The notes under the pieces: model-generated
The model's input: the letters and a program-made list of their open reading frames with translations, nothing else
What the model was told of the DNA's origin: nothing
Database searches by the model: none
Program-made: the position numbers and the translations under genes
NCBI GenBank assembly: GCA_944321725.1
Contig: CALUMI010000011.1
Span: 1-64,000 of the forward strand
Direction: 5' to 3'
Origin: an uncultured Muribaculaceae bacterium
GTDB taxonomy: Bacteria > Bacteroidota > Bacteroidia > Bacteroidales > Muribaculaceae
DNA: 64,000 nucleotides
Part shown: piece after piece, positions 1-64,000 of the stretch
Layout: every line of letters begins with the position of its first letter
Numbering within the stretch: position 1 is the stretch's first letter

Positions 1-59
1 ACAGCTGCAATAGCCAAAGGATTTTAAGTCCTTCGTGTCTACCATTCCACCATCCGGGC
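1..59 (-). tRNA. tRNA-Leu (anticodon TAA), 3' part off the window
   Basis: Read on the minus strand, a tRNA begins at position 59 with GCCCGGATGGTGGAATGG, followed by a D-arm. The anticodon stem-loop is AAGGA-CTTAAAA-TCCTT, with anticodon TAA at 24-26, which decodes leucine UUA codons. The start of a long, class II variable arm is visible, as expected for tRNA-Leu. The T arm and 3' acceptor strand lie beyond the left edge, so the gene is partial. Confidence 0.93.
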
Positions 60-98
60 AGCTATTTTCAGAGCTGTATGCTTGGTGAAAAAGCGTGG

Positions 99-130
99 CA
101 AAGTTAACTCATCCGCCACTTCTTTGCAAA
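99..130 (-). promoter_or_regulatory. Bacteroidota promoter for tRNA-Leu
   Basis: On the minus strand TTTG (127-130) is followed after 20 bases by TAACTTTG (99-106), a full match to the Bacteroidota TTTG-N19/20-TAnnTTTG consensus. It lies about 40 bases upstream of the tRNA start. Confidence 0.7.
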
Positions 131-184
131 TATTTGCAGATGAAAATGCAAGATTTGGCATAGTGGTACTTGGATTGTGCGGGG

Positions 185-216
185 TTTGGCAGTTTGCGGC
201 AGTATAACTACCTTTG
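185..216 (+). promoter_or_regulatory. Bacteroidota promoter for the thioredoxin lipoprotein
   Basis: TTTG at 185-188 and TACCTTTG at 209-216 are separated by 20 bases, a complete -33/-7 match. The predicted transcript start is near 223, upstream of both candidate start codons (240 and 276). Confidence 0.7.
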
Positions 217-275
217 CGATGTGTTATTAAGGAAAATAGATGAAACATACAGTAAAACAGAACTTGATTAGCAGT

Positions 276-764
276 ATGAAAAAGATTATTGTGTTTGCGA
301 TGGCGGCAATGATGTCGCTTACCGCGTGTTCGCAGACAAGCAAGACCAACGGTCAGCCGGTGATGGATGAGCAATCGTCGGCTGAGCAGGCTGAAGCATC
401 CGGCCAATTCAAGCCTGTGGAGATGGATACGGAGATGTTTGTCAGCCGTATAGTGGATTACAAGACATCGAAAGAATGGAATTATAAGGGAGATAAACCG
501 GCGGTAATCGATTTTTATGCCACATGGTGCGGCCCTTGCAAACAGCTTTCGCCGATACTCGACGAGTTGGCTTCGGAATACGGTGGGAATGTGCTTTTCT
601 ATAAGGTGGATATCGATAAGGAGCAGGAGCTTGCCGCTGTGTTCGGCATACAGTCGATACCTATGGTGCTGCTTATTCCGAAAGAAGGCAAGCCTTATGT
701 TGTGCAAGGTTTGCGCCCGAAAGCCGAGCTGAAGCAGGCAATAGATTCCACTCTGCTCAAATAA
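276..764 (+). CDS. thioredoxin-fold lipoprotein
   Basis: This is an exported thiol-disulfide protein of the thioredoxin family. Starting at 276, the first 18 residues form a lipoprotein signal (MKKI, hydrophobic core, lipobox LTAC with Cys18), so it is probably anchored in a membrane on the periplasmic side. A low-complexity linker follows, then a thioredoxin domain with the active site WCGPC (about residues 84-88) and the cis-proline motif SIPM. An in-frame ATG at 240 would add 12 residues; I prefer 276 because it gives a standard signal peptide. The WCGPC sequence matches true thioredoxins more than DsbA-type oxidases. The partner proteins are unknown. The gene stands alone, with its own promoter. 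Confidence 0.88.
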   Translation: MKKIIVFAMAAMMSLTACSQTSKTNGQPVMDEQSSAEQAEASGQFKPVEMDTEMFVSRIVDYKTSKEWNYKGDKPAVIDFYATWCGPCKQLSPILDELASEYGGNVLFYKVDIDKEQELAAVFGIQSIPMVLLIPKEGKPYVVQGLRPKAELKQAIDSTLLK

Positions 765-780
765 GGTTTTGACTATGTTG

Positions 781-804
781 GCCTGTCCAATGTTTTGGAC
801 AGGC
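781..804 (+). terminator. inverted repeat, possible weak terminator
   Basis: GCCTGTCC (781-788) pairs with GGACAGGC (797-804) around an 8-base loop, 17 bases after the thioredoxin stop. No clear T-tract follows, so if it terminates transcription it is not a textbook intrinsic terminator. Confidence 0.4.
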
Positions 805-835
805 TGCATTTCGGCAATGCAAATAGAGCAAGCTC

Positions 836-881
836 TTTGCATTACGCTCAACTTGCAGTATCTTTTGATAAGATACGCTGC
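836..881 (+). other. promoter-like motif inside a hairpin
   Basis: TTTG at 836-839 and TATCTTTT at 859-866, spaced 19, resemble a promoter with one mismatch. The same bases form a hairpin: GCAGTATCTT (855-864) pairs with AAGATA/CTGC (870-881) with a two-base bulge. The element resembles the functional-looking promoter about 75 bases downstream (shared TTGCAGTATCTTT), suggesting local duplication. Function unknown. Confidence 0.3.
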
Positions 882-911
882 ATCTTGGCAAAACAATTTC
901 AAACAAGTTTG

Positions 912-942
912 ATTGTTTTGCACTCGATTTGCAGTATCTTTG
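912..942 (+). promoter_or_regulatory. probable promoter of the GT2 gene
   Basis: TATCTTTG at 935-942 matches the -7 box. ATTG at 912-915, 19 bases upstream, is a one-mismatch -33 box. The start codon at 971 follows after about 20 bases of leader. Confidence 0.55.
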
Positions 943-970
943 TACAATTTATTACAATAAGTCGTAAATT

Positions 971-1885
971 ATGAAAATAAACTGTGTCGTAGTAACATAT
1001 AACAGAAAGCAGCTTCTGAGGGAAAATATCGAGGCGCTTAAATCGCAGACATATCCAATAAATAAAATATTTATAATCAATAATCATTCTACTGACGGCA
1101 CAGAGGAGCTTTTGTCGCATTACTCAAACGACGCGCAGATACAGGCGCATAATCTCGATGAGAACATAGGGGGAGCCGGCGGATTTTCTTATGGCATAAA
1201 GGCGGCTGTGGAGGACGGATGCGATTATGTCTGGATTATGGACGATGACACGATACCGCATCCCGACGCCTTGGAGCGTTTGGCAGAGGCTGCCGGCATT
1301 GACGCAAACGCGGGATTCTTGTGCAGCAAAGTTGTGTGGACCGACGGAAATCTGCATAAGATGAACAAGTGCGGTGTGGTGAGGCCTCTTCGCAAAGTCG
1401 CGAGGCCGGACGCTTCCGGCATTTATGGATATGAGTGCCGCACATGCACGTTTGTTTCGGTGATGTTTAAATCGGAGGCTGTGTATAAGGTCGGACTTCC
1501 ATACAAGGAATTTTTTATTTGGCATGACGATATAGAGTACACATCGCGGATAATCAATGCCGGTTTCACGGGTTATTATATAGACCGGAGCGTGGTTGTT
1601 CACAAGACGCAAATCAATTACGCCCCGCGTGTGTATGAGGCAGGAAAAAACGATTTGTGGAAATTTTATTATCAGGCGCGTAACACCACGTTCATGGCGC
1701 GCATGTCGAAACCCAATAAATTGTTTTTTTATATTTCGATATTAAACAAATACCGTGTGTATCGCAGGCGGATAAACCGGGCGGCCAATAAAGAATACCG
1801 TAAAATCTTGCGTGCTGAGGTGAAAAGGGGATGTATCGACGGGCTGAAATTCAAGCCGCGCATAGAGTATGTCAAGCCTCATTGA
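971..1885 (+). CDS. family 2 glycosyltransferase, likely galactofuranosyl- or rhamnosyltransferase type
   Basis: This 304-residue GT-A fold enzyme transfers a sugar from a nucleotide donor to a growing surface glycan. Visible family features are the N-terminal VVVTYNR strand, the INNHSTDGT nucleotide-binding segment (about 36-44), the NIGGAGG segment (about 65-71), the acidic DDD metal site (91-93) and a later WHDDIEY motif typical of the GlfT2/rhamnosyltransferase branch. The next two genes, on the opposite strand, include UDP-galactopyranose mutase, so UDP-galactofuranose is a reasonable donor; this is inferred from context. Its last 7 bases overlap convergently with the neighbouring glycosyltransferase gene. 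Confidence 0.83.
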   Translation: MKINCVVVTYNRKQLLRENIEALKSQTYPINKIFIINNHSTDGTEELLSHYSNDAQIQAHNLDENIGGAGGFSYGIKAAVEDGCDYVWIMDDDTIPHPDALERLAEAAGIDANAGFLCSKVVWTDGNLHKMNKCGVVRPLRKVARPDASGIYGYECRTCTFVSVMFKSEAVYKVGLPYKEFFIWHDDIEYTSRIINAGFTGYYIDRSVVVHKTQINYAPRVYEAGKNDLWKFYYQARNTTFMARMSKPNKLFFYISILNKYRVYRRRINRAANKEYRKILRAEVKRGCIDGLKFKPRIEYVKPH

Positions 1886-2898
1886 AATGTGGCTTCCGAC
1901 AACGCTTTTTTTATGTAGTATCCTTTTTTGAGTCTGTCGCTTATTATTTTCACGTTCTTTTTCATTGACGCGTATTTTTCCGCCGGCAGATTTTTTAACG
2001 TGTCGTTGAGCTCAGCCATTGATTTTACGCATATCCCAATGCCGTTATTTTTTATGAAGTCGGCCAACGCTGCCTCTTCCCAAATTATTACGGGGAGATT
2101 GCAGCGGATGTAGAGCGATGTCTTGTGCGGATTGTTGTATTTCAGATATTCCCCGAAATTGCCTGTGCAGGCATCGGTCGACGAGCCGTCCCACACCAAT
2201 CCGAAATCGCCTTCCGCTGTGGCGATGAGATTGTCGGATTTCACAAATCCTTTGCAGCTTATCCGCTCTTTTCCTTTTGCTTTTTCTATCTCAAAACCGT
2301 TTCCGTAGAGATTCAGGCGGAACGATTCGGCATATTGCCCGGCTTCATAGAGAAAAGCGTTTTTTCGCATACTTAATCCGCCAGCATAAATCACCTCATA
2401 CGGGTTGTTGGCTGAGTGGCAGGCCGCTTCTGTGTCTGAAAGATAGTCGAATATCTCAAGCTCTCCTATTGGAATTTTGCATCCGTGCGCTATCAGCCAT
2501 TCTTTCATTTTTTTGTTATGCGCTATGATATAGTCCGTATGGCTCAGGCGCTTTATCTCTTGGGCGGCGGTCAGTTTCTTCCGGCGGAAACTTCCCAAAT
2601 CGTGGATTACGGTTATTGTTCTCGCTCCGCGCAGCCGGGCTATGCGGCATACGAAAGCGAAGTATTTTTTTAGCGGGTACTGCAATACGAGGGTGTCGCC
2701 TTTGCGTAGAGAAAAGGCTGATTTGACCACTCCGGCCAATGTGGCTAAAAAGGCGAGGACGGTGTTTGTATATCTTGTCTGAGGCAAGCCTACGTTGGTA
2801 TACTCCATCTCGGACATGATGCGCTCGATGTCGGTTTTGGCCTTGTTGCCGGCACTGTCAATCTCTTTATAGTTGCGCGACAAATAGCAATTTCTCAT
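1879..2898 (-). CDS. putative galactofuranosyltransferase (WbbI-like)
   Basis: This 339-residue protein begins MRNCYLSRNYKEIDSAGNKAK and looks like the beta-1,6-galactofuranosyltransferase group found beside glf in O-antigen loci. It has a GT-B-like layout: an N-terminal half with a TLVLQYP segment and VIHDLGSFR, and a C-terminal half with VIYAGGLS and GNFGEYLKYNNPHKTSLYI. It starts 3 bases after the glf stop on the same strand, so the two are surely co-transcribed, supporting use of UDP-Galf. The acceptor is unknown. The assignment rests on recalled family resemblance plus context, not on a diagnostic catalytic motif. Confidence 0.7.
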   Translation of the reverse strand: MRNCYLSRNYKEIDSAGNKAKTDIERIMSEMEYTNVGLPQTRYTNTVLAFLATLAGVVKSAFSLRKGDTLVLQYPLKKYFAFVCRIARLRGARTITVIHDLGSFRRKKLTAAQEIKRLSHTDYIIAHNKKMKEWLIAHGCKIPIGELEIFDYLSDTEAACHSANNPYEVIYAGGLSMRKNAFLYEAGQYAESFRLNLYGNGFEIEKAKGKERISCKGFVKSDNLIATAEGDFGLVWDGSSTDACTGNFGEYLKYNNPHKTSLYIRCNLPVIIWEEAALADFIKNNGIGICVKSMAELNDTLKNLPAEKYASMKKNVKIISDRLKKGYYIKKALSEATFQ

Positions 2899-2901
2899 GG
2901 T

Positions 2902-4011
2902 CTATGAATTTTCTTTTTTGAACAGTTCCAATGCCGATGCCACAGTGTCGTCCATGTCAGAGTAAGTATATTGGGCGAGCCGTCCTCCGAACAGTGTGTT
3001 GGCTGCGTGTTGGCGGGCAAGTTTGCGGTATTCTTCATAGACAGAGTTGTTTTTGCTGTCGTTTACCGGATAGTAAGGCTCTTTGCCCGGCGCGAAGCTG
3101 TCGGGATATTCGTAGGTGACCACAGTGTGCGGCTGTTTTCCGTATTCGAAGTGTTTATGCTCTATCACGCGTGTATATGGCACATCCGTCCCTGTGTAGT
3201 TGATTACCGCGTTGCCTTGAAAATTCTCGATGTCGAGCCGTTTTTCCTCAAATCGGAGGCTGCGGTATTCCAAATGTCCGCAACGATAGCCGAAAAACTC
3301 GTCGATACATCCTGTGAACAAGATTTTGTTTGCCACGTGCCCAAGTTCCGCCTTTTCTTTGAAAAAATCGGTGTTCAGCCTCACTTCTATGCCGTCGAGC
3401 AGCGCGTCGGTCAGCGCGTTGTATCCTCCAATGGGTATTCCTTGATAGGCATCGTTGAAATAATTGTTGTCGAATGTGAACCTGAATGGCAGCCGCCGGA
3501 TGATAAAAGCCGGCAGCTCAGTTGCTTTCCGTCCCCATTGCTTTTCGGTATAACCTTTTATCAGCCGCTCGTAGATGTCTTTCCCGCACAGCGTTAAAGC
3601 CTGCTCCTCAAGATTGGCCGGTTGTGTGATGTGCGCGTATTCGGCGCGCTGCTCCTCTATTTTTGCCTTTGCCTCCGTCGGTGTGGTCACTCCCCAAAGC
3701 TGGTAGAAGGTGTTCATGTTGAACGGGAGGTTGTAGAGCTTGCCGTTGTGGTATGCCACCGGCGAGTTGGTGTAGCGGTTGAATTCCACAAACGAGTTTA
3801 CATAGTTCCACACTTCTTTGTTGTCGGTATGGAAAATATGGGCTCCGTATTTGTGTACATGGATGCCATCCACCTCCTCGCAGAATATATTGCCCCCTTT
3901 GTGGTTGCGCTTGTCGATTACGAGGCATGATTTTCCGGCCTTTTTAGCCTCGTGGGCAAACACTGCTCCGAATAATCCTGCCCCGACAATCAGGTAATCG
4001 TAGTTGGTCAT
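2902..4011 (-). CDS. glf: UDP-galactopyranose mutase
   Basis: This cytosolic flavoenzyme interconverts UDP-galactopyranose and UDP-galactofuranose, the activated furanose sugar for surface glycans. The 369-residue length is normal for the family. The N-terminus carries the FAD-binding VGAGLFGAV and the IDKRNHKGGN segment, followed by the VHKYGAHIFHT motif that is highly characteristic of Glf, and later TGCIDEFF and EYRSLRFE. It is first in a two-gene operon with a putative galactofuranosyltransferase and has a clear promoter upstream. Confidence 0.96.
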   Translation of the reverse strand: MTNYDYLIVGAGLFGAVFAHEAKKAGKSCLVIDKRNHKGGNIFCEEVDGIHVHKYGAHIFHTDNKEVWNYVNSFVEFNRYTNSPVAYHNGKLYNLPFNMNTFYQLWGVTTPTEAKAKIEEQRAEYAHITQPANLEEQALTLCGKDIYERLIKGYTEKQWGRKATELPAFIIRRLPFRFTFDNNYFNDAYQGIPIGGYNALTDALLDGIEVRLNTDFFKEKAELGHVANKILFTGCIDEFFGYRCGHLEYRSLRFEEKRLDIENFQGNAVINYTGTDVPYTRVIEHKHFEYGKQPHTVVTYEYPDSFAPGKEPYYPVNDSKNNSVYEEYRKLARQHAANTLFGGRLAQYTYSDMDDTVASALELFKKENS

Positions 4012-4039
4012 TATAATAAGACTTTATTATATGTTTTTA

Positions 4040-4070
4040 CAAAAATAAGGATATTTTGCCGGTCGGCAAA
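4040..4070 (-). promoter_or_regulatory. promoter of the glf operon
   Basis: On the minus strand TTTG (4067-4070) is followed after 19 bases by TATTTTTG (4040-4047), a full Bacteroidota consensus match about 30 bases upstream of the glf start. Confidence 0.7.
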
Positions 4071-4154
4071 GTTTTGTACAGTAGTTTTAAGGCGTTTTGC
4101 AAAAAGCCGTGTTACGGCGGCAACGCCGATAATCTTTATCAGGCTGCAGCATTG

Positions 4155-4185
4155 TTTCGGTATTTCGGAATTTTCAGTAATTTTG
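4155..4185 (+). promoter_or_regulatory. promoter of the sigma-54 activator operon
   Basis: TAATTTTG at 4178-4185 matches the -7 box, and TTTC at 4155-4158, 19 bases upstream, is a one-mismatch -33 box. Because the -7 box covers 4183, the TTG codon there cannot be the start of the downstream gene. Confidence 0.6.
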
Positions 4186-4218
4186 CACTTAAGCAAAACT
4201 AAACAGAACGCCATAGAT

Positions 4219-5460
4219 ATGGAAAATGGAATATCACCTGAAATATTGCAGGCCAAACAGCGTTTCAGCATTATTGGAAATTCTCCGGCATTGCTTGCGG
4301 CCATAGAGCGCGCTCTGCAGGTGGCTCCGATTGACTTGTCGGTGCTTATCAACGGAGAGAGCGGCGCCGGAAAAGAGTTTTTCCCAAAGATTATTCATAA
4401 CTACAGTGCCCGCAAGCACAACAAATATATCGCGGTGAATTGTGGCGCCATACCTGAAGGTACAATCGACTCGGAATTGTTCGGGCATGAAAAAGGCGCG
4501 TTTACCGGCGCCATATCGTCGCGCAAGGGATATTTCGAGGAGGCCGATGGCGGCACTATATTTCTCGATGAGGTGGCGGAATTGCCGTTGACCACTCAGG
4601 CGCGTCTGTTGCGTGTGCTTGAGTCGGGGGAGTTTATCAAGGTGGGCTCATCCACTGTGCAGAAAACCAATATCCGTGTAGTTGCGGCCACCAATGTGGA
4701 TATGCGGAAGGCTGTCGCTGACGGCCGGTTCCGTGAGGACTTGTACTACAGGCTGTCGACGGTTTATATTGCCGTTCCGCCTTTGCGCGACCGTGGCGAC
4801 GACATATTGTTGCTGACTCGCAAATTCAGCAATGATTTTATTGAGAAATACCGTACACCGGCTGTCGAGTTCGACGAGTCGGCAAAATCGGCTTTGCTCG
4901 CTTACCGTTGGCCGGGAAATGTCAGGCAGTTGAAAAACGTGATAGAGCAGATTTCGCTGTTCGACGCCGGAAAGAAGGTCACAGACGAGGACGTAAGATA
5001 CTATCTGCCCGACGCGGGAAGCGACTACGCCCCCGTGCGCCAACAGTCTACCCCTTTGTCGCATACCTACGAGAATGAGCGTGAGATGCTTTTCAAACTT
5101 ATTTTTGAGTTGAGAAAGGAAGTGACCGGGTTGCGGGAGGAAATCGCCGATTTGAAAAAGCAGGACGAGTCGGTTCCTGTCGGTTCCATTAAAGAGTTGC
5201 AGAAAGAGATTTCATCGGTGTTGCCGGTGATTTACAATAAAAACATCGCGTCGCCGGTACACCGGATATTTCAGGATGAGAGCGGGCAGGATATGACAGA
5301 CGCCGCAGCCACACGGACATTGGAGGATACCGAGAAAGACACGATACGCAAAGCGCTTGAGCGCAATGAGGGCAAGCGAAAGAAAACCGCTGACGAGCTG
5401 AAAATCTCTGAGCGGACGTTATACAGGAAAATTAAAGAATACGGGTTGGACAATATATGA
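4219..5460 (+). CDS. sigma-54-dependent transcriptional activator (Fis-type HTH)
   Basis: This AAA+ enhancer-binding protein remodels RNA polymerase carrying RpoN. From the ATG at 4219 (413 residues) it has Walker A GESGAGKE (about 46-53), the intact sigma-54 contact loop GAFTGA (about 93-98), Walker B IFLDEVAEL, a REDLYYRL segment and a WPGNVRQL sensor region. A probable coiled coil (about 275-310) and a C-terminal Fis-type helix-turn-helix (ERNEGKRKKTADELKISERT) follow. There is no N-terminal receiver or sensor domain, so activity may be set by amount or by a partner. The start was chosen because the promoter overlaps the upstream TTG. The stop overlaps the lptE start by 4 bases, implying translational coupling. 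Confidence 0.92.
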   Translation: MENGISPEILQAKQRFSIIGNSPALLAAIERALQVAPIDLSVLINGESGAGKEFFPKIIHNYSARKHNKYIAVNCGAIPEGTIDSELFGHEKGAFTGAISSRKGYFEEADGGTIFLDEVAELPLTTQARLLRVLESGEFIKVGSSTVQKTNIRVVAATNVDMRKAVADGRFREDLYYRLSTVYIAVPPLRDRGDDILLLTRKFSNDFIEKYRTPAVEFDESAKSALLAYRWPGNVRQLKNVIEQISLFDAGKKVTDEDVRYYLPDAGSDYAPVRQQSTPLSHTYENEREMLFKLIFELRKEVTGLREEIADLKKQDESVPVGSIKELQKEISSVLPVIYNKNIASPVHRIFQDESGQDMTDAAATRTLEDTEKDTIRKALERNEGKRKKTADELKISERTLYRKIKEYGLDNI

Positions 5461-5966
5461 TAAAGAAAACAGTTTCCTTATTGGTGATGCTGCTGATAAT
5501 GCAGGCTTGCAGAATCAGCTATACGTTTAATGGAGCGGCAATCGATTATAATGTGTATAAGACGCTGAGCATAGGAAATTTTCCTATCCGCGCGCCGATG
5601 GTCTACGCGCCGTTGCAACCGATGTTTGAAAACAAACTTACTGACACTTACACCAAGCAGACCCGTCTGCAAATCATTGACAGCTCGAATACGGATTTGT
5701 CGGTGGAAGGGGAAATTACGGGCTACACGCTGACTCCGCAGGCTGTAAACGAGGACGCTTACGCTTCCCAAACGCGCCTGACGATTACGGTGCGTGTAAA
5801 ATACACTGATCACAAGAACCCGAACAACAGTGTTGACCAGTCGTTCTCTGCGTTCCGTGATTTCGACTCCTCGCAGATGCTCACAAGCGTGCAGGATGAG
5901 TTGTGCGAGCAGATTACTGATGAGTTGGTGATGCTTATATTCAACGCTACGGCAGGAAATTGGTAG
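5457..5966 (+). CDS. lptE: LptE-type LPS assembly lipoprotein
   Basis: This is the Bacteroidota version of the outer-membrane lipoprotein that plugs LptD during lipopolysaccharide insertion. The 169-residue protein has a signal peptide ending in the lipobox MQAC (about residues 15-18). It continues RISYTFNGAAIDY, with a hydrophilic beta-rich body (TDLSVEGEITGYTLTPQ) typical of the family. It overlaps the sigma-54 activator gene by ATGA and is followed after 4 bases by a TPR-like gene and then secG. Sequence conservation in LptE is low, so the name rests on length, lipobox, the opening motif and this gene order. Confidence 0.85.
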   Translation: MIKKTVSLLVMLLIMQACRISYTFNGAAIDYNVYKTLSIGNFPIRAPMVYAPLQPMFENKLTDTYTKQTRLQIIDSSNTDLSVEGEITGYTLTPQAVNEDAYASQTRLTITVRVKYTDHKNPNNSVDQSFSAFRDFDSSQMLTSVQDELCEQITDELVMLIFNATAGNW

Positions 5967-5970
5967 GCAA

Positions 5971-6774
5971 ATGGCTGAAGCAGTGGAAAAAAGCAATCGT
6001 GCCATGCAGTTTGACGCGCTGGTTGATTCCGGCGACGGAAAATCTCTGCCAAGAGAACTGACGGACGGAATAATGGCCGATTACCCTTATTTCATACCGG
6101 CAATGGTGGCTGCCTTGCGCCGGTGTGGGGATTATGGCAAGGATGAGAAAGACAAAATCATAGAATTGGCGGCGATCAATATTGCTGACCGCCGGGCGTT
6201 GTGTGACCTCGTAGGGCCGGAAGCCGGCAAATTCAGAAACTTTTATCCGGATGGAAAAACGGGCAGAAGCCGCTCCACCATTGACGCAATTTCTCATTTT
6301 CTCGACACTTTCGGCAATGATGATGAGGCGGAGATTAAGGCGTTGGAGCAAAAAATCTTTAATCCCGTGCCCGACTATGCCCAGCTTTTGGAAAAGGAGG
6401 AGAGGGAGAGTGTGCCTGTAGGCGAGGAGCTCGACGAGGCAAAGACAAGCGGACGCGACTTGCTCATCAACAGGTTTATAGCGTTGAGCAAGCGGCAGGA
6501 TGGGCATTTTCCGAATGCCGGCGATGAGGCACAAAGCGATGTTTCTGATGTAGCCGGCGCGCCTTCTCCCAAGATGTCGGAAGAGCAGGCCGACGGCTCG
6601 TTGCTCTCGGAGAGCCTTGCCAAAATCTATATACGTCAGCATCGTTATGAGAAAGCGTTGGAAATAATTGTTTCTTTAAGTTTGAATTTTCCGGAAAAAA
6701 GTATTTACTTTGCAGACCAAATACGATTTCTAAGGAAACTTATTGTAAACGAGAAATATAAAAATAAAAAATAA
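5971..6774 (+). CDS. uncharacterised protein with C-terminal TPR-like helix pair
   Basis: I do not recognise a named family for this 267-residue protein. It has no signal peptide or membrane segment, so it is probably cytoplasmic. The N-terminal 75 residues are helical (YPYFIPAMVAALRRCGDY), the middle is acidic and low in complexity, and the C-terminus (SLAKIYIRQHRYEKALEIIVSL) reads like one tetratricopeptide repeat. It lies between lptE and secG, 4 and 12 bases away, so it shares their transcript and may take part in envelope biogenesis; that is inference from position only. Confidence 0.7.
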   Translation: MAEAVEKSNRAMQFDALVDSGDGKSLPRELTDGIMADYPYFIPAMVAALRRCGDYGKDEKDKIIELAAINIADRRALCDLVGPEAGKFRNFYPDGKTGRSRSTIDAISHFLDTFGNDDEAEIKALEQKIFNPVPDYAQLLEKEERESVPVGEELDEAKTSGRDLLINRFIALSKRQDGHFPNAGDEAQSDVSDVAGAPSPKMSEEQADGSLLSESLAKIYIRQHRYEKALEIIVSLSLNFPEKSIYFADQIRFLRKLIVNEKYKNKK

Positions 6775-6786
6775 CAATATTCAGAC

Positions 6787-7137
6787 ATGTTTTCAGCATT
6801 AATTATTTTAATATTGATTGCCTCTGTGTTGATGATAGGCATCGTATTGATTCAGAAGTCGAAAGGTGGAGGTTTGGCATCCAATTTCGCAAGTTCCAAC
6901 CAAATTATGGGTGTCAGAAAGACCAATAATTTCGTGGAGAAGGCGACGTGGACGCTTGCTATAGTGATTTGCGTTTTGAGTATCCTTTCGTCGTTTTTTG
7001 CGCCTAAGCTGGTGGTTAACTCGCGTGTGCAGGCAACTCCTCAAGAGCAGACTGCTGCACCTTATCAGACGGCAGCACCCGAGCAACAGCAGCAAGCACC
7101 GGCACAACAGGCTCCGGCAGCTCCCGCGCAAAAGTAA
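6787..7137 (+). CDS. secG: protein translocase subunit SecG
   Basis: SecG is the small accessory subunit of the SecYEG channel in the inner membrane. The 116-residue protein has two membrane helices (about 2-20 and 52-75) joined by the conserved QKSKGGGLASNFASSNQIMG loop. The tail (about 85-116) is rich in Gln, Ala and Pro, an extension common in Bacteroidetes SecG. It is the last gene of the sigma-54 activator-lptE-TPR-secG run and is followed by a strong terminator. Confidence 0.94.
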   Translation: MFSALIILILIASVLMIGIVLIQKSKGGGLASNFASSNQIMGVRKTNNFVEKATWTLAIVICVLSILSSFFAPKLVVNSRVQATPQEQTAAPYQTAAPEQQQQAPAQQAPAAPAQK

Positions 7138-7164
7138 AGCAACAGAGAATTGTCAAAAATTAAT

Positions 7165-7202
7165 AAAAAGCGGATTCACCGTCTATGGTGAGTTCGCTTT
7201 TT
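7165..7202 (+). terminator. intrinsic terminator after secG
   Basis: AAAAAGCG (7165-7172) pairs with CGCTTTTT (7195-7202), and inside it TTCACC pairs with GGTGAG, giving a long hairpin ending in a run of T. It closes the lptE-secG transcript, 27 bases after the secG stop. Confidence 0.85.
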
Positions 7203-7245
7203 CGTATCTTTACGATAGAATAAAAGTATTACGAGCAGGAGAGAA

Positions 7246-8790
7246 ATGGAGAAAAACGGAAATATTCTTTGGGCTGACGATGAAATCGATTTGCTTAAAC
7301 CGCACATATTGTTTCTCAAGCAGAAGGGCTACAGCGTGGCTACGGTCAACAACGGCAGTGACGCGCTTGAGGCTGTTGGGCGCGAAAGCTACGACTTGAT
7401 TATTCTCGACGAGAACATGCCGGGTCTGAGCGGGCTTGAAACATTGTCGAGAATAAAGCAGATGCGTCCGGATGTGCCGGTGATAATGATAACCAAAAGC
7501 GAGGAAGAAAACATAATGAATCAGGCGATAGGCAACAAAATAGCCGATTATTTGATTAAGCCTGTCAATCCGAACCAGATTCTTATGTCGTTGAAAAAGA
7601 ACCTGCATTCAGGCGCGTTGGTTTCACAAAAGGCCACTTACGACTATCAGCAGGATTTCCGCCGGATAACGGAGCTGATTAACGAGTCGTATGAAATAGA
7701 GGACTGGTACGATCTTTACCGCAAACTTGTGTTTTGGGAAATGGAGCTGGCGCAGGCCGACACCAATATGGACGAGCTTTTGCTTATGCAGAAAAACGAG
7801 GCAAATTCGGCATTTTGCAAGTTCGTGCGCAAGAATTATGAAAGTTGGGTCACTACCGACCGGCATCCTATGATGAGTAATGAAGTATTTAAAAAGAAGG
7901 TGTTTCCGTTGCTCGACGATGGGCGGAAAGTGTTTTTCATCCTGATAGACAATTTCCGTTTGGACCAATGGCGCATCATCAAGCCGTTGCTTTCCGATTA
8001 TTACAATGTCGATGAGGATTTGTACTGCAGCATATTGCCGACCGCCACACAGTATGCGCGTAATGCCATTTTCTCCGGATTGATGCCGGCGCAAATAGAG
8101 AAAATGTTTCCCGATCTGTGGGTCGACGAGGAGTCGGAGGAGGGCAAAAACATCAATGAGTCGCCGCTGATTCAGACACAACTCGACCGTTATCGCAAAC
8201 GTTATAAATTCTCGTACCATAAAGTTTATGAGTCGTCGTTTTGCGAAAAAATCCTGCAAAACTTCAGCGCGTTGGAAAACAACGACTTGAACGTTATCGT
8301 GTTTAATTTCATAGATATGCTTTCTCATGCGAGGACCGAATCGAAAATGATACGCGAGCTTGCCTCTAACAATGCCGCTTACCGCTCGCTGACGGAGTCG
8401 TGGTTCCGCCATTCGTCGGCGAGCGATTTGCTGCGCAAAATAGCTGAAAGCGGATACGACGTGGTGCTTACGACCGATCACGGCACAATACGTGTTGACA
8501 ACCCGATAAAAGTGATAGGCGACAAAAACACCAACACCAACTTGCGCTATAAAGTCGGGAAAAATCTGAGCTATAACAATCGTCAGGTCTATGAGATACG
8601 CCGTCCGGAGCGTTTCGGGCTGCCATCCCCCAATCTGTCGTCGGCTTATATATTCGCGATGAACGGCGATTTTTTCACATATCCGAATAATTATAACTAT
8701 TATGTGCAGTATTATAAGGGTACATTCCAGCATGGCGGCATCTCAATGGAGGAAATGTTGGTGCCGATAATAACGATGTCACCCAAATAA
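7246..8790 (+). CDS. porX: PorX-type response regulator with PglZ domain
   Basis: The 514-residue protein joins an N-terminal receiver domain (acidic pair DDE at 11-13, phospho-acceptor Asp55 in LDENMPG, conserved Lys in MITKS) to a helical linker and a C-terminal alkaline-phosphatase-superfamily PglZ domain (ILIDNFRLDQW, TTDHGT). This architecture defines PorX, which in Porphyromonas gingivalis works with the sensor PorY and a sigma factor to control the type IX secretion system. Whether this strain has that system cannot be judged here. An AGGAG sits about 8 bases before the ATG, and a TATCTTTA element at 7205-7212 may be the -7 box. No PorY or por genes are nearby. Confidence 0.9.
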   Translation: MEKNGNILWADDEIDLLKPHILFLKQKGYSVATVNNGSDALEAVGRESYDLIILDENMPGLSGLETLSRIKQMRPDVPVIMITKSEEENIMNQAIGNKIADYLIKPVNPNQILMSLKKNLHSGALVSQKATYDYQQDFRRITELINESYEIEDWYDLYRKLVFWEMELAQADTNMDELLLMQKNEANSAFCKFVRKNYESWVTTDRHPMMSNEVFKKKVFPLLDDGRKVFFILIDNFRLDQWRIIKPLLSDYYNVDEDLYCSILPTATQYARNAIFSGLMPAQIEKMFPDLWVDEESEEGKNINESPLIQTQLDRYRKRYKFSYHKVYESSFCEKILQNFSALENNDLNVIVFNFIDMLSHARTESKMIRELASNNAAYRSLTESWFRHSSASDLLRKIAESGYDVVLTTDHGTIRVDNPIKVIGDKNTNTNLRYKVGKNLSYNNRQVYEIRRPERFGLPSPNLSSAYIFAMNGDFFTYPNNYNYYVQYYKGTFQHGGISMEEMLVPIITMSPK

Positions 8791-8837
8791 TCGGAGGGTA
8801 TGGAAACTTTTTATTTCATAAATTCCACAAAAAAGAA

Positions 8838-8845
8838 TATTTTTG
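8838..8845 (+). promoter_or_regulatory. -7 box before the NAD(P)H-hydrate repair gene
   Basis: TATTTTTG matches the Bacteroidota -7 consensus about 23 bases before the ATG. The -33 region is poor (a TTCA near the right distance), so only half of the promoter is convincing. Confidence 0.45.
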
Positions 8846-8867
8846 CAATTAGCAAAAAACTATTGTT

Positions 8868-10391
8868 ATGAAAGTTTTCACACCGTCAGACATACGGGAG
8901 ATAGACCGGCTAAGCATAGAAAGAGAAAAAATCACCTCTTACGACCTTATGGAGAGAGCCGCGTCGGCTGTGTCCTATGAGGTCATGTCGCGTTGGCTTC
9001 CTTCACAGCGGATTGTGATTTTCGCCGGGCCGGGCAATAACGGCGGCGACGCTCTTGCCGTCGCGAGGCATTTGATTGACCAGGGATATAAGCCCAAGAT
9101 ATTGTTGCTTAACACGAAAAACAAACTTTCTCCGGATTGCGAGAAAAATAAGCGGAGGCTTACGGATTATGGCTATCCGGATTTTGAGGAAATAACTAAA
9201 TCGTTGACAATGCCCGACTTGTCGGAGTCGGATGTCATAATCGACGGCTTGTTTGGCAGTGGTTTGTCGGACACGCTGCATGGCGGATATATCGCCCTCG
9301 TGAGGGCAATCAACGAGTCGGGGGCTTTTGTTGTTTCAATCGATGTGCCATCCGGGCTTTTCAGTGAGTTTAATAAAGGAAATCTTATACGCAGCAATGT
9401 TGTTCACGCCAATCTGACGTTTGCTTTTCAGTTCCCGCGCCTGTCGTTTTTCTTCGCGGAAAACTCATGTGCGCTCGGCAGGTGGAAAGTGCTCGACATA
9501 GGTCTTGACAGCGAGGTTATGGCAAAGATTCCTTCCGACTATTTCATAATAGACGAGAGGGGCGTGAGGGCGGCGTTGAAAGCGCGCGATGAGTTTTCCA
9601 CCAAAGACGATTTCGGCAGGCTTATGATTGTGGCCGGCAGTATCGGCATGATTGGCGCGGCTGTGCTCTCTTCGCGGGCGGCTATACGCGCGGGCGCGGG
9701 CGCTGTGGTTGTGCATGCCCCTAAATGCGGGTACATTGTGTTGCAGTCGAGTGTGCCGGAAGTGATGGTCGACATGGACGACAATGACGAGTGTGTTTCG
9801 AAAATACCTCGCAGCAAGATGGTTTATGCCTTGGGTCCCGGACTCGGCACGGAGCTGTCTACAATCAACGCTGTGGAGGCTTTCCTCAAGCAGTCGTCGG
9901 CTCCGTTGGTGCTTGACGCCGATGCTTTGAACTGCATCTCGCTGCGCCGCTCGCTGCTTGATGATATTCCACGCAATTCGATAATAACGCCCCACGCGAA
10001 GGAGTTCGACAGGCTTTTTGGTGAACATTTCACTGAGGAGGAGCGTTTTCTGAAAGCCGTCGACATGGCAAAGGCGTTGGGCATTGTCATTGTGCTGAAA
10101 GGGCGTTATACAAAGATAGTGCGTCCCGACGGAAAAATATTTATCAATGTGCTCGGCAATCCGGGCATGGCCACCGCCGGGAGCGGTGACGTGCTGACGG
10201 GTATTATCTCCTCGTTGCTGGCGCAGGGCTACAGTCCGGCCACAGCGGCATCGGTCGGTGTCTACATCCACAGCTTGGCCGGCGACATGGCCAAGTCGGT
10301 CAATGGTGAGGAAGGCTTGATTGCCGGTGATATTGTCGACTGCATAGGCAAGGCGTTTTTTAAAGTGAAGGATAATTCGAAGTTTAAGTAG
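8868..10391 (+). CDS. nnrD: bifunctional ADP-dependent NAD(P)H-hydrate dehydratase / epimerase
   Basis: This metabolite-repair enzyme restores hydrated NADH and NADPH. The N-terminal half (about 1-215) is the YjeF_N epimerase, with GPGNNGGDALAVARHL and IDGLFGSGL, which interconverts the R and S hydrates. The C-terminal half (about 225-500) is the ribokinase-like dehydratase, with YALGPGLGTEL, LDADALN, ITPHAKEF and NPGMATAGSGDVLTG. At 507 residues it is the standard fused form. It has its own -7 box and is followed after 17 bases by a DUF4831 gene. Confidence 0.95.
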   Translation: MKVFTPSDIREIDRLSIEREKITSYDLMERAASAVSYEVMSRWLPSQRIVIFAGPGNNGGDALAVARHLIDQGYKPKILLLNTKNKLSPDCEKNKRRLTDYGYPDFEEITKSLTMPDLSESDVIIDGLFGSGLSDTLHGGYIALVRAINESGAFVVSIDVPSGLFSEFNKGNLIRSNVVHANLTFAFQFPRLSFFFAENSCALGRWKVLDIGLDSEVMAKIPSDYFIIDERGVRAALKARDEFSTKDDFGRLMIVAGSIGMIGAAVLSSRAAIRAGAGAVVVHAPKCGYIVLQSSVPEVMVDMDDNDECVSKIPRSKMVYALGPGLGTELSTINAVEAFLKQSSAPLVLDADALNCISLRRSLLDDIPRNSIITPHAKEFDRLFGEHFTEEERFLKAVDMAKALGIVIVLKGRYTKIVRPDGKIFINVLGNPGMATAGSGDVLTGIISSLLAQGYSPATAASVGVYIHSLAGDMAKSVNGEEGLIAGDIVDCIGKAFFKVKDNSKFK

Positions 10392-10408
10392 AAATAATTT
10401 TTTTTGGT

Positions 10409-11497
10409 ATGAAAAAAATATGTTTGGCTTTTGTTTTGGCCGCTTTTGTTGCTGATCCGTCTTTTTCTCAGGAAACACAGAAACTTACGGCCAATAAGCT
10501 CAATGAGTACGGTATAATATACTCACTGCCTGTCACTCATCTGAATGTTGAGATTGAGGCTGTAAAGACTGTGAAAAAAGCGGGCCCTTATTATAAGTAT
10601 GCCAAGAAATATCTTGGCGTGGGTAATGTAGTGACAGAAGATTCCCAATCGTGGGACATCAAAGAGGTTTCGGTTTCCGCAAAAGGAGTGCCCGACAGCG
10701 AAAACAAGTATCTGATGAAGTTCAAAAATGGCTCTGCCCCGTTTTTGCTTCTTGACGAAGCCGGTTTGCCTTTGGCTATAAATACGGAGGTAGAGGAGGC
10801 GGTTGTGAAGCGCAAGCGTAATAAATATGAGGATAAAGATATTTTGGAGGGGGCAGACTATGCCAATGTGTTCTCTGAGGATATGGTGGCAAGCGAGTCG
10901 ACCATGAAGCGAGCTGAGGCTGCCGCCCAAAAAATTTTCGAGCTGCGGGAAAGCCGCAACGACCTCGTGTCGGGCAACGCCGACCAAATGCCGCCTGACG
11001 GGCAGTCGCTTAAATTGATGCTCGATGAGCTTAACCGTCAGGAAGAGGTGCTTACGGCCATGTTTATAGGCACTACGCAGACCGAAACAAAAGTTTTCCG
11101 CTACGATTATCTGCCTGTGGGCGATGTTGACAAAGAAGTGTTGTTTCGCGTGTCGGATTTCAACGGGTTTGTCGACAAGAATGATTTGAGCGGCGAGCCG
11201 GTCTATATTTCTGTAACGGTCACGGAAAAAGGCGAGTTACCGGTTGATGAGAAAGGCGAGTCGAAAGAGCTTCCTAAAGGAGCCGTGATGTATTGTATAC
11301 CGGGCAGAGCCGATGTTGCGCTTTATTATAAAGGAAAAACCATAGCGGAGGAAACGGTTGAAGTGGCGCAGTTCGGTGTGGAATATGGTCTTGACCCGAA
11401 AATGTTCACGGACAAGAAAACGCCGGCTTACGTGATATTCAATCCGGAAAGCGGCTCGATTAAGGAGCTTGGAACGATAGAATACACTGAGGAATAA
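10409..11497 (+). CDS. DUF4831 family protein
   Basis: The 362-residue protein has a type I signal peptide (about 1-20, ending PSFSQ) and is therefore exported to the periplasm or cell surface. The mature N-terminus (GIIYSLPVTHLNVEIEA, then GPYYKYAKKYLGV and VVTEDSQSWDI) is the pattern I know from DUF4831, a Bacteroidales family of unknown function. No catalytic motif is visible. It is probably co-transcribed with the upstream repair enzyme, but the two have no evident functional link. Confidence 0.75.
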   Translation: MKKICLAFVLAAFVADPSFSQETQKLTANKLNEYGIIYSLPVTHLNVEIEAVKTVKKAGPYYKYAKKYLGVGNVVTEDSQSWDIKEVSVSAKGVPDSENKYLMKFKNGSAPFLLLDEAGLPLAINTEVEEAVVKRKRNKYEDKDILEGADYANVFSEDMVASESTMKRAEAAAQKIFELRESRNDLVSGNADQMPPDGQSLKLMLDELNRQEEVLTAMFIGTTQTETKVFRYDYLPVGDVDKEVLFRVSDFNGFVDKNDLSGEPVYISVTVTEKGELPVDEKGESKELPKGAVMYCIPGRADVALYYKGKTIAEETVEVAQFGVEYGLDPKMFTDKKTPAYVIFNPESGSIKELGTIEYTEE

Positions 11498-11526
11498 TCG
11501 GTGGCGCGGTTTGGAAGGGTAGTGCG

Positions 11527-12039
11527 CTAATCTTCTATAAAGTCGGCATCTGGATTCAGCACGCGGCATGCTCCGATATAGCGTTTCGCGTAGTAGATGT
11601 CTGTCGATTTGGAGATTGTGACCCCTTCTGAGCAGCTTGAGTGAATAAATGAGAATTCACCGGTTTCGGGATTTACTTTTGTCACTATCCCGACATGTCC
11701 GATGCGTTTTGATACCTTTGAGCCTGAGAAAAACACCAAATCGCCTTTTTTCAGCTCACGGCAATCATCGATGGCCGTTTCTTTGCAATATTGCGAGCGT
11801 GATGTGCGGGGCAGTGTGATGTCGAGTTTTTTGAATACGTATGACGTAAATCCGGAGCAGTCGAATCCTCTCGCGGGGTTCATGGTTCCGTAGCGGTAGG
11901 GTGTGCCTATGTATTCCATCGCGCTGTTGACAATATCCTTGCCTGTGGCGGTGCTTATATTTCCTTTTATGACAGTCTGCGAAAACGCGTTTCCTACAGC
12001 CATAATCAGTATGGTCAATATTGTGATGGTTTGTTTCAT
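11527..12039 (-). CDS. secreted NlpC/P60 (C40) peptidoglycan hydrolase
   Basis: This exported cysteine peptidase of 170 residues probably cuts D-gamma-glutamyl peptide bonds in cell-wall stem peptides. A signal peptide covers about 1-20 (ending NAFSQ). The C40 domain follows directly, with YIGTPYRYG, the catalytic Cys in DCSGFTSYVF (about 60), the catalytic His in GHVGIV (about 113) and the third polar residue in FIHSSC. There is no SH3 or LysM targeting domain. It is a single gene with a perfect Bacteroidota promoter and converges on the DUF4831 gene. Confidence 0.92.
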   Translation of the reverse strand: MKQTITILTILIMAVGNAFSQTVIKGNISTATGKDIVNSAMEYIGTPYRYGTMNPARGFDCSGFTSYVFKKLDITLPRTSRSQYCKETAIDDCRELKKGDLVFFSGSKVSKRIGHVGIVTKVNPETGEFSFIHSSCSEGVTISKSTDIYYAKRYIGACRVLNPDADFIED

Positions 12040-12064
12040 TGGCTTTGCCGTTTCCGATTTTCTT

Positions 12065-12095
12065 CAAAGTTAGCATAAAAAACGGGTTTGGCAAA
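12065..12095 (-). promoter_or_regulatory. promoter of the NlpC/P60 gene
   Basis: On the minus strand TTTG (12092-12095) and TAACTTTG (12065-12072) are spaced by 19 bases, a full consensus match about 26 bases before the start codon. Confidence 0.72.
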
Positions 12096-12180
12096 GATGT
12101 CGGCAGTTAAGTATTATTGCCTTTAAGCTCTTTTAGAGATTGGCGCGGTTGTTTTAACTAAAAAGAGGAGAAAGCGCGTG

Positions 12181-14577
12181 TCAGACGAGCTTACGCTGTC
12201 TGAAGATACTCCGTATGGCTTTCTTGGAATAGGGGGGGGTAGAACCGTTAAATATCACGTATAGACTGGGATAAGTGCCCTGTCGGTAGATGCGCTCAAG
12301 CTCCGGAAGCATGCGCCGGTCGAGCATTCCACGCCGGATTACGAACAATGTGTGGTTGGCCACGCGCGATATCTCAAGTGTGTCGGCAATTATATTGATA
12401 GGCGGAGCGTCCAAGAAAATGTAGTCGTACTGCGTTTTGAGGGTGTCGACGATTTCGTCGATTTTTCCGTTTTGCAGCAATTCGGTGGGGTCGGTCGGTA
12501 TTTTTCCAGAAGGGATGATGTCCAACCCCGTCACTATACGGTTTTTAAGGATTATGGACTCGATTGTCCCCGCGCCGTTGAGGTAGCTTGTCAGCCCGAC
12601 ACGCGGCTTGCCGACATATTCGCTCATCGACGCTCTGCGTATGTCTGCGTCGATTATCAGCACTTTCTTACCGCTTGCTGCGATGCTTGCCACAAGATTG
12701 AGCAGGAAAAATGTTTTCCCGCTGCCGGGATTGAACGACGTTAGTATTGTTATTGGTGTTTTGGCTTCATTTTGGGTTATTCTTGCGAAGTTGTTGCGCA
12801 TTTGTCTTATCGATTCTGTGAACAGGCTGTCTTTCTGTATCAGCAGCTTGGGCGTTTTGTCGGCTTTTGCCTCGATGTGGAGCAGATTGCAAAACCGTTC
12901 TTTTATGGTAATTCGCCCGATTTGTGGGATTTGTCCGATTACGCTGAATGAGTAGTTGTTGAAGTCGGACATTTCTTTCACGTTGTAGTTCAACAAATTG
13001 TCGACGGCGGCAGCGCTTACGGGGATTGCGATGAGCCCTATTATCGCCGCTATAAGGATTATGGTGGAGGGTTGCGGCCAGACAGGAGCGTCGTTGCCAT
13101 AGGCCGGCATGATTATGCGCACAGGCGAGAGCTCTATTTTCTCGGCTATGTCGCATTCCTCTCTTTTGTTGAGCAAATAGACCATTGTTTCTTCTTCGGC
13201 TTTTAATTTCCGTTGCAGCACGACCCATTGCTTCTCAATCTCCGACAATCCCGGTATGGCCGCAATCATTTTGTTATAGCGTTGCTCGGCGGTTTGTTGT
13301 TTTATTGCAAGCTGCTCGCGGAAGTGTGACAGCGAGCCGAGTATGTTGTCTTTTTGCAGCGACAGTTGTTTTTTCCGTGTTTGTATGGCAGGATTGTCGC
13401 TGTCGTAAGAGCCTGAGAGGGCAATAAGCTCAAGCACTTGCTCGTTGTACCGTATTATTTGCTGTCTTATGGCCAGACTGTCGATGCTGTTGTCGAGTGG
13501 CAGCATCTCATAGTTGCCGCTTTTGAAAGAATTGAGCTTGTTGATGAGAAATACGGCTATCTCGTCGGCTATCGAGGATTGCAACGCGTCGGACTGAAAG
13601 CTCGATGTCTCTTGGTAGTGGCGCGCTGTTTCCAATTCGGGGGTGGTTATCCCGTTTGTTTTCAGCAGTTGTGTGATTTGACGCTCTGTGGAGCGCATTT
13701 TCCCTGCTACGGAGTCGAGCAGCACTTCTATCGAGGCTTTTGATATGGCGGCGTTCTCGTCTTTTTGGCGGTTCCACACTTTGGTATAGGCTATAGGGAT
13801 ATGGTTGAGAATGTCGGCGGCGCGTTCGGGAGAATAGTCGGTGTAGTTGGTTTCTATTACAGTGGAGAACTGGTCGGTTTCCGCTTGTCTTATCGACGAT
13901 TGCATCATTGGTATGTAGATTGGTTTTGCCGTGTAGGAGAACTCGATTGCTCCGCTCTCCCAATTTTTGTAGTGCGGAGTTTCAATCAGTATTATTTCGC
14001 CTATCGGTGTTTTTGCGGGCTTTCCTGTCTCCGTGACGATGTCGTCTGTGCCGTCGTATTCTCCGTCCGCGTTGAAATCTGAGATTTTCAGTGAGTTGCC
14101 ATTACGGTTTATTTTGAACGACAGTCTGTCGATGCCTGAACGCTCTATGTCGGCAGGCAGAATCACTTCGATGGGGCTGTCCTTGTATAAAGGCTTTTTA
14201 CGCCGCAGCGCGTTTATGTGCCGGTAGTTGTAGTTCAAGTGCAACTCGTCGACTATTACGTCCCAAACCACATAGGAGTTGACCAGATGTTTCTCGTTGC
14301 TGAAACTTATTCCGGAGTTGAGCAGTCCGATATTGCTGAATACGAGCACGTCGGATGTCGTGGGCTGTCCTTTTGCGTCGTATTTCATGGTTATTTGTGA
14401 TGTGCGGCTCCATTGTTTCGGGGTATAGTAGAGGTAGGCAAACGCTATCGCGAGGCTCAACGCCGTAGAAATAACGACGAACAGGCGGTGCCGCATTATC
14501 CATTTCAGTATATAGCTTAGATTATTTTTGTCTTTGTTGCTTGAGTTGTAGTATATATTTTCACATGAAGCTGTCAT
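12181..14577 (-). CDS. Wzc-like chain-length regulator / tyrosine autokinase, second copy (tail lacks tyrosines)
   Basis: This inner-membrane polysaccharide co-polymerase controls chain length and export. The 798-residue layout is: cytoplasmic N-terminus, first membrane helix (about 32-50), a large periplasmic Wzz/coiled-coil part, second membrane helix (about 505-525), then a BY-kinase domain with Walker A SFNPGSGKT, IIDADIRRAS (Walker A') and Walker B YIFLDAPP. The C-terminus after VIFNGS is short and basic with one Tyr. The paralogue at 34501-36921 ends in a seven-tyrosine cluster, the usual autophosphorylation site. A run of eight C (plus-strand G at 12232-12239) lies at these tail codons, so slippage would change the tail. 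It is last in the polysaccharide operon, 83 bases after the second wza. Confidence 0.9.
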   Translation of the reverse strand: MTASCENIYYNSSNKDKNNLSYILKWIMRHRLFVVISTALSLAIAFAYLYYTPKQWSRTSQITMKYDAKGQPTTSDVLVFSNIGLLNSGISFSNEKHLVNSYVVWDVIVDELHLNYNYRHINALRRKKPLYKDSPIEVILPADIERSGIDRLSFKINRNGNSLKISDFNADGEYDGTDDIVTETGKPAKTPIGEIILIETPHYKNWESGAIEFSYTAKPIYIPMMQSSIRQAETDQFSTVIETNYTDYSPERAADILNHIPIAYTKVWNRQKDENAAISKASIEVLLDSVAGKMRSTERQITQLLKTNGITTPELETARHYQETSSFQSDALQSSIADEIAVFLINKLNSFKSGNYEMLPLDNSIDSLAIRQQIIRYNEQVLELIALSGSYDSDNPAIQTRKKQLSLQKDNILGSLSHFREQLAIKQQTAEQRYNKMIAAIPGLSEIEKQWVVLQRKLKAEEETMVYLLNKREECDIAEKIELSPVRIIMPAYGNDAPVWPQPSTIILIAAIIGLIAIPVSAAAVDNLLNYNVKEMSDFNNYSFSVIGQIPQIGRITIKERFCNLLHIEAKADKTPKLLIQKDSLFTESIRQMRNNFARITQNEAKTPITILTSFNPGSGKTFFLLNLVASIAASGKKVLIIDADIRRASMSEYVGKPRVGLTSYLNGAGTIESIILKNRIVTGLDIIPSGKIPTDPTELLQNGKIDEIVDTLKTQYDYIFLDAPPINIIADTLEISRVANHTLFVIRRGMLDRRMLPELERIYRQGTYPSLYVIFNGSTPPYSKKAIRSIFRQRKLV
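12232..12239 (-). repeat. homopolymer C8 in the kinase tail codons
   Basis: Eight consecutive G on the plus strand (C on the coding strand) encode the Thr-Pro-Pro junction near the kinase C-terminus. With nine C the tail becomes a different 16-residue sequence. With seven C it reads past the present stop for about 38 residues. Neither alternative restores a tyrosine cluster. Confidence 0.85.
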
Positions 14578-14660
14578 AGGTGATTATACACGGTTTCTTT
14601 CCTGTTTTTGTAAAAGTGAATGTCCCCGAGCCGGCGCCTGTATGGATCGGTCGGGGGAAA

Positions 14661-15455
14661 TCAGTTGTCGAGAATGTTGGCAATCATGACACCCACAGAA
14701 CACAGCAACGACGCTATTGATACCCAAAGGCTCACGGATTTAAGGCTGTTTTGGTTGAGTGTCGATTGTCCGGCCCGCACTTTGTTGGGCTGCACGTAGA
14801 CTATGTCGTTTTGCTTGAGATAGTACGCCGGCGACTCGAATATGTCGGTGGAGCGCAGGTCGAGCTTGTAGGAATGCCGCTCGTTGTTCTGCTCGCGTAT
14901 CACGTATACCTCGTCGCGCAATCCGTAGATTGTCAAGTCTTTCGCCATTGCGATGGCTTCAAGAACTGTAACCTTGTCGCCCTCTATCTTGTACGTGCCC
15001 GGTTTGTTCACCTCTCCGAGTATCGAAACCTTGAAGTTCATGAACTCTACCGTGACTATCGCGTCTTTCAGCAAGTCGCGTGATTTAAGCTCGGCTTTTA
15101 TTTTCTCTTGCAGTTGCCAACGGCTCAGTCCTGCGGCGTGAATTTTGCCGATAATGGGGAAATTTATGTCGCCGTCGTTGTCCACAACGTATCCCTGCAG
15201 ATAATTGTTGTAGTTGGGCGTGTCGGTGCCGGCCCGGTAACTGCTGATAGGCAGATTGAACATGGCCGCAAGGTCGGGATCCTTGCTCGACACGACGATT
15301 GACATCATGTCTTTCGGCTGTATCAATATGGTTTGCTCCGGCGATATTTTTTGTGGCACACCGGGCTCGACATCCTGTATGTAGACTATTTTTTCTGACG
15401 TTTTACATGAAGCCAACGCTAAAATTAACAGGCTTATGATAAATAAATTACGCAT
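14661..15455 (-). CDS. Wza-like polysaccharide export lipoprotein, second copy
   Basis: This is an outer-membrane export protein with a Poly_export domain and an SLBB domain. Starting at the ATG at 15455 (264 residues), it has a lipoprotein signal with lipobox LASC (Cys about 17). The upstream in-frame ATG at 15476 lies inside a -7 box and is unlikely to be used. The body carries IQPKDMMSIVV (Poly_export) and SILGEVNKPGTYKIEGDKV (SLBB). The C-terminus has one hydrophobic helix, as in Wza. Its second half is very close to the paralogue at 36945-37766, so the two arose by duplication. It precedes the second wzc by 83 bases. Confidence 0.9.
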   Translation of the reverse strand: MRNLFIISLLILALASCKTSEKIVYIQDVEPGVPQKISPEQTILIQPKDMMSIVVSSKDPDLAAMFNLPISSYRAGTDTPNYNNYLQGYVVDNDGDINFPIIGKIHAAGLSRWQLQEKIKAELKSRDLLKDAIVTVEFMNFKVSILGEVNKPGTYKIEGDKVTVLEAIAMAKDLTIYGLRDEVYVIREQNNERHSYKLDLRSTDIFESPAYYLKQNDIVYVQPNKVRAGQSTLNQNSLKSVSLWVSIASLLCSVGVMIANILDN

Positions 15456-15473
15456 ATCCTCATATTTATTGTG

Positions 15474-15481
15474 CAAAGATA
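15474..15481 (-). promoter_or_regulatory. -7 box before the second wza
   Basis: TATCTTTG on the minus strand, 18 bases before the ATG at 15455, matches the -7 consensus. No TTTG is found at the usual distance. It could give the second export pair some transcription independent of the long operon. Confidence 0.4.
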
Positions 15482-15485
15482 ATGA

Positions 15486-15607
15486 TTTTCACACAATTCG
15501 CGGTTGTCTTCACAGTGTTTTTCGCATAATCCGTTGTTGTCTTCGTAGTCTTTGTTGTGCTTTTCACATAATCTGGCTGTGAAACAACCTCAAAATTCAC
15601 ATAATCC
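15486..15607 (-). repeat. four degenerate repeats in the gap before the second wza
   Basis: The 229-base gap between the WbuB-like gene and the second wza holds no convincing gene. It contains four copies of a motif close to GATTATGTGAAAA (minus strand), with plus-strand copies at 15486-15499, 15519-15532, 15561-15574 and 15594-15607. Starts are 33, 42 and 33 bases apart. All spacings are multiples of three, and a 64-codon frame runs through them, but no family is recognisable and it covers the promoter. Possible roles are protein binding sites or remains of a repetitive coding sequence. Confidence 0.6.
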
Positions 15608-15684
15608 CCGATTTGCCAAGCAAAAACAAAGCGAGGCAGCCATTCCGGCCACCCCACCAACCAACCTTAACCAAACTTTATCGT

Positions 15685-16902
15685 TTATTGCTGTACGGTA
15701 GCTTGTATATATGCAAGCATTTTGGCAGCTAATTTCTTTCTGTCGAAGTCGATTGAGAGTTTGCGGCATCCTTCTTTGCATTTTGCGTATAATTCGGGAT
15801 TGTCGAGCAACATCGACAATTTTTTGTTGAAATCGTCCTCGTTTTCAGGCTCGAAGCACAGTCCTGCACCATAATGTTCTATTATTTCTTTTGCCTCGCC
15901 TTCTACTCCCATTATTATCGGTATTTCCATCCCGGCATTCTCGAAAATCTTGCTTGGGATTACAGTTGTGAACAGAGGTGATTTTTTCAAGTTTATCAGC
16001 GAAAGATCCAATATTGAGATGTATTTGCTCACTTCCGTTTTTGGTACTGAATCAAGCATTGTCACATTCTCTATGTGCTCATTTTCTTTTATCTTCAACA
16101 GCCGTTCTTTTTCAGCTCCGGAGCCGATGAGCAGGAAGTGGTAATTATTCTTGCCTTGCATGTTTTTTGCGCATTGCAATATAAAGTCGAGTTTGTGGGC
16201 CATTCCGTGCGTACCGATGTAGCCTATTATCTTCTTGCCTCGCAGCCCGAGCCGGTTGATTAGTTCTTCGTCTTTTGGCATCGGCTTGAATAATTCACGG
16301 TTTGCGCCGTTTTTCACCACAGCTATTTTTTCAGCCGGTATGCCGCGACTGACCAAAGTGCGTTTGAAGGAATCTGTTACGACTATTATTTTTTTTGCGG
16401 ATTTGTAGCAGCGTTTTTCTTCCCATTCAAAATAGTGGATGAACGCATTGTCTTTCATTGCTCCGACTGTTTTGATGGATTCCGGCCAAAGGTCGCGCAC
16501 TTCCATAATCCACGGCGTGCGTTTCCAAAACGACAGTGTGCGTCCGCTCAATGCCGTGAAGAATTGCGGCGATGTGGCGATGATTATGTCAGCCTTTTGG
16601 AAAAGTCCTGCTATGAACGATGTTACGGAATAGCTTATATAGTCAAGGGTACGTTTTACGAATCCTTTGTTTTCTGCTATGTACGACCATACGCGAATCA
16701 CTTTTATTCCATTCATCAGCTCCGTTTGGTACAATTTGTTTTTATACCCGTCGTAGACTTTTCCTTTCGGAAAATTCGGGGCGCATGTTATCACGGTTAT
16801 CTGATGCCCGGCCTTATTCCATTCGCAGACATGGTCGTAGGTACGCGATGCCGGCGCGTTGACTTCCGGCGGAAAATTATCCGTTAAGAACAGTATCTTC
16901 AT
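15685..16902 (-). CDS. WbuB-like family 4 glycosyltransferase
   Basis: This 405-residue GT-B enzyme probably acts on the cytoplasmic face of the membrane in repeat-unit assembly. It starts MKILFLTDNFPPEVNAPASRT and carries APNFPKGKVYDGYKN, EVRDLWPES, VKNGAN and GYIGTHGMAHKLD, segments I associate with the WbuB group (N-acetyl-L-fucosamine transferases). The donor-binding E-x7-E region is weakly conserved (FENAGMEIPIIMGVEGEA). The sugar is not certain: no FucNAc pathway genes are in this locus, so WbuB is a family label only. It sits between a TupA-like gene (10 bases upstream) and the second export pair. Confidence 0.85.
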   Translation of the reverse strand: MKILFLTDNFPPEVNAPASRTYDHVCEWNKAGHQITVITCAPNFPKGKVYDGYKNKLYQTELMNGIKVIRVWSYIAENKGFVKRTLDYISYSVTSFIAGLFQKADIIIATSPQFFTALSGRTLSFWKRTPWIMEVRDLWPESIKTVGAMKDNAFIHYFEWEEKRCYKSAKKIIVVTDSFKRTLVSRGIPAEKIAVVKNGANRELFKPMPKDEELINRLGLRGKKIIGYIGTHGMAHKLDFILQCAKNMQGKNNYHFLLIGSGAEKERLLKIKENEHIENVTMLDSVPKTEVSKYISILDLSLINLKKSPLFTTVIPSKIFENAGMEIPIIMGVEGEAKEIIEHYGAGLCFEPENEDDFNKKLSMLLDNPELYAKCKEGCRKLSIDFDRKKLAAKMLAYIQATVQQ

Positions 16903-16912
16903 ATCGTTGTGA

Positions 16913-17791
16913 TTATTGTAGCATAGAAAGGAAATATTGATTTGCAGTAGGCGATAGTGCCCCGCCCATGTTGGGTGTTAATGTTATTTCTCCGAATACC
17001 GGATGCCCGTTTATTTCATAAAAGTCGATTCTTACGAATTTAAAAGGCTTTGATAGCTTGGTGGCTATTAATTTCATTTCATCAAATGAAATTGGTTTTT
17101 CCATTGCTTTTATGTGATTGAAATTTTTTGACACAAAATCAGGAATTTCATTCCATTCCATGTCAAAAACCATAGCGTCAAACTCGTGTGATCTTTCGCT
17201 TCTGTTTGCACAGACCAACAAGTTTACAGGTTTCCCGTTTACGCAATAGAATTTATAATCTATTAGGTTGCTGGTGCCATCCGATTGACGCATGAATTTT
17301 TCAGCAATAATCATTGGCTTGATTAGAGAGTATTGAACTTGTCCTGTCGCATTCCCATAAGGGACATGCAGCCAATGATTAAGTGTTTTGCAAATTTCGT
17401 TTTTATTTATTTTGCTTTTGTCCTTTACGAAAATATTGGTGGCACATCCGTTGTTTGTCTTAAGGACAAAGGAGTCAGGTAACTCTTCATAATCGATATT
17501 TTGTGGTTTTGCCCAACTCCCATATAACTCATTTAAGTATTTGTTTCCTATGGTTTTGCTGATATATTCCCGTACTTTTAGTTTATCGGCTGCGATACTG
17601 TATAAGTGCAAGTCAGTGTCCTTGTGAAATAATTGTGCATAGACATATTCTTGCATGTTTCTTGGATGTTTCCAATTAATAAGTTGTTTTGTTTTTATCC
17701 ATTGTCTGACTGTCAGCATTGTTTTCGGAGAAATTTTTCCGATTAATGCTAAAGAATACACAATCGCTAACGGATAGTTGTAAATATTCAT
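16913..17791 (-). CDS. TupA-like ATP-grasp protein of polysaccharide loci
   Basis: The 292-residue protein matches the ATP-grasp family of TupA, a Bacillus teichuronopeptide synthesis protein, whose members are common in capsule clusters. Visible segments are LPDSFVLKTNNGCATNIFV (nucleotide-binding strand and lysine), IIAEKFMR, DYKFYCVNGKP, the late FVRIDFYEING and FGEITLTPNMGG, which supply metal and ATP ligands. A likely role is ligation of an amino acid or similar group onto the polysaccharide, but the substrate cannot be read from sequence. It lies 12 bases downstream of a glycosyltransferase. Confidence 0.8.
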   Translation of the reverse strand: MNIYNYPLAIVYSLALIGKISPKTMLTVRQWIKTKQLINWKHPRNMQEYVYAQLFHKDTDLHLYSIAADKLKVREYISKTIGNKYLNELYGSWAKPQNIDYEELPDSFVLKTNNGCATNIFVKDKSKINKNEICKTLNHWLHVPYGNATGQVQYSLIKPMIIAEKFMRQSDGTSNLIDYKFYCVNGKPVNLLVCANRSERSHEFDAMVFDMEWNEIPDFVSKNFNHIKAMEKPISFDEMKLIATKLSKPFKFVRIDFYEINGHPVFGEITLTPNMGGALSPTANQYFLSMLQ

Positions 17792-17803
17792 AATTCGATT
17801 GAT

Positions 17804-18838
17804 TTAAATTTGATTAATTAGGTTTGTCCATTCTTTTAATACATTTTCTGAAAAATAAGAGTGGGCTTCTTTAGTTGCATTTTCAGATAACTTTGAACAC
17901 AAATCAGGCTCTGCAACTATTTTGGTTATTGTGTCGGCCATTTGCTGAGGATTGTTGTTTTCAACCAACATGCCTGTTTCTTTGTGTGTTATTATATAAG
18001 GAATGCCACCAACATTGGTTGATACAACAGGAAATCCTAATGACATCGCTTCAATAACACTTACAGGTGTATTGTCGATTGTAGTTGTGTTTATAAATAT
18101 ATTGTATTCCTTTGACTTGTTAATCCATTCTGTTTTTGATAATTTGCCTGTAAATGTTATGTGTTTTGTCAGTCCATATTGTGCTGCCAATTGTTTTGTT
18201 TCTTTAAAGCTGCTGTCAGATTCTCCTCCAATCATACATAATTCGGCGTCGGGATAATGTCTGTGTAGGATATTTAGTACTTTTACAGCCATTTGCGGAT
18301 TGTAAATTGACCGGAAACTTCTCACCCATAGAAGTTTTGGAATTGTGATTTGATTACGTATGATTGGATTATACATACTTCCGTCTATGGGATTATGTAT
18401 GATTTTGAGATTATTGAAGCCGGCATTTTTGAATGCGTTATATAGATAATTTGATGGGCAAACATTCATATAGCTATTGCCAAATATGGTTTTACAGATT
18501 GAACGGTTTTTGTTTAATCGTTTCGGAAGATTGCCTCCGTGCAGGATCGGTATGTATGGTATGCTGAATTTTTTCGCCAATAAAGCAATTATTACCGCAT
18601 ACCAAAAATTCAATGTGCTATACGTGTCTATTAGAATCAGGTTTGTGCTGCCCTTTTCCCTTATTAATGTGAAAACCATGTCGAAAAGGCGGGCTAATTT
18701 GTTTTTTCTCTCCGAACAAGTAGTCACATTATATGTTTTCTGAAGAATAACACTTAAATAATCAATAGTTGTCGGGTTTATGCCATATTTAAGTAATTTA
18801 TTTCCAAAATATAATATGTTTGGTGTTTTTTCTTCCAT
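17804..18838 (-). CDS. family 4 glycosyltransferase
   Basis: This 344-residue GT-B glycosyltransferase has a Glycos_transf_1 C-terminal domain (IPKLLWVRSFRSIYNPQMAV, then ELCMIGGESD) and the E-x7-E signature in VSVIEAMSLGFPVVSTNVGG. The N-terminal half includes IPYIPILHGGNLP and IIHNPID. It is clearly more AT-rich than the genes outside the locus. It starts 3 bases after the preceding glycosyltransferase gene ends, within one transcript. Donor and acceptor unknown. Confidence 0.88.
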   Translation of the reverse strand: MEEKTPNILYFGNKLLKYGINPTTIDYLSVILQKTYNVTTCSERKNKLARLFDMVFTLIREKGSTNLILIDTYSTLNFWYAVIIALLAKKFSIPYIPILHGGNLPKRLNKNRSICKTIFGNSYMNVCPSNYLYNAFKNAGFNNLKIIHNPIDGSMYNPIIRNQITIPKLLWVRSFRSIYNPQMAVKVLNILHRHYPDAELCMIGGESDSSFKETKQLAAQYGLTKHITFTGKLSKTEWINKSKEYNIFINTTTIDNTPVSVIEAMSLGFPVVSTNVGGIPYIITHKETGMLVENNNPQQMADTITKIVAEPDLCSKLSENATKEAHSYFSENVLKEWTNLINQI

Positions 18839-18841
18839 CTT

Positions 18842-19939
18842 TTAACTAAGTTTCTTCATTAAATTTTTGTAGTTTATGGCGCATGTTGCCATGTCGTATT
18901 TGGCGAAAGAAGCCAACGAGTTGCGCCTCATTTCTGCTCGTTCTTCGTCTGTCAGGTTGAGGAAGCGGAGTATGGCCGCCTCTATCTCTTCTTGCGACGT
19001 GCCGGTGGCGAGTATGCCGTTTTTGCCGTCGTCAATCATATTGATGATTCCGCCAACGGGCGTGCATATAGGGATGGCTCCTACGGAGAAGCACTCAATA
19101 AGGGTAATGGGCATCCCCTCGTAAACCGACGACAGGCAGAAAGCGTCGGCTGTTTTCATGTAGTCGCGCGGATTTGTGCGAGTGCCAAGCAGATGCAATT
19201 GCTTGCAGTTGAGGGCTTGCAATTGCGGAGTTATCGGGCTGTCGTCGTTTCTGCCTATAATCGCTAATTCAACGTTTCTGCCTTTTTTGTTGAGGCTATC
19301 AATCGCTCTTGCCAACGAAAGCTGTTTTTTTTGCGGACTGATGCGGGCAATGTTGACTATCATTGCGGAATCACTGTCCGCTCTCAGTTTGCCAAGCTCG
19401 TCTTTCGCTTTGGCAAGCAACGGTGATTCTTTATATGGAGGTCGTCCGTTATATATCATGGGCGGAGTGATGCCGTAGAAATCGATGAACGAGCGTCGCG
19501 ACTCTTCTGATATGGTTACAGGCGTGACCCGTTTTGATAGAAACGCGAACTTTCGGCACCATTTGCTTATCCCACTACCGGCCTCCTTCTCGGCATCGTT
19601 ATGAACCGTATGAATGAATTTTATCTTTTTGGGCTTGGGCAGATATGTCAACAGGCAATACACTATGGCGCGCAGATGGGTGTGGACAACGTTGGGGCTC
19701 TCTTTGCGGATGAGTTTGTGCAATCGGAAGAACAGCCGGAAGTCCATGCCCATCCGCTTGTTCATGCTGATTAGTTTTACTTTCGGGCTGATTTCCTTTG
19801 CAAAAAATCCTGTACGGTCGATGCTGTGCAGCACAACGAGCGTAACGTCATCGCTTTTCGACAGCTCGTTGCTTAAATCTACCACAAACCTTTCCGCTCC
19901 TCCTTGCCCTAATTGTGGAATTATTTCAAGTATTTTCAT
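18842..19939 (-). CDS. family 4 glycosyltransferase
   Basis: This 365-residue GT-B enzyme opens with MKILEIIPQLGQGGAERFV, the glycine-rich acceptor-side motif of GT4. It continues with VVHTHLRA, a donor domain with MIVNIARISPQKKQ, LAIIGRNDDSP and LHLLGTRTNPRDYMKTADAF, and the E-x7-E motif in PITLIECFSVGAIPICTPVGG. The start overlaps the wzy stop by 4 bases (ATGA), indicating coupled translation. Its base composition is closer to the genome than that of the flanking wzy gene. Confidence 0.9.
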   Translation of the reverse strand: MKILEIIPQLGQGGAERFVVDLSNELSKSDDVTLVVLHSIDRTGFFAKEISPKVKLISMNKRMGMDFRLFFRLHKLIRKESPNVVHTHLRAIVYCLLTYLPKPKKIKFIHTVHNDAEKEAGSGISKWCRKFAFLSKRVTPVTISEESRRSFIDFYGITPPMIYNGRPPYKESPLLAKAKDELGKLRADSDSAMIVNIARISPQKKQLSLARAIDSLNKKGRNVELAIIGRNDDSPITPQLQALNCKQLHLLGTRTNPRDYMKTADAFCLSSVYEGMPITLIECFSVGAIPICTPVGGIINMIDDGKNGILATGTSQEEIEAAILRFLNLTDEERAEMRRNSLASFAKYDMATCAINYKNLMKKLS

Positions 19940-21057
19940 ACGATTGTTGAAAAGATTGATTTATACGGCACACAAATATTTGAGTTTCCTAATATGGAGG
20001 AAATATATAATAAAAGCATAGAAACGATAATGAACGCAATTATAATACTGTATTTGATGTTTTTGTGGCTGATTAGATAGTAGCATAGGTAAGCATAGAT
20101 AATAACTCTTGAGTTTATGAAATAAACGTTCATTCTTCCAAAGATACTGTTACCTGCAATTATTCTATCTAATAAAATCCCTATCACAAAGAATATATAA
20201 AAATAATATATTGGTTGTTTGTCTTCTTTATTTTGGAGAAATTTGTCTTGATTGTATATTACAATTAAATTTATTATTAATTTTAGAATCATCCCAAATC
20301 CACTGTCGTATTTGACAGCGGACTCATAATTACCTATGTTTTCTTCATATCCTGAATAATCCAATAATTCAAACATGAAAGCGAATTTCGCGAAAAATAT
20401 GTCGTATAGTTTACTGCCTGTGAATGTCAATATAATTAATAGAGAAATTAATATATACTTGTTTATTCTTATTGGTTTCAATATATATAAAAGAGTAATA
20501 AAAGTAATTGGAACAATCGCACTTTTATGGAATAACAAAGCGAGGATGGCTAATGTGATTAGAGTTGGCAGTTTTGAGTCTTTTATTTTTGATATTAAGA
20601 TGAATATGAAAAACAGCGCAATGGATTGCCGGATGCCATTTTGAGTAAAAAACACGAGAGATGACGTGAAAAAGAAATAAACCAATAATACAGCAAAAGG
20701 TTTACTCTCTTTGCGGGCAATGAAAAAAAGTGTGTATATCGGAAAAAAAGAAGTTACTATGAAAATAGAAACATAATTAAAACCTAAGTTATTTAGAATC
20801 TTATTTAAAAATTGATAACCTATTTCAATCTTTTCCGGCATGAAGCTGAAGTATCCTTTATAGTTTAAATAATCAGCTCCTACGTCATATCTGAGTCCCC
20901 AAAATAAAGTATAGATTATTATCGGTATGGAAGCAAAAAGATAAAAATAAGCTCTTTTGCTATTGTTCTTGAATGAGTAGGATGGCACTGTGGCTGTTGT
21001 CGTAGTACAAATAAGTAGTATTATAATATATAAAACAAGTGTTTCTTGCTGTGTCAT
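19936..21057 (-). CDS. EpsG-family polysaccharide polymerase (Wzy)
   Basis: This integral membrane protein is the best candidate for the repeat-unit polymerase. The 373-residue sequence has about ten hydrophobic segments and the EpsG family marks WGLRYDVGADYLNY after the second helix and NGIRQSIAL in the fifth. A large loop (about 205-255) would face the periplasm. It is one of the most AT-rich genes in the window, typical for wzy genes, which are exchanged often. It overlaps the downstream glycosyltransferase by 4 bases and begins 2 bases after the upstream one. Confidence 0.88.
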   Translation of the reverse strand: MTQQETLVLYIIILLICTTTTATVPSYSFKNNSKRAYFYLFASIPIIIYTLFWGLRYDVGADYLNYKGYFSFMPEKIEIGYQFLNKILNNLGFNYVSIFIVTSFFPIYTLFFIARKESKPFAVLLVYFFFTSSLVFFTQNGIRQSIALFFIFILISKIKDSKLPTLITLAILALLFHKSAIVPITFITLLYILKPIRINKYILISLLIILTFTGSKLYDIFFAKFAFMFELLDYSGYEENIGNYESAVKYDSGFGMILKLIINLIVIYNQDKFLQNKEDKQPIYYFYIFFVIGILLDRIIAGNSIFGRMNVYFINSRVIIYAYLCYYLISHKNIKYSIIIAFIIVSMLLLYISSILGNSNICVPYKSIFSTIV

Positions 21058-21059
21058 AA

Positions 21060-22238
21060 TTATAATCCAAATAGTCTTGATAGATTTTTGTTATCTGTGG
21101 ACAGTGACAGATTATTATGTGCATATTCTGCAATAGTCTGATTATGTGATAAGTCACATAATTTATTTATAGAATATAATGTTTGTTGAATATCATTGTA
21201 GAATATGATAAATTTATAGGCTTCGGGTGAAACCCATTTTTTTGCTACTTCAGTGGAGATTATCGGCAACCCGCAAGCCATATATTCTGCAAGCTTGGTT
21301 GGTGACGCAACTGCGTTCATGACAACATTGTCGCGTAGCAGGAATGCTATGTCGGCTGCATTTAAGTAGTCAGGCACGAGGTTGAATGGCAGTGATTTGC
21401 TTATTACTGCATCTGCAATTTCTTGTCTGTTTTCAAGCAGTTGTTGCAATTGCTCTAAATCTTTAGTGAGGATTAGCAGTTTTGAATTAGAATATTGGTT
21501 ATGGTATTTCTCAAAAACATTTATTGATTCTTCCACTTTTTGCCATTTGTGCAGTCCTCCGGAATATACAAATAATGTGCAATCATTGGCTATCCCTAAT
21601 TTTTGGCGTATTTCAATACGTTTTTGTGGGTTGATGAAAAATATTGAAGTGTCGACACCACATTTGTAAACGGCAATTTTTTTCTCATTTGCAGCATATT
21701 TGGATATTATATGCTGTTTCATCTCTTCTGATTGACAGATAATGTAGTCAGCTTTGCTGATTCCTTTCTGTTCTTCTTTTGTCAGAGCTTTGTATGTTGC
21801 TGAGTGATTGTTGCCTGTGGCATATTCATATTCTTCGGGGCAGGCTCCGTGTATGTCTATGATTATTTTTGTCGACGGTGAAAAAATCTTAACAAATCTC
21901 ATGGATTGATATGCAACGGAATATTCTCCGATTATATGGCTTGGCTTGTGGCGCAGACAGATTAAACCAATAAGCAATGAAGTCCATAATCGGTTGAGCC
22001 AACGCAAAAACGAATACCTGCTGTATGACGGGATTAGTGGCAGATAGTATTTTTTTGAGATTTTATCGTTGAGTTTGAATTTGCCTTTGTGCTTTATGTG
22101 GTTAAGCATTTTGATGTTGAAAAATTCAACCTCAATTACTTTGTCGGAGAGTTTGAAAGCCAAATTAGTGTTTATATTTTTTATTCTTCTGATTTCTCCT
22201 GAATAAGGAAACATTGAGTAGTGAAAATGAATTACCAT
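21060..22238 (-). CDS. family 4-like glycosyltransferase
   Basis: A 392-residue GT-B type enzyme. The N-terminal half has IIIDIHGACPEEYEY and ADYIICQSEEMKQHI. The C-terminal half has CTLFVYSGGLHKWQKVEE, LLILTKDLEQL and the donor-site region SPTKLAEYMACGLPIIST. The gene is AT-rich and sits between the pyruvyl-transferase-like gene (4 bases upstream) and wzy. The sugar transferred is unknown. Confidence 0.82.
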   Translation of the reverse strand: MVIHFHYSMFPYSGEIRRIKNINTNLAFKLSDKVIEVEFFNIKMLNHIKHKGKFKLNDKISKKYYLPLIPSYSRYSFLRWLNRLWTSLLIGLICLRHKPSHIIGEYSVAYQSMRFVKIFSPSTKIIIDIHGACPEEYEYATGNNHSATYKALTKEEQKGISKADYIICQSEEMKQHIISKYAANEKKIAVYKCGVDTSIFFINPQKRIEIRQKLGIANDCTLFVYSGGLHKWQKVEESINVFEKYHNQYSNSKLLILTKDLEQLQQLLENRQEIADAVISKSLPFNLVPDYLNAADIAFLLRDNVVMNAVASPTKLAEYMACGLPIISTEVAKKWVSPEAYKFIIFYNDIQQTLYSINKLCDLSHNQTIAEYAHNNLSLSTDNKNLSRLFGL

Positions 22239-22242
22239 GAGC

Positions 22243-23382
22243 TTATTTATTTAGTGACGTTTTTAGGAAGTTTGTTGATTGTGTGCGTAGCTGTTCAATC
22301 AGTTGATTTGTTTTATCCCAATCAATTTTGTGAAATAGTATCTGCTTTAGATTGTTGTTAGCCATTGAGCATATAAGTCTATCCTCTAATTGTAAATCTT
22401 TTAGTAAAGATGTAAAACGAGAAAGTCCGCGTTGGATGTTGCCAAATGTTATAAAAGGTTTGTTAAACATTATCGCAAATATTGTGGCATGAAAAGAGTC
22501 TGTAATAATAAAATCTCCATAGGCAAAGCCAGAAATCCATTTTTCTATAGATGGAGCCATTAGTTTGTTTTTTGGAGCATTAGGATTCTCAGTTTCGTTA
22601 TTTATATATATGGGTTTGAGATCTAACTCTTTTGATACAATTTCTGCAAGTTTGTTTTTTTCTTCTGTTTTGTCCAAGAAATAGCAGCATAGACTTTTGT
22701 GATATTGTTCTGTGTTTTGGGGGTTGTTGACTAAGCTCAGGTAGTCACTTTTGTTTAGCAAGAAAGTAGGATCCAATACATGTACAGCGTCTATTCCAAA
22801 ATATTTGCGACATAAAAACGTGCCGGATTTTTCACGTGTGGATACTGCTGTGAATTTTGATAATAATGATTTGCATATTTTGGTTTGTTCGGCGTTATAT
22901 TCCCATTGGTCTGTACCGAAAGAAGGCGCATAAGCAATACGTTTTTGCTTATATGAATCGGGAAGAAAGTCAAGGTAATAATGAAAAATATCGGTTACGT
23001 ATTTTGGTCTCCATGTCTGATCGCTTCCGACAATATATGCGTCAAAGTGGTTTGATTCTGCAAAATTGCATGTTTCAGTTTTGCTGTATGTTGTTGTCAG
23101 GTCTGTTCCCAAATAATTATTAATAAAAGGAGTTAATTCTTTCATTTTTATAGATGGAAATCTCCCTCTATAGAATATAGGGCCTTTATAGCTTGTAATA
23201 CAGCGTCTTATGACTAATTTTGCAAATCTTTTCAATAACTCTTTGGGCTTTAATAATGGAGGTTTTCTTTCCAATATGGTTATGATGTGTCCTTCTTTTT
23301 TCAGGAAATTATATAAAGCGAAAGTCTGTAGTATTGAACCGTGACTTGGCTGTAAAGGAAATATTACAAGTGCTATTTTCAT
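22243..23382 (-). CDS. polysaccharide pyruvyl transferase family protein
   Basis: The 379-residue protein matches the PS_pyruv_trans family, members of which attach ketal-linked pyruvate from phosphoenolpyruvate to sugars. Visible family marks are the N-terminal GSILQTFALYNFLKKEGH, the DAYIVGSDQTWRP core, IAYAPSFGT, TAVSTREKSGTF, the VLDPTFLL segment and a late IITDSFHATIFAI motif. Such genes commonly accompany FrhB-domain genes, as here (26746-28581). It overlaps the upstream SGNH-like gene by 4 bases. Pyruvylation itself is inferred, since the family also has members of unproven activity. Confidence 0.87.
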   Translation of the reverse strand: MKIALVIFPLQPSHGSILQTFALYNFLKKEGHIITILERKPPLLKPKELLKRFAKLVIRRCITSYKGPIFYRGRFPSIKMKELTPFINNYLGTDLTTTYSKTETCNFAESNHFDAYIVGSDQTWRPKYVTDIFHYYLDFLPDSYKQKRIAYAPSFGTDQWEYNAEQTKICKSLLSKFTAVSTREKSGTFLCRKYFGIDAVHVLDPTFLLNKSDYLSLVNNPQNTEQYHKSLCCYFLDKTEEKNKLAEIVSKELDLKPIYINNETENPNAPKNKLMAPSIEKWISGFAYGDFIITDSFHATIFAIMFNKPFITFGNIQRGLSRFTSLLKDLQLEDRLICSMANNNLKQILFHKIDWDKTNQLIEQLRTQSTNFLKTSLNK

Positions 23383-24281
23383 TTTGTGAGGTCGATTATG
23401 AGTTGGTTGGTGAATGCTGTGGCTCCCTGCTTGTTCATGAAGTATGGATTTTGGAAATACTCGTCTTTTTGGAAGCGGGTGTCGTCCATATAGTCGATGA
23501 ACGGGGCAGGGGCGGTTTCCGCCTTGCGGATGAATGTGTAAATATAATTTTCGCGGAATGTGCCGCTCAATAGATGTGACAGCTCCGGATGGACGGGCGG
23601 GATGACGATGACGGGACGCAGCCCGCGCTCTACGCAGAATTCAACCATGCCGTGCAGCGTCTTTGCGCGGTCGGATTGGTCTTGGCTGTGATTCGCGCTC
23701 AGGGGGGCATCCAAATCGGTGATACCGAACTGCCTCATCCACCAATTATCGACGATGGTGCGCGCTTCTTTTTGGAAATCGCATTTTGCGGGTTTCCGAC
23801 GTGGGAGAATCTGCCGGGCATATTCTTTCAAAGTACGTTTTATGCATAGGCCGGGCATCGCCTTGAAAGGATTTGCCTTTATGGTGAGAGCTTTTATGCG
23901 CTCTTGTTCGTCAAATCCTATGATTGTGGCAGGGTGCAGGAATGTGTAGTATTTCAGATTCGACCGCGTTGTGTATTTCGCTTTTATGCACGAAAACGGG
24001 CTTATTGTGATTACGACGAAAGCCCCCTCTTTCAGATAGCTGAAGTAGTTTTTGAGGATATTGAAATCATGAACGAGCGACTGACGGCCTGTTGACCAGT
24101 TCATCCCTGTAAGTTTGCAGCCTTCGTAGCAGAAATCATATTTCCCGGCGTTACTGCCGAGATTCACTATTTCGATGTCGAATGTGCGGAGCGACCAGAA
24201 TTTTGGCACGCTGTCCCAATAGCGGTCGTACCATTCGGTTCCGCGTATGATTTTATTAAGTGCGCGATTTATCAAATTCAT
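23379..24281 (-). CDS. SGNH-hydrolase-like protein of polysaccharide loci
   Basis: The 300-residue protein resembles SGNH/GDSL-type proteins found in exopolysaccharide clusters. IEIVNLGSNAGKYDF could hold the nucleophile-type serine block, GAFVVITISPFS resembles the second block, and FIDYMDDTRFQKDEYF near the end resembles the acidic C-terminal block, although the usual catalytic His is not obvious. There is no signal peptide. Roles proposed for relatives include O-acyl transfer or removal; here function is unproven. It overlaps the next gene by 4 bases and follows the disrupted aldo/keto reductase by 15 bases. Confidence 0.6.
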   Translation of the reverse strand: MNLINRALNKIIRGTEWYDRYWDSVPKFWSLRTFDIEIVNLGSNAGKYDFCYEGCKLTGMNWSTGRQSLVHDFNILKNYFSYLKEGAFVVITISPFSCIKAKYTTRSNLKYYTFLHPATIIGFDEQERIKALTIKANPFKAMPGLCIKRTLKEYARQILPRRKPAKCDFQKEARTIVDNWWMRQFGITDLDAPLSANHSQDQSDRAKTLHGMVEFCVERGLRPVIVIPPVHPELSHLLSGTFRENYIYTFIRKAETAPAPFIDYMDDTRFQKDEYFQNPYFMNKQGATAFTNQLIIDLTK

Positions 24282-24296
24282 AGCTGTATGGTTTGT

Positions 24297-25224
24297 TTAA
24301 AGTCCCGGGCAAGAGCGTGATTCCGGCATGTATTGCCGGTTCTCGTTGCAGGCAAGCAGTTGTCGCATTTCCTCTTCGGAGAGTGTGAAATCAAAGATGC
24401 CGATATTGCTTTCCAACCGTTCGCGGTGCGTGGATTTGGGGATGGGTATCATTCCGCGTTGCACATCGAAGCGCAGTACGATTTGTGCCTTTGTCTTTGA
24501 ATATTTGCCGGCAAGGTGTTGAAGCAAATCGTGGTACTGAGGGCGTGATTGCAGCCTGAGGTTCATCAGCGGCGAATAAATCATCACTTGGATGTCGTTC
24601 TGCCTGCAATATTCGGCCAATTCCGGCTTGCTGTTGATTGGCGATGTTTCGAATTGGTTGATCATCGGCAGGATGGCACATGTTTGCCGCAATTTTTCAA
24701 AATGGCGTTGGCGGCAGTTGCAGACGCCTATCGAGCGGACTAATCCTTCGTTGTAGACGGCTTCCATTTCGTGCCATATCTCTTGGAAGAAATCAGGGTA
24801 TGGCCAATGCATCAGCAGTGCGTCAAGATAGTCGGTCTGCAGTTGCCGCAGGCTGTTTTCTACTTTCATTCTCACAATGCGTCTCACCGAATCGGGCTTT
24901 TGCATCTCCGGAGAACTTTTCCAAAAATATATGCCTCTGTTGGAGCCCCCCCCCTAATGTGCCGGGTTTGTAGAGCTCATCGCTGATTTTTGTCACGATG
25001 AACAGCTCTTCGCGTTTTGCGCCGCGAGTCTTGCAGAGTGATTGCAGAGCGTTGCCGAGATCCGCCTCGTTGTAATAGTTGTCGGCGGTGTCGAACAGGC
25101 GGTATCCGGCATCGTAAGCACAGGCCACAGTGTCGGTAAGCGCTTGCCCGAATATCGGCCATGTGCCCATGCCTATTGCCGGTATTTCCACTCCGTTGGC
25201 AAGCGTTTTTGTCGGTATGCTCAT
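24297..25224 (-). pseudogene. aldo/keto reductase, out of frame at a G9 tract (phase-off or pseudogene)
   Basis: Two adjacent frames together encode one aldo/keto reductase of 308 residues. The first, from the ATG at 25224, has GVEIPAIGMGTWP, the Asp/Tyr of FDTADNYYNE and the Lys of FIVTKI. The second has the catalytic His in LLMHWPYPDFFQ, RSIGVCNCRQRHF, and the nucleotide site PIPKSTHRERLESN. They are separated by nine G on the coding strand (24946-24954). Eight G, or eleven, would join them; with nine the protein ends about 33 residues after the tract and lacks the His and the C-terminal NADPH site. Everything else is intact, which favours slippage or sequencing error over decay. The start overlaps the flippase stop by 4 bases. 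Confidence 0.85.
24946..24954 (-). repeat. homopolymer G9 (coding strand) in aldo/keto reductase
   Basis: Nine consecutive C on the plus strand, within the Leu-Gly-Gly-Gly codons of the reductase. As written the reading frame is broken. Loss of one base restores it. Confidence 0.9.
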
Positions 25225-26732
25225 AGTTTTGATTTTATCAAATTGAATAATTTTTGCCGCGTTGTCTTGTCCATGCCTATGTATAAACTCGATAATGCCG
25301 CGGATATTGTGGTGATTATTACTGTGATAATCAATCGCAGAATAGACTCTTCCAAGAATTTGTCGTACACCATATAAGGGATAACGAATGATACTGCTGC
25401 CACTGCGATGCACCTGAGATGAACGCTTGTGAAGTAGCCGCGCATGGAATAGCGGATGTATTTTTTCAAAACCAAGGCGCTTGCAAATTCCGACAGCAGC
25501 ATTGTGGCGTTAGCTGCCCAAAATACGGATTCCGGCGGATAGCCGAGCCGCAGCAGCGCGTATGCCAAGGGGAAAGCGGCACATAGGATTGTGCCCACAA
25601 TGATGTTAGACAGTTTCAGATGCCCACAGGCATGGAAGATTGTCGAGCGGGGTGTCTTTACTGTCTGTATCAGGCAGAGTATGATTACTAAAATAAGGAA
25701 ACTTACGGAATGATCGGGATATTCTCCGAGCCACAACCGCAAGATGTATGGGCTTTCCAAGCATATCGGCAATGATATGGCCCACATCAGGTAGAATGAG
25801 AAATTGCTGCTTTGACATACCAATTTCATCATGCCTTTTATGTCGCCTTCTGCATACGACTTGATTATCTGTGGGCGTACGGCTGTCATGAAGTTCGCGC
25901 TGAATTGGGTTATTGCGCCTTGCACTTGATAAGCGATTCCTCTTGCCGCGTTGACCACAGGCCCGAAAAACATGTTGAGCAGGATGTTTAGCCCTTGCCC
26001 TTGCGCAAGTACGGAAATTTGCCCTATCATATCCGATCCCGCGTAACCAATCATTTCTTTGTATAAAGGTTTGTCTTTGCATAAGGCGATTTTGCACTCT
26101 CTGAATTTGCGGTTGCAATAATAGCGGTAGTATAGCTGAATGGAAACCTGCACGGCGCAGAGCATCGCCGCATAGAATACCAACTTGTCGATTGAAGAAA
26201 TATGTATGAGGTATGCAATGGCAAGTTTTGCCAAAGCGTCGAAAATGCCTACAGCGGCGAATATTCGCATGTCCTCGTGCGCGATGATTGTGGCATTATA
26301 GGGCACTTGTGTCAGTGAGACGAAACAGGTGGCTATTGAAATTTGGTACACCCAGAATGCGGCATTTAGGCGGTCGGGCGGGATGGTCATCTTCTCATAG
26401 AAAAACCACAGGCCTATTGTTTCTGCTAAAATAGTTATGACAATGGCTATCATTATGTGGACAACGAAAGCTACGTTGAATACTTCGTTCAGCCGTTTGT
26501 GGTTTTTACGTCCCAACTCGAATGTGATGTAGCGTGATGTGGCGGCTCCGAGCGATCCGTTGAGGAATGTGAACATCGTCACGATGCCTCCGACAACGTT
26601 GTACAGTCCGAAATCTTCCGCTCCGAGCACTTTCAGAACCACTCGCGACGTGTACAAGGTGACGCACATCACAAGCAGCATCCTGAAATATAGCAAGGCC
26701 GTGTTTTTTGCTATTCGTTTGCTGTTGGGCAT
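25221..26732 (-). CDS. Wzx-type oligosaccharide flippase
   Basis: This membrane transporter of the MATE/MVF-like Wzx group flips lipid-linked repeat units to the periplasmic side. The 503-residue protein has about 12-14 hydrophobic segments and the family opening RIAKNTALLYFRMLLVM, LYTSRVVLKVLGAEDFGLYNVVGGI and SLGAATSRYITFELG. It pairs logically with the EpsG-type polymerase in a Wzx/Wzy pathway. The stop overlaps the aldo/keto reductase start (ATGA). It follows the FrhB fusion gene by 13 bases. Confidence 0.92.
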   Translation of the reverse strand: MPNSKRIAKNTALLYFRMLLVMCVTLYTSRVVLKVLGAEDFGLYNVVGGIVTMFTFLNGSLGAATSRYITFELGRKNHKRLNEVFNVAFVVHIMIAIVITILAETIGLWFFYEKMTIPPDRLNAAFWVYQISIATCFVSLTQVPYNATIIAHEDMRIFAAVGIFDALAKLAIAYLIHISSIDKLVFYAAMLCAVQVSIQLYYRYYCNRKFRECKIALCKDKPLYKEMIGYAGSDMIGQISVLAQGQGLNILLNMFFGPVVNAARGIAYQVQGAITQFSANFMTAVRPQIIKSYAEGDIKGMMKLVCQSSNFSFYLMWAISLPICLESPYILRLWLGEYPDHSVSFLILVIILCLIQTVKTPRSTIFHACGHLKLSNIIVGTILCAAFPLAYALLRLGYPPESVFWAANATMLLSEFASALVLKKYIRYSMRGYFTSVHLRCIAVAAVSFVIPYMVYDKFLEESILRLIITVIITTISAALSSLYIGMDKTTRQKLFNLIKSKL

Positions 26733-26745
26733 TCTTCGGATGTTT

Positions 26746-28581
26746 TTAATACCATTCTATATTTTCTTTAATCACTTTTGCCGGAGAGCCGGCTACGAGG
26801 CTGTGTGGCGGAACGTCTTTTGTGACGGTGGAGTTGGCAGCCACTACGGAACCTTCGCCCACAGTTACGCCCGGCATGATTGTGCAGCCTGTGCAAAGCC
26901 AAACATGGTCTTCTATACGCACAGGGGCATGGGTCACGTAATGGTCGTTGACGATGACGTGGCCGCCGTTGAAGTCGCGGATTGAAACGTTGCGTCCTAT
27001 TCTTACCCAGTTGCCGATGGTCACTTCTTTTGCGCACATGATTGTCAAGCCTACATTTGCTGCGCCTTGCCCGATTGTCAGTTTGCCGCGATTTATTATC
27101 TCAATATACGCGCCGTATTTTAATGAATATGCCCCTTTTCCGTAGCGTGTGAGTGGGCCGTCGTTGATAACGAGCCGGGTATTTGCCGTCATTTTAAGGC
27201 ATGTGGGCATTCTCATTCCTTTTACTGGGTGGTAACCGTAGACAAACGGGGCGTTGATTTCTATTTTGGCGGTAGGATGTATGTCGAATACTGTTCCTGC
27301 CGGCGTGTATATCACATGTCCGGCCTTAAAATCCGAAAGGGTGTTTTTCCTGCTGTTCAGCCGCAGAAATCTGATGTATGCGGGAATGGAAAATCCGAGA
27401 TATGTGTAGAGCAGGAAATAAGGCTTGATTAAGCGTTTTAGTTTGCCTTTGATGGAACCGGGTTTGTTGTGTCTGAGCGGAAAATGCTTTTCCGCTACTT
27501 TGTCGAACGGCATCGTGTCGAGATCCTTGAAAAATTCTTCCCTATTGATTGTGGCCGGCCCCATAGGATGGAGGAGAGCCTTATTTCCGGGCAGAATCGA
27601 TTCGAATTTGGTTTCTTCCCACTCCAATTGGTCTTTTGCAAGCTCGAAATACCGTTCTCCTTTTTTGGAGTTCAGCAGTATCATCGATGTCCCGATGTTG
27701 TTGTCGAGGTTGGGGTCGATTTTTTCAATACCCCAATAGTCTGCGATGGTTATGTCAGCCATTCGCGGAAATCCTTTGTATTGGCAAACGTAGCAACATG
27801 GTCTGGAGAACGCGTTGGTGTGGTAGCCTCTGCGGAAATCGTCTTCCATGCGGATTCCGTAATATTTCTTGCCATTGTCGAATACTACTTTCCGCGTCAG
27901 GTTGCGCCATCCCAATTCTTTGTTTTTGGCTTTTACATAGACTACTTTTCCTCCGAATTTTTGCTCTAATGAGTCAAGATATTTCCGGTACACTTTTGGC
28001 GAATTTATTCCAAGACAGATGAAATCGACAATTATTAGATTTTCATAGTCCTTTCCTAAGAAAGAGCGCAATGCGGCCATTTGGCATGGTGTGCCGCAGG
28101 CCAATACTTTCTCGCCTTTGCGCAGCAATGTGCGTATTTCTTTATATAGACCTTCTGCTTTGCTTTGCAAATATTTGGAACTGCGCAGTTTTGGCAGGTC
28201 GTCGGGATTGTTGGATATGTAGTTTCTTACGGAGAAATCGTCGTTGTAGACGGCTCCACTCACGTATCCTCCTTGCCGGTACATAGCTTCCGCCAATGCT
28301 GAGAACGCGCCTCCGGATGTGCTGTCCCAGCGGATGTCCATGCGCTTGTTGATTGCGGCAATGGTGTGGGCCGGACGCTCATAGTCGTTTTTCTTCAACT
28401 CTGTGATGTGGAGTTCCGGACATACTTTTTCACATAACCCGCATTCCACGCATTTTGCCTTGTCAACTTCCGGATACCAAAAACCTTCGTTGTCGGTTTT
28501 TAGTGATATGGCATTATGTCCGCAGATGTCAACGCAGGCGCAGCATCCTGTGCATTTGGATTTATCTGTGATTTGTATCAT
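26746..28581 (-). CDS. ferredoxin/FrhB-domain protein fused to a hexapeptide acetyltransferase
   Basis: This unusual 611-residue fusion starts with a two-cluster ferredoxin: Cys10, 13, 16, 20 and Cys44, 47, 50, 54, each in C-x2-C-x2-C-x3-C spacing, for two [4Fe-4S] clusters. F420-hydrogenase beta-subunit-like N and C domains follow (about 85-340: STSGGAFSALAEAMY, ACGTPCQMAALRSFL, FCR-like and CYVCQYKGFPRMADITIADYWG motifs). After a linker, residues about 430-611 form a left-handed beta-helix acetyltransferase of the colanic/maltose type (GNWVRIGRNVSIRDF, HVWLCTGCTIMPGV, GSPAKVI). FrhB-like proteins often accompany pyruvyl-transferase-like genes in glycan loci, as here. The redox substrate is unknown. 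No frameshift or stop separates the two halves. Confidence 0.85.
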   Translation of the reverse strand: MIQITDKSKCTGCCACVDICGHNAISLKTDNEGFWYPEVDKAKCVECGLCEKVCPELHITELKKNDYERPAHTIAAINKRMDIRWDSTSGGAFSALAEAMYRQGGYVSGAVYNDDFSVRNYISNNPDDLPKLRSSKYLQSKAEGLYKEIRTLLRKGEKVLACGTPCQMAALRSFLGKDYENLIIVDFICLGINSPKVYRKYLDSLEQKFGGKVVYVKAKNKELGWRNLTRKVVFDNGKKYYGIRMEDDFRRGYHTNAFSRPCCYVCQYKGFPRMADITIADYWGIEKIDPNLDNNIGTSMILLNSKKGERYFELAKDQLEWEETKFESILPGNKALLHPMGPATINREEFFKDLDTMPFDKVAEKHFPLRHNKPGSIKGKLKRLIKPYFLLYTYLGFSIPAYIRFLRLNSRKNTLSDFKAGHVIYTPAGTVFDIHPTAKIEINAPFVYGYHPVKGMRMPTCLKMTANTRLVINDGPLTRYGKGAYSLKYGAYIEIINRGKLTIGQGAANVGLTIMCAKEVTIGNWVRIGRNVSIRDFNGGHVIVNDHYVTHAPVRIEDHVWLCTGCTIMPGVTVGEGSVVAANSTVTKDVPPHSLVAGSPAKVIKENIEWY

Positions 28582-28587
28582 TGTTCT

Positions 28588-29145
28588 TTAGTTGATTTGC
28601 CATTTGTTTTGGATGTATTCGGGGTGGGAGTGGTTGGAGATTATTTTGGCGGGGATTCCGGCGGCAGTGGTGCCTGCCGGAATGTCGCGCGTAACGACGG
28701 CTCCTGCTCCGATAGTGGCGTTGTCGCCTATTTTCACGTCTTCGACAATGCAGACCGACGGCCCTATGTACACGTTGTCGCCTATCGTTGCGGGCGTGCC
28801 TTTGTTGCTGCCGATGTTGAGAAACTGGCTGATGTTGCAGTTATTACCGATTTTGGTGCCCGGATTTATCACTATCCCTATGCCGTGCCCTATGTAGAAT
28901 CCGTAGCCGATTTTTGCGGTGGGCGGTATCTGTACACAGTAGAGCCGCGACAGGCGGTAGTGTTTCAAACGGGCAATTATGTAGAACGGATTTTTTCTCA
29001 TGCAGAGTCTTAGCCAGAACGAGTAGGCGAAACAGTGGTTTTTAGCTATTAATGCCGTGAGGATGATTTTTAGCAGGGATGTGTTGTACCCCCCCCCGTA
29101 ATATCGGTGGTAATCGCTTCTGATATATGTGATTATATCTTTCAT
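28588..29145 (-). CDS. serine-acetyltransferase-like hexapeptide acetyltransferase with in-frame G9 tract
   Basis: A 185-residue CysE-related O-acetyltransferase likely to modify a sugar of the polysaccharide with acetyl-CoA. The left-handed beta-helix is clear: IGYGFYIGHGIGIVINPGTKIG, NISQFLNIGSNKG, IGDNVYIGPSVCI, IGAGAVVT and GIPAKII. The His of GHGIG is the expected catalytic residue. Codons 17-19 are three GGG, a run of nine G (29089-29097). One base lost or gained gives a stop within roughly 10-25 codons, so slippage would turn the gene off near its start. It overlaps the upstream acetyltransferase stop by 4 bases. Confidence 0.87.
   Translation of the reverse strand: MKDIITYIRSDYHRYYGGGYNTSLLKIILTALIAKNHCFAYSFWLRLCMRKNPFYIIARLKHYRLSRLYCVQIPPTAKIGYGFYIGHGIGIVINPGTKIGNNCNISQFLNIGSNKGTPATIGDNVYIGPSVCIVEDVKIGDNATIGAGAVVTRDIPAGTTAAGIPAKIISNHSHPEYIQNKWQIN
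29089..29097 (-). repeat. homopolymer G9 (coding strand), acetyltransferase 1
   Basis: Nine C on the plus strand, encoding Gly17-Gly19 in frame. Both one-base slip products stop soon afterwards. Confidence 0.9.
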
Positions 29146-29687
29146 TCGTTTTTTTGTTGACTTGTGCGGTAGCGTATCACACGGGCAGGATTACCGGCAA
29201 CTATGGCATAGTCGGGGACAGGTTTCGTTACTACTGCTCCGGCTCCTATTATCGAGCCTGTGCCGATGGTTCGTACGTTGCCGAGTATGATGGCGCGTGT
29301 GCCTATCCATACATTGTCTTTTATCTCTAATTCGCTTTTTGGTATATTGCCTTGCATACCTATGGGTAGCAATGGGTTATCATGCCTGTGCCCCCCCCCT
29401 TGAATGAGGATGTCGGGGCCTGTCATCACATGGCTGCCTATTTTCAGTTTAGTGTTGCGTATAATCATGTTGGGGCCGAGCCCGGAATTGTCGGCAATCT
29501 CAATGTCGGTGCCGCGTCCGAAATGCACTTTACGGCATACGTCGATATGCTTGCCGCATGAGCGAAAAATGTTGCGGCAGGCCAAATACCTCATATTTCT
29601 GCACAGGTGCCCTATCACGGGGAACGTGGTGTTAGGCAGGTGTTGCAGAATCGCGTAGTATAAAAATAATGAGATATAATATTTCAT
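29142..29687 (-). CDS. hexapeptide O-acetyltransferase (maltose/galactoside type) with in-frame G9 tract
   Basis: A 181-residue left-handed beta-helix acetyltransferase of the WcaF/NodL/maltose type. It has DIEIADNSGLGPNMIIRN, MTGPDILIQ, the catalytic-type His100, IKDNVWIGTRAIILGNV, IGAGAVVTKPVP and VAGNPARVI. The three glycines just before His100 are encoded by nine G (29391-29399). A slip of one base in either direction leads to a stop within about 10 codons and removes most of the helix. It is followed by the second acetyltransferase gene with a 4-base overlap. An N-terminal hydrophobic stretch (about 1-25) may associate with the membrane. Confidence 0.87.
   Translation of the reverse strand: MKYYISLFLYYAILQHLPNTTFPVIGHLCRNMRYLACRNIFRSCGKHIDVCRKVHFGRGTDIEIADNSGLGPNMIIRNTKLKIGSHVMTGPDILIQGGGHRHDNPLLPIGMQGNIPKSELEIKDNVWIGTRAIILGNVRTIGTGSIIGAGAVVTKPVPDYAIVAGNPARVIRYRTSQQKNE
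29391..29399 (-). repeat. homopolymer G9 (coding strand), acetyltransferase 2
   Basis: Nine C on the plus strand encoding Gly97-Gly99, next to the catalytic-type His100. In frame in this assembly. Confidence 0.9.
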
Positions 29688-29719
29688 CAGAATCTGTATT
29701 GTTTAATTCCTGTGCAATC

Positions 29720-29809
29720 TCAACAATCTTTGTACGCCGCTTGCAAGTTGAATTTTTCTATTCTACCGTATTTGGTGGAATTCATGCCCATTAGTTCGAT
29801 GACTTTCAT
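29720..29809 (-). pseudogene. remnant of a glycosyltransferase N-terminus
   Basis: In the 145-base gap between wecB and the acetyltransferase, a 29-codon frame begins MKVIELMGMNSTKYGRIEKF. This closely resembles the first strand and acceptor loop of GT4 enzymes, where STKYGGIE is common; here the second Gly is Arg. A stop follows after YKDC and no continuation is visible. It looks like the stump of a deleted glycosyltransferase rather than a working peptide. The call is by recognition of a short motif, so it is tentative. Confidence 0.5.
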
Positions 29810-29832
29810 TATTAGTATGTTTTGGATGGGTT

Positions 29833-30987
29833 TTATTTCATCAGGGCTGAAACGATGCGGGAGCAGGCAAGGCCGTCGCCGTAGGGGTTGACGGCGCGCG
29901 ACATGCGTTGGTAGGCCTCCGGGTCGTTGATAAGCGCGGATACTTCGCCTACGATTTTGTTGAAGTCGGTGCCAACGAGTTTCACTGTGCCGGCTGTGAG
30001 AGCCTCAGGCCGCTCTGTGGTGTCGCGCATGACGAGCACCGGCTTACCCAGACCGGGTGCCTCTTCTTGTATGCCTCCGCTGTCGGTTAGTACTATAGCG
30101 GATTTTTCCATGAGATAGACGAACGACAGGTATTCCAGCGGCTCGATGAAAAACATGTTGCCGAGATTGTTGAGATCAGCACCGAATACTTCGTGTATCG
30201 GACGGCGCACGTTGGGGTTGAGGTGCATCGGATATACGAAATCTACATTGGGATATTTTTCCGTGAGATGCTTGATGGCGCGGCACATGGAGATGAATCC
30301 GTCGCCGAAGTTTTCGCGGCGGTGTCCGGTGATGAGCACGAGTTTTTTTCCGCCGGCGAGCCGGGCTACATCATATCCTGCTGTCGATAGTGTAGTCTCA
30401 AGATTGCGATCGAGGCTGCTGTCGGATTTTATTTTGCTGACTACCCAATAGAGCGCGTCGATTACGGTGTTGCCTGTAACGGTGATTTTCGTGTCGTCGA
30501 CGTTTTCTTTTAGCAGGTTCTCGCGGCTGAGAGGTGTGGGAGCAAAGTCGTAGGTGGCTATGCGTCCGGTGATTTGGCGGTTCATCTCTTCCGGCCACGG
30601 GCTGTAGATGTTGTGTGTGCGCAATCCTGCCTCGACGTGCCCTACGGGGATTTGCCGGTAGAAAGCGGCGAGGGCGGCAGCTGTGCTGGTTGTTGTGTCG
30701 CCATGCACGAGCACCACATCGGGTTGCGCTTCCTGCAGCACGTCGCGCATTCCGAGCAGCACACGGGCTGTCACGTCGTATAGGTCCTGGCCTTGTTTCA
30801 TTATGTTGAGGTCGTAGTCAGGACGTATGTCGAATATTTCGAGCACTTGGTCGAGCATCTGCCGGTGTTGTCCGGTGACACACACTATAGTCCGGAATTT
30901 ATCGGGATGTTTTTGAAACTCTTTCACGAGGGGAGCCATCTTGATGGCTTCCGGGCGTGTCCCGAAAACGAGCATGATTTTTTTCAT
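29833..30987 (-). CDS. wecB: UDP-N-acetylglucosamine 2-epimerase (non-hydrolysing)
   Basis: This cytoplasmic enzyme converts UDP-GlcNAc to UDP-ManNAc, the substrate of WecC encoded just upstream. The 384-residue length is standard. Diagnostic motifs are VFGTRPEAIKMAPL at the N-terminus, LVHGDTTTS, GHVEAGLRT, ITGHRRENFG and the UDP-binding LTDSGGIQEEAPGLGKPVL. It is separated from wecC by a small four-helix-bundle gene in what looks like an inserted cassette. Confidence 0.96.
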   Translation of the reverse strand: MKKIMLVFGTRPEAIKMAPLVKEFQKHPDKFRTIVCVTGQHRQMLDQVLEIFDIRPDYDLNIMKQGQDLYDVTARVLLGMRDVLQEAQPDVVLVHGDTTTSTAAALAAFYRQIPVGHVEAGLRTHNIYSPWPEEMNRQITGRIATYDFAPTPLSRENLLKENVDDTKITVTGNTVIDALYWVVSKIKSDSSLDRNLETTLSTAGYDVARLAGGKKLVLITGHRRENFGDGFISMCRAIKHLTEKYPNVDFVYPMHLNPNVRRPIHEVFGADLNNLGNMFFIEPLEYLSFVYLMEKSAIVLTDSGGIQEEAPGLGKPVLVMRDTTERPEALTAGTVKLVGTDFNKIVGEVSALINDPEAYQRMSRAVNPYGDGLACSRIVSALMK

Positions 30988-31032
30988 AATTTACGAAATT
31001 ATGAGATTATTGGTTATTGTGGCTTATGGCCA

Positions 31033-31047
31033 CAGGTTATGGGTTAT
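31033..31047 (+). repeat. left inverted repeat beside the four-helix-bundle gene
   Basis: CAGGTTATGGGTTAT matches the reverse complement of 31472-31486 at 13 of 15 positions. Just outside it lies a hairpin TGTGGC-TTATG-GCCACA (31018-31034). The pair of repeats encloses the S23-type gene. Confidence 0.55.
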
Positions 31048-31431
31048 TTATTTGTCTGTTTGTGTCAGAATTGCAGATTTAAACGATTTGCGTAATCCTG
31101 ATAACAGTTTTGCGATTATATGGGCTTCTTTGTTAAGTTCGGTATATTCATCTTGGTTGATGAACCCTAACTCTGTGGATATTTGAAGTTGGCAGAGAGT
31201 TTCCATCAGTGAGCCGTATGCTATCTCGACAAAATGGGATTTATCTCTGTAAGAGTTGCGTCCTGATCCTTCTGCAATATTAGAGGCTATTGAAACTGCG
31301 GCTCTTTTAAGTTGGTCGCATAGGCAGTATCTTTCACTTTGCGGAAATTTGTATGTTAAAGAATATATGTCTTTGACATATCCTTTTGCCTTTTTGTATA
31401 CTTCTAATTTCTCAAATGAGAAGCTGTCCAT
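31048..31431 (-). CDS. four-helix bundle protein (23S rRNA intervening-sequence family)
   Basis: From the ATG at 31431 the protein has 127 residues and the typical S23 layout: FEKLEVYKKAKGYVKDIYSL, FPQSERYCLCDQLKRAAVSIASNIAEGSGR, then HFVEIAYGSLMETLCQLQIS and LSGLRKSF. Members are cytoplasmic four-helix bundles of unknown function. They are frequent in Bacteroidota and related to the Avd accessory protein of diversity-generating retroelements, but no reverse transcriptase is present here. Upstream in-frame codons reach into wecC and are not counted. Flanking inverted repeats suggest the gene came in as a unit and split wecB from wecC. Confidence 0.85.
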   Translation of the reverse strand: MDSFSFEKLEVYKKAKGYVKDIYSLTYKFPQSERYCLCDQLKRAAVSIASNIAEGSGRNSYRDKSHFVEIAYGSLMETLCQLQISTELGFINQDEYTELNKEAHIIAKLLSGLRKSFKSAILTQTDK

Positions 31432-31471
31432 ATTATGTTTTTTAAAGGTGGTTATGGGGTAGATTAACTGT

Positions 31472-31486
31472 ATAACCATTAACCTG
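31472..31486 (-). repeat. right inverted repeat beside the four-helix-bundle gene
   Basis: On the minus strand this reads CAGGTTAATGGTTAT, the partner of 31033-31047. A second partial copy, CAGGTTAATGGGTA, follows directly at 31487-31500. Confidence 0.55.
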
Positions 31487-31498
31487 TACCCATTAACC

Positions 31499-31517
31499 TG
31501 ATGCACGAAGTGCATCA
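31499..31517 (-). terminator. hairpin overlapping the wecC stop codon
   Basis: TGATGCAC and GTGCATCA form a perfect 8-base stem with a 3-base loop. The wecC stop codon is part of the stem. No U-tract follows on the minus strand, so it may be an mRNA-stabilising structure or the outer edge of the S23 cassette rather than a terminator. Confidence 0.4.
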
Positions 31518-32723
31518 ACTTTTTTTGTATATTCCGCAGAAGTCGAGTATTATTTTGTCGTCGCGCCACGGGAGGGTTTTGAACTGGTTGTGGGCTGTGA
31601 GGAACACCACAATGTCGGCCTTGTCGTATGCCTCGTTATAGTCAGTGAGTTTGAACACATTGTGTTCTTTCACATTGGGCTCTACGACAAGTATGTTGGC
31701 GTTGTTGCAGCTCTGCATCACTTTCGTTGTTATGTATTTTGCTGGAGATTCGCGCAAGTCGTCGATATTTGGTTTGAAAGCAAGCCCCATCATCGCCACA
31801 CACGGCTTGCGGTGGCGCTCAAGCTCGAATTTGAGCATTGCGTTTTCTACTTTCTCTGCACACCAAAATGCTTTGTAGTTGTTGATTTCCCTCGCTTTTG
31901 CTATTAATTGTGATTCTACAGGGAAATCGGCTGTTATGAAATACGGGTCGACTGCTATGCAGTGTCCGCCTACTCCGCATCCGGGTTGCAGTATGTTTAC
32001 GCGGGGATGCTTATTGGCAAGACTGATGAGCTCCCATACGTTTATTCCGGCTTTGTCGCATATCAGTGACAGTTCATTAGCAAAGGCTATTTGCACATCG
32101 CGTGAGGAATTTTCGGTGAGTTTGCACATTTCGGCTGTTTTGCAATTTGTGCGGTGCAGTGTGCCTTGTACGAATTGGCTGTAGAACTCGATAGCCTTGT
32201 CGGTGGATTGCTCGTTCATGCCGCCGATTACACGGTCGTTGTGTACAAGCTCATAGATTACATTACCCGGCAATACTCTCTCCGGACAATATGCTATGAA
32301 AATTTTGCCTTTAAGTTCCGGGCGTAACTCAAAAATAAGGCCAGCCATCTTGTCAGTGGTACCAACCGGCGATGTTGACTCGATTACGTAAAGGTCGCCT
32401 TCTTTAAGAAATGGGATTACCGCCCGTGTGGCTGCTTCTACGTATGAAATGTCGGGTTCGTGGTTGCCTTTGAACGGGGTAGGAACGACCATGAAATAGG
32501 CATCGCATGTTTCCGGTGTGGTGGAGGCTTTGAGCGCTCCGGATTTTACAACATCTTGCAGCATCTCTTCCATGCCGGGCTCTATTATGTGCAAATGTCC
32601 TTGATTGGTCATTTCAACTACTGTCGGGTTGATGTCAACCCCTGTTACTTCAACTCCATGTTTGGCGGCTATGATTGCGGTTGGCAATCCTATGTAGCCT
32701 AAGCCCATAAAACAAGCTTTCAT
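31515..32723 (-). CDS. wecC: UDP-N-acetyl-D-mannosamine dehydrogenase
   Basis: This NAD-dependent enzyme oxidises UDP-ManNAc twice to UDP-ManNAcA. The 402-residue UDP-sugar dehydrogenase has the N-terminal Rossmann motif GLGYIGLPTA, VVPTPFKGNHEPD, ESTSPVGTT, YCPERVLPGN, the catalytic Cys in GCGVGGHCIAVDP and the C-terminal UDP-binding GLAFKPNIDDLRESP. Together with wecB it shows that the locus can make an acidic N-acetylmannosaminuronate unit. Confidence 0.95.
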   Translation of the reverse strand: MKACFMGLGYIGLPTAIIAAKHGVEVTGVDINPTVVEMTNQGHLHIIEPGMEEMLQDVVKSGALKASTTPETCDAYFMVVPTPFKGNHEPDISYVEAATRAVIPFLKEGDLYVIESTSPVGTTDKMAGLIFELRPELKGKIFIAYCPERVLPGNVIYELVHNDRVIGGMNEQSTDKAIEFYSQFVQGTLHRTNCKTAEMCKLTENSSRDVQIAFANELSLICDKAGINVWELISLANKHPRVNILQPGCGVGGHCIAVDPYFITADFPVESQLIAKAREINNYKAFWCAEKVENAMLKFELERHRKPCVAMMGLAFKPNIDDLRESPAKYITTKVMQSCNNANILVVEPNVKEHNVFKLTDYNEAYDKADIVVFLTAHNQFKTLPWRDDKIILDFCGIYKKS

Positions 32724-32749
32724 AATTTATATGTTTTGACTGATTATAT

Positions 32750-33739
32750 TTATTCTTTGATGATTTTGCGGAGGGAGCGTATCATGGATGTCAGTGGACG
32801 TAGGTGGCGGTAATAGCACCACGAGGCGGCTTTAAGTATGCGGCTGCCTGTCGGATGGCTCATTATGTCAGGTAGTGGCACATTGTCATAAAGTCCGCAT
32901 TTGTTCATCCGGCTGATGTCGCCACAAAGGATTATTTCTGCTTTCAAGTATGCTTTTAAATGCGCTGCAGCTTGAAGAGTGGAAGTCTTTGTGATGTTTT
33001 GTTCTTTAAAAAAGTAGTCCATGTACTGTAGCAGCATTTCTGCGCTGTGTTGCGCCGTAGGGCTCATCCGTTTGTGTGTATAACTGCCAGGTATGTCGCG
33101 TCGGTAGTAATAAAGTGGTTCTGGCAGATAAGCTATCTTTTTTGCGAAGTACATCAAGCGGTACATTACGTGCATATCCTCACGCATGTCTAATCCTGCT
33201 TCAGGGTATATACTGTTTTCTGTATATAAATCGCGGCGTATGAGTTTGTTCCATACGTATGATAAAAGAGTGCCGTTCAAGACTCCAATCATGCAATCAT
33301 CGGGATTCGTCTTATAGTTTACAGTTTTTTTTATTAGTGTGTTTGGGTATGCCTCGTAATAGTCACATACTGCTATGTCAGCGTTCTCTTGTTCTGCCAA
33401 ATTGGTCATTTTCTCTATCATGCAAATGTCAGGATAGTCGTCGCTGTCGATTTGCAGCACATATTTTCCTGAGGCATTTTGCAGACCTACAGCTCGTGCG
33501 TTGCCAAGCCCTTTGTTTTGTGGTAGATCGATTATCTTGCATTGTTTTTTTCTGTCTGGGTATTTTCCCATGATGTCACGGAGTATATCCATGCTATGGT
33601 CAGGTGTGCAGTCGTTTACAAAAATTATTTCAAGATTTTTGTAAGTTTGCCCAAAAATGTTGCGGGCGCATTGTCCGATATACTTTTCAACACCATATAC
33701 CGGCACTATTATGGAAACACATGGACTGCTGTTGTTCAT
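32750..33739 (-). CDS. family 2 glycosyltransferase
   Basis: A 329-residue GT-A enzyme starting at the ATG at 33739; an in-frame extension upstream would run into the phosphatase gene and is rejected. Motifs are VSIIVPVYGVEKYIG, IIFVNDCTPDHS, KGLGNARAVGL, the DxD-type LQIDSDDYPD and the later DMREDMHVMYRLM, which resembles the catalytic base region. The C-terminus has basic amphipathic helices suited to membrane contact. Its start overlaps the phosphatase stop by one base (TAATG). The sugar is unknown. Confidence 0.9.
   Translation of the reverse strand: MNNSSPCVSIIVPVYGVEKYIGQCARNIFGQTYKNLEIIFVNDCTPDHSMDILRDIMGKYPDRKKQCKIIDLPQNKGLGNARAVGLQNASGKYVLQIDSDDYPDICMIEKMTNLAEQENADIAVCDYYEAYPNTLIKKTVNYKTNPDDCMIGVLNGTLLSYVWNKLIRRDLYTENSIYPEAGLDMREDMHVMYRLMYFAKKIAYLPEPLYYYRRDIPGSYTHKRMSPTAQHSAEMLLQYMDYFFKEQNITKTSTLQAAAHLKAYLKAEIILCGDISRMNKCGLYDNVPLPDIMSHPTGSRILKAASWCYYRHLRPLTSMIRSLRKIIKE
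32757..32778 (-). repeat. 22-base direct repeat, copy 1 (3' end of GT2 gene)
   Basis: Identical to 33755-33776. Both copies encode a Ser-Leu-Arg-Lys-Ile-Ile tail at the C-termini of two adjacent but unrelated proteins. Confidence 0.85.
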
Positions 33740-34449
33740 TATAATTCTGCTTTGTTGATGATTTTGCGGAGGGAGCTGAGGGTTGAGGAGGATATGTGGG
33801 CGCTGACTGCCGAGCGGTAGTGGCGCAGGCTGTGGCAGTCGCTGCCGATGAAGTCGTACCAACCCCGCTTGAGCAGCTCTTTGGCTTTTTGCCGGGTTTC
33901 TTTGCTGTAGCCTCCCGTTATTGCTCCGAGATTGAGCTGGAACATTATGCCGAGCCTTTTAAGCTCTGCATAGTCGTCCATTTCCATATATTTGTACCGC
34001 TCCGGGTGGGCGAGCAGGGGGCGATAGCCTTTTGCCTCGATGTCGCCGAGTATTTTCCGGAATTCGATCGGCGGATTGAAGTAGCTGGTTTCCACGAGCA
34101 GGATGTTGTCTTCCATCGGGAGCAGGTCGTCGGAGGCGAGCCTCTCCTCGAAGAGATTGTCGAGCATGTTCTCTGATGCGAGCCGGAGCTTTATGGAGCC
34201 TTTGTAGGCGGCAACCAGCTCTTCGTGGCGGGCTTTCAGGCTGCCGGTCGTATTGGGGATGTCCTCCATGATGTGGGGTGTCAGCCATATTTCCGCCACT
34301 CCGGCTGTTTCCATATAGCTGAGTGCCTCTATGGTTTCGCTGAGTGTGCGGAATCCGTCGTCCACTCCCGGCAGTAGGTGGGAGTGGCGATCTGTAAATC
34401 CGTTGAGAAATCCGCTTTTTTCGACGGATTGCTTTCTAAAAAGCGACAT
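33739..34449 (-). CDS. CpsB/YwqE-type tyrosine-protein phosphatase (PHP fold)
   Basis: This manganese-dependent phosphatase of 236 residues is expected to remove phosphates from the Tyr-rich tail of the adjacent Wzc-like kinase. The PHP metal-binding motifs are all visible: DRHSHLLPGVDDG, the His in LTPHI, LLAHPERY and FIGSDCHS. It lies 51 bases downstream of the kinase gene and one base overlaps the following GT2 gene. There is no equivalent beside the second kinase at 12181-14577. Confidence 0.93.
   Translation of the reverse strand: MSLFRKQSVEKSGFLNGFTDRHSHLLPGVDDGFRTLSETIEALSYMETAGVAEIWLTPHIMEDIPNTTGSLKARHEELVAAYKGSIKLRLASENMLDNLFEERLASDDLLPMEDNILLVETSYFNPPIEFRKILGDIEAKGYRPLLAHPERYKYMEMDDYAELKRLGIMFQLNLGAITGGYSKETRQKAKELLKRGWYDFIGSDCHSLRHYRSAVSAHISSSTLSSLRKIINKAEL
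33755..33776 (-). repeat. 22-base direct repeat, copy 2 (3' end of phosphatase gene)
   Basis: Exact copy of 32757-32778, 998 bases away in the same orientation and the same reading frame relative to the protein end. Confidence 0.85.
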
Positions 34450-34500
34450 TAATGTGATTTTTTAAATCTTCCGAATGCTAAGCTATTGTTTGAGAGGATG

Positions 34501-36921
34501 TTATTCTCTCCCATAGCCGTAGCCATATCCATAACCATAGCGGCTGTAGCCGTATCCTGAGCTTTGCCGGCTGCCGTTGATGAGCAGTGACATGTTGGGC
34601 AGCTGCTTGTAGATGGTGTCGATCTCCTGAAGGGCGCGGCGGTCGAACAGTCCCACGCGTATTACGAATATAGAGCGGTCGGCCACTTTTGCTATTATCG
34701 AAGTGTCGGCGATTATTCCGTAAGGCGGACAATCGAGGAACACGTAGTCGTAGCGTTGTTTCAATTCTGTTATCAGTAATTGCAGCCTGTCGCTGAGCAG
34801 CAATTCCGTCGGGTTTGGCGGAATGATGCCGACAGGTATTATGTCAAGACCTTTTATGCCTTCGATATTTTTGACGATAATGGAGTCGACGTCTGTCTGG
34901 CTGTTGAGATATGAGGTGATGCCTTTATTGGTGTTTCCGGTGAGTTTGCTGAGCGTGGCTTTTCTGATGTCGAGGTCGACGATTATCACTTTCTTGTTTT
35001 TCAGAGCCATGCTTGTGGCGATGTTGATGGTAGAGAATGTCTTTCCGCTACCCGGATTGTAGGATGTCAGCATGATGGCTTGTGTGGCCTTGCTTGAGCT
35101 GAGCATGAAATCGATGTTTGTCCTTATCACACGGTATGCCTCGTTGATTACGTCGCGGCTTTGCGGTTTCACGACAATGCTCGGCAACTCCTCTTTTTTC
35201 TTGCTCGGAATGAATTTCCGGATGAACTCTAACTTTTTGGGCGCTTGGTTGAGCGGTATTTCTCCGAGTACGGGCGTGTTGAGCGATTCTACGTCTTTGC
35301 GCCCGCGCACGGTGGTGTCGGTCATGTTAATAAGGAACATGTACCCGTAGGGGATTGCTATTCCGAGAATAAGCGCGGCGGCCATGATAATCATTTTGTT
35401 GGGAGAGATAGGCGCGTTCTGTCCGGTGGCCGGTTTCAGCAGTCGGGTGTTGTTGACCACAATGTTGGCCGATAACTCGTTTTCTTCGCGTTTTTGGAGA
35501 AGGTAGAGATAGAGCTGCTCTTTGATTTTTTGTTGGCGCTCGATGCTTACCAATTCACGCACTTTGCTTGGATTGGACGTGATTTGGCCGGCTATCTCAT
35601 TTTCTTGCGCGGCCAGCCTGTCGGCTTGAATTTCCAGAGTGCTTATAAGATTGTCGACTGAGCGCAGTATCGTTGAACGCATCATTTTGAGCTGATTGTT
35701 GAGGTCGGAAACGAGCGGGTTTTTGTCGCTGCTGTTGTCGACGAGCCGTTGCCGCTCGAGCAGCATTTTATTGTATTGCGCGATTTGGTCTTCAACATTG
35801 TCGTTTTCGATGCCGGAATTTGAGGGCAGCAGATCCAGCGTTTTGGTGCCGTCGGTCAGATAATCATGTATGTAACGGGCTATTGTCAGCTGGTTGTTGA
35901 TTTGGAACGACGCGTCTGAATATTTGCTTGACTCTTGGGTCATTTGGGCGGTTTCTAATGTCACATCGAGAAGTTTGTTCTCGCTTTTGAATTTTTCTAT
36001 GTCGGAATCAGCCATGCCGAGCTCTTTTTCTATTACCACCAACCTCTCGTTGATGAATTTTGATGTGTTCTCGGCCGATTGGCTCATGTAGTTGACCCAT
36101 TCTTCGTTATATACGTCGAGCAGTGAGTTAAGAATGTCTTCCGCGCGTTTTGGAGAAGGGTCGGTGTAGCTGAAGTTGATGACAGTGGCTTTTTTGTCGG
36201 CAAGCTCTACCGACAGTTTCTTCAGGCAGATGTTTGCCATGTTTTTCACCGATGTATGCCCTACGGTAACAGCATTGTCATCGTAGTTTTTTTCGAAAAA
36301 TTCGGTGGGAGTTATTGTTATTACTCCGGCGGGAGTGTTTGCCGGCCGTCCGGCATTTGCTGTTATTTTTTCACTTTCCACCTTTTTTCCGTTGATTTTT
36401 ATGTTGCTCACCAAAAACGTTTTTCCGCCGTCTTCCGATTTTATTCTCATGGATATGCTTTCTATAGGCTTTTCGTCGAATTCCGCGTTTATTTTTGAGA
36501 AGTCGACTTTCAGTGGCGTGTTGTCATACCAGTTGGTGACGCGTCCTATCCAGTTCTTTGATGTGTATGTGGTGTTAAGTTCGAGCCGTTCCACTATCCG
36601 CTCCATCAAAATGGGAGAGCGGAAGGCCTCTAATTCGTTGCATACATCCAATCCTGTGTTGAATATGCCAAGGTCGGAGAATGCGGCAAGCTCACCGATC
36701 TCGCTGTTACCATGAATGTTTGCTCGTATCATTACGCTTGACTCACGCAGAAACATTGGCTGGCTGCGGTATACATGCGCCAACCCCAATAAAAGGCAAA
36801 TTACAACAGACAGAGTTATGAACGTCTTATGGTTGAATGTCCAAGCTATGATGTCGCTTATTTGCAAATCGTTTTTCCCTTCTTGAATTTCAGCGTTTTC
36901 GTTGTTGATATTTTCGGACAT
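34501..36921 (-). CDS. Wzc-like polysaccharide co-polymerase / tyrosine autokinase with Tyr-rich tail
   Basis: This 806-residue inner-membrane protein governs chain length and export. It has a first helix (about 33-52), a periplasmic Wzz domain with a long coiled coil, a second helix (about 505-525), and a cytoplasmic BY-kinase with Walker A SYNPGSGKT, Walker A' IVDLDIRKAT and Walker B YVFLDCPP. The tail is a Gly-Tyr repeat with seven tyrosines in the last 20 residues, the expected autophosphorylation cluster. It lies 23 bases after the Wza-like gene and just before the matching phosphatase gene, forming the usual wza-wzc-phosphatase control unit. Confidence 0.94.
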   Translation of the reverse strand: MSENINNENAEIQEGKNDLQISDIIAWTFNHKTFITLSVVICLLLGLAHVYRSQPMFLRESSVMIRANIHGNSEIGELAAFSDLGIFNTGLDVCNELEAFRSPILMERIVERLELNTTYTSKNWIGRVTNWYDNTPLKVDFSKINAEFDEKPIESISMRIKSEDGGKTFLVSNIKINGKKVESEKITANAGRPANTPAGVITITPTEFFEKNYDDNAVTVGHTSVKNMANICLKKLSVELADKKATVINFSYTDPSPKRAEDILNSLLDVYNEEWVNYMSQSAENTSKFINERLVVIEKELGMADSDIEKFKSENKLLDVTLETAQMTQESSKYSDASFQINNQLTIARYIHDYLTDGTKTLDLLPSNSGIENDNVEDQIAQYNKMLLERQRLVDNSSDKNPLVSDLNNQLKMMRSTILRSVDNLISTLEIQADRLAAQENEIAGQITSNPSKVRELVSIERQQKIKEQLYLYLLQKREENELSANIVVNNTRLLKPATGQNAPISPNKMIIMAAALILGIAIPYGYMFLINMTDTTVRGRKDVESLNTPVLGEIPLNQAPKKLEFIRKFIPSKKKEELPSIVVKPQSRDVINEAYRVIRTNIDFMLSSSKATQAIMLTSYNPGSGKTFSTINIATSMALKNKKVIIVDLDIRKATLSKLTGNTNKGITSYLNSQTDVDSIIVKNIEGIKGLDIIPVGIIPPNPTELLLSDRLQLLITELKQRYDYVFLDCPPYGIIADTSIIAKVADRSIFVIRVGLFDRRALQEIDTIYKQLPNMSLLINGSRQSSGYGYSRYGYGYGYGYGRE

Positions 36922-36944
36922 GGCTGTAGGGTTTTATTCGGTGA

Positions 36945-37766
36945 TTAATTGTTTTTATTGTTGATTATTGTTGTTATCAGTACTCCTATCGAAGAAAGTA
37001 AAGATGCTATCGACATCCATAGTGTCACTGATTTCATGTTGTTTTCGTTGATTGTTGACTGCCCGGCGCGCACTTTGTTTGGCTGTACGTAGACTATGTC
37101 GTTCTGCTTCAGATAATATGCCGGAGACTTGAACAGCTCTGTGGAGCGTAAGTCCACTTTGTAGGTGGTGCGCTCGTCGCCGTCCTCTCGTATCACATAT
37201 ACATTGTCGCGTTTGCCATAGATTGTCAAATCTCCCGCCATGCTTATGGCTTCGATAATGGTGACTTTGTCGCCTTCTATGGTATATGAGCCCGGAGTTT
37301 TCACTTCGCCGAGAATTGAGATTTTGAAGTTCATGAACTCTACGGTAACAATCATGTCTTTGAGCAGATTGCGCTTGCTTATTTCTTCTTTTATCTTGTC
37401 TTGCAGCTGCCAACGGTTAAGTCCGGCCACTTTTATTTGTCCCAATACGGGAAAATCTATGTATCCACGCTCGTCGACCACATATCCCAGCAGCCGTTGT
37501 GTGGTAGCTTCTCCGGCAGTGATTTCAGAGTTTACCTGATAGCTGACAGAGGGGAGATTGAACATGGCCGACAGTTCCGGATCTTTGCAGGTGACGACTA
37601 TCGACAGCATGTCTTTTGGCTGGATGGTGATACTGTGCTCGGAGTCGACAGTGCTTACCATATTGGTCTCTATATCTTGCAGATACGTCACATTTTTGGT
37701 CGTATTGCATGCTGTGACTGTCAGTAAGATTGCCGTGAGGAGGCAAAACTGCTGTACAATTTTCAT
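36945..37766 (-). CDS. Wza-like polysaccharide export lipoprotein, first copy
   Basis: This outer-membrane export lipoprotein of 273 residues opens the operon. The signal peptide ends in lipobox VTAC (Cys about 20). The Poly_export part (SITIQPKDMLSIVVTCKDPE) and the SLBB segment (SILGEVKTPGSYTIEGDK) follow, and a C-terminal hydrophobic helix. From about residue 130 onward it is nearly the same as the copy at 14661-15455. Confidence 0.93.
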   Translation of the reverse strand: MKIVQQFCLLTAILLTVTACNTTKNVTYLQDIETNMVSTVDSEHSITIQPKDMLSIVVTCKDPELSAMFNLPSVSYQVNSEITAGEATTQRLLGYVVDERGYIDFPVLGQIKVAGLNRWQLQDKIKEEISKRNLLKDMIVTVEFMNFKISILGEVKTPGSYTIEGDKVTIIEAISMAGDLTIYGKRDNVYVIREDGDERTTYKVDLRSTELFKSPAYYLKQNDIVYVQPNKVRAGQSTINENNMKSVTLWMSIASLLSSIGVLITTIINNKNN

Positions 37767-37962
37767 TTTTGTCGCTTTATGTGATTGTAATTCTTGGGGT
37801 CACCGGAATGTATAGGAATCCCGGCGTCCATTTTGCATTTTTTAAATATAAAATTGCCTTTAAAAATCACTCTATCGCAGAATGAATTAAGTGCAACATA
37901 TTGTAAAACAATGGCTTGCGCTATAATGCGTCCATTGGGCTCCTGTTTTGCCCACAAAGGTA
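37767..37962 (-). promoter_or_regulatory. -7 box and long leader of the polysaccharide operon
   Basis: TACCTTTG on the minus strand (37955-37962) matches the -7 box; no good -33 box is seen at the usual distance. If used, it gives a leader of about 180 bases before the wza start. The leader holds two copies of AATGGACGC (37929-37937 and 37824-37832) and a small GGGC/GCCC stem near its 5' end. No UpxY-type antiterminator gene is present, and I found no inverted repeats flanking this promoter. An open frame of 64 codons spans the leader but resembles nothing known. Confidence 0.45.
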
Positions 37963-38014
37963 ATAAATAATCTTAAAATTGAAGTATTTGTATGCAAAAA
38001 GAAAATTTCTGTGG

Positions 38015-38482
38015 CTAATTGAATATAATTGTGCTGTCGTTGCCGATTTCCTTTTTTGTGGAGATTATGTATTTGCAGTTGTCGTATGCCTCTTGTATCA
38101 TTTTTCCGCCTCCGACTATCTCGAAATAGTTTGAAACCAGTGACGAGTCTTTCGCCATGGCGTAATCGTGCAGCTCCACGATGCGCAGCGCGTAATTGTA
38201 AAATTGCTCGAAACCTATTCCGGGCTCCGATGTCAGTGATATGTAGACAGTTGTGAGTTTTGCGGCTTGTAGCGGCGACAGCCTGCCGCGCTCGGCGGCG
38301 TAAACGTTTTCGGCTTTTATCCGTGCGGTTTCCCATTCCTCGCGTCCTACGCATGATTCTATTTCCTGCAATGACGCGTCGGTTGTTTCGCCGTTTCCGG
38401 TTTCTGCCGGGCTTTTACTTGCGCAGGCGGAAATGATTGTGGCGCAAAGTGTGAGTATGTAAATATACAACAGCGTTTTCAT
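38015..38482 (-). CDS. small lipoprotein of unknown function
   Basis: From the ATG at 38482 this is a 155-residue protein with a lipoprotein signal (MKTLLYIYILTLCATIISAC, Cys about 20). The mature part is helical and hydrophilic (EEWETARIKAENVYAAERGRL), hinting at a TPR-like helical fold, but I recognise no family. Upstream in-frame codons overlap the divergent promoters and are excluded. It is divergent from the antiporter and may be regulated together with it. Confidence 0.75.
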   Translation of the reverse strand: MKTLLYIYILTLCATIISACASKSPAETGNGETTDASLQEIESCVGREEWETARIKAENVYAAERGRLSPLQAAKLTTVYISLTSEPGIGFEQFYNYALRIVELHDYAMAKDSSLVSNYFEIVGGGKMIQEAYDNCKYIISTKKEIGNDSTIIFN

Positions 38483-38489
38483 TGTTTTA

Positions 38490-38522
38490 TTTGCAAAATT
38501 ACAAATATTATTTATATTTTTG
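38490..38522 (+). promoter_or_regulatory. overlapping divergent promoters (antiporter and lipoprotein)
   Basis: For the plus strand, TTTG (38490-38493) and TATTTTTG (38515-38522), spaced 21, precede the antiporter by 19 bases. For the minus strand, TAATTTTG (38494-38501) is a -7 box 12 bases before the lipoprotein start. The plus -33 box and the minus -7 box abut in TTTGCAAAATTA, so the two promoters are likely to exclude each other. Confidence 0.5.
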
Positions 38523-38541
38523 TGCAAGATTTTAACGCCTG

Positions 38542-40686
38542 ATGACAGAATTATTTCCACATATCGAATTGCCAATAACCGACCCTACGTGGATTTTCTT
38601 TATAGTGCTGTGCATCATTCTTTTTGCTCCAATTATTTTCGGGCGGTTGAATATTCCACATATCATAGGCATGATTCTTGCGGGCGTGCTTATCGGCGAG
38701 CATGGCTTTCATCTGCTTGACCGTGACAGCAGTTTCGCTCTTTTCGGCAATGTGGGACTTTACTACATAATGTTTCTCGCCGGCTTGGAAATGAATATGG
38801 AGAACTTCAAGTCGATACGCGTAAAAGCGTTGATTTTCGGCTTGGTAGGTTTTGTTGTGCCAATGACTTTGGGATATTACGCCAATGCTTATGTGCTTGG
38901 CTATTCATTGGCTCCGGCGTTGCTGATGGCTGCGATGTACGCGTCGCATACGCTCGTGTCGTATCCTATAGTGGCGCGCTATGGCGTGACACGCCACCGT
39001 AGTGTCAGCATAGCGGTTGGAGCCACGGCTATCACTGACAGCCTCACTCTTTTTGTGCTTGCCATTATTGGCGGGCAATTTAAGGATGGCGGCCAAAATC
39101 CGCTTTCGTTGTTTTGGTTGGTATGCAGAGTCGCGCTTCTTGCTGTGTTGATAATCTATTTTTTTCCGCGTGTCGGAAGGTGGTTTTTCAGAAAATACAG
39201 CAACGGAGTAGTGCAGTTTATCTTTGTTCTTGCGCTTGTATTTCTTTCCGCCGGGCTTATGAAGTTTGTGGGCATGGAGGGCATTTTGGGAGCTTTCCTT
39301 GCGGGCTTGGTTCTCAACAGGCTGATTCCTCATGTGTCGCCTTTGATGCATAATATAGAATTTGTGGGCAACGCTTTGTTTGTCCCTTATTTCCTCATAG
39401 GAGTGGGGATGCTGATTAATTTGGAGGTATTTGTTGGCAGCATAGGGGCTCTTGAGGTGGCTCTTGTGATGATTGCGATGGCGCTGGCCACAAAATGGAT
39501 AGCGGCGTGGGTCACACAGAAATTGTGCCGGATGTCGAAGATTGAGCGCGGAATGCTTTTCGGGCTGAGTTCGGCAAGGGCGGCTGCCACGCTTGCTGTT
39601 GTGCTTGTCGGCTATGGGATAATTTTGCCGGATGGCTCCCGCCTGCTTGGCGATGAGGTGCTGAATGGAGCGATAGCGTTGATACTTGTCACATGTATTG
39701 TCAGCTCGTTTGCCACAGAACGCGCTTCCCGCCGTATTGCTCTCGACGAAAACACATTGAAAGAGGATGGCGGCGACGATGACAATGAGAAAATATTGAT
39801 TTCGGTGTCTAATCCCGATACGGTGGAGCATCTTGTAAGCCTTTCGCTGATGATACGCGACCCGAAGAAGACGGATAATATCGTTGCTCTCAACGTGATT
39901 AACGACAGTGTCACTTCGCCCGCGAAGGCGCGTGGCGGTAAACGGCTTTTGTTGGAGGCAGTCAGGATAGCCAATTCCGCAGGTGTGGCCGTGAAGCCTA
40001 TAAGCCGTTATGGACTTAATGTGGCCTCAGGCATTATCCATACGCAAAAAGAGCAGGAAGCGACCGACATCATAATCGGACTGCATCGCAAATCCAACAT
40101 GATGGACTCGTTTCTTGGCGGTTTGGCGGAAACGCTGCTCAATGAGGTGCATCGCGAGGTGATAATATTGAAAATGCTTATGCCTCTCAACACAATCCGC
40201 CGCATTGTGGTGGCTGTCCCTCCGAAGGCTGAATATGAGGCGGGTTTCTCAAAATGGGTGGGGCATATTTCTAAGTTGGGGAGCGTGCTTGGGTGCAATA
40301 TATATTTTCATGCCGGAGGGCAGACAGCCATGTGTCTTCGCCGGCTGTTGTTTTCGCATATAGTGAATGAAAAAGTGAAAATCATCGGTATGGACAGTTG
40401 GGATGATTTGCTGTTGCTTTCCGCCGATGTGAATTACGACCATTTGCTTGTTGTCGTAAGCGCCCGCCGCGGCTCGATTTCATATACGACTGCGTTTGAC
40501 CGTCTGCCCTCGCAGATAAGCCATTATTTTTCCAACAACAGTCTGATGCTGCTTTATCCGGACCAGTTCGGAGAGCCTACCGCGCTGCAGACTTTCTCCG
40601 ATCCGATGTCGGCTCACGTGAAGCCTGTTTCATATACAACGGCGTTCCGCCGCTTCATGTCGAAAATATCGCGTCGTAAACAGTAA
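38542..40686 (+). CDS. cation:proton antiporter (CPA2 / KefB-like)
   Basis: This inner-membrane monovalent cation/H+ antiporter has 714 residues. The first about 385 residues form 12 or so membrane helices of the Na_H_Exchanger type, with LNIPHIIGMILAGVLIGEHG, the GLEMN segment, SHTLVSYPIVARYG, SVGATAITDS-like carboxylate helix (GATAITDSL, the ion-binding Asp) and LGAFLAGLVLNRL. The cytoplasmic C-terminus (about 400-700) contains UspA-like alpha/beta stretches rather than a TrkA-N domain. The ion (Na+ or K+) cannot be told. It is monocistronic. Confidence 0.9.
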   Translation: MTELFPHIELPITDPTWIFFIVLCIILFAPIIFGRLNIPHIIGMILAGVLIGEHGFHLLDRDSSFALFGNVGLYYIMFLAGLEMNMENFKSIRVKALIFGLVGFVVPMTLGYYANAYVLGYSLAPALLMAAMYASHTLVSYPIVARYGVTRHRSVSIAVGATAITDSLTLFVLAIIGGQFKDGGQNPLSLFWLVCRVALLAVLIIYFFPRVGRWFFRKYSNGVVQFIFVLALVFLSAGLMKFVGMEGILGAFLAGLVLNRLIPHVSPLMHNIEFVGNALFVPYFLIGVGMLINLEVFVGSIGALEVALVMIAMALATKWIAAWVTQKLCRMSKIERGMLFGLSSARAAATLAVVLVGYGIILPDGSRLLGDEVLNGAIALILVTCIVSSFATERASRRIALDENTLKEDGGDDDNEKILISVSNPDTVEHLVSLSLMIRDPKKTDNIVALNVINDSVTSPAKARGGKRLLLEAVRIANSAGVAVKPISRYGLNVASGIIHTQKEQEATDIIIGLHRKSNMMDSFLGGLAETLLNEVHREVIILKMLMPLNTIRRIVVAVPPKAEYEAGFSKWVGHISKLGSVLGCNIYFHAGGQTAMCLRRLLFSHIVNEKVKIIGMDSWDDLLLLSADVNYDHLLVVVSARRGSISYTTAFDRLPSQISHYFSNNSLMLLYPDQFGEPTALQTFSDPMSAHVKPVSYTTAFRRFMSKISRRKQ

Positions 40687-40706
40687 GAGTGCTACGGTGC
40701 CAAAAA

Positions 40707-41903
40707 TCATTTGTAGTTGTCGGCTATTTGGTATATCGATTCAAAAATTTCTTTGTCGTTGTCGCTCAGGGTAATGCCGCGCCGTGCCATCATGCGTTTG
40801 GCTATGTCGAAGAATTTGGCTACAGAAACGTCCGTATATCCTGCGACGCTGCCTTCGGAAAATGATGCCACGAAATTGCGGGGAAATCCCGCTCCGTGTA
40901 TGTTGACGCCTACGCCTATGACAGTTGCTGTATTGAACATGCAGTTGATGCCGGCTTTTGAGTGGTCGCCCATTATCAGCCCGCAGAATTGGAGGCCTGT
41001 GCGGACAAAGCGGTGCGCCTTGTAGTTCCATAGCTTTATTTCGGTGTAGTCGTTTTTCAGATTGGAAGCGTTTGTGCCGGCTCCGATGTTGCACCATTCT
41101 CCGATTACGGCGTTGCCGAGAAATCCGTCGTGGGCTTTGTTGCTGTATCCAATCATGACTACGTTGTTGAGCTCTCCTCCTACTTTACAGTACGGACCGA
41201 GTGTTGTAGCCCCGTAGATTTTCGCGCCCATGTTGACTTGCGCGTGGCGGCATGCCGCAAACGGAGCTCTTATGCAGGCTCCTTCCATTATTATCGCGTC
41301 CTTACCTATATATATAGGGCCTTCTGTGGTGTTGAATGTGGCAGCTTCTGTCGTGGCTCCTTCTTCTATGAATATGGTTGGTGTGCCGTCGGCCGAGGTG
41401 CGCGGCCCTACGACAGTGCATGTGTCGCTTAGCGGTTGCGACTTTTTGCCGTGAGTGAGCCGCCGGTAATCTTTTTGAAGCTCATCGCTGTTGAGCAGAA
41501 AAATGTCATAGAGCTGGCGGATTGCAGTGGGGCTTGCGTCAATGGTTGTGGCCTTTGCGAACTTTTTTGATTGAAAATCTTCGGCTGTGCCGCGAAAAGC
41601 CACAAGTTCAGTGCCTATGTACAACGCTTCGCTTTCTGCCATGCCGCTGACAGCTTCTGCGAGCTCGTTGTCAGGGCAATAGTTGCCGGCTATGAAGATG
41701 TTGTCGTCGGCAATAGTTGCCGGATATTTTACGGAGAGATAATCGGCGGTGCTGTACGAGAACGCGGCATCGGGGAAATAGTGCTGCCATTTTTCTTTTA
41801 TTGTCATTATGCCGATGCGTATGTCGGCTATCGGGCGTGTGTAGACTATTGGAAGCAATTCTGTCCACTTGTCCTTGTCGTCGAAAAGGATTATATTTTT
41901 CAT
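40707..41903 (-). CDS. GlmU-family putative sugar nucleotidyltransferase
   Basis: From the ATG at 41903 this protein has 398 residues and belongs to the Bacteroidota GlmU-related family: a degenerate N-terminal nucleotidyltransferase-like part (MKNIILFDDKDKWTELLPIVYTRPIADIR) followed by a left-handed beta-helix acetyltransferase-like part (GAKIYGATTLGPYCKVGG, IGEWCNIGAGTNASNLKNDY). It likely makes or modifies a nucleotide sugar. It is not shown to replace true GlmU. An upstream 9-codon extension is rejected as it overlaps a TAAATTTG -7-like box at 41928-41935. It converges on the antiporter. Confidence 0.85.
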   Translation of the reverse strand: MKNIILFDDKDKWTELLPIVYTRPIADIRIGIMTIKEKWQHYFPDAAFSYSTADYLSVKYPATIADDNIFIAGNYCPDNELAEAVSGMAESEALYIGTELVAFRGTAEDFQSKKFAKATTIDASPTAIRQLYDIFLLNSDELQKDYRRLTHGKKSQPLSDTCTVVGPRTSADGTPTIFIEEGATTEAATFNTTEGPIYIGKDAIIMEGACIRAPFAACRHAQVNMGAKIYGATTLGPYCKVGGELNNVVMIGYSNKAHDGFLGNAVIGEWCNIGAGTNASNLKNDYTEIKLWNYKAHRFVRTGLQFCGLIMGDHSKAGINCMFNTATVIGVGVNIHGAGFPRNFVASFSEGSVAGYTDVSVAKFFDIAKRMMARRGITLSDNDKEIFESIYQIADNYK

Positions 41904-41927
41904 AATCGTTGTGTTTTTTGCAGGTGT

Positions 41928-41935
41928 CAAATTTA
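41928..41935 (-). promoter_or_regulatory. -7-like box before the GlmU-family gene
   Basis: TAAATTTG on the minus strand, 25 bases before the ATG at 41903. There is no clear -33 partner. The rest of the gap from 41936 to 42122 is AT-rich with no gene that I can support. Confidence 0.35.
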
Positions 41936-42122
41936 AGTATAATATTTGTTATGCTTGTATCTCTGTGTGCAAATATTCCTGTTTTTTTATCCGGATTGTC
42001 TATAGATATGATTTGTAGGTGTAAATAATCGTAATAAATGTTATATAAAATTAAAATACACACCAAAAGGCCTTAAAAATGCGTGCTATTTGCCTGTAAG
42101 CGGGATTATGGCGATAAAAATG

Positions 42123-42154
42123 TTTGGCAGTAAACAAATTAGTGACTATCTTTG
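42123..42154 (+). promoter_or_regulatory. promoter of the ribosomal protein supercluster
   Basis: TTTG (42123-42126) and TATCTTTG (42147-42154) are spaced by 20 bases, a full consensus match. The leader to rpsL is about 130 bases, long enough for regulatory structure, though I could not identify one with confidence. Confidence 0.75.
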
Positions 42155-42288
42155 CAACGCTTTTCGAGCAGGGGCTTGTATGGCATCGGGTGACATCGTG
42201 TGCCGAATGCTCTGCAACGGAGAGGTTTGCTTGAAATAAAGAATTGAAACATAATTAATTAAAAAGAGTAATAACAAAAAGAACTAAG

Positions 42289-42690
42289 ATGCCTACAATT
42301 CAGCAATTAGTAAGAAAAGGGCGTGTGACTCTGGTTGACAAGAGCAAATCGCCGGCGTTGGACGGTTGTCCGCAACGCCGTGGCGTTTGTGTCCGTGTTT
42401 ACACCACCACTCCCAAGAAGCCTAATTCGGCAATGCGTAAAGTTGCCCGTGTAAGATTGACAAACGGAAAAGAGGTGAACTCTTATATTCCGGGTGAGGG
42501 TCATAATTTGCAGGAACACTCCATCGTGATGGTTCGCGGCGGTCGTGTGAAGGATCTTCCGGGTGTGCGTTACCATATTGTCAGAGGCACATTGGATACG
42601 GCCGGTGTGGCAGGACGTACACAGCGTCGCTCTAAATACGGTGCGAAGCGTCCGAAAGCAGGTGCTGCGGCTGCAAAGGGTAAGAAGTAA
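42289..42690 (+). CDS. rpsL: 30S ribosomal protein S12
   Basis: S12 sits at the decoding centre. The 133-residue protein has the conserved [12 protein letters not shown] loop (Lys43/44) and [12 protein letters not shown] (Lys88), both with wild-type residues at the positions where streptomycin resistance changes occur. A basic Ala/Lys tail ends the protein. First gene of the supercluster; 152 bases separate it from rpsG, a gap with no gene. Confidence 0.98.
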
Positions 42691-42842
42691 ACCTTAAAAC
42701 GCAGAGAGATAAACAAAACAAAAGTGTATAACTTGGTTTTTGTTTATTGGATTGAACATTCGGCGGAGTAAATGGCTGTAAGCGTATGGCTGTTGAAGAT
42801 GCTAAAAGCAACCAAACGAACAAAAACGAATTTTGAAAGAAA

Positions 42843-43319
42843 ATGAGAAAGGCTAAACCTAAAAAAAGAGTAGTGCTGCCTGATCCTAAGTTTGGCGACA
42901 CTCGCGTTACAAAATTTGTGAACCACCTTATGTATGACGGTAAGAAAAATACCGCGTTCACAATTTTTTATTCAGCATTGGAGACTGTGAAGTCAAAGTT
43001 GCCCAATGAAGAGAAATCACCGCTTGACATCTGGAGAAAAGCGTTGGAGAATATAACACCGCAAGTAGAGGTGAAATCGCGCCGTGTCGGTGGCGCTACG
43101 TTCCAAGTTCCTACCGAAATCCGACCGGAACGTAAAGAATCCATTTCAATGAAAAATCTAATCAATTATGCCCGCAAACGTGGAGGAAAGTCGATGAGCG
43201 ACAAGCTCGCCGCTGAGATAGTGGACGCTTTCAACGAACAAGGCGGAGCTTTCAAACGTAAAGAAGATATGCACCGTATGGCGGAAGCTAACCGTGCGTT
43301 CGCTCATTTTAGATTTTAA
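42843..43319 (+). CDS. rpsG: 30S ribosomal protein S7
   Basis: This is the primary assembly protein of the 30S head. The 158 residues are of standard length, with the opening [49 protein letters not shown] and the C-terminal helix [15 protein letters not shown]. It follows rpsL and precedes fusA by 20 bases, the normal str order. Confidence 0.98.
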
Positions 43320-43339
43320 TTTGAAAACATAAAAGAAAA

Positions 43340-45466
<2,127 letters not shown>

Positions 45467-45480
45467 ATTATAAAAAAGAT

Positions 45481-45786
45481 ATGAGCCAAAAAATCAGAAT
45501 CAAATTAAAATCTTACGATCATAATTTGGTTGATAAATCAGCCGAGAAGATTGTAAAGACAGTCAAGGCTACAGGTGCGGTTGTGAGCGGTCCGATTCCA
45601 CTCCCCACGCACAAGAGAATTTTCACTGTCAACCGTTCGACTTTCGTCAACAAAAAGTCGCGTGAGCAATTCCAGCTTTCTTCATTCAAGCGTTTGATTG
45701 ACATTTACAGTTCCACTGCAAAGACCATCGACGCGTTGATGAAATTGGAGCTTCCGAGCGGTGTGGATGTTGAAATCAAAGCGTAA
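45481..45786 (+). CDS. rpsJ: 30S ribosomal protein S10
   Basis: S10 (NusE) is a 30S head protein that also binds NusB in antitermination. The 101 residues begin [20 protein letters not shown] and contain [17 protein letters not shown] and the long loop seen in the family. First gene of the S10 segment, fused here to the str segment. Confidence 0.98.
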
Positions 45787-45826
45787 GGTTAATATTAGAG
45801 TTACACATTATTAAATAATAAGAGAA

Positions 45827-46444
45827 ATGCCAGGATTATTAGGAAAGAAAATCGGAATGACATCCGTTTTCAGTGCCGACGGCAAAAACGTGCCGTGCAC
45901 TGTTATCGAAGTAGGTCCTTGTGTTGTCACTCAGGTAAGAACTTTGGAGAAAGACGGCTATGAGGCTTTGCAGCTTGGCTTTGAGGACAAGAAAGACAAG
46001 CACACAACAAAGCCGGAAGCCGGACATTTCAAAAAGGCGGGCGTGACACCCAAGCGGCACTTGGCCGAGTTCAAAGGTTTTGAGAATGGCTACAAACTGG
46101 GCGACGAGATTACAGTTGCTCTCTTTGACGGCGCAGAGTTTGTGGATGTGATAGGCACATCCAAAGGTAAAGGATTTCAAGGTGTTGTAAAACGTCATGG
46201 ATTCGGCGGAGTTGGTCAGTCGACTCACGGTCAGCATAACCGTCTTCGCGCTCCGGGTTCAATCGGCGCTTGTTCTTACCCGGCAAAAGTGTTTAAGGGT
46301 ATGCGCATGGCAGGCCAGACCGGAAATGAGCGTGTGACTGTCCAAAACCTGAAAGTGTTAAAGGTGATTCCGGAGAACAACCTTCTTTTGATAAAAGGTT
46401 CTGTGCCGGGTTGCAAAGGTTCAATCGTTTTAATTGAGAAATAA
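45827..46444 (+). CDS. rplC: 50S ribosomal protein L3
   Basis: L3 is an early-assembling 50S protein that reaches toward the peptidyl transferase centre. 205 residues, with [51 protein letters not shown] and [13 protein letters not shown]. The Gln in the GQ loop, a methylation target in some bacteria, is present. Its stop shares one base with the rplD start. Confidence 0.98.
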
Positions 46445-47064
46445 TGGAAGTTGCAGTATATAACATTAAAGGAGAAGATACCGGACGCAAAGTGACGCTT
46501 AACGATAATGTGTTCGCTATCGAGCCGAATGAGCATGTGGTTTACCTTGCCGTAAAGCAATATCTTGCAAACCAGCGTCAAGGCACTCATAAATCGAAAG
46601 AAAGAAGCGAAGTATCCGGCAGTACGCGCAAATTGCACAAGCAAAAAGGCGGCGGCGGTGCGCGTATTGGCGACATTAATTCTCCTCTTTTGAGAGGTGG
46701 AGGCCGTGTGTTCGGTCCGCGCCCTCGCGATTATCGCTTCAAGCTCAACAAGAAAGTTAAGCAGTTGGCACGCCGCTCGGCTTTGTCGGCCAAGGCTCAG
46801 GACAACCAGATAATTGTTGTTGAGGATTTCACATTTGAGGCTCCTAAGACAAAAGATTTCTTAAACTTTGCTAAAAATATAAAAACAGCAGACAAGAGAA
46901 TGCTTTTGGTTTTATCAGCTCAGGATAAAAACGTATATTTGTCAGCTCGAAATTTGCCGAATGTGCAAATCATAACTGCTTCGGACTTAAATACATACAA
47001 AATTCTCGACAACAAGTCGCTGGTTTTGAGCGAGAGCAGTGTGGCTGTGATTAATGAATTTTAA
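46444..47064 (+). CDS. rplD: 50S ribosomal protein L4
   Basis: L4 lines the exit tunnel and in E. coli also represses its own operon. 206 residues, with the extended tunnel loop [18 protein letters not shown] followed by [20 protein letters not shown]. Overlaps rplC by one base (TAATG), so translation is coupled. Confidence 0.98.
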
Positions 47065-47068
47065 CGAA

Positions 47069-47075
47069 TAGGAGG
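47069..47075 (+). promoter_or_regulatory. Shine-Dalgarno site before rplW
   Basis: A strong AGGAGG-type site, rare in this genome, sits here. Spacing favours the ATG at 47083 (7 bases) over the ATG at 47077 (1 base). Confidence 0.6.
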
Positions 47076-47082
47076 TATGAAA

Positions 47083-47373
47083 ATGGAAATAATGATCAAA
47101 CCGATTGTTACGGAGAAAGCTACGGCGTTGACAGAAAAACGCGGGGTTTATACTTTCCGTGTATCTCCTGACGCTAATAAGATGCAGATAAAGAATGCTG
47201 TGCAAGGGCTGTATGGCGTGAAGGTTGTCAGCGTCAACACAATGCGCTACGACGGCAAGCGCAAGACCCGTTATACGCGCACTGCTTTGCTTCGCGGCAA
47301 GACTGCGGCATTCAAGAAGGCAATAGTAAAGTTGGCAGAAGGTGAAACTATAGATTTTTATAGCAATATTTAA
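47083..47373 (+). CDS. rplW: 50S ribosomal protein L23
   Basis: L23 sits beside the tunnel exit and is a docking point for trigger factor and SRP. About 96 residues: IMIKPIVTEKATAL, YTFRVSPDANKMQIKNAVQGLYGVKVVSVNT and RGKTAAFKKAIVKL. In-frame ATGs lie at 47077, 47083 and 47092; the Shine-Dalgarno spacing supports 47083. Confidence 0.96.
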   Translation: MEIMIKPIVTEKATALTEKRGVYTFRVSPDANKMQIKNAVQGLYGVKVVSVNTMRYDGKRKTRYTRTALLRGKTAAFKKAIVKLAEGETIDFYSNI

Positions 47374-47380
47374 TTAAACA

Positions 47381-48205
47381 ATGGCAGTAAGAAAATTTAA
47401 GCCCACAACACCGGGGCAAAGACACAAAATTATTGGTGTATTTGATGACATTACTAAGCGTACACCAGAGAAATCTCTTACAGTCGGAATGAAATCCACG
47501 GGTGGTAGAAACTCCGAGGGCCATCGCACGACACGGTATGTCGGCGGCGGCCACAAGCGCAAATACCGCTTGATTGACTTTAAGAGAACGAAAGACGGTG
47601 TGCCTGCGACCGTTAAGGCTATCGAATACGACCCGAACCGCTCGGCGCGTATCGCGTTGCTTTATTATGTAGACGGATCGAAGGCATATATAATTGCACC
47701 CAACGGATTGCAAGTTGGCTCTACAGTTATGAGCGGGGAGAACGCCGCGCCAGAGGTGGGGAACGCTCTTCCGCTAAGCAAAATACCTGTTGGTACTTTA
47801 ATTCATAACATTGAGCTGCGCCCGGGTCAAGGTGCTTTCATGGTGCGTTCCGCAGGTACGTTCGCACAGCTGGTTTCTCGTGAGGGTGACTACGCTATCG
47901 TGAAACTTCCTTCGGGAGAAACGAGAAAGATTTTATCGACTTGTAAGGCTACTGTAGGCGTGGTAGGCAATTCCGACCATGCTCTCGAGCGTTCCGGAAA
48001 AGCCGGCCGTTCGCGTTGGCTTGGCCGCCGTCCGCGTAACCGTGGTGTTGTCATGAACCCGGTAGATCACCCGATGGGTGGTGGTGAAGGACGTGCTTCC
48101 GGAGGTCATCCGCGCTCTCGCAAAGGATTGTACTCTAAGGGTCTTAAGACTCGTTCGCCTAAGAAGCATTCTTCTAAGTACATTATCGAAAGACGTAAAA
48201 AGTAA
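47381..48205 (+). CDS. rplB: 50S ribosomal protein L2
   Basis: L2 is a core 50S protein needed for subunit joining and peptidyl transfer. 274 residues, with [48 protein letters not shown] and the conserved [16 protein letters not shown] region, including the His near the catalytic centre. Seven bases after rplW. Confidence 0.98.
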
Positions 48206-48225
48206 ACTGATTAATTAGAAAATTT

Positions 48226-48495
48226 ATGAGTCGATCATTAAAAAAAGGCCCGTATATCAGCGTAAAGCTTGACAAAAAGGTTGCAGCAATGAACGAGAGC
48301 GGCAAAAAGTCGGTCATCAAGACTTGGTCGCGCGCATCGATGATTGCTCCTGAATTTGTAGGCCATACGTTTGCTGTGCATAACGGTAACAAATTCATCC
48401 CGGTTTACGTTACGGAAAACATGGTGGGACACAAACTGGGCGAGTTCGCCCCGACACGCGTGTTCCGTGGCCATGCCGGCAACAAGAAGAAATAA
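48226..48495 (+). CDS. rpsS: 30S ribosomal protein S19
   Basis: S19 is a 30S head protein that contacts tRNA in the A site. 89 residues, with [41 protein letters not shown] and the C-terminal [18 protein letters not shown]. Normal S10-operon position. Confidence 0.98.
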
Positions 48496-48542
48496 TAAGG
48501 GCTTGGGACAGTAATTATTGAAATAAAAAAGAATTAAATACA

Positions 48543-48956
48543 ATGGGTGTAAGAAAAAGAAACTCAGCCGAAAAAATAAAGGAAGCCAAGAAGACTCTGT
48601 ATGGAGCGAAATTGCGCAACATACCTTCTTCTCCTCGTAAGATGCGCTATGTAGCGGATATGGTAAGAGGAATGGAAGTGTTCAAGGCTTTGGGCGTTCT
48701 CAAGTTTTCCAACAAGGAAGCCGCAGCGAAAGTTGAGAAACTGCTGCGTTCGGCTATCGCCAACTGGGAACAGAAAAACGAGCGGAAGGCAGAAAACGGA
48801 GAGTTGTACATCAACACTATCTTTGTTGACCCTGCTCCAATGTTGAAACGCCTCCGCACCGCTCCTCAAGGCAGGGGCTACAGGATTCGCAAACGCTCGA
48901 ATCATGTTACATTGTTCATCGGTACAAAAGATAATAACGCTAAAAAGGAAGCATAA
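48543..48956 (+). CDS. rplV: 50S ribosomal protein L22
   Basis: L22 forms the tunnel constriction together with L4. 137 residues, with [18 protein letters not shown], the helix [19 protein letters not shown], and the tunnel hairpin [19 protein letters not shown]. Three bases before rpsC. Confidence 0.98.
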
Positions 48957-48959
48957 GAA

Positions 48960-49694
48960 ATGGGACAAAAAGTAAATCCAATAAGCAATCGCTTAGGTAT
49001 CATCAGAGGTTGGGATTCTAACTGGTATGGTGGAAGGAAATACGGTGATTCATTGCTTGAGGACTCTAAGATCCGCAAGTATCTTAATGCTCGCCTTGCA
49101 AAAGCTAGTGTATCTCGTATCGTCATTGAAAGGACTTTGAAGCTCATCACAATCACAGTGTGCACCTCCCGTCCCGGACTGATAATCGGAAAAGGCGGAC
49201 AGGAAGTGGACAAGCTGAAAGAGGAGCTGAAGAAGATAACCGATAAGGATGTGCAAATCAACATTCACGAGGTGAAGCGTCCGGAACTCGACGCGCAGAT
49301 AGTTGCCAACAACGTTGCCCGCCAAATTGAGGGCAAGATTGCCTATCGCCGCGCTGTCAAGACTGCGATTACATCCACAATGCGCGCAGGCGCCGAGGGT
49401 ATCAAGGTGCAGGTTAGCGGACGTCTGAACGGCGCCGAAATGGCCCGCTCGGAAATGTTCAAAGAGGGACGTACCCCGCTTCACACTTTGCGTGCCGACA
49501 TCGACTACGCGTTGGTGGAAGCGCTGACAAAGGTCGGAATTATCGGTGTGAAGGTTTGGATTTGCCGTGGCGAAGTTTACGGTAAGCGCGATCTCGCTCC
49601 GGCTTTTGTGTCTGCCAATAAAGAAAGCCGTGGAGGCAACAACGGTGGCCGTGGTAGAAAAGGCGGTTTCCGTGAGAAGAAAAACAATCGTTGA
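48960..49694 (+). CDS. rpsC: 30S ribosomal protein S3
   Basis: S3 forms the mRNA entry channel and has helicase-type activity with S4. 244 residues, with [20 protein letters not shown] and a KH-type RNA-binding motif [14 protein letters not shown]. The C-terminal domain includes [15 protein letters not shown] and [10 protein letters not shown], and there is a basic Gly/Arg-rich tail. Confidence 0.98.
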
Positions 49695-49716
49695 ACCGAC
49701 TTGAAATTAGAGAACA

Positions 49717-50148
49717 ATGTTACAACCAAAGAAAACTAAATACAGAAGACAACAAAAAGGCCGCATGAAGGGCTTTGCTCAGCGTGGCAACCAGTTGGCT
49801 TTTGGATCATTCGGCATAAAGTCGTTGGAATCCAAGTGGATTACCAGCCGCCAGATAGAAGCTGCCCGTGTGGCTGTGACCCGTTATATGCAGCGTCAGG
49901 GACAGATTTGGATACGTATATTCCCGGATAAGCCAATTACCAAGAAGCCTGCCGAAGTGCGTATGGGTAAAGGTAAAGGTAATCCGGAAGGCTATGTTTT
50001 CCCTATAACACCGGGACGTATAGTCATTGAAGTGGAAGGTGTGAGCTACGATGTGGCAAAAGAGGCATTGCGCCTTGCAGCCCAAAAACTTCCGGTGACT
50101 ACTAAGTTTGTCGTAAGACGTGATTATGATCCAACTCAAAATGTGTAA
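49717..50148 (+). CDS. rplP: 50S ribosomal protein L16
   Basis: L16 helps organise the A-site region of 23S rRNA. 143 residues, with [58 protein letters not shown] and a final [12 protein letters not shown]. It lies 22 bases after rpsC. Confidence 0.98.
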
Positions 50149-50154
50149 TAGGTT

Positions 50155-50364
50155 ATGAAGAAGGTAGAAATTAAAGAATTGGGCACAAAAGAACTGCGTG
50201 AACGTCTTGAGGTGGCTCAGAAAGAATATGTCCAGATGAAAATCAACCATTCAATCTCTCCTCTTGATAATCCTGCAAAAATCACACAGGACAGAAGAAT
50301 GATTGCACGTATGAAGACAGAATTGCGTATGCGTGAACTTAACAACAAAAATAATCCCAAGTAG
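50155..50364 (+). CDS. rpmC: 50S ribosomal protein L29
   Basis: A small helical protein at the tunnel exit beside L23. 69 residues, starting [20 protein letters not shown] and ending in a helix with [19 protein letters not shown]. Six bases after rplP and two before rpsQ. Confidence 0.96.
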
Positions 50365-50366
50365 CG

Positions 50367-50627
50367 ATGGAAGAAAAAAGAAATTTAAGAAAAGAAAGAG
50401 TTGGGATTGTTTCCAGCAACAAATGTGACAAGACAATCACTGTTACTGTTAAGTACAAAGAGAAACATCCAATTTACGGTAAGTTTGTCAACAAGACAAA
50501 GAAATACCATGCCCATGACGAGAAAAACGAATGCGGAATAGGCGACAAAGTGCGCGTGCAGGAAACTCGTCCGTTGAGCAAGACAAAAAGATGGAGATTA
50601 GTTGAAATTATCGAAAAAGCTAAGTAA
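50367..50627 (+). CDS. rpsQ: 30S ribosomal protein S17
   Basis: A 16S-binding OB-fold protein. 86 residues, with [39 protein letters not shown] and [19 protein letters not shown]. The last gene of the S10-type segment; rplN starts 2 bases later with no promoter between. Confidence 0.97.
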
Positions 50628-50629
50628 AA

Positions 50630-50995
50630 ATGATACAGACTGAATCACGATTGACTGTTGCGGATAACAGCGGCGCTAAAGAAGCGTTGTGTATCCATGT
50701 TTTGGGCGGCTCTGGCCGCAGATATGCCTCAGTGGGCGACATCATCGTCGTTACGGTGAAGAGTGTAATCCCGTCGTCTGACGTGAAGAAAGGCACTGTG
50801 TCTAAGGCTGTAATCGTAAGGACCAAGAAAGAGGTTCGCCGTCCGGACGGCAGCTACATACGTTTTGACGATAACGCGTGCGTTTTATTGAACAATGCCG
50901 GTGAAATACGCGGCAGCCGTATTTTCGGGCCTGTTGCCCGTGAGTTGCGTGCCACGAACATGAAAATCGTTTCATTGGCGCCGGAAGTACTTTAA
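50630..50995 (+). CDS. rplN: 50S ribosomal protein L14
   Basis: L14 lies at the subunit interface and is the target of the silencing factor RsfS. 121 residues, starting [20 protein letters not shown], with [31 protein letters not shown] and the C-terminal [21 protein letters not shown] region. Opens the spc-type segment. Confidence 0.98.
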
Positions 50996-51013
50996 ACCAG
51001 AAAATTTTAAGTA

Positions 51014-51334
51014 ATGAGCAAATTACACATAAAGAAAGGTGATACCGTTTACGTCAATGCCGGCAATGACCGCGGCAAGACCGGACGTGTGCTTTCTGTG
51101 CTTGTTTCGAAGCAGAAAGCTGTGGTCGAGGGTATCAATATCATTTCTAAGAGTGCGAAGCCGAGTGCGAAACATCCGCAGGGCGGCATAATTAAGATGG
51201 AAGCGCCTGTCCATATCTCCAATCTGAATCTTATCGATCCGAAATCAGGAAAACCGACTCGTATCGGACGGAGAAAGAATGATGCAGGCAAGACAGTACG
51301 TTATTCTAAAAAATCAGGAGAGGAGATTAAGTAA
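51014..51334 (+). CDS. rplX: 50S ribosomal protein L24
   Basis: An assembly-initiating 50S protein with a KOW motif ([20 protein letters not shown]). 106 residues, with the later [19 protein letters not shown] typical of the family. Its last base is the first base of the rplE start codon. Confidence 0.98.
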
Positions 51335-51882
51335 TGAGCAGCGCAAATGTGAAAAAGGACTATTTGGAGAGAATAGTTCCGGCTCTTGAGAAAGAGTTCA
51401 ATTACACTTCCGTTATGCAAGTTCCACGTCTTGAGAAAATTGTGGTTAATCAAGGATTGGGTATTGCTACAGGTGACAAAAAAGTGATTGAGACGGCTAT
51501 CAATGAGTTGACGGCCATCACCGGCCAAAAGGCAGTGCCGACTTTGTCGAAAAAGGACATATCCAACTTCAAAGTCCGCAAGAAGATGCCTATCGGTGTG
51601 CGTGTCACACTTCGTCATGAGAGAATGTACGAATTTTTGGAGCGTTTGGTGCGCATCGCTTTGCCGCGTATCCGTGACTTCAAAGGCATTGAGGGCAAGC
51701 TCGACGGAAGAGGCAACTACACGCTCGGTGTCACCGAACAGATTATTTTCCCGGAAATCAATATCGACGCAGTGCAGAGGATTACGGGAATGAACATCAC
51801 ATTTGTGACAACCGCGAAAACCGACGAAGAAGGGTACGCTCTGTTGAAACAATTTGGTTTACCGTTTAAAAACGCTAAATAG
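51334..51882 (+). CDS. rplE: 50S ribosomal protein L5
   Basis: L5 binds 5S rRNA and contacts P-site tRNA. 182 residues, with [55 protein letters not shown] and [15 protein letters not shown]. Overlaps rplX by one base. Confidence 0.98.
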
Positions 51883-51888
51883 AAGAGT

Positions 51889-52188
51889 ATGGCAAAAGAA
51901 TCAATGAAAGCTCGCGAGGTGAAGAGAGCTAAGCTTGTGGCCAGATATGCGGAAAAACGCGCGGCTTTGAAGAAAATAGTCAACACCGGCTCTCCGGAAG
52001 AGGCTTTTGAGGCATCGCGCAAATTGCAGTCTATTCCTAACAATGCCAATCCTATCCGTATGCATAACCGTTGCAGCTTGACGGGACGTCCGAAAGGATA
52101 CATGCGCCAATTTGGCATCTCAAGAATACAATTCCGCGAAATGGCATCGGCAGGTTTGATACCGGGTGTGAAAAAAGCGAGCTGGTAA
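51889..52188 (+). CDS. rpsN: 30S ribosomal protein S14, zinc-free form
   Basis: The long 99-residue S14 type. [19 protein letters not shown] keeps only one cysteine, so the zinc-binding C-x2-C pairs of the short form are missing. [20 protein letters not shown] opens the protein and PGVKKASW closes it. Because it lies in the spc segment, it appears to be the main copy rather than a zinc-starvation paralogue. Confidence 0.97.
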
Positions 52189-52214
52189 AAAATTAATTGA
52201 GTATTAAATATTGT

Positions 52215-52228
52215 CCGGAGAAATCCGG
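52215..52228 (+). other. small GNRA-loop hairpin between rpsN and rpsH
   Basis: CCGGA and TCCGG form a 5-base stem closed by a GAAA tetraloop in the 61-base gap before rpsH. It could act in the mRNA, for example as a ribosomal protein binding site, but nothing links it to a known regulator. Confidence 0.35.
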
Positions 52229-52249
52229 ATCAATTTAAACAAAAATAAT

Positions 52250-52648
52250 ATGACTGACCCAATAGCAGATTATTTAACGAGATTGAGGAACGCGATAATG
52301 GCGCGTCACCGTGTGGTGGAGGTGCCTGCCTCAAACTTGAAAAAAGAGATTACAAAAATCCTCTTCGAAAAGGGCTATATTCTTAATTATAAGTTTATAG
52401 AAGGCGAAACTCCGGGAGGAACGATTAAAATCGCGCTGAAATACGATCCCGTGAACAAGGTGAACGCGATTAAATGCCTTAAACGTGTTTCGCGTCCGGG
52501 TTTGCGCCAATATAGCGGCTACAAAGATATGCCGAGAGTGTTGAATGGATTGGGAATTGCCATTCTTTCCACCTCCAAAGGCCTGATGACCGACAAGGAG
52601 GCGAGAGTGCAGAAGATTGGCGGTGAAGTGCTATGTTATATCTATTAA
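52250..52648 (+). CDS. rpsH: 30S ribosomal protein S8
   Basis: A central 16S-binding protein. From the ATG at 52250 (132 codons including... 132 residues) it begins [15 protein letters not shown], the family norm; an upstream extension from 52211 would read through a hairpin and is rejected. Also visible are [20 protein letters not shown] and the C-terminal [19 protein letters not shown], ending in GGEVLCYIY. Confidence 0.98.
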
Positions 52649-52650
52649 AC

Positions 52651-52660
52651 GAAAGGAGGT
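52651..52660 (+). promoter_or_regulatory. strong Shine-Dalgarno site before rplF
   Basis: GAAAGGAGGT lies 6 bases before the rplF ATG, an almost full anti-Shine-Dalgarno match, uncommon in this lineage where most genes show none. Confidence 0.65.
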
Positions 52661-52666
52661 ATTGAT

Positions 52667-53221
52667 ATGTCAAGAATTGGTAAAGCACCGGTTGAAATAC
52701 CTGCTGGCGTAACGGTGAAGGTAGAAAATAATGTAGTGACAGTCAAAGGTCCGAAAGGCGAACTTTCTCAAACTTTCCATTCCGACCTTACAGTGGCGGT
52801 AGATGGCAATCATGTGGTCGTGACCCGTCCGACGGACGACCGTGAGCATCGTTCTCACCATGGCCTTGTGCGCGCTTTAATCCACAATATGGTGGTAGGC
52901 GTGTCTGCCGGCTACAAAAAAGAGATGGAACTTGTCGGTGTGGGTTACCGTGCTTCAGCTAACGGGCAGGTTTTGGAACTTGCGCTCGGTTACTCACATG
53001 CCATATATTTCAAACTTCCTCCTGAGGTGAAAGTGGAAGCCAAATCTGAGAGAAATAAGAATCCGTTGATCATACTTGAGTCTTGCGACAAGCAACTGCT
53101 CGGACAGGTTTGCGCCAAGATACGCTCGTTGCGCAAGCCGGAGCCTTATAAAGGTAAAGGTATTAAGTTTGTTGGCGAGGTTATACGCCGCAAGTCAGGT
53201 AAATCGGCTAGTGCTAAATAA
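52667..53221 (+). CDS. rplF: 50S ribosomal protein L6
   Basis: L6 lies near the sarcin-ricin loop and the factor-binding site. 184 residues with two repeated domains: [20 protein letters not shown] opens the protein, then [21 protein letters not shown], and the signature [20 protein letters not shown] near the end. Confidence 0.98.
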
Positions 53222-53235
53222 AATTTGAAACGGTT

Positions 53236-53580
53236 ATGTTAACGAAACAAGAAAGAAGAAATAAGATAAAGACACGCATTCGTGGAAAAATTTCTGGCAC
53301 AGCCGAGCGTCCCCGTATGACCGTGTTCAGAAGTAACAAGCAAATTTATGTGCAGCTTGTCGACGACACTAAAGGAGTCACTTTGCTTTCCGCGTCGTCG
53401 AGAGGTTTGGACGCTAATGGAACGAAATCTGAAATTGCTGCCGTTGTCGGACAGAAAATTGCTGAGAAAGCGCTCGCGGCAGGCATTACAACCGTAGTGT
53501 TCGATCGTAACGGATATTTGTTCCATGGTAGAGTTAAATCATTGGCTGATGCTGCACGCAACGGCGGACTTAAATTTTAA
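53236..53580 (+). CDS. rplR: 50S ribosomal protein L18
   Basis: A 5S rRNA-binding protein of 114 residues, with the basic N-terminus [40 protein letters not shown] and the C-terminal [20 protein letters not shown]. Its final base overlaps the rpsE start (TAATG). Confidence 0.98.
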
Positions 53581-54104
53581 TGATCGAGGCAATGAATAAT
53601 AACAGAGTAAAATCGACAAACGATATCGAATTGAAAGACCGTTTGGTTGCTATCAACCGTGTGACGAAAGTCACGAAGGGCGGTCGCGCTTTCAGCTTCT
53701 CGGCGATTGTTGTCGTTGGCAATGAAAACGGCATAGTAGGCTGGGGGCTTGGCAAAGCCAACGAAGTTACCGCCGCTATCGCCAAAGGCGTTGAGGCTGC
53801 GAAGAAAAATCTTATCCGTGTGCCTGTTCACAAGGGTACGATCCCTCACGAGCAAGAAGCCAAGTTCGGCGGCGCGAAAGTTATTTTGCGTCCGGCGTCG
53901 CAAGGTACGGGTGTAAAGGCCGGCGGTGCGATGCGTGCTGTGCTTGAGAGTGTCGGCATCACCGATGTGCTCGCAAAATCGAAAGGCAGCTCTAACCCCC
54001 ACAATTTGGTGAAAGCCACTATTGCGGCGCTTGGAGAATTGCGCAGCCCGATGATGATTGCCCAAAATCGCGGTGTGTCGTTGGATGTAGTGTTTAATGG
54101 TTAA
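53580..54104 (+). CDS. rpsE: 30S ribosomal protein S5
   Basis: S5 helps keep decoding accurate and forms part of the mRNA entry site. 174 residues, with [38 protein letters not shown], and the C-terminal domain [21 protein letters not shown] second ATG at 53592 could also serve; the one at 53580 is coupled to rplR. Confidence 0.97.
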
Positions 54105-54118
54105 TAATTGTGTTGATT

Positions 54119-54298
54119 ATGGCTACTATTAAGATTAAACAAATAAAGAGCAGAATCAACTGCCCTGCTGTGCAAAAGAGGACTCTTGACGCACTTGGCT
54201 TGAGAAAAATGAATCATGTGGTGGAGAAAGAAGCTACTCCGTCGATATTAGGTATGGTTAAACGAGTTCGTCATCTTGTGGAGGTGACAAACGCTTAA
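54119..54298 (+). CDS. rpmD: 50S ribosomal protein L30
   Basis: A 59-residue protein starting at the ATG at 54119; a GTG at 54110 would add MLI and is not typical. [30 protein letters not shown] and the final [10 protein letters not shown]-like segment ([11 protein letters not shown]) fit L30. Confidence 0.97.
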
Positions 54299-54312
54299 AA
54301 AATATAAGGACT

Positions 54313-54759
54313 ATGGATTTAAGTAATTTAAAACCGGCTGTAGGCTCAACATCTACGAGGAAAAGAATAGGACGCGGCCCGGGTTCGGGCAAGGGTGGCA
54401 CTTCCACTCGCGGACACAAGGGTGCCAAGCAACGTTCCGGATATTCCCGCAAAATCGGTTTCGAGGGCGGTCAGATGCCGTTGCAGCGCCGTGTGCCTAA
54501 GTACGGTTTCAAGAATATCAACCGTGTTGAGTACAGTGCAGTGAATCTTAAAACTTTGGAAGAGCTTGCAAAAGCAAAGAATCTTACAAGCATTAATGTG
54601 GATGATTTGTTGGCCGCAGGTCTTGTTTCAAAGAAAGCGAGAGTGAAAATTCTTGCCGACGGCGAGTTGACTCAAAAACTTGAAGTGTCTGCTCACGCTT
54701 TTTCCAAGAAAGCTGAAGAGGCTATCGTGGCAGCAGGGGGCTCAATACAAAAACTTTAA
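54313..54759 (+). CDS. rplO: 50S ribosomal protein L15
   Basis: A late-assembly 50S protein of 148 residues, with the glycine/arginine-rich N-terminus ([20 protein letters not shown]), [17 protein letters not shown] and the C-terminal [17 protein letters not shown]. Six bases before secY. Confidence 0.98.
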
Positions 54760-54765
54760 GAGGCA

Positions 54766-56103
54766 ATGAGGTTCATTGAAACTATAAAAAACATCAGCAA
54801 GATAGAAGATTTACGTAAACGCATTATCGTGACTTTTCTATTGGTGCTTGTTTATCGTGTGGGTTGTTACGTGGTTCTTCCGGGTATCAACCCTAACGAG
54901 CTTGATGCTCTCCGCAATTTCACCGACAGCGGTTTGATGCAGCTGTTGGACATGTTCTCGGGGGGCGCTTTTTCCCAAGCGTCGATTTTCGCGTTGGGTA
55001 TCATGCCCTACATTACGGCTTCAATCGTAATACAACTGCTGGGCATGGTGTTGCCCTCGTTCCAGAAATTGCAGCGTGAGGGAGAGAGCGGGCGAATGAA
55101 GATTAATCAGTACACCCGTTATCTGACAGTGGTGATATTGCTTCTTCAGGCTCCGGCTTATCTTGTCAATCTGCAAGTGCAGGTTAACAGTGCGGGAGGC
55201 AATGCTCATTTTTCTTTCTGGACAATGACATATATGACAATAATACTTGCCGCCGGCAGTATGTTCATTATGTGGCTTGGTGAGCGTATAACGGATAAGG
55301 GTATAGGCAACGGTATCTCGTTTATAATCCTTGTCGGTATAATAGCCCGTTTCCCGAGCGCGTTTGTTCAGGAGTTTACCAACCGACTTACAACCGCACA
55401 GGGCGGCCTTGTGATGTTTGTTGTCGAAATCGTGTTGCTGTTTGCTGTGATAATCGGGGCAGTGCTTCTTGTGCAAGGCACGCGTAAGGTGCCTGTGCAG
55501 TATGCCAAGCGTATTGTGGGCAACAAGCAATATGGCGGAGCCCGCCAGTTCATACCGTTGAAGGTTAATGCTGCCGGTGTTATGCCTATTATCTTTGCTC
55601 AGGCAATTATGTTTATACCAATTACGTTGGCCGGTTTCGGCGCGCGTGGAGAGGCAAGTTCTTTTGTCCGCGCGTTGACAGATATGACAGGTTTCTGGTA
55701 TAATTTCATTTACTTTGTGATGATTGTGGCGTTTACATATTTCTATACGGCCATAACGGTGCGTCCTACGCAGATGGCCGACGACATGAAACGCAACAAT
55801 GGCTTTATACCGGGTATTAAGCCGGGTACAAAGACAGCGGAGTATCTCGATTCGATTTTGTCGAGAATCACGTTGCCGGGTTCTATATTCCTCGGTATCG
55901 TGGCTATTATGCCGGCATTTGCCAATATTTGCGGTATTAATCATAGCTTTGCACAGTTCTTCGGCGGGACATCTTTGCTGATTATGGTAGGTGTGGTTCT
56001 CGACACTTTGTCGCAGATTGAGAGCCATTTGATGATGCACCACTATGATGGCATGATGAAGTCCGGTAAATTGAAAGGCCGCACAACAGGCAGCGGTTAT
56101 TAA
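54766..56103 (+). CDS. secY: protein translocase subunit SecY
   Basis: The channel-forming subunit of SecYEG. 445 residues with ten membrane helices. The plug region LDMFSGGAFSQASIFALGIMP and the signature YITASIVIQLL are clear, followed by GERITDKGIGNGIS, VPVQYAKRIVG, and the cytoplasmic loop MADDMKRNNGFIPGIKPGTKT that contacts SecA and the ribosome. Normal spc position, 22 bases before map. Confidence 0.98.
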   Translation: MRFIETIKNISKIEDLRKRIIVTFLLVLVYRVGCYVVLPGINPNELDALRNFTDSGLMQLLDMFSGGAFSQASIFALGIMPYITASIVIQLLGMVLPSFQKLQREGESGRMKINQYTRYLTVVILLLQAPAYLVNLQVQVNSAGGNAHFSFWTMTYMTIILAAGSMFIMWLGERITDKGIGNGISFIILVGIIARFPSAFVQEFTNRLTTAQGGLVMFVVEIVLLFAVIIGAVLLVQGTRKVPVQYAKRIVGNKQYGGARQFIPLKVNAAGVMPIIFAQAIMFIPITLAGFGARGEASSFVRALTDMTGFWYNFIYFVMIVAFTYFYTAITVRPTQMADDMKRNNGFIPGIKPGTKTAEYLDSILSRITLPGSIFLGIVAIMPAFANICGINHSFAQFFGGTSLLIMVGVVLDTLSQIESHLMMHHYDGMMKSGKLKGRTTGSGY

Positions 56104-56125
56104 AAATTGCGGAGAACCGGAACGT

Positions 56126-56905
56126 ATGATTTATCTGAAGACAGATGAAGAAATAGAGTTGATGCGTGAGAGTAATCTTCTGGTTGGAAAAACACTTGGC
56201 GAATTGGCCAAATGGATAAAACCGGGGATTACAACGCTGAAACTTGACAAAATAGCCTACGAGTTCATCCGCGACAATGGCGGAGTGCCGGGCTTCTTGG
56301 GATACGGAGGTTTCCCTAATTCGATTTGCACATCGGTCAATGAGGTCGTGGTACACGGCATCCCGTCAAACCGGACTCTGTGTGACGGCGATATCATATC
56401 GATTGATTGCGGAGTGGTCAAAAACGGCTTTAACGGTGATTCCGCCTATACATTTTGCGTAGGTGAGGTCGACGATAAAGTCAAAGATTTGCTCCGTACC
56501 ACGAAAGAGTCCCTCTACATAGGGATAGAACAGGCAGTGGAAGGCAATCGCATAGGGCATATCGGAAATGCCGTGCAGGAATATTGCGAACATCGTGGGT
56601 ACACGGTGGTGCGCGAGATGACAGGGCATGGCATAGGCCGGAAGTTGCATGAGGATCCCGCTGTGCCAAATTATGGGAGGCGCGGTGTAGGGCCGTTGTT
56701 GAAAAACGGAATGTGCATCGCAATTGAGCCCATGATTAATATGGGCAGCCGGAATATTGTGATAGAGAGCGACAGATGGACGTGCCGCACACGCGACCGT
56801 AAGCCGTCGGCGCATTTTGAGCATACGGTTGCCATCAGGGGCAGGAAAGCCGATATTCTTTCTTCATTTGAGTATATAGAAAAAGAGTTAGATAAATCGT
56901 TATAA
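56126..56905 (+). CDS. map: type I methionine aminopeptidase
   Basis: Removes the initiator Met from nascent proteins. 259 residues of the pita-bread fold. The metal ligands are visible: two Asp in [18 protein letters not shown], the His in TGHGIGR, Glu in AIEPMI and Glu in FEHTVAI; the substrate-contacting His is in EVVVHGIP. No N-terminal zinc-finger extension. Placed between secY and infA. Confidence 0.97.
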
Positions 56906-56913
56906 TAGAAGTT

Positions 56914-57132
56914 ATGGCAAAACAAGCTGCAATAGAGCAAGACGGAGTGATAGTGGAGGCGTTGTCCAATGCCATGTTTCGTGTGGAATTGGAAAACGGG
57001 CACGAGATAACTGCTCATATCTCAGGAAAAATGCGGATGCATTATATTAAAATATTGCCGGGTGACAAGGTGAAAGTAGAGATGTCGCCTTACGACCTGA
57101 CAAAAGGAAGAATTGCTTTTAGATATAAATAA
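56914..57132 (+). CDS. infA: translation initiation factor IF-1
   Basis: A 72-residue OB-fold protein that binds the 30S A site during initiation: [40 protein letters not shown] and the C-terminal [18 protein letters not shown]. Eight bases after map and 12 before rpmJ. Confidence 0.98.
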
Positions 57133-57144
57133 AAATTAACAGAT

Positions 57145-57261
57145 ATGAAAGTAAGAGCATCAGTTAAAAAGCGCACGCCTGACAGCAAGATAGTTAGAAG
57201 AAAAGGACGCGTGTATGTAATTAACAAGAAAAACCCTAAGTATAAACAACGTCAAGGATAA
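57145..57261 (+). CDS. rpmJ: 50S ribosomal protein L36, zinc-free form
   Basis: A 38-residue protein from the ATG at 57145 to the TAA at 57259-57261: [15 protein letters not shown], then [19 protein letters not shown] and RQG. The usual C-x2-C...C...H zinc site is replaced by other residues and no cysteine remains. This is the normal place for rpmJ, between infA and rpsM. Confidence 0.96.
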
Positions 57262-57293
57262 TTTATTATTTTTGCGAAAAATTATTATAGTTT

Positions 57294-57674
57294 ATGGCAG
57301 TAAGAATTGTTGGTGTAGACTTGCCCCAAAATAAGAGAGGAGAAATAGCCCTGACTTATATTTTTGGTATCGGACGCAGCTCTGCTAATAAAATCTTGGC
57401 GGAGGCCGGTATAGATAAAGATATAAAAGTTCAGGACTGGACTGACGCACAGGCTGCAAAAGTGCGTGAGATCATTGGTAACAACTATAAGGTCGAGGGC
57501 GACCTTCGTAGCGAGGTACAATTAAATATCAAACGTCTGATGGATATCGGCTGCTATCGTGGTATCCGCCATCGTTTGGGATTGCCGGTGCGCGGACAAA
57601 GCACTAAGAACAACGCCCGCACTCGCAAAGGACGTAAGAAAACTGTTGCAAATAAGAAAAAAGCTACTAAATAA
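57294..57674 (+). CDS. rpsM: 30S ribosomal protein S13
   Basis: A head protein contacting the P-site tRNA and the 50S bridges. 126 residues, with [35 protein letters not shown], the signature [20 protein letters not shown] and a basic tail. A TATTTTTG element (57267-57274) sits upstream, but without a -33 box. Confidence 0.98.
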
Positions 57675-57683
57675 AATTAAAGT

Positions 57684-58073
57684 ATGGCAAAAAAGACAGT
57701 CGCAGCTAAAAAGAGAAATGTTAAAGTTGACGCGATGGGTCAGCTTCATGTGCATTCATCTTTTAACAACATTATTGTTTGCTTGGCGAACAGCGAAGGA
57801 CAAGTTATTTCTTGGTCAAGCGCCGGCAAAATGGGCTTCAGAGGTTCGAAGAAGAACACTCCGTATGCAGCGCAGATGGCAGCGCAGGATTGCGCCAAAG
57901 TCGCGTATGATCTTGGTTTGCGTAAGGTGAAGGCTTACGTTAAGGGACCGGGAAACGGCCGTGAGTCGGCTATACGTACCGTTCACGGAGCAGGAATCGA
58001 GGTTACGGAAATCATCGATGTTACGCCGCTTCCTCACAACGGATGCCGTCCTCCAAAGAGAAGAAGAGTATAA
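57684..58073 (+). CDS. rpsK: 30S ribosomal protein S11
   Basis: A platform protein near the mRNA exit. 129 residues, with [60 protein letters not shown] and the final [19 protein letters not shown] 140-base gap follows before rpsD; I see no gene or clear promoter in it. Confidence 0.98.
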
Positions 58074-58213
58074 ATCCTAAAAAGACTTCTGGTAATTTAT
58101 TTAATTTGTGAATCTTAGTTATGTGAATTAGATTGCATTTAACCACCTCTCTGCAATCGCGGCTGCACTAAAAAAGATTCGTATTCAACTTTAATTTTAA
58201 AAAAGTATTAGAA

Positions 58214-58819
58214 ATGGCAAGATATACCGGACCTAAAACTAAAATTGCAAGAAAATTCGGCGAGCCTATTTTCGGAGAAGATAAAGTGCTTGCCAAGAAA
58301 AATTATGCGCCGGGTCAGCATGGTGCCAACAAAAGAAGGAAAACATCTGAATACGGCAATCAGTTGCGCGAAAAACAAAAGGCGAAATATACCTATGGCG
58401 TATTGGAGCGCCAATTCCGCAATCTGTTTGAGAAAGCTGAGCGCACAAAGGGTGTAACAGGTGAGATTCTGTTGCAGCTGCTTGAAGCTCGTCTTGACAA
58501 CGTTGTATACCGCTTGGGTATCGCCACTTCGCGTGCCGCTGCCCGCCAATTGGTGTCACACCGTCATATCACTGTCAACGGCAAGGTGCTCAACATCCCT
58601 TCTTATTCTGTTAAGCCGGGCGATGTAATCGCAGTGCGTGAAAAATCCAAATCTCTCGAGATTATTGCCGACGCTTTGGCAGGATTTAACCACAGCAAAT
58701 ATCCTTGGCTTGAGTGGGACGAAAGTGTTAAGGGTGGAAAACTGCTTCACCTTCCGCAAAGAGAAGATATTCCTGAAAATATCAAAGAACAGTCTATTGT
58801 CGAGTTGTATTCTAAATAA
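58214..58819 (+). CDS. rpsD: 30S ribosomal protein S4
   Basis: A primary 16S-binding protein and in many bacteria the alpha-operon repressor. 201 residues, with [40 protein letters not shown], the S4 RNA-binding domain [20 protein letters not shown] and [19 protein letters not shown]. No cysteine cluster, so the zinc-free type. Sixteen bases before rpoA. Confidence 0.98.
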
Positions 58820-58835
58820 TAAATTGTAAATATCC

Positions 58836-59831
58836 ATGGCTATTTTAGCATTTCAGAAACCCGATAAAGTATTAATGCTCGAGGCAGACAACCATTTCGG
58901 TAAGTTTGAGTTCCGTCCTCTGGAGCCGGGCTACGGTGTCACAGTGGGCAATGCGCTCAGGAGAATTCTGCTTTCTTCGCTCGAGGGTTATGCTATCTCA
59001 TCGATACGCATCGATGGTGTGAAGCATGAGTTTGCAACAATTCCCGGGGTTATCGAAGATGTGACCAACATCATCCTTAACTTGAAGAAAGTGAGATTCA
59101 AGCATACTGTTGACTCGGACGAGCCTGTCACGGCTAAAATTAACGTGTCGGGAAAAGAAGTTTTGACAGCCGGTGATTTAGGCAAGGAACTTTCTGGTTT
59201 TGAAGTACTAAATCCGGATTTGGTTATTTGCCATTTAGATCCAACTGTGGCTTCTTTTACGATGGATTTCACAATCAACAAAGGACGCGGATACGTGCCG
59301 GCAGAGGAGAACGTCAATCCGAACGACCCTGTCGATGTCATTGCAATCGATTCTATCTACACACCGATTGTCAATGTCAAATATGCTGTTGAAAACTATC
59401 GTGTGGAGCAGAAGACTGACTACGAAAAACTTGTACTTGAGATTTCTACTGACGGGTCTATTCATCCGAAAGACGCTTTGAAAGAGGCGGCAAAGATTCT
59501 TATTTATCACTTCATGTTGTTCTCCGATGAAAAGATTACCATCGAAACAACTGAAACAGACGGCAACGAGGAATTTGACGAAGAGGTTCTGCACATGCGC
59601 CAGCTCTTGAAGTCGAAGCTCGTGGATATGGATCTTTCGGTTCGTGCCCTTAATTGCTTGAAGAGCGCGGAGGTTGAAACGTTGGGCGAACTTGTGCAAT
59701 TCAATAAGACAGATTTGTTGAAATTCCGTAACTTCGGTAAGAAATCGTTGACCGAGCTCGATGACTTGCTTGCAAGCTTGAATCTTTCGTTCGGTATGGA
59801 TATTTCAAAGTATAAATTAGATAAAGAGTAA
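58836..59831 (+). CDS. rpoA: DNA-directed RNA polymerase subunit alpha
   Basis: The assembly platform for RNA polymerase, which also contacts activators. 331 residues: the N-terminal dimerisation domain ([40 protein letters not shown]), an acidic linker ([10 protein letters not shown]), and the C-terminal helix-hairpin domain ([36 protein letters not shown]). Between rpsD and rplQ as usual. Confidence 0.98.
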
Positions 59832-59836
59832 TAAAG

Positions 59837-60355
59837 ATGAGACATAATAAGAAAGTAAACCATTTAGGCCGTAAGAAAGCTCATCTTGACGCTATGTTGG
59901 CGAATATGACTATTTCGCTTATCATGCACAAGAGAATTTTCACAACTTTGGCCAAGGCGAAAGCATTGCGTGTCTATGCGGAGCCTATAATTAACCGCGC
60001 TAAGGACGACTCTACCAACTCTCGCCGTGTAGTATTCCGCTATTTGCAGAATAAAGAGGCCGTTAAGGAATTGTTCAATGAAATAGCCTCTAAAATAGCT
60101 GACCGTCCGGGTGGATACACCCGTATTTTGAAAACGGGCAACCGTCTTGGCGACAATGCCAAGATGTGCCTGATTGAGTTGGTTGACTATAATGAGAACA
60201 TGCTGAAAACAGCTAAGAAGAAGACAACTCGCACTCGCCGTTCACGTGGCGGCAAAGCTGCGGCAGCCGAAACAGCAGCTCCTGCCGCTGAGGCTCCGAA
60301 AGCGGAACAGCCGGAAGCCGCTGCTCCCGCAGCAGAGGAAAAAGCTGCTGAATAA
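59837..60355 (+). CDS. rplQ: 50S ribosomal protein L17 with Ala/Glu-rich tail
   Basis: L17 lies near the tunnel exit. The first about 120 residues are standard ([59 protein letters not shown]). The last about 50 are a low-complexity extension: a basic RTRRSRGGK patch, then Ala/Glu/Pro repeats. Such tails are common in Bacteroidota L17. Last gene of the cluster, closed by a strong terminator. Confidence 0.98.
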
Positions 60356-60377
60356 GCGCGGGCTTGACAGGATATGT

Positions 60378-60413
60378 AAAAGACGGACGCATTACAATCG
60401 CGTCCGTCTTTTT
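60378..60413 (+). terminator. strong intrinsic terminator of the ribosomal cluster
   Basis: AAAAGACGGACGC (60378-60390) pairs perfectly with GCGTCCGTCTTTT (60400-60412) around a 9-base loop, ending in T-rich sequence. It excludes a start at 60364 for the next gene. Confidence 0.93.
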
Positions 60414-60459
60414 GTTTTATGCTGTTGGAAATTGTTTTGCGGGTTTGTACATTTGTTGC

Positions 60460-62067
60460 ATGTTTCACAGATTTGATTGCGACATATCAGGAATCGATTT
60501 GCCCGATAAGTTTACTTATCCGTTTTGCTATGAGCCGCATTCGTTGGTGGTGCTGGCAGCGCGGCAGGTGCAGGGTTATCTTTCAGTCCGTGGCGATTGG
60601 TCTGACGAGATAGGAAAAGGCAAAATGTTCGGAGTTCTTGTAGCTGCCGACGGGTATGGCAATGTGGGCTTTCTCGCAGCTTATTCCGGCAACATAGCGC
60701 ATTGCAACAATCATCCGTATTTTGTGCCTCCGGTTTATGACCTGTTGCAGCCGGATGGCTTTTTTCGCCGTGAAGAGAAGAAGATTTCCTTGATTAATGA
60801 TAGAATCAGTTCTTTGGAAGCGTCAGTGGAATTTGTGGATCTGAAAGGTAAGCTGGCGTTGCTGAAAAAGGAGGCAGATGAGAATATTTCGGCTTTTCGC
60901 GAGAAGATGAAATTGTCGAAGGCGCGGCGCGACTCGTTGCGCAGCCGGGGGATAGACACTCCTGAGATGATTAGGGAAAGCCAATTCGAGAAAGCGGAGC
61001 TTAGGAGGATTAAACGCCGTTATTGTTCCGAAATTGAGGCGATAGAGAAAAATATAAAGGATATAGAGCTTGAGATTTCTGAGCTGAAAGCGCGGCGGAA
61101 AGAGCGTTCTGCCGAGTTGCAGCGCAGGCTGTTTGAGCATTTTTATGTGTATAATGCCAATGGCGACAAAGCGGGGCTTTTGGAGATTTTTGAGCGTGCG
61201 CGGCATGAGCTGCCTCCGGCCGGCGCGGGTGAGTGCGCCGCTCCCAAACTTTTGCAATATGCGTATATCCATTCTTTCAAGCCGTTGGCCATCGGTGAGT
61301 TTTGGTGGGGTAAATCGCCGGAGTCGGCAGTGAGAAAGCATTTGCATTTTTATCCGGCTTGCAAAAGCAAGTGTGAGCCTATTTTAAATTTCATGTTGCA
61401 AGGGCTTGATGTCGCCGACAACCCTTTGTCGGCAATATCGCATGGAGAAGAGCTTTCAACGGTCTATGAGGATGAATATCTTTGGGTCGTCGATAAGCCG
61501 GAGGGCATGTTGTCTGTACCGGGAAAGGTAGGCGGTTTGTCTGTTTTTGATTTGGCCTGTGAGCGTTTTCCCGACGCGCACGTGTTTGTGGTGCATCGTC
61601 TGGATATGCACACGTCGGGTCTGCTTATTGTGGCAAAGACCAAAGATGTGTATAAGGAATTGCAAAGACAGTTCACAGAAAGGGAAGTAAAAAAGGAGTA
61701 TATCGCTATTGTGAGGGGACGTGTAGTTGCTGACGAAGGGCGTATATCGTTGCCGTTGAGCCCAGATTATTGTTATCGCCCGATGCAGAAAGTGGATTAT
61801 GGACATGGTAAATGTGCTGTGACAGATTATTGCGTGTTACAACGTTATGCAAACGGGCTTGTGCGGGTGAAATTTGTGCCTTTGACGGGGCGTACCCATC
61901 AGTTGCGTGTGCATTCATCTCATTCTTTGGGGCTTGACGCTCCTATAAAAGGTGATATGCTCTATGGCGAGAAGTCCGGCAGACTTTATCTTCATGCGAG
62001 CCGTATTGTGTTCCGTCATCCTGTCACCGGAAAAGAAATCGATTTGAGGTCGGCTCCGCCTTTTTAG
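60460..62067 (+). CDS. RluA-family pseudouridine synthase with long N-terminal coiled coil
   Basis: Converts uridine to pseudouridine in a structured RNA. From the ATG at 60460 it has 535 residues. The N-terminal about 300 residues include a long charged coiled coil (about 105-230, KEEADENISAFREKMKLSKA) and no S4 domain. The RluA catalytic domain follows, with the catalytic Asp in HRLDMHTSGLLIVAK and later VKFVPLTGRTHQLRVHSSHS. The extended form is known in Bacteroidetes. The frame continues upstream to 60364 but crosses the terminator, so that start is rejected. A TACATTTG box at 60448-60455 lies so close that a leaderless or different transcript start is possible. It overlaps the convergent ubiE gene by 4 bases. 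Confidence 0.88.
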   Translation: MFHRFDCDISGIDLPDKFTYPFCYEPHSLVVLAARQVQGYLSVRGDWSDEIGKGKMFGVLVAADGYGNVGFLAAYSGNIAHCNNHPYFVPPVYDLLQPDGFFRREEKKISLINDRISSLEASVEFVDLKGKLALLKKEADENISAFREKMKLSKARRDSLRSRGIDTPEMIRESQFEKAELRRIKRRYCSEIEAIEKNIKDIELEISELKARRKERSAELQRRLFEHFYVYNANGDKAGLLEIFERARHELPPAGAGECAAPKLLQYAYIHSFKPLAIGEFWWGKSPESAVRKHLHFYPACKSKCEPILNFMLQGLDVADNPLSAISHGEELSTVYEDEYLWVVDKPEGMLSVPGKVGGLSVFDLACERFPDAHVFVVHRLDMHTSGLLIVAKTKDVYKELQRQFTEREVKKEYIAIVRGRVVADEGRISLPLSPDYCYRPMQKVDYGHGKCAVTDYCVLQRYANGLVRVKFVPLTGRTHQLRVHSSHSLGLDAPIKGDMLYGEKSGRLYLHASRIVFRHPVTGKEIDLRSAPPF

Positions 62068-62804
62068 TGTTTTTCTCCGATGTAGATAGTGCATGTGCCG
62101 AACGTCAGCGGATAGCAGCGGCAATTGACAAATCCTGCACGGCTCATTATGTCGAGCATTTCTTTGCCTTGTGCTACGGCCTCTATGCTTTCCGGCAGAT
62201 ATGAGTAGGCTCGCGTGTCTTTTGAGATTATGCGTCCGGCGAGCGGTATAAGGTGGTTGGCATATAGATTGTATAATACGCGGGTGAAGCGATTGCGGGG
62301 TGTTGACAGCTCGATTACGCAAACCACTCCGCCTTTGCCAAGCACGCGGTACATCTCGGAATAGCCGTCGTCTAATCGCTCAAAATTGCGGACACCGTAA
62401 GCCACTGTCACAGCGTCGAATGTCGCGTCGGCGTATTTTAGAGAAAGGCAGTCGCCTTTCTCGAATGTTATATCTTTTGCGATACCTTTCTTTCCGGCTT
62501 TTTCCTTTGCTATTGAAAGCATGTTGTCTGAGAGGTCGATGCCGTGAATTTTCTCCGGATGGATTTTTTTATGCAGAAGCATTGCGAGATCGCCTGTGCC
62601 GGTGGCCACGTCGAGTATCGACTTGATATGGTAATGGCTAAGTTTTCTTACTGCTATGTTCCGCCATATTTTGTCGATGCCGAATGTCATTGCCCGGTTC
62701 ATAAAATCGTAAGCCGGGGCAATGGAGTCAAACATTTCCTGTACTTGCTCGGTTTTGCTTGCTTTTGTATGATATGGCGTTATTTTTTCTGCTTTATAAT
62801 CCAT
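62064..62804 (-). CDS. ubiE: demethylmenaquinone / ubiquinone methyltransferase
   Basis: The SAM-dependent C-methyltransferase that makes menaquinone (menG role) in these quinone-respiring anaerobes. From the ATG at 62804 it has 246 residues, with MFDSIAPAYDFMNRAMTFGID, SAM motif I LDVATGTGDLA, VTVAYGVRNFERLDDGYSEM and VIELSTPRNRF. The ATG at 62831 would start inside the purC terminator hairpin and is rejected. It lies downstream of purC, separated by that terminator. Confidence 0.95.
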   Translation of the reverse strand: MDYKAEKITPYHTKASKTEQVQEMFDSIAPAYDFMNRAMTFGIDKIWRNIAVRKLSHYHIKSILDVATGTGDLAMLLHKKIHPEKIHGIDLSDNMLSIAKEKAGKKGIAKDITFEKGDCLSLKYADATFDAVTVAYGVRNFERLDDGYSEMYRVLGKGGVVCVIELSTPRNRFTRVLYNLYANHLIPLAGRIISKDTRAYSYLPESIEAVAQGKEMLDIMSRAGFVNCRCYPLTFGTCTIYIGEKH

Positions 62805-62830
62805 CTTTTTGCATGTTTTCAGTGTAAACA

Positions 62831-62865
62831 ATCCCCCTGTTGCCTTAAAGTCTTGACAGGGGGAT
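62831..62865 (-). terminator. intrinsic terminator after purC
   Basis: ATCCCCCTGT (62831-62840) pairs perfectly with ACAGGGGGAT (62856-62865) around a 15-base loop. On the minus strand it follows the purC stop by about 30 bases and ends in TTGTTT, a modest U-tract. It also forms the start of the ubiE upstream region. Confidence 0.75.
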
Positions 62866-62894
62866 GTGTTTTTGCTTGCAGTTTCCGTGCGCGC

Positions 62895-63845
62895 TTATCT
62901 GTTAAGGGATTTCAGGCAGGCTGTAACGTTGCGTTCTATGCGTGCGGCGATGTCGCTGTCCTCCTGCTTTTCAAATTTGTGGCCTGTGATGTGCTCGTAA
63001 AGCTCGATGTAGCGGTTTGATACTGACTCGCAATATTCGTCGGTCATTTCTGGTACTGTCTGCCCCGGCTTGCCCATGAAATTATGCTCTATCAGCCATT
63101 GGCGCACAAATTCTTTTGACAGTTGGCGTTGCGGTTCGCCTTTTTCGAAACGTTCCTGATAGCCGTCCGCATAAAAATAGCGGGATGAGTCGGGAGTATG
63201 TATCTCGTCGATGAGATATACTTTTCCGTCGCGTTTGCCGAACTCGTATTTTGTGTCCACAAGGATAAGCCCTTTGTCAGCGGCCATTTTTGAGCCCCTT
63301 TCAAAAAGTGCCCGGGTATAGCGTTCCATTGTTTCATAGTCTTCTTTTGAAACTATTCCTTGTGCGATAATCTCTTCTTTTGATATGTTTTCATCGTGTC
63401 CGGCTTCTGCTTTTGTTGTCGGTGTGATTATCGGTTCGGGGAATTTTTGGTTCTCTTTCATGCCGTCAGGCAACCGTACTCCGCATAGTTCACGGCACCC
63501 TGCCGCATACTCGCGCCACGCGCTGCCTGTCAGATAGCCGCGAATAATCATTTCAACGCGAAATCCCTCGCATTTCAAACCAACGGTTACCATTGGGTCG
63601 GGTGTGGCAAGTTTCCAATTCGGTACGATGTCGGCGGTAGCGTCGAGAAATGTCGCCGCTATTTGGTTAAGCACCTGTCCTTTGAACGGTATGCCTTTTG
63701 GGAGAATGACATCGAATGCCGAAATCCTGTCGGTGGCTACCATTACCATTACATCGTCGTTGATATTGTATACATCGCGTACTTTTCCGTGATATACGCT
63801 TTTTTGACCCGGAAAATTAAAGTTTGTTTTAACTAATGTTGCCAT
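62895..63845 (-). CDS. purC: phosphoribosylaminoimidazole-succinocarboxamide synthase
   Basis: SAICAR synthase joins aspartate to CAIR in purine synthesis. From the ATG at 63845 it has 316 residues, the longer type found in Bacteroidota and yeast. Visible: [84 protein letters not shown]. It follows phoH by 13 bases, so the two share a transcript; an in-frame extension into phoH is ignored. Confidence 0.97.
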
Positions 63846-63858
63846 AAGTCTGTTGTCT

Positions 63859-64000
63859 TTATTGATTTGTTTCTTTTTCTTCTTTTTGTTGCGCCCGCAA
63901 TGCCCGCAGCTCCTCGTCGTGCTTTTCGTAGGCCTCCACAATTCGTTGTACAAGTTGGTGGCGCACTATGTCTTTTTTCTCGAATTCCACTTTGGCTATT
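63859..64000 (-). CDS. PhoH family protein, C-terminal end only
   Basis: The last 47 codons of a gene running off the right edge, with stop at 63859-63861. The visible part reads [20 protein letters not shown] and then a charged helix [16 protein letters not shown]. The VRHxLVQRIVxAY segment is the usual end of Bacteroidetes PhoH ATPases, which are often encoded just before purC. The call depends on this short match and the gene order, because the P-loop lies outside the window. Confidence 0.75.

Follow-up and report, generated by a model that had tools for sequence, protein, structure and literature searches.

An aldo/keto reductase gene interrupted at a G9 tract in a Bacteroidales glycan operon: very probably a slip-prone on/off switch

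Switching of genes by slippage of poly-G tracts is a classic mechanism of Campylobacter and Neisseria. In Campylobacter jejuni, poly-G/C tracts switch surface glycans (PMC6321876, PMC8437040, PMC3068675), and 52% of the phasome tracts of Campylobacter are G9 and 30% G10 (PMC6321876). Poly-G tracts of Neisseria lie in the reading frames of the TonB-dependent receptors HmbR/HpuAB (PMC3786947). Switching of capsules and of nutrient receptors in gut Bacteroidales has been described as DNA inversion, for the capsule as promoter inversion (PMC3090145). According to a review of 2025, Bacteroides switches by inversion, and genomes with many phase-variable loci are apparently confined to pathogens (PMC11868660). 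We found no report of poly-G phase variation in Bacteroidales in the open-access literature, and novelty at the level of the taxon is provisional.

Here, we describe a gene cluster in a window of 64 kb (the whole stretch of DNA analysed, part of contig C11 of the draft genome G000, which comprises 2.53 Mb in 66 contigs). With the C. jejuni phasome it shares G9-G10 tracts in glycan-modifying reading frames, several tracts in one operon, both tract-bearing and tract-free homologs, and a mixture of ON and OFF phases. It differs in that the organism belongs to the Bacteroidota, that there are far fewer tracts per genome (18), that reversible switching is here a prediction from sequence, and that a TAA/TAG-like 3′ flank accompanies most tracts in Bacteroidales. 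The Mpi-type invertible promoters of Bacteroides (PMC3090145; PMC11868660) belong to the same order and likewise lead to stochastic capsule variation, but inversion toggles whole loci, whereas here single modification genes of one operon would be switched by frameshift. The Neisseria receptors resemble SusC-like genes of another genome analysed below (G692) in carrying the tract within a TonB-dependent receptor reading frame, although the tract of G692 is placed within the signal peptide or adjacent to it, and receptor family and phylum are different.

The interrupted reductase gene and its operon

The gene encoding the aldo/keto reductase (AKR) occupies positions 24297 to 25224 on the minus strand. 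Its start codon (25222-25224) overlaps the TGA of the preceding flippase gene (ATGA, 25221-25224), in agreement with the translational coupling claimed in an earlier note on this DNA. The reading frame proceeds for 90 codons from the ATG into a run of nine G (codons 91-93, gene positions 271-279, 3′ flank CTCC), which corresponds to nine C on the plus strand at 24946-24954. There the frame is lost, and a stop at 24823 terminates a predicted truncated product of 133 codons in all (24823-25224), which extends through β-strand 3 and then continues as a 40-residue out-of-frame tail. Beyond the tract, another frame is open to 24297 without any further stop (218 codons counted from the tract); the part following the tract comprises 215 codons, from SNRGIYFWK to SCPGL, and contains no second defect. 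The match to Pfam family PF00248 breaks at the same place, the 5′ frame covering profile positions 2-72 and the 3′ frame positions 84-290. Asp, Tyr, and Lys of the catalytic tetrad (DTADNY, VTK) are encoded 5′ of the G9, while His (MHWP) and the cofactor region IPKS...R are encoded 3′ of it. The earlier note had stated that the gene is split exactly at the tract, that the catalytic residues are divided between its halves in this manner, and that restoring the frame yields a protein of ~308 residues free of other defects; frames, profile match, and residues bear out all three statements. One class of tract lengths thus gives a complete conserved AKR and the other classes truncate it.

The barrel match in two pieces together with the complete tetrad places the protein in the PF00248 superfamily. 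The solved structures closest to it are those of general AKRs such as YvgN and DkgA. Tested against the NCBIfam equivalog for 2,5-didehydrogluconate reductase (DkgA/DkgB), the two halves, scored separately, reached 141.6 and 45.5 bits, and their sum, which refers to the halves and not to a joined protein, is well under the cut-off of 425 for DkgA. Judging from the content of the operon, the enzyme may reduce a keto-sugar intermediate; its state would presumably affect the glycan and leave export unaffected.

The glycan genes are packed on the minus strand from 29687 to 15685 with intergenic gaps of −4 to 15 bases. Assigned by Pfam, they comprise a hexapeptide acyltransferase (29142-29687), a serine-acetyltransferase-like hexapeptide acyltransferase (28588-29145), an FrhB/FdhB-like protein fused to a hexapeptide acyltransferase (26746-28581; the order is kept in L138-L140), an intact MatE-type flippase (25221-26732) upstream of the AKR gene, a gene 3′ of it without Pfam match (23379-24281) whose position is kept in all four ortholog operons, a polysaccharide pyruvyl transferase (22243-23382), and more glycan genes. 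Both of the first-named acyltransferase genes also contain a G9 tract on the minus strand, at codons 17-19 of the serine-acetyltransferase-like gene (29089-29097) and within QGGGHRHD of the other (29391-29399). These two tracts are in frame (ON), and the three G9 tracts fall within 4.5 kb. Outside this group, a G8 followed by TAGAA is found at 12232-12239, antisense near the 3′ end of a Wzc-like gene (12181-14577); it is in frame, and a change in its length would alter the last ~17 residues of the gene product.

Tracts at homologous sites in other Bacteroidales

The AKR gene has orthologs, with the operon order preserved, in L020/L132 (an assembly of Mediterranea massiliensis), L133 (G778), and L134 (G957). 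The first two are intact and encode Gly-Gly-Gly as GGA GGT GGA, without a tract. In L134, GGT is followed by G9 at the same site and in the same OFF phase, and both halves are otherwise intact. Genome G957 belongs to the family of Mediterranea, which differs from that of the window, both being Bacteroidales; L134 is 61-66% identical to L020 at the amino acid level, and around the flippase its DNA is ~70% identical to the window. The AKR tract therefore recurs as G9 in two families, OFF in each. As G957 contains just two tracts of at least nine G in 2.3 Mb, a match at the homologous glycines by chance is very unlikely; the probability is ~1e-5 if a tract may be placed anywhere and, by our own estimate, ~1% if tracts are restricted to Gly-Gly-Gly codons.

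The search for further alleles was carried out with one genome per species. A DNA search of 297 genomes of the family yielded no AKR ortholog, only short scattered matches, and the gene is absent from the three congeners. More distant AKRs (L022-L026) were dropped from the comparison as they are missing the Gly-Gly-Gly segment and are uninformative on the tract.

The neighbouring tracts were compared in the same way. The acyltransferase at 28588-29145 has an 80% identical ortholog in another genus (L103; G111, genus g24), in which these codons hold a G10 that is in frame (ON) because the flank differs. In a 61% identical ortholog (L106; G146, g21), they hold a G8, and the gene is OFF. At this homologous site, lengths and phases thus differ: G9 ON, G10 ON, and G8 OFF. 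In G170, a homolog of the acyltransferase at 29142-29687 (L092) is OFF, with a G9 close to the N-terminus and a TAA directly after the tract. The capsule operon of G111 contains, besides one G10 tract that is ON, a G9 tract that is OFF (L141:12523-13573), splitting an Acyl_transf_3 gene at profile position 233/244 with the match resuming in the other frame. Three tandem Acyl_transf_3 genes of G007 (L047:51-4600) each contain a C-tract few codons past the start, which is C9 ON, C9 ON, and C10 OFF, respectively. Phases mixed in this way are what one expects of contingency loci.

These comparisons bear on the alternative that survives best, namely, that the AKR gene is a young pseudogene, in which a G-run arisen by drift has slipped once and switching is not under selection. 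The two tract-bearing alleles, those of the window and L134, are OFF in the same phase, and none among the four known orthologs is a tract-bearing allele that is ON. However, a single recent inactivation is hard to reconcile with the independent G9 that L134, from a different family, has at this site, and with the two additional in-frame G9 tracts of the operon, one of which has tract-bearing orthologs both ON and OFF. Secondary damage is absent as well: between the window and L134, amino acid identity is 62% for the 5′ half and 65% for the 3′ half, and between L134 and L133 it is 82% and 80%. Equal conservation of the halves, which was judged by amino acid identity and dN alone because synonymous sites are saturated for dN/dS, fits poorly with a long-dead 3′ half. 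The relatives bearing a fixed frameshift and accumulating stops that the earlier note had named as contrary evidence did not turn up; a relative is either tract-free and intact or, as in L134, shifted at a G9 without other damage. We therefore regard recent inactivation as unlikely.

Number, phase, and flanks of the tracts

Runs of C in the 64-kb window show a gap in their length distribution, with six runs of length 5, none of lengths 6 to 8, and three of length 9, the latter being the AKR tract and the tracts of the two acyltransferase genes. In shuffles of synonymous codons across the 18 operon genes, 0.0115 G/C runs of at least nine were expected compared to two observed (AKR excluded), and none of 2000 shuffles reached two. 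The 18 operon proteins contain only two Gly-Gly-Gly tripeptides, both of which are encoded by GGG GGG GGG, although GGG accounts for 14% of glycine codons. Outside the window, G000 was covered by pattern searches and through the stretches surrounding tracts. Throughout this genome, 37 runs of at least seven G are present, 18 with a length of 7-8 and 19 with at least nine. Excluding a G22 run at a contig start (L038:49-70), which resembles a sequencing or assembly artefact, 18 credible tracts of at least nine G remain, twelve G9 and six G10, and these two lengths also prevail in Campylobacter phasomes. The AKR tract is accordingly a homopolymer inside a reading frame whose length exceeds chance. 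A promoter role of this tract was considered and rejected, as it lies deep inside the gene and a scan for sigma-70-type promoters gave only a modest excess (22 versus 14.8 in shuffles).

Phases were scored by asking which class of tract length links the longest frame before the tract to the longest frame after it. Over the unique coding tracts from a set of 27 (one listed twice) plus the three of the window, ~18 are ON and ~11 OFF. The genome G692, a single contig of 3.7 Mb, contains genes for SusC-like TonB receptors (L143-L157) whose G9 is situated within the signal peptide or adjoins it, as in ...SAKVAWGGVKTTNPQEVLQ; of these genes, L147 is in frame and L144 and L148 are out of frame. Counted on forward and reverse strands, genomes contain between 0 and 34 tracts, some counts including runs at contig ends. 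Other G10/C10 tracts of G000 (L039, L033, and L034 on contigs C35, C13, and C14) are candidate OFF switches; that of L039 parts a signal peptide from a subtilase, and those of L033 and L034 split long unknown or AraC-like reading frames. A G9/G10 was also observed ~22-23 bases upstream of a start codon at L027 and L037:9275-9284, where transcriptional or leader-level switches are possible.

Given these data, it is very unlikely that the true AKR tract has 8 G and that the intact gene was merely misread in sequencing or assembly. G000 is indeed a draft of 66 contigs, with an artefact-like G22 at one contig start, but the same +1 state was obtained independently in the L134 genome, the two sister tracts of equal length in the operon are in frame, and tracts in orthologs of the neighbouring gene have lengths of 8, 9, and 10. 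The single-contig genome G692 presents the same mixture of ON and OFF, and even with a consensus of 8 G, the AKR tract would stay a candidate switch. Programmed recoding, by which the ribosome or RNA polymerase would slip on the G9 and produce truncated and full-length protein from one DNA state, is scarcely credible: G-runs are slippery and the two tract-bearing AKR alleles share length and frame relation, but the site is not conserved, since two of the four orthologs lack both the shift and a slippery run, so that no short product is conserved; the stop context is not conserved either (between tract and 0-frame stop there are 2 codons in L134 and ~40 in the window), and other tracts occur in all phases, ON included.

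The sequence 3′ of the tracts was analysed for 80 distinct runs of at least nine G from eight genomes (G000, G007, G692, and relatives; L027-L077, L143-L162). Of the 80, 60 have T as the next base, 48 continue with TA, and 41 with a stop triplet; the mirrored 5′ control of the same tracts gave TA in 16 and a stop triplet in 15. In G000, GGGGGGTARAA occurs 11 times and the reversed pattern twice. Selection for a stop in the OFF frame explains this flank partially at best; TAA/TAG is found at coding and intergenic tracts alike, so stop selection cannot be the whole reason. The common G9-10TAA/TAG flank may hint at a shared origin or at a sequence-dependent generation or maintenance of the tracts. 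It is missing at both AKR tracts and at the tract at 29391.

A proposed slipped-strand switch

The independent G9 of L134, the phases of the neighbouring tracts, the genome-wide excess, and the ON/OFF mixtures elsewhere make slipped-strand phase variation the best explanation, with the AKR gene having been read in its OFF phase; judged from sequence, we consider this likely. Replication slippage would change the number of G in the AKR tract. Lengths of 3n+2 (8, 11) would join the halves into an NADPH-dependent reductase of ~308 residues, and lengths of 9 and 10 would lead to an early end of translation. The truncated protein would keep the first part of the (β/α)8 barrel and be devoid of the catalytic His and the cofactor-binding C-terminus. 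Given the established architecture of AKRs, such a product should be inactive, and the OFF state should be enzymatically null. Cells of one population would presumably differ in tract length.

The flippase gene lies upstream and is untouched by the AKR tract; a polar effect of the OFF state on the downstream genes is possible. With three tract-bearing modification genes, AKR and two acyltransferases, in one operon of the capsule/exopolysaccharide type, up to 2^3 decorated glycan forms could arise by chance while flippase and polymerase are kept.

The G9 run of the AKR gene is thus very probably a slip-prone on/off switch, and the G9 of L134 suggests that the style of switching found in Campylobacter and Neisseria operates in Bacteroidales commensals too. 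Whether gut Bacteroidales possess a previously unrecognised poly-G phasome, in which G9-G10 tracts, mostly with the G9-10TAA/TAG flank, independently toggle single capsule-decorating enzymes such as acyltransferases and the AKR, and SusC-type receptors, is in our judgement evenly balanced. Automatic annotation would label such tract-split genes as broken. Capsule decorations affect recognition by phages and by the immune system. If the proposal is true, single decorations of the capsule would vary stochastically in commensals.
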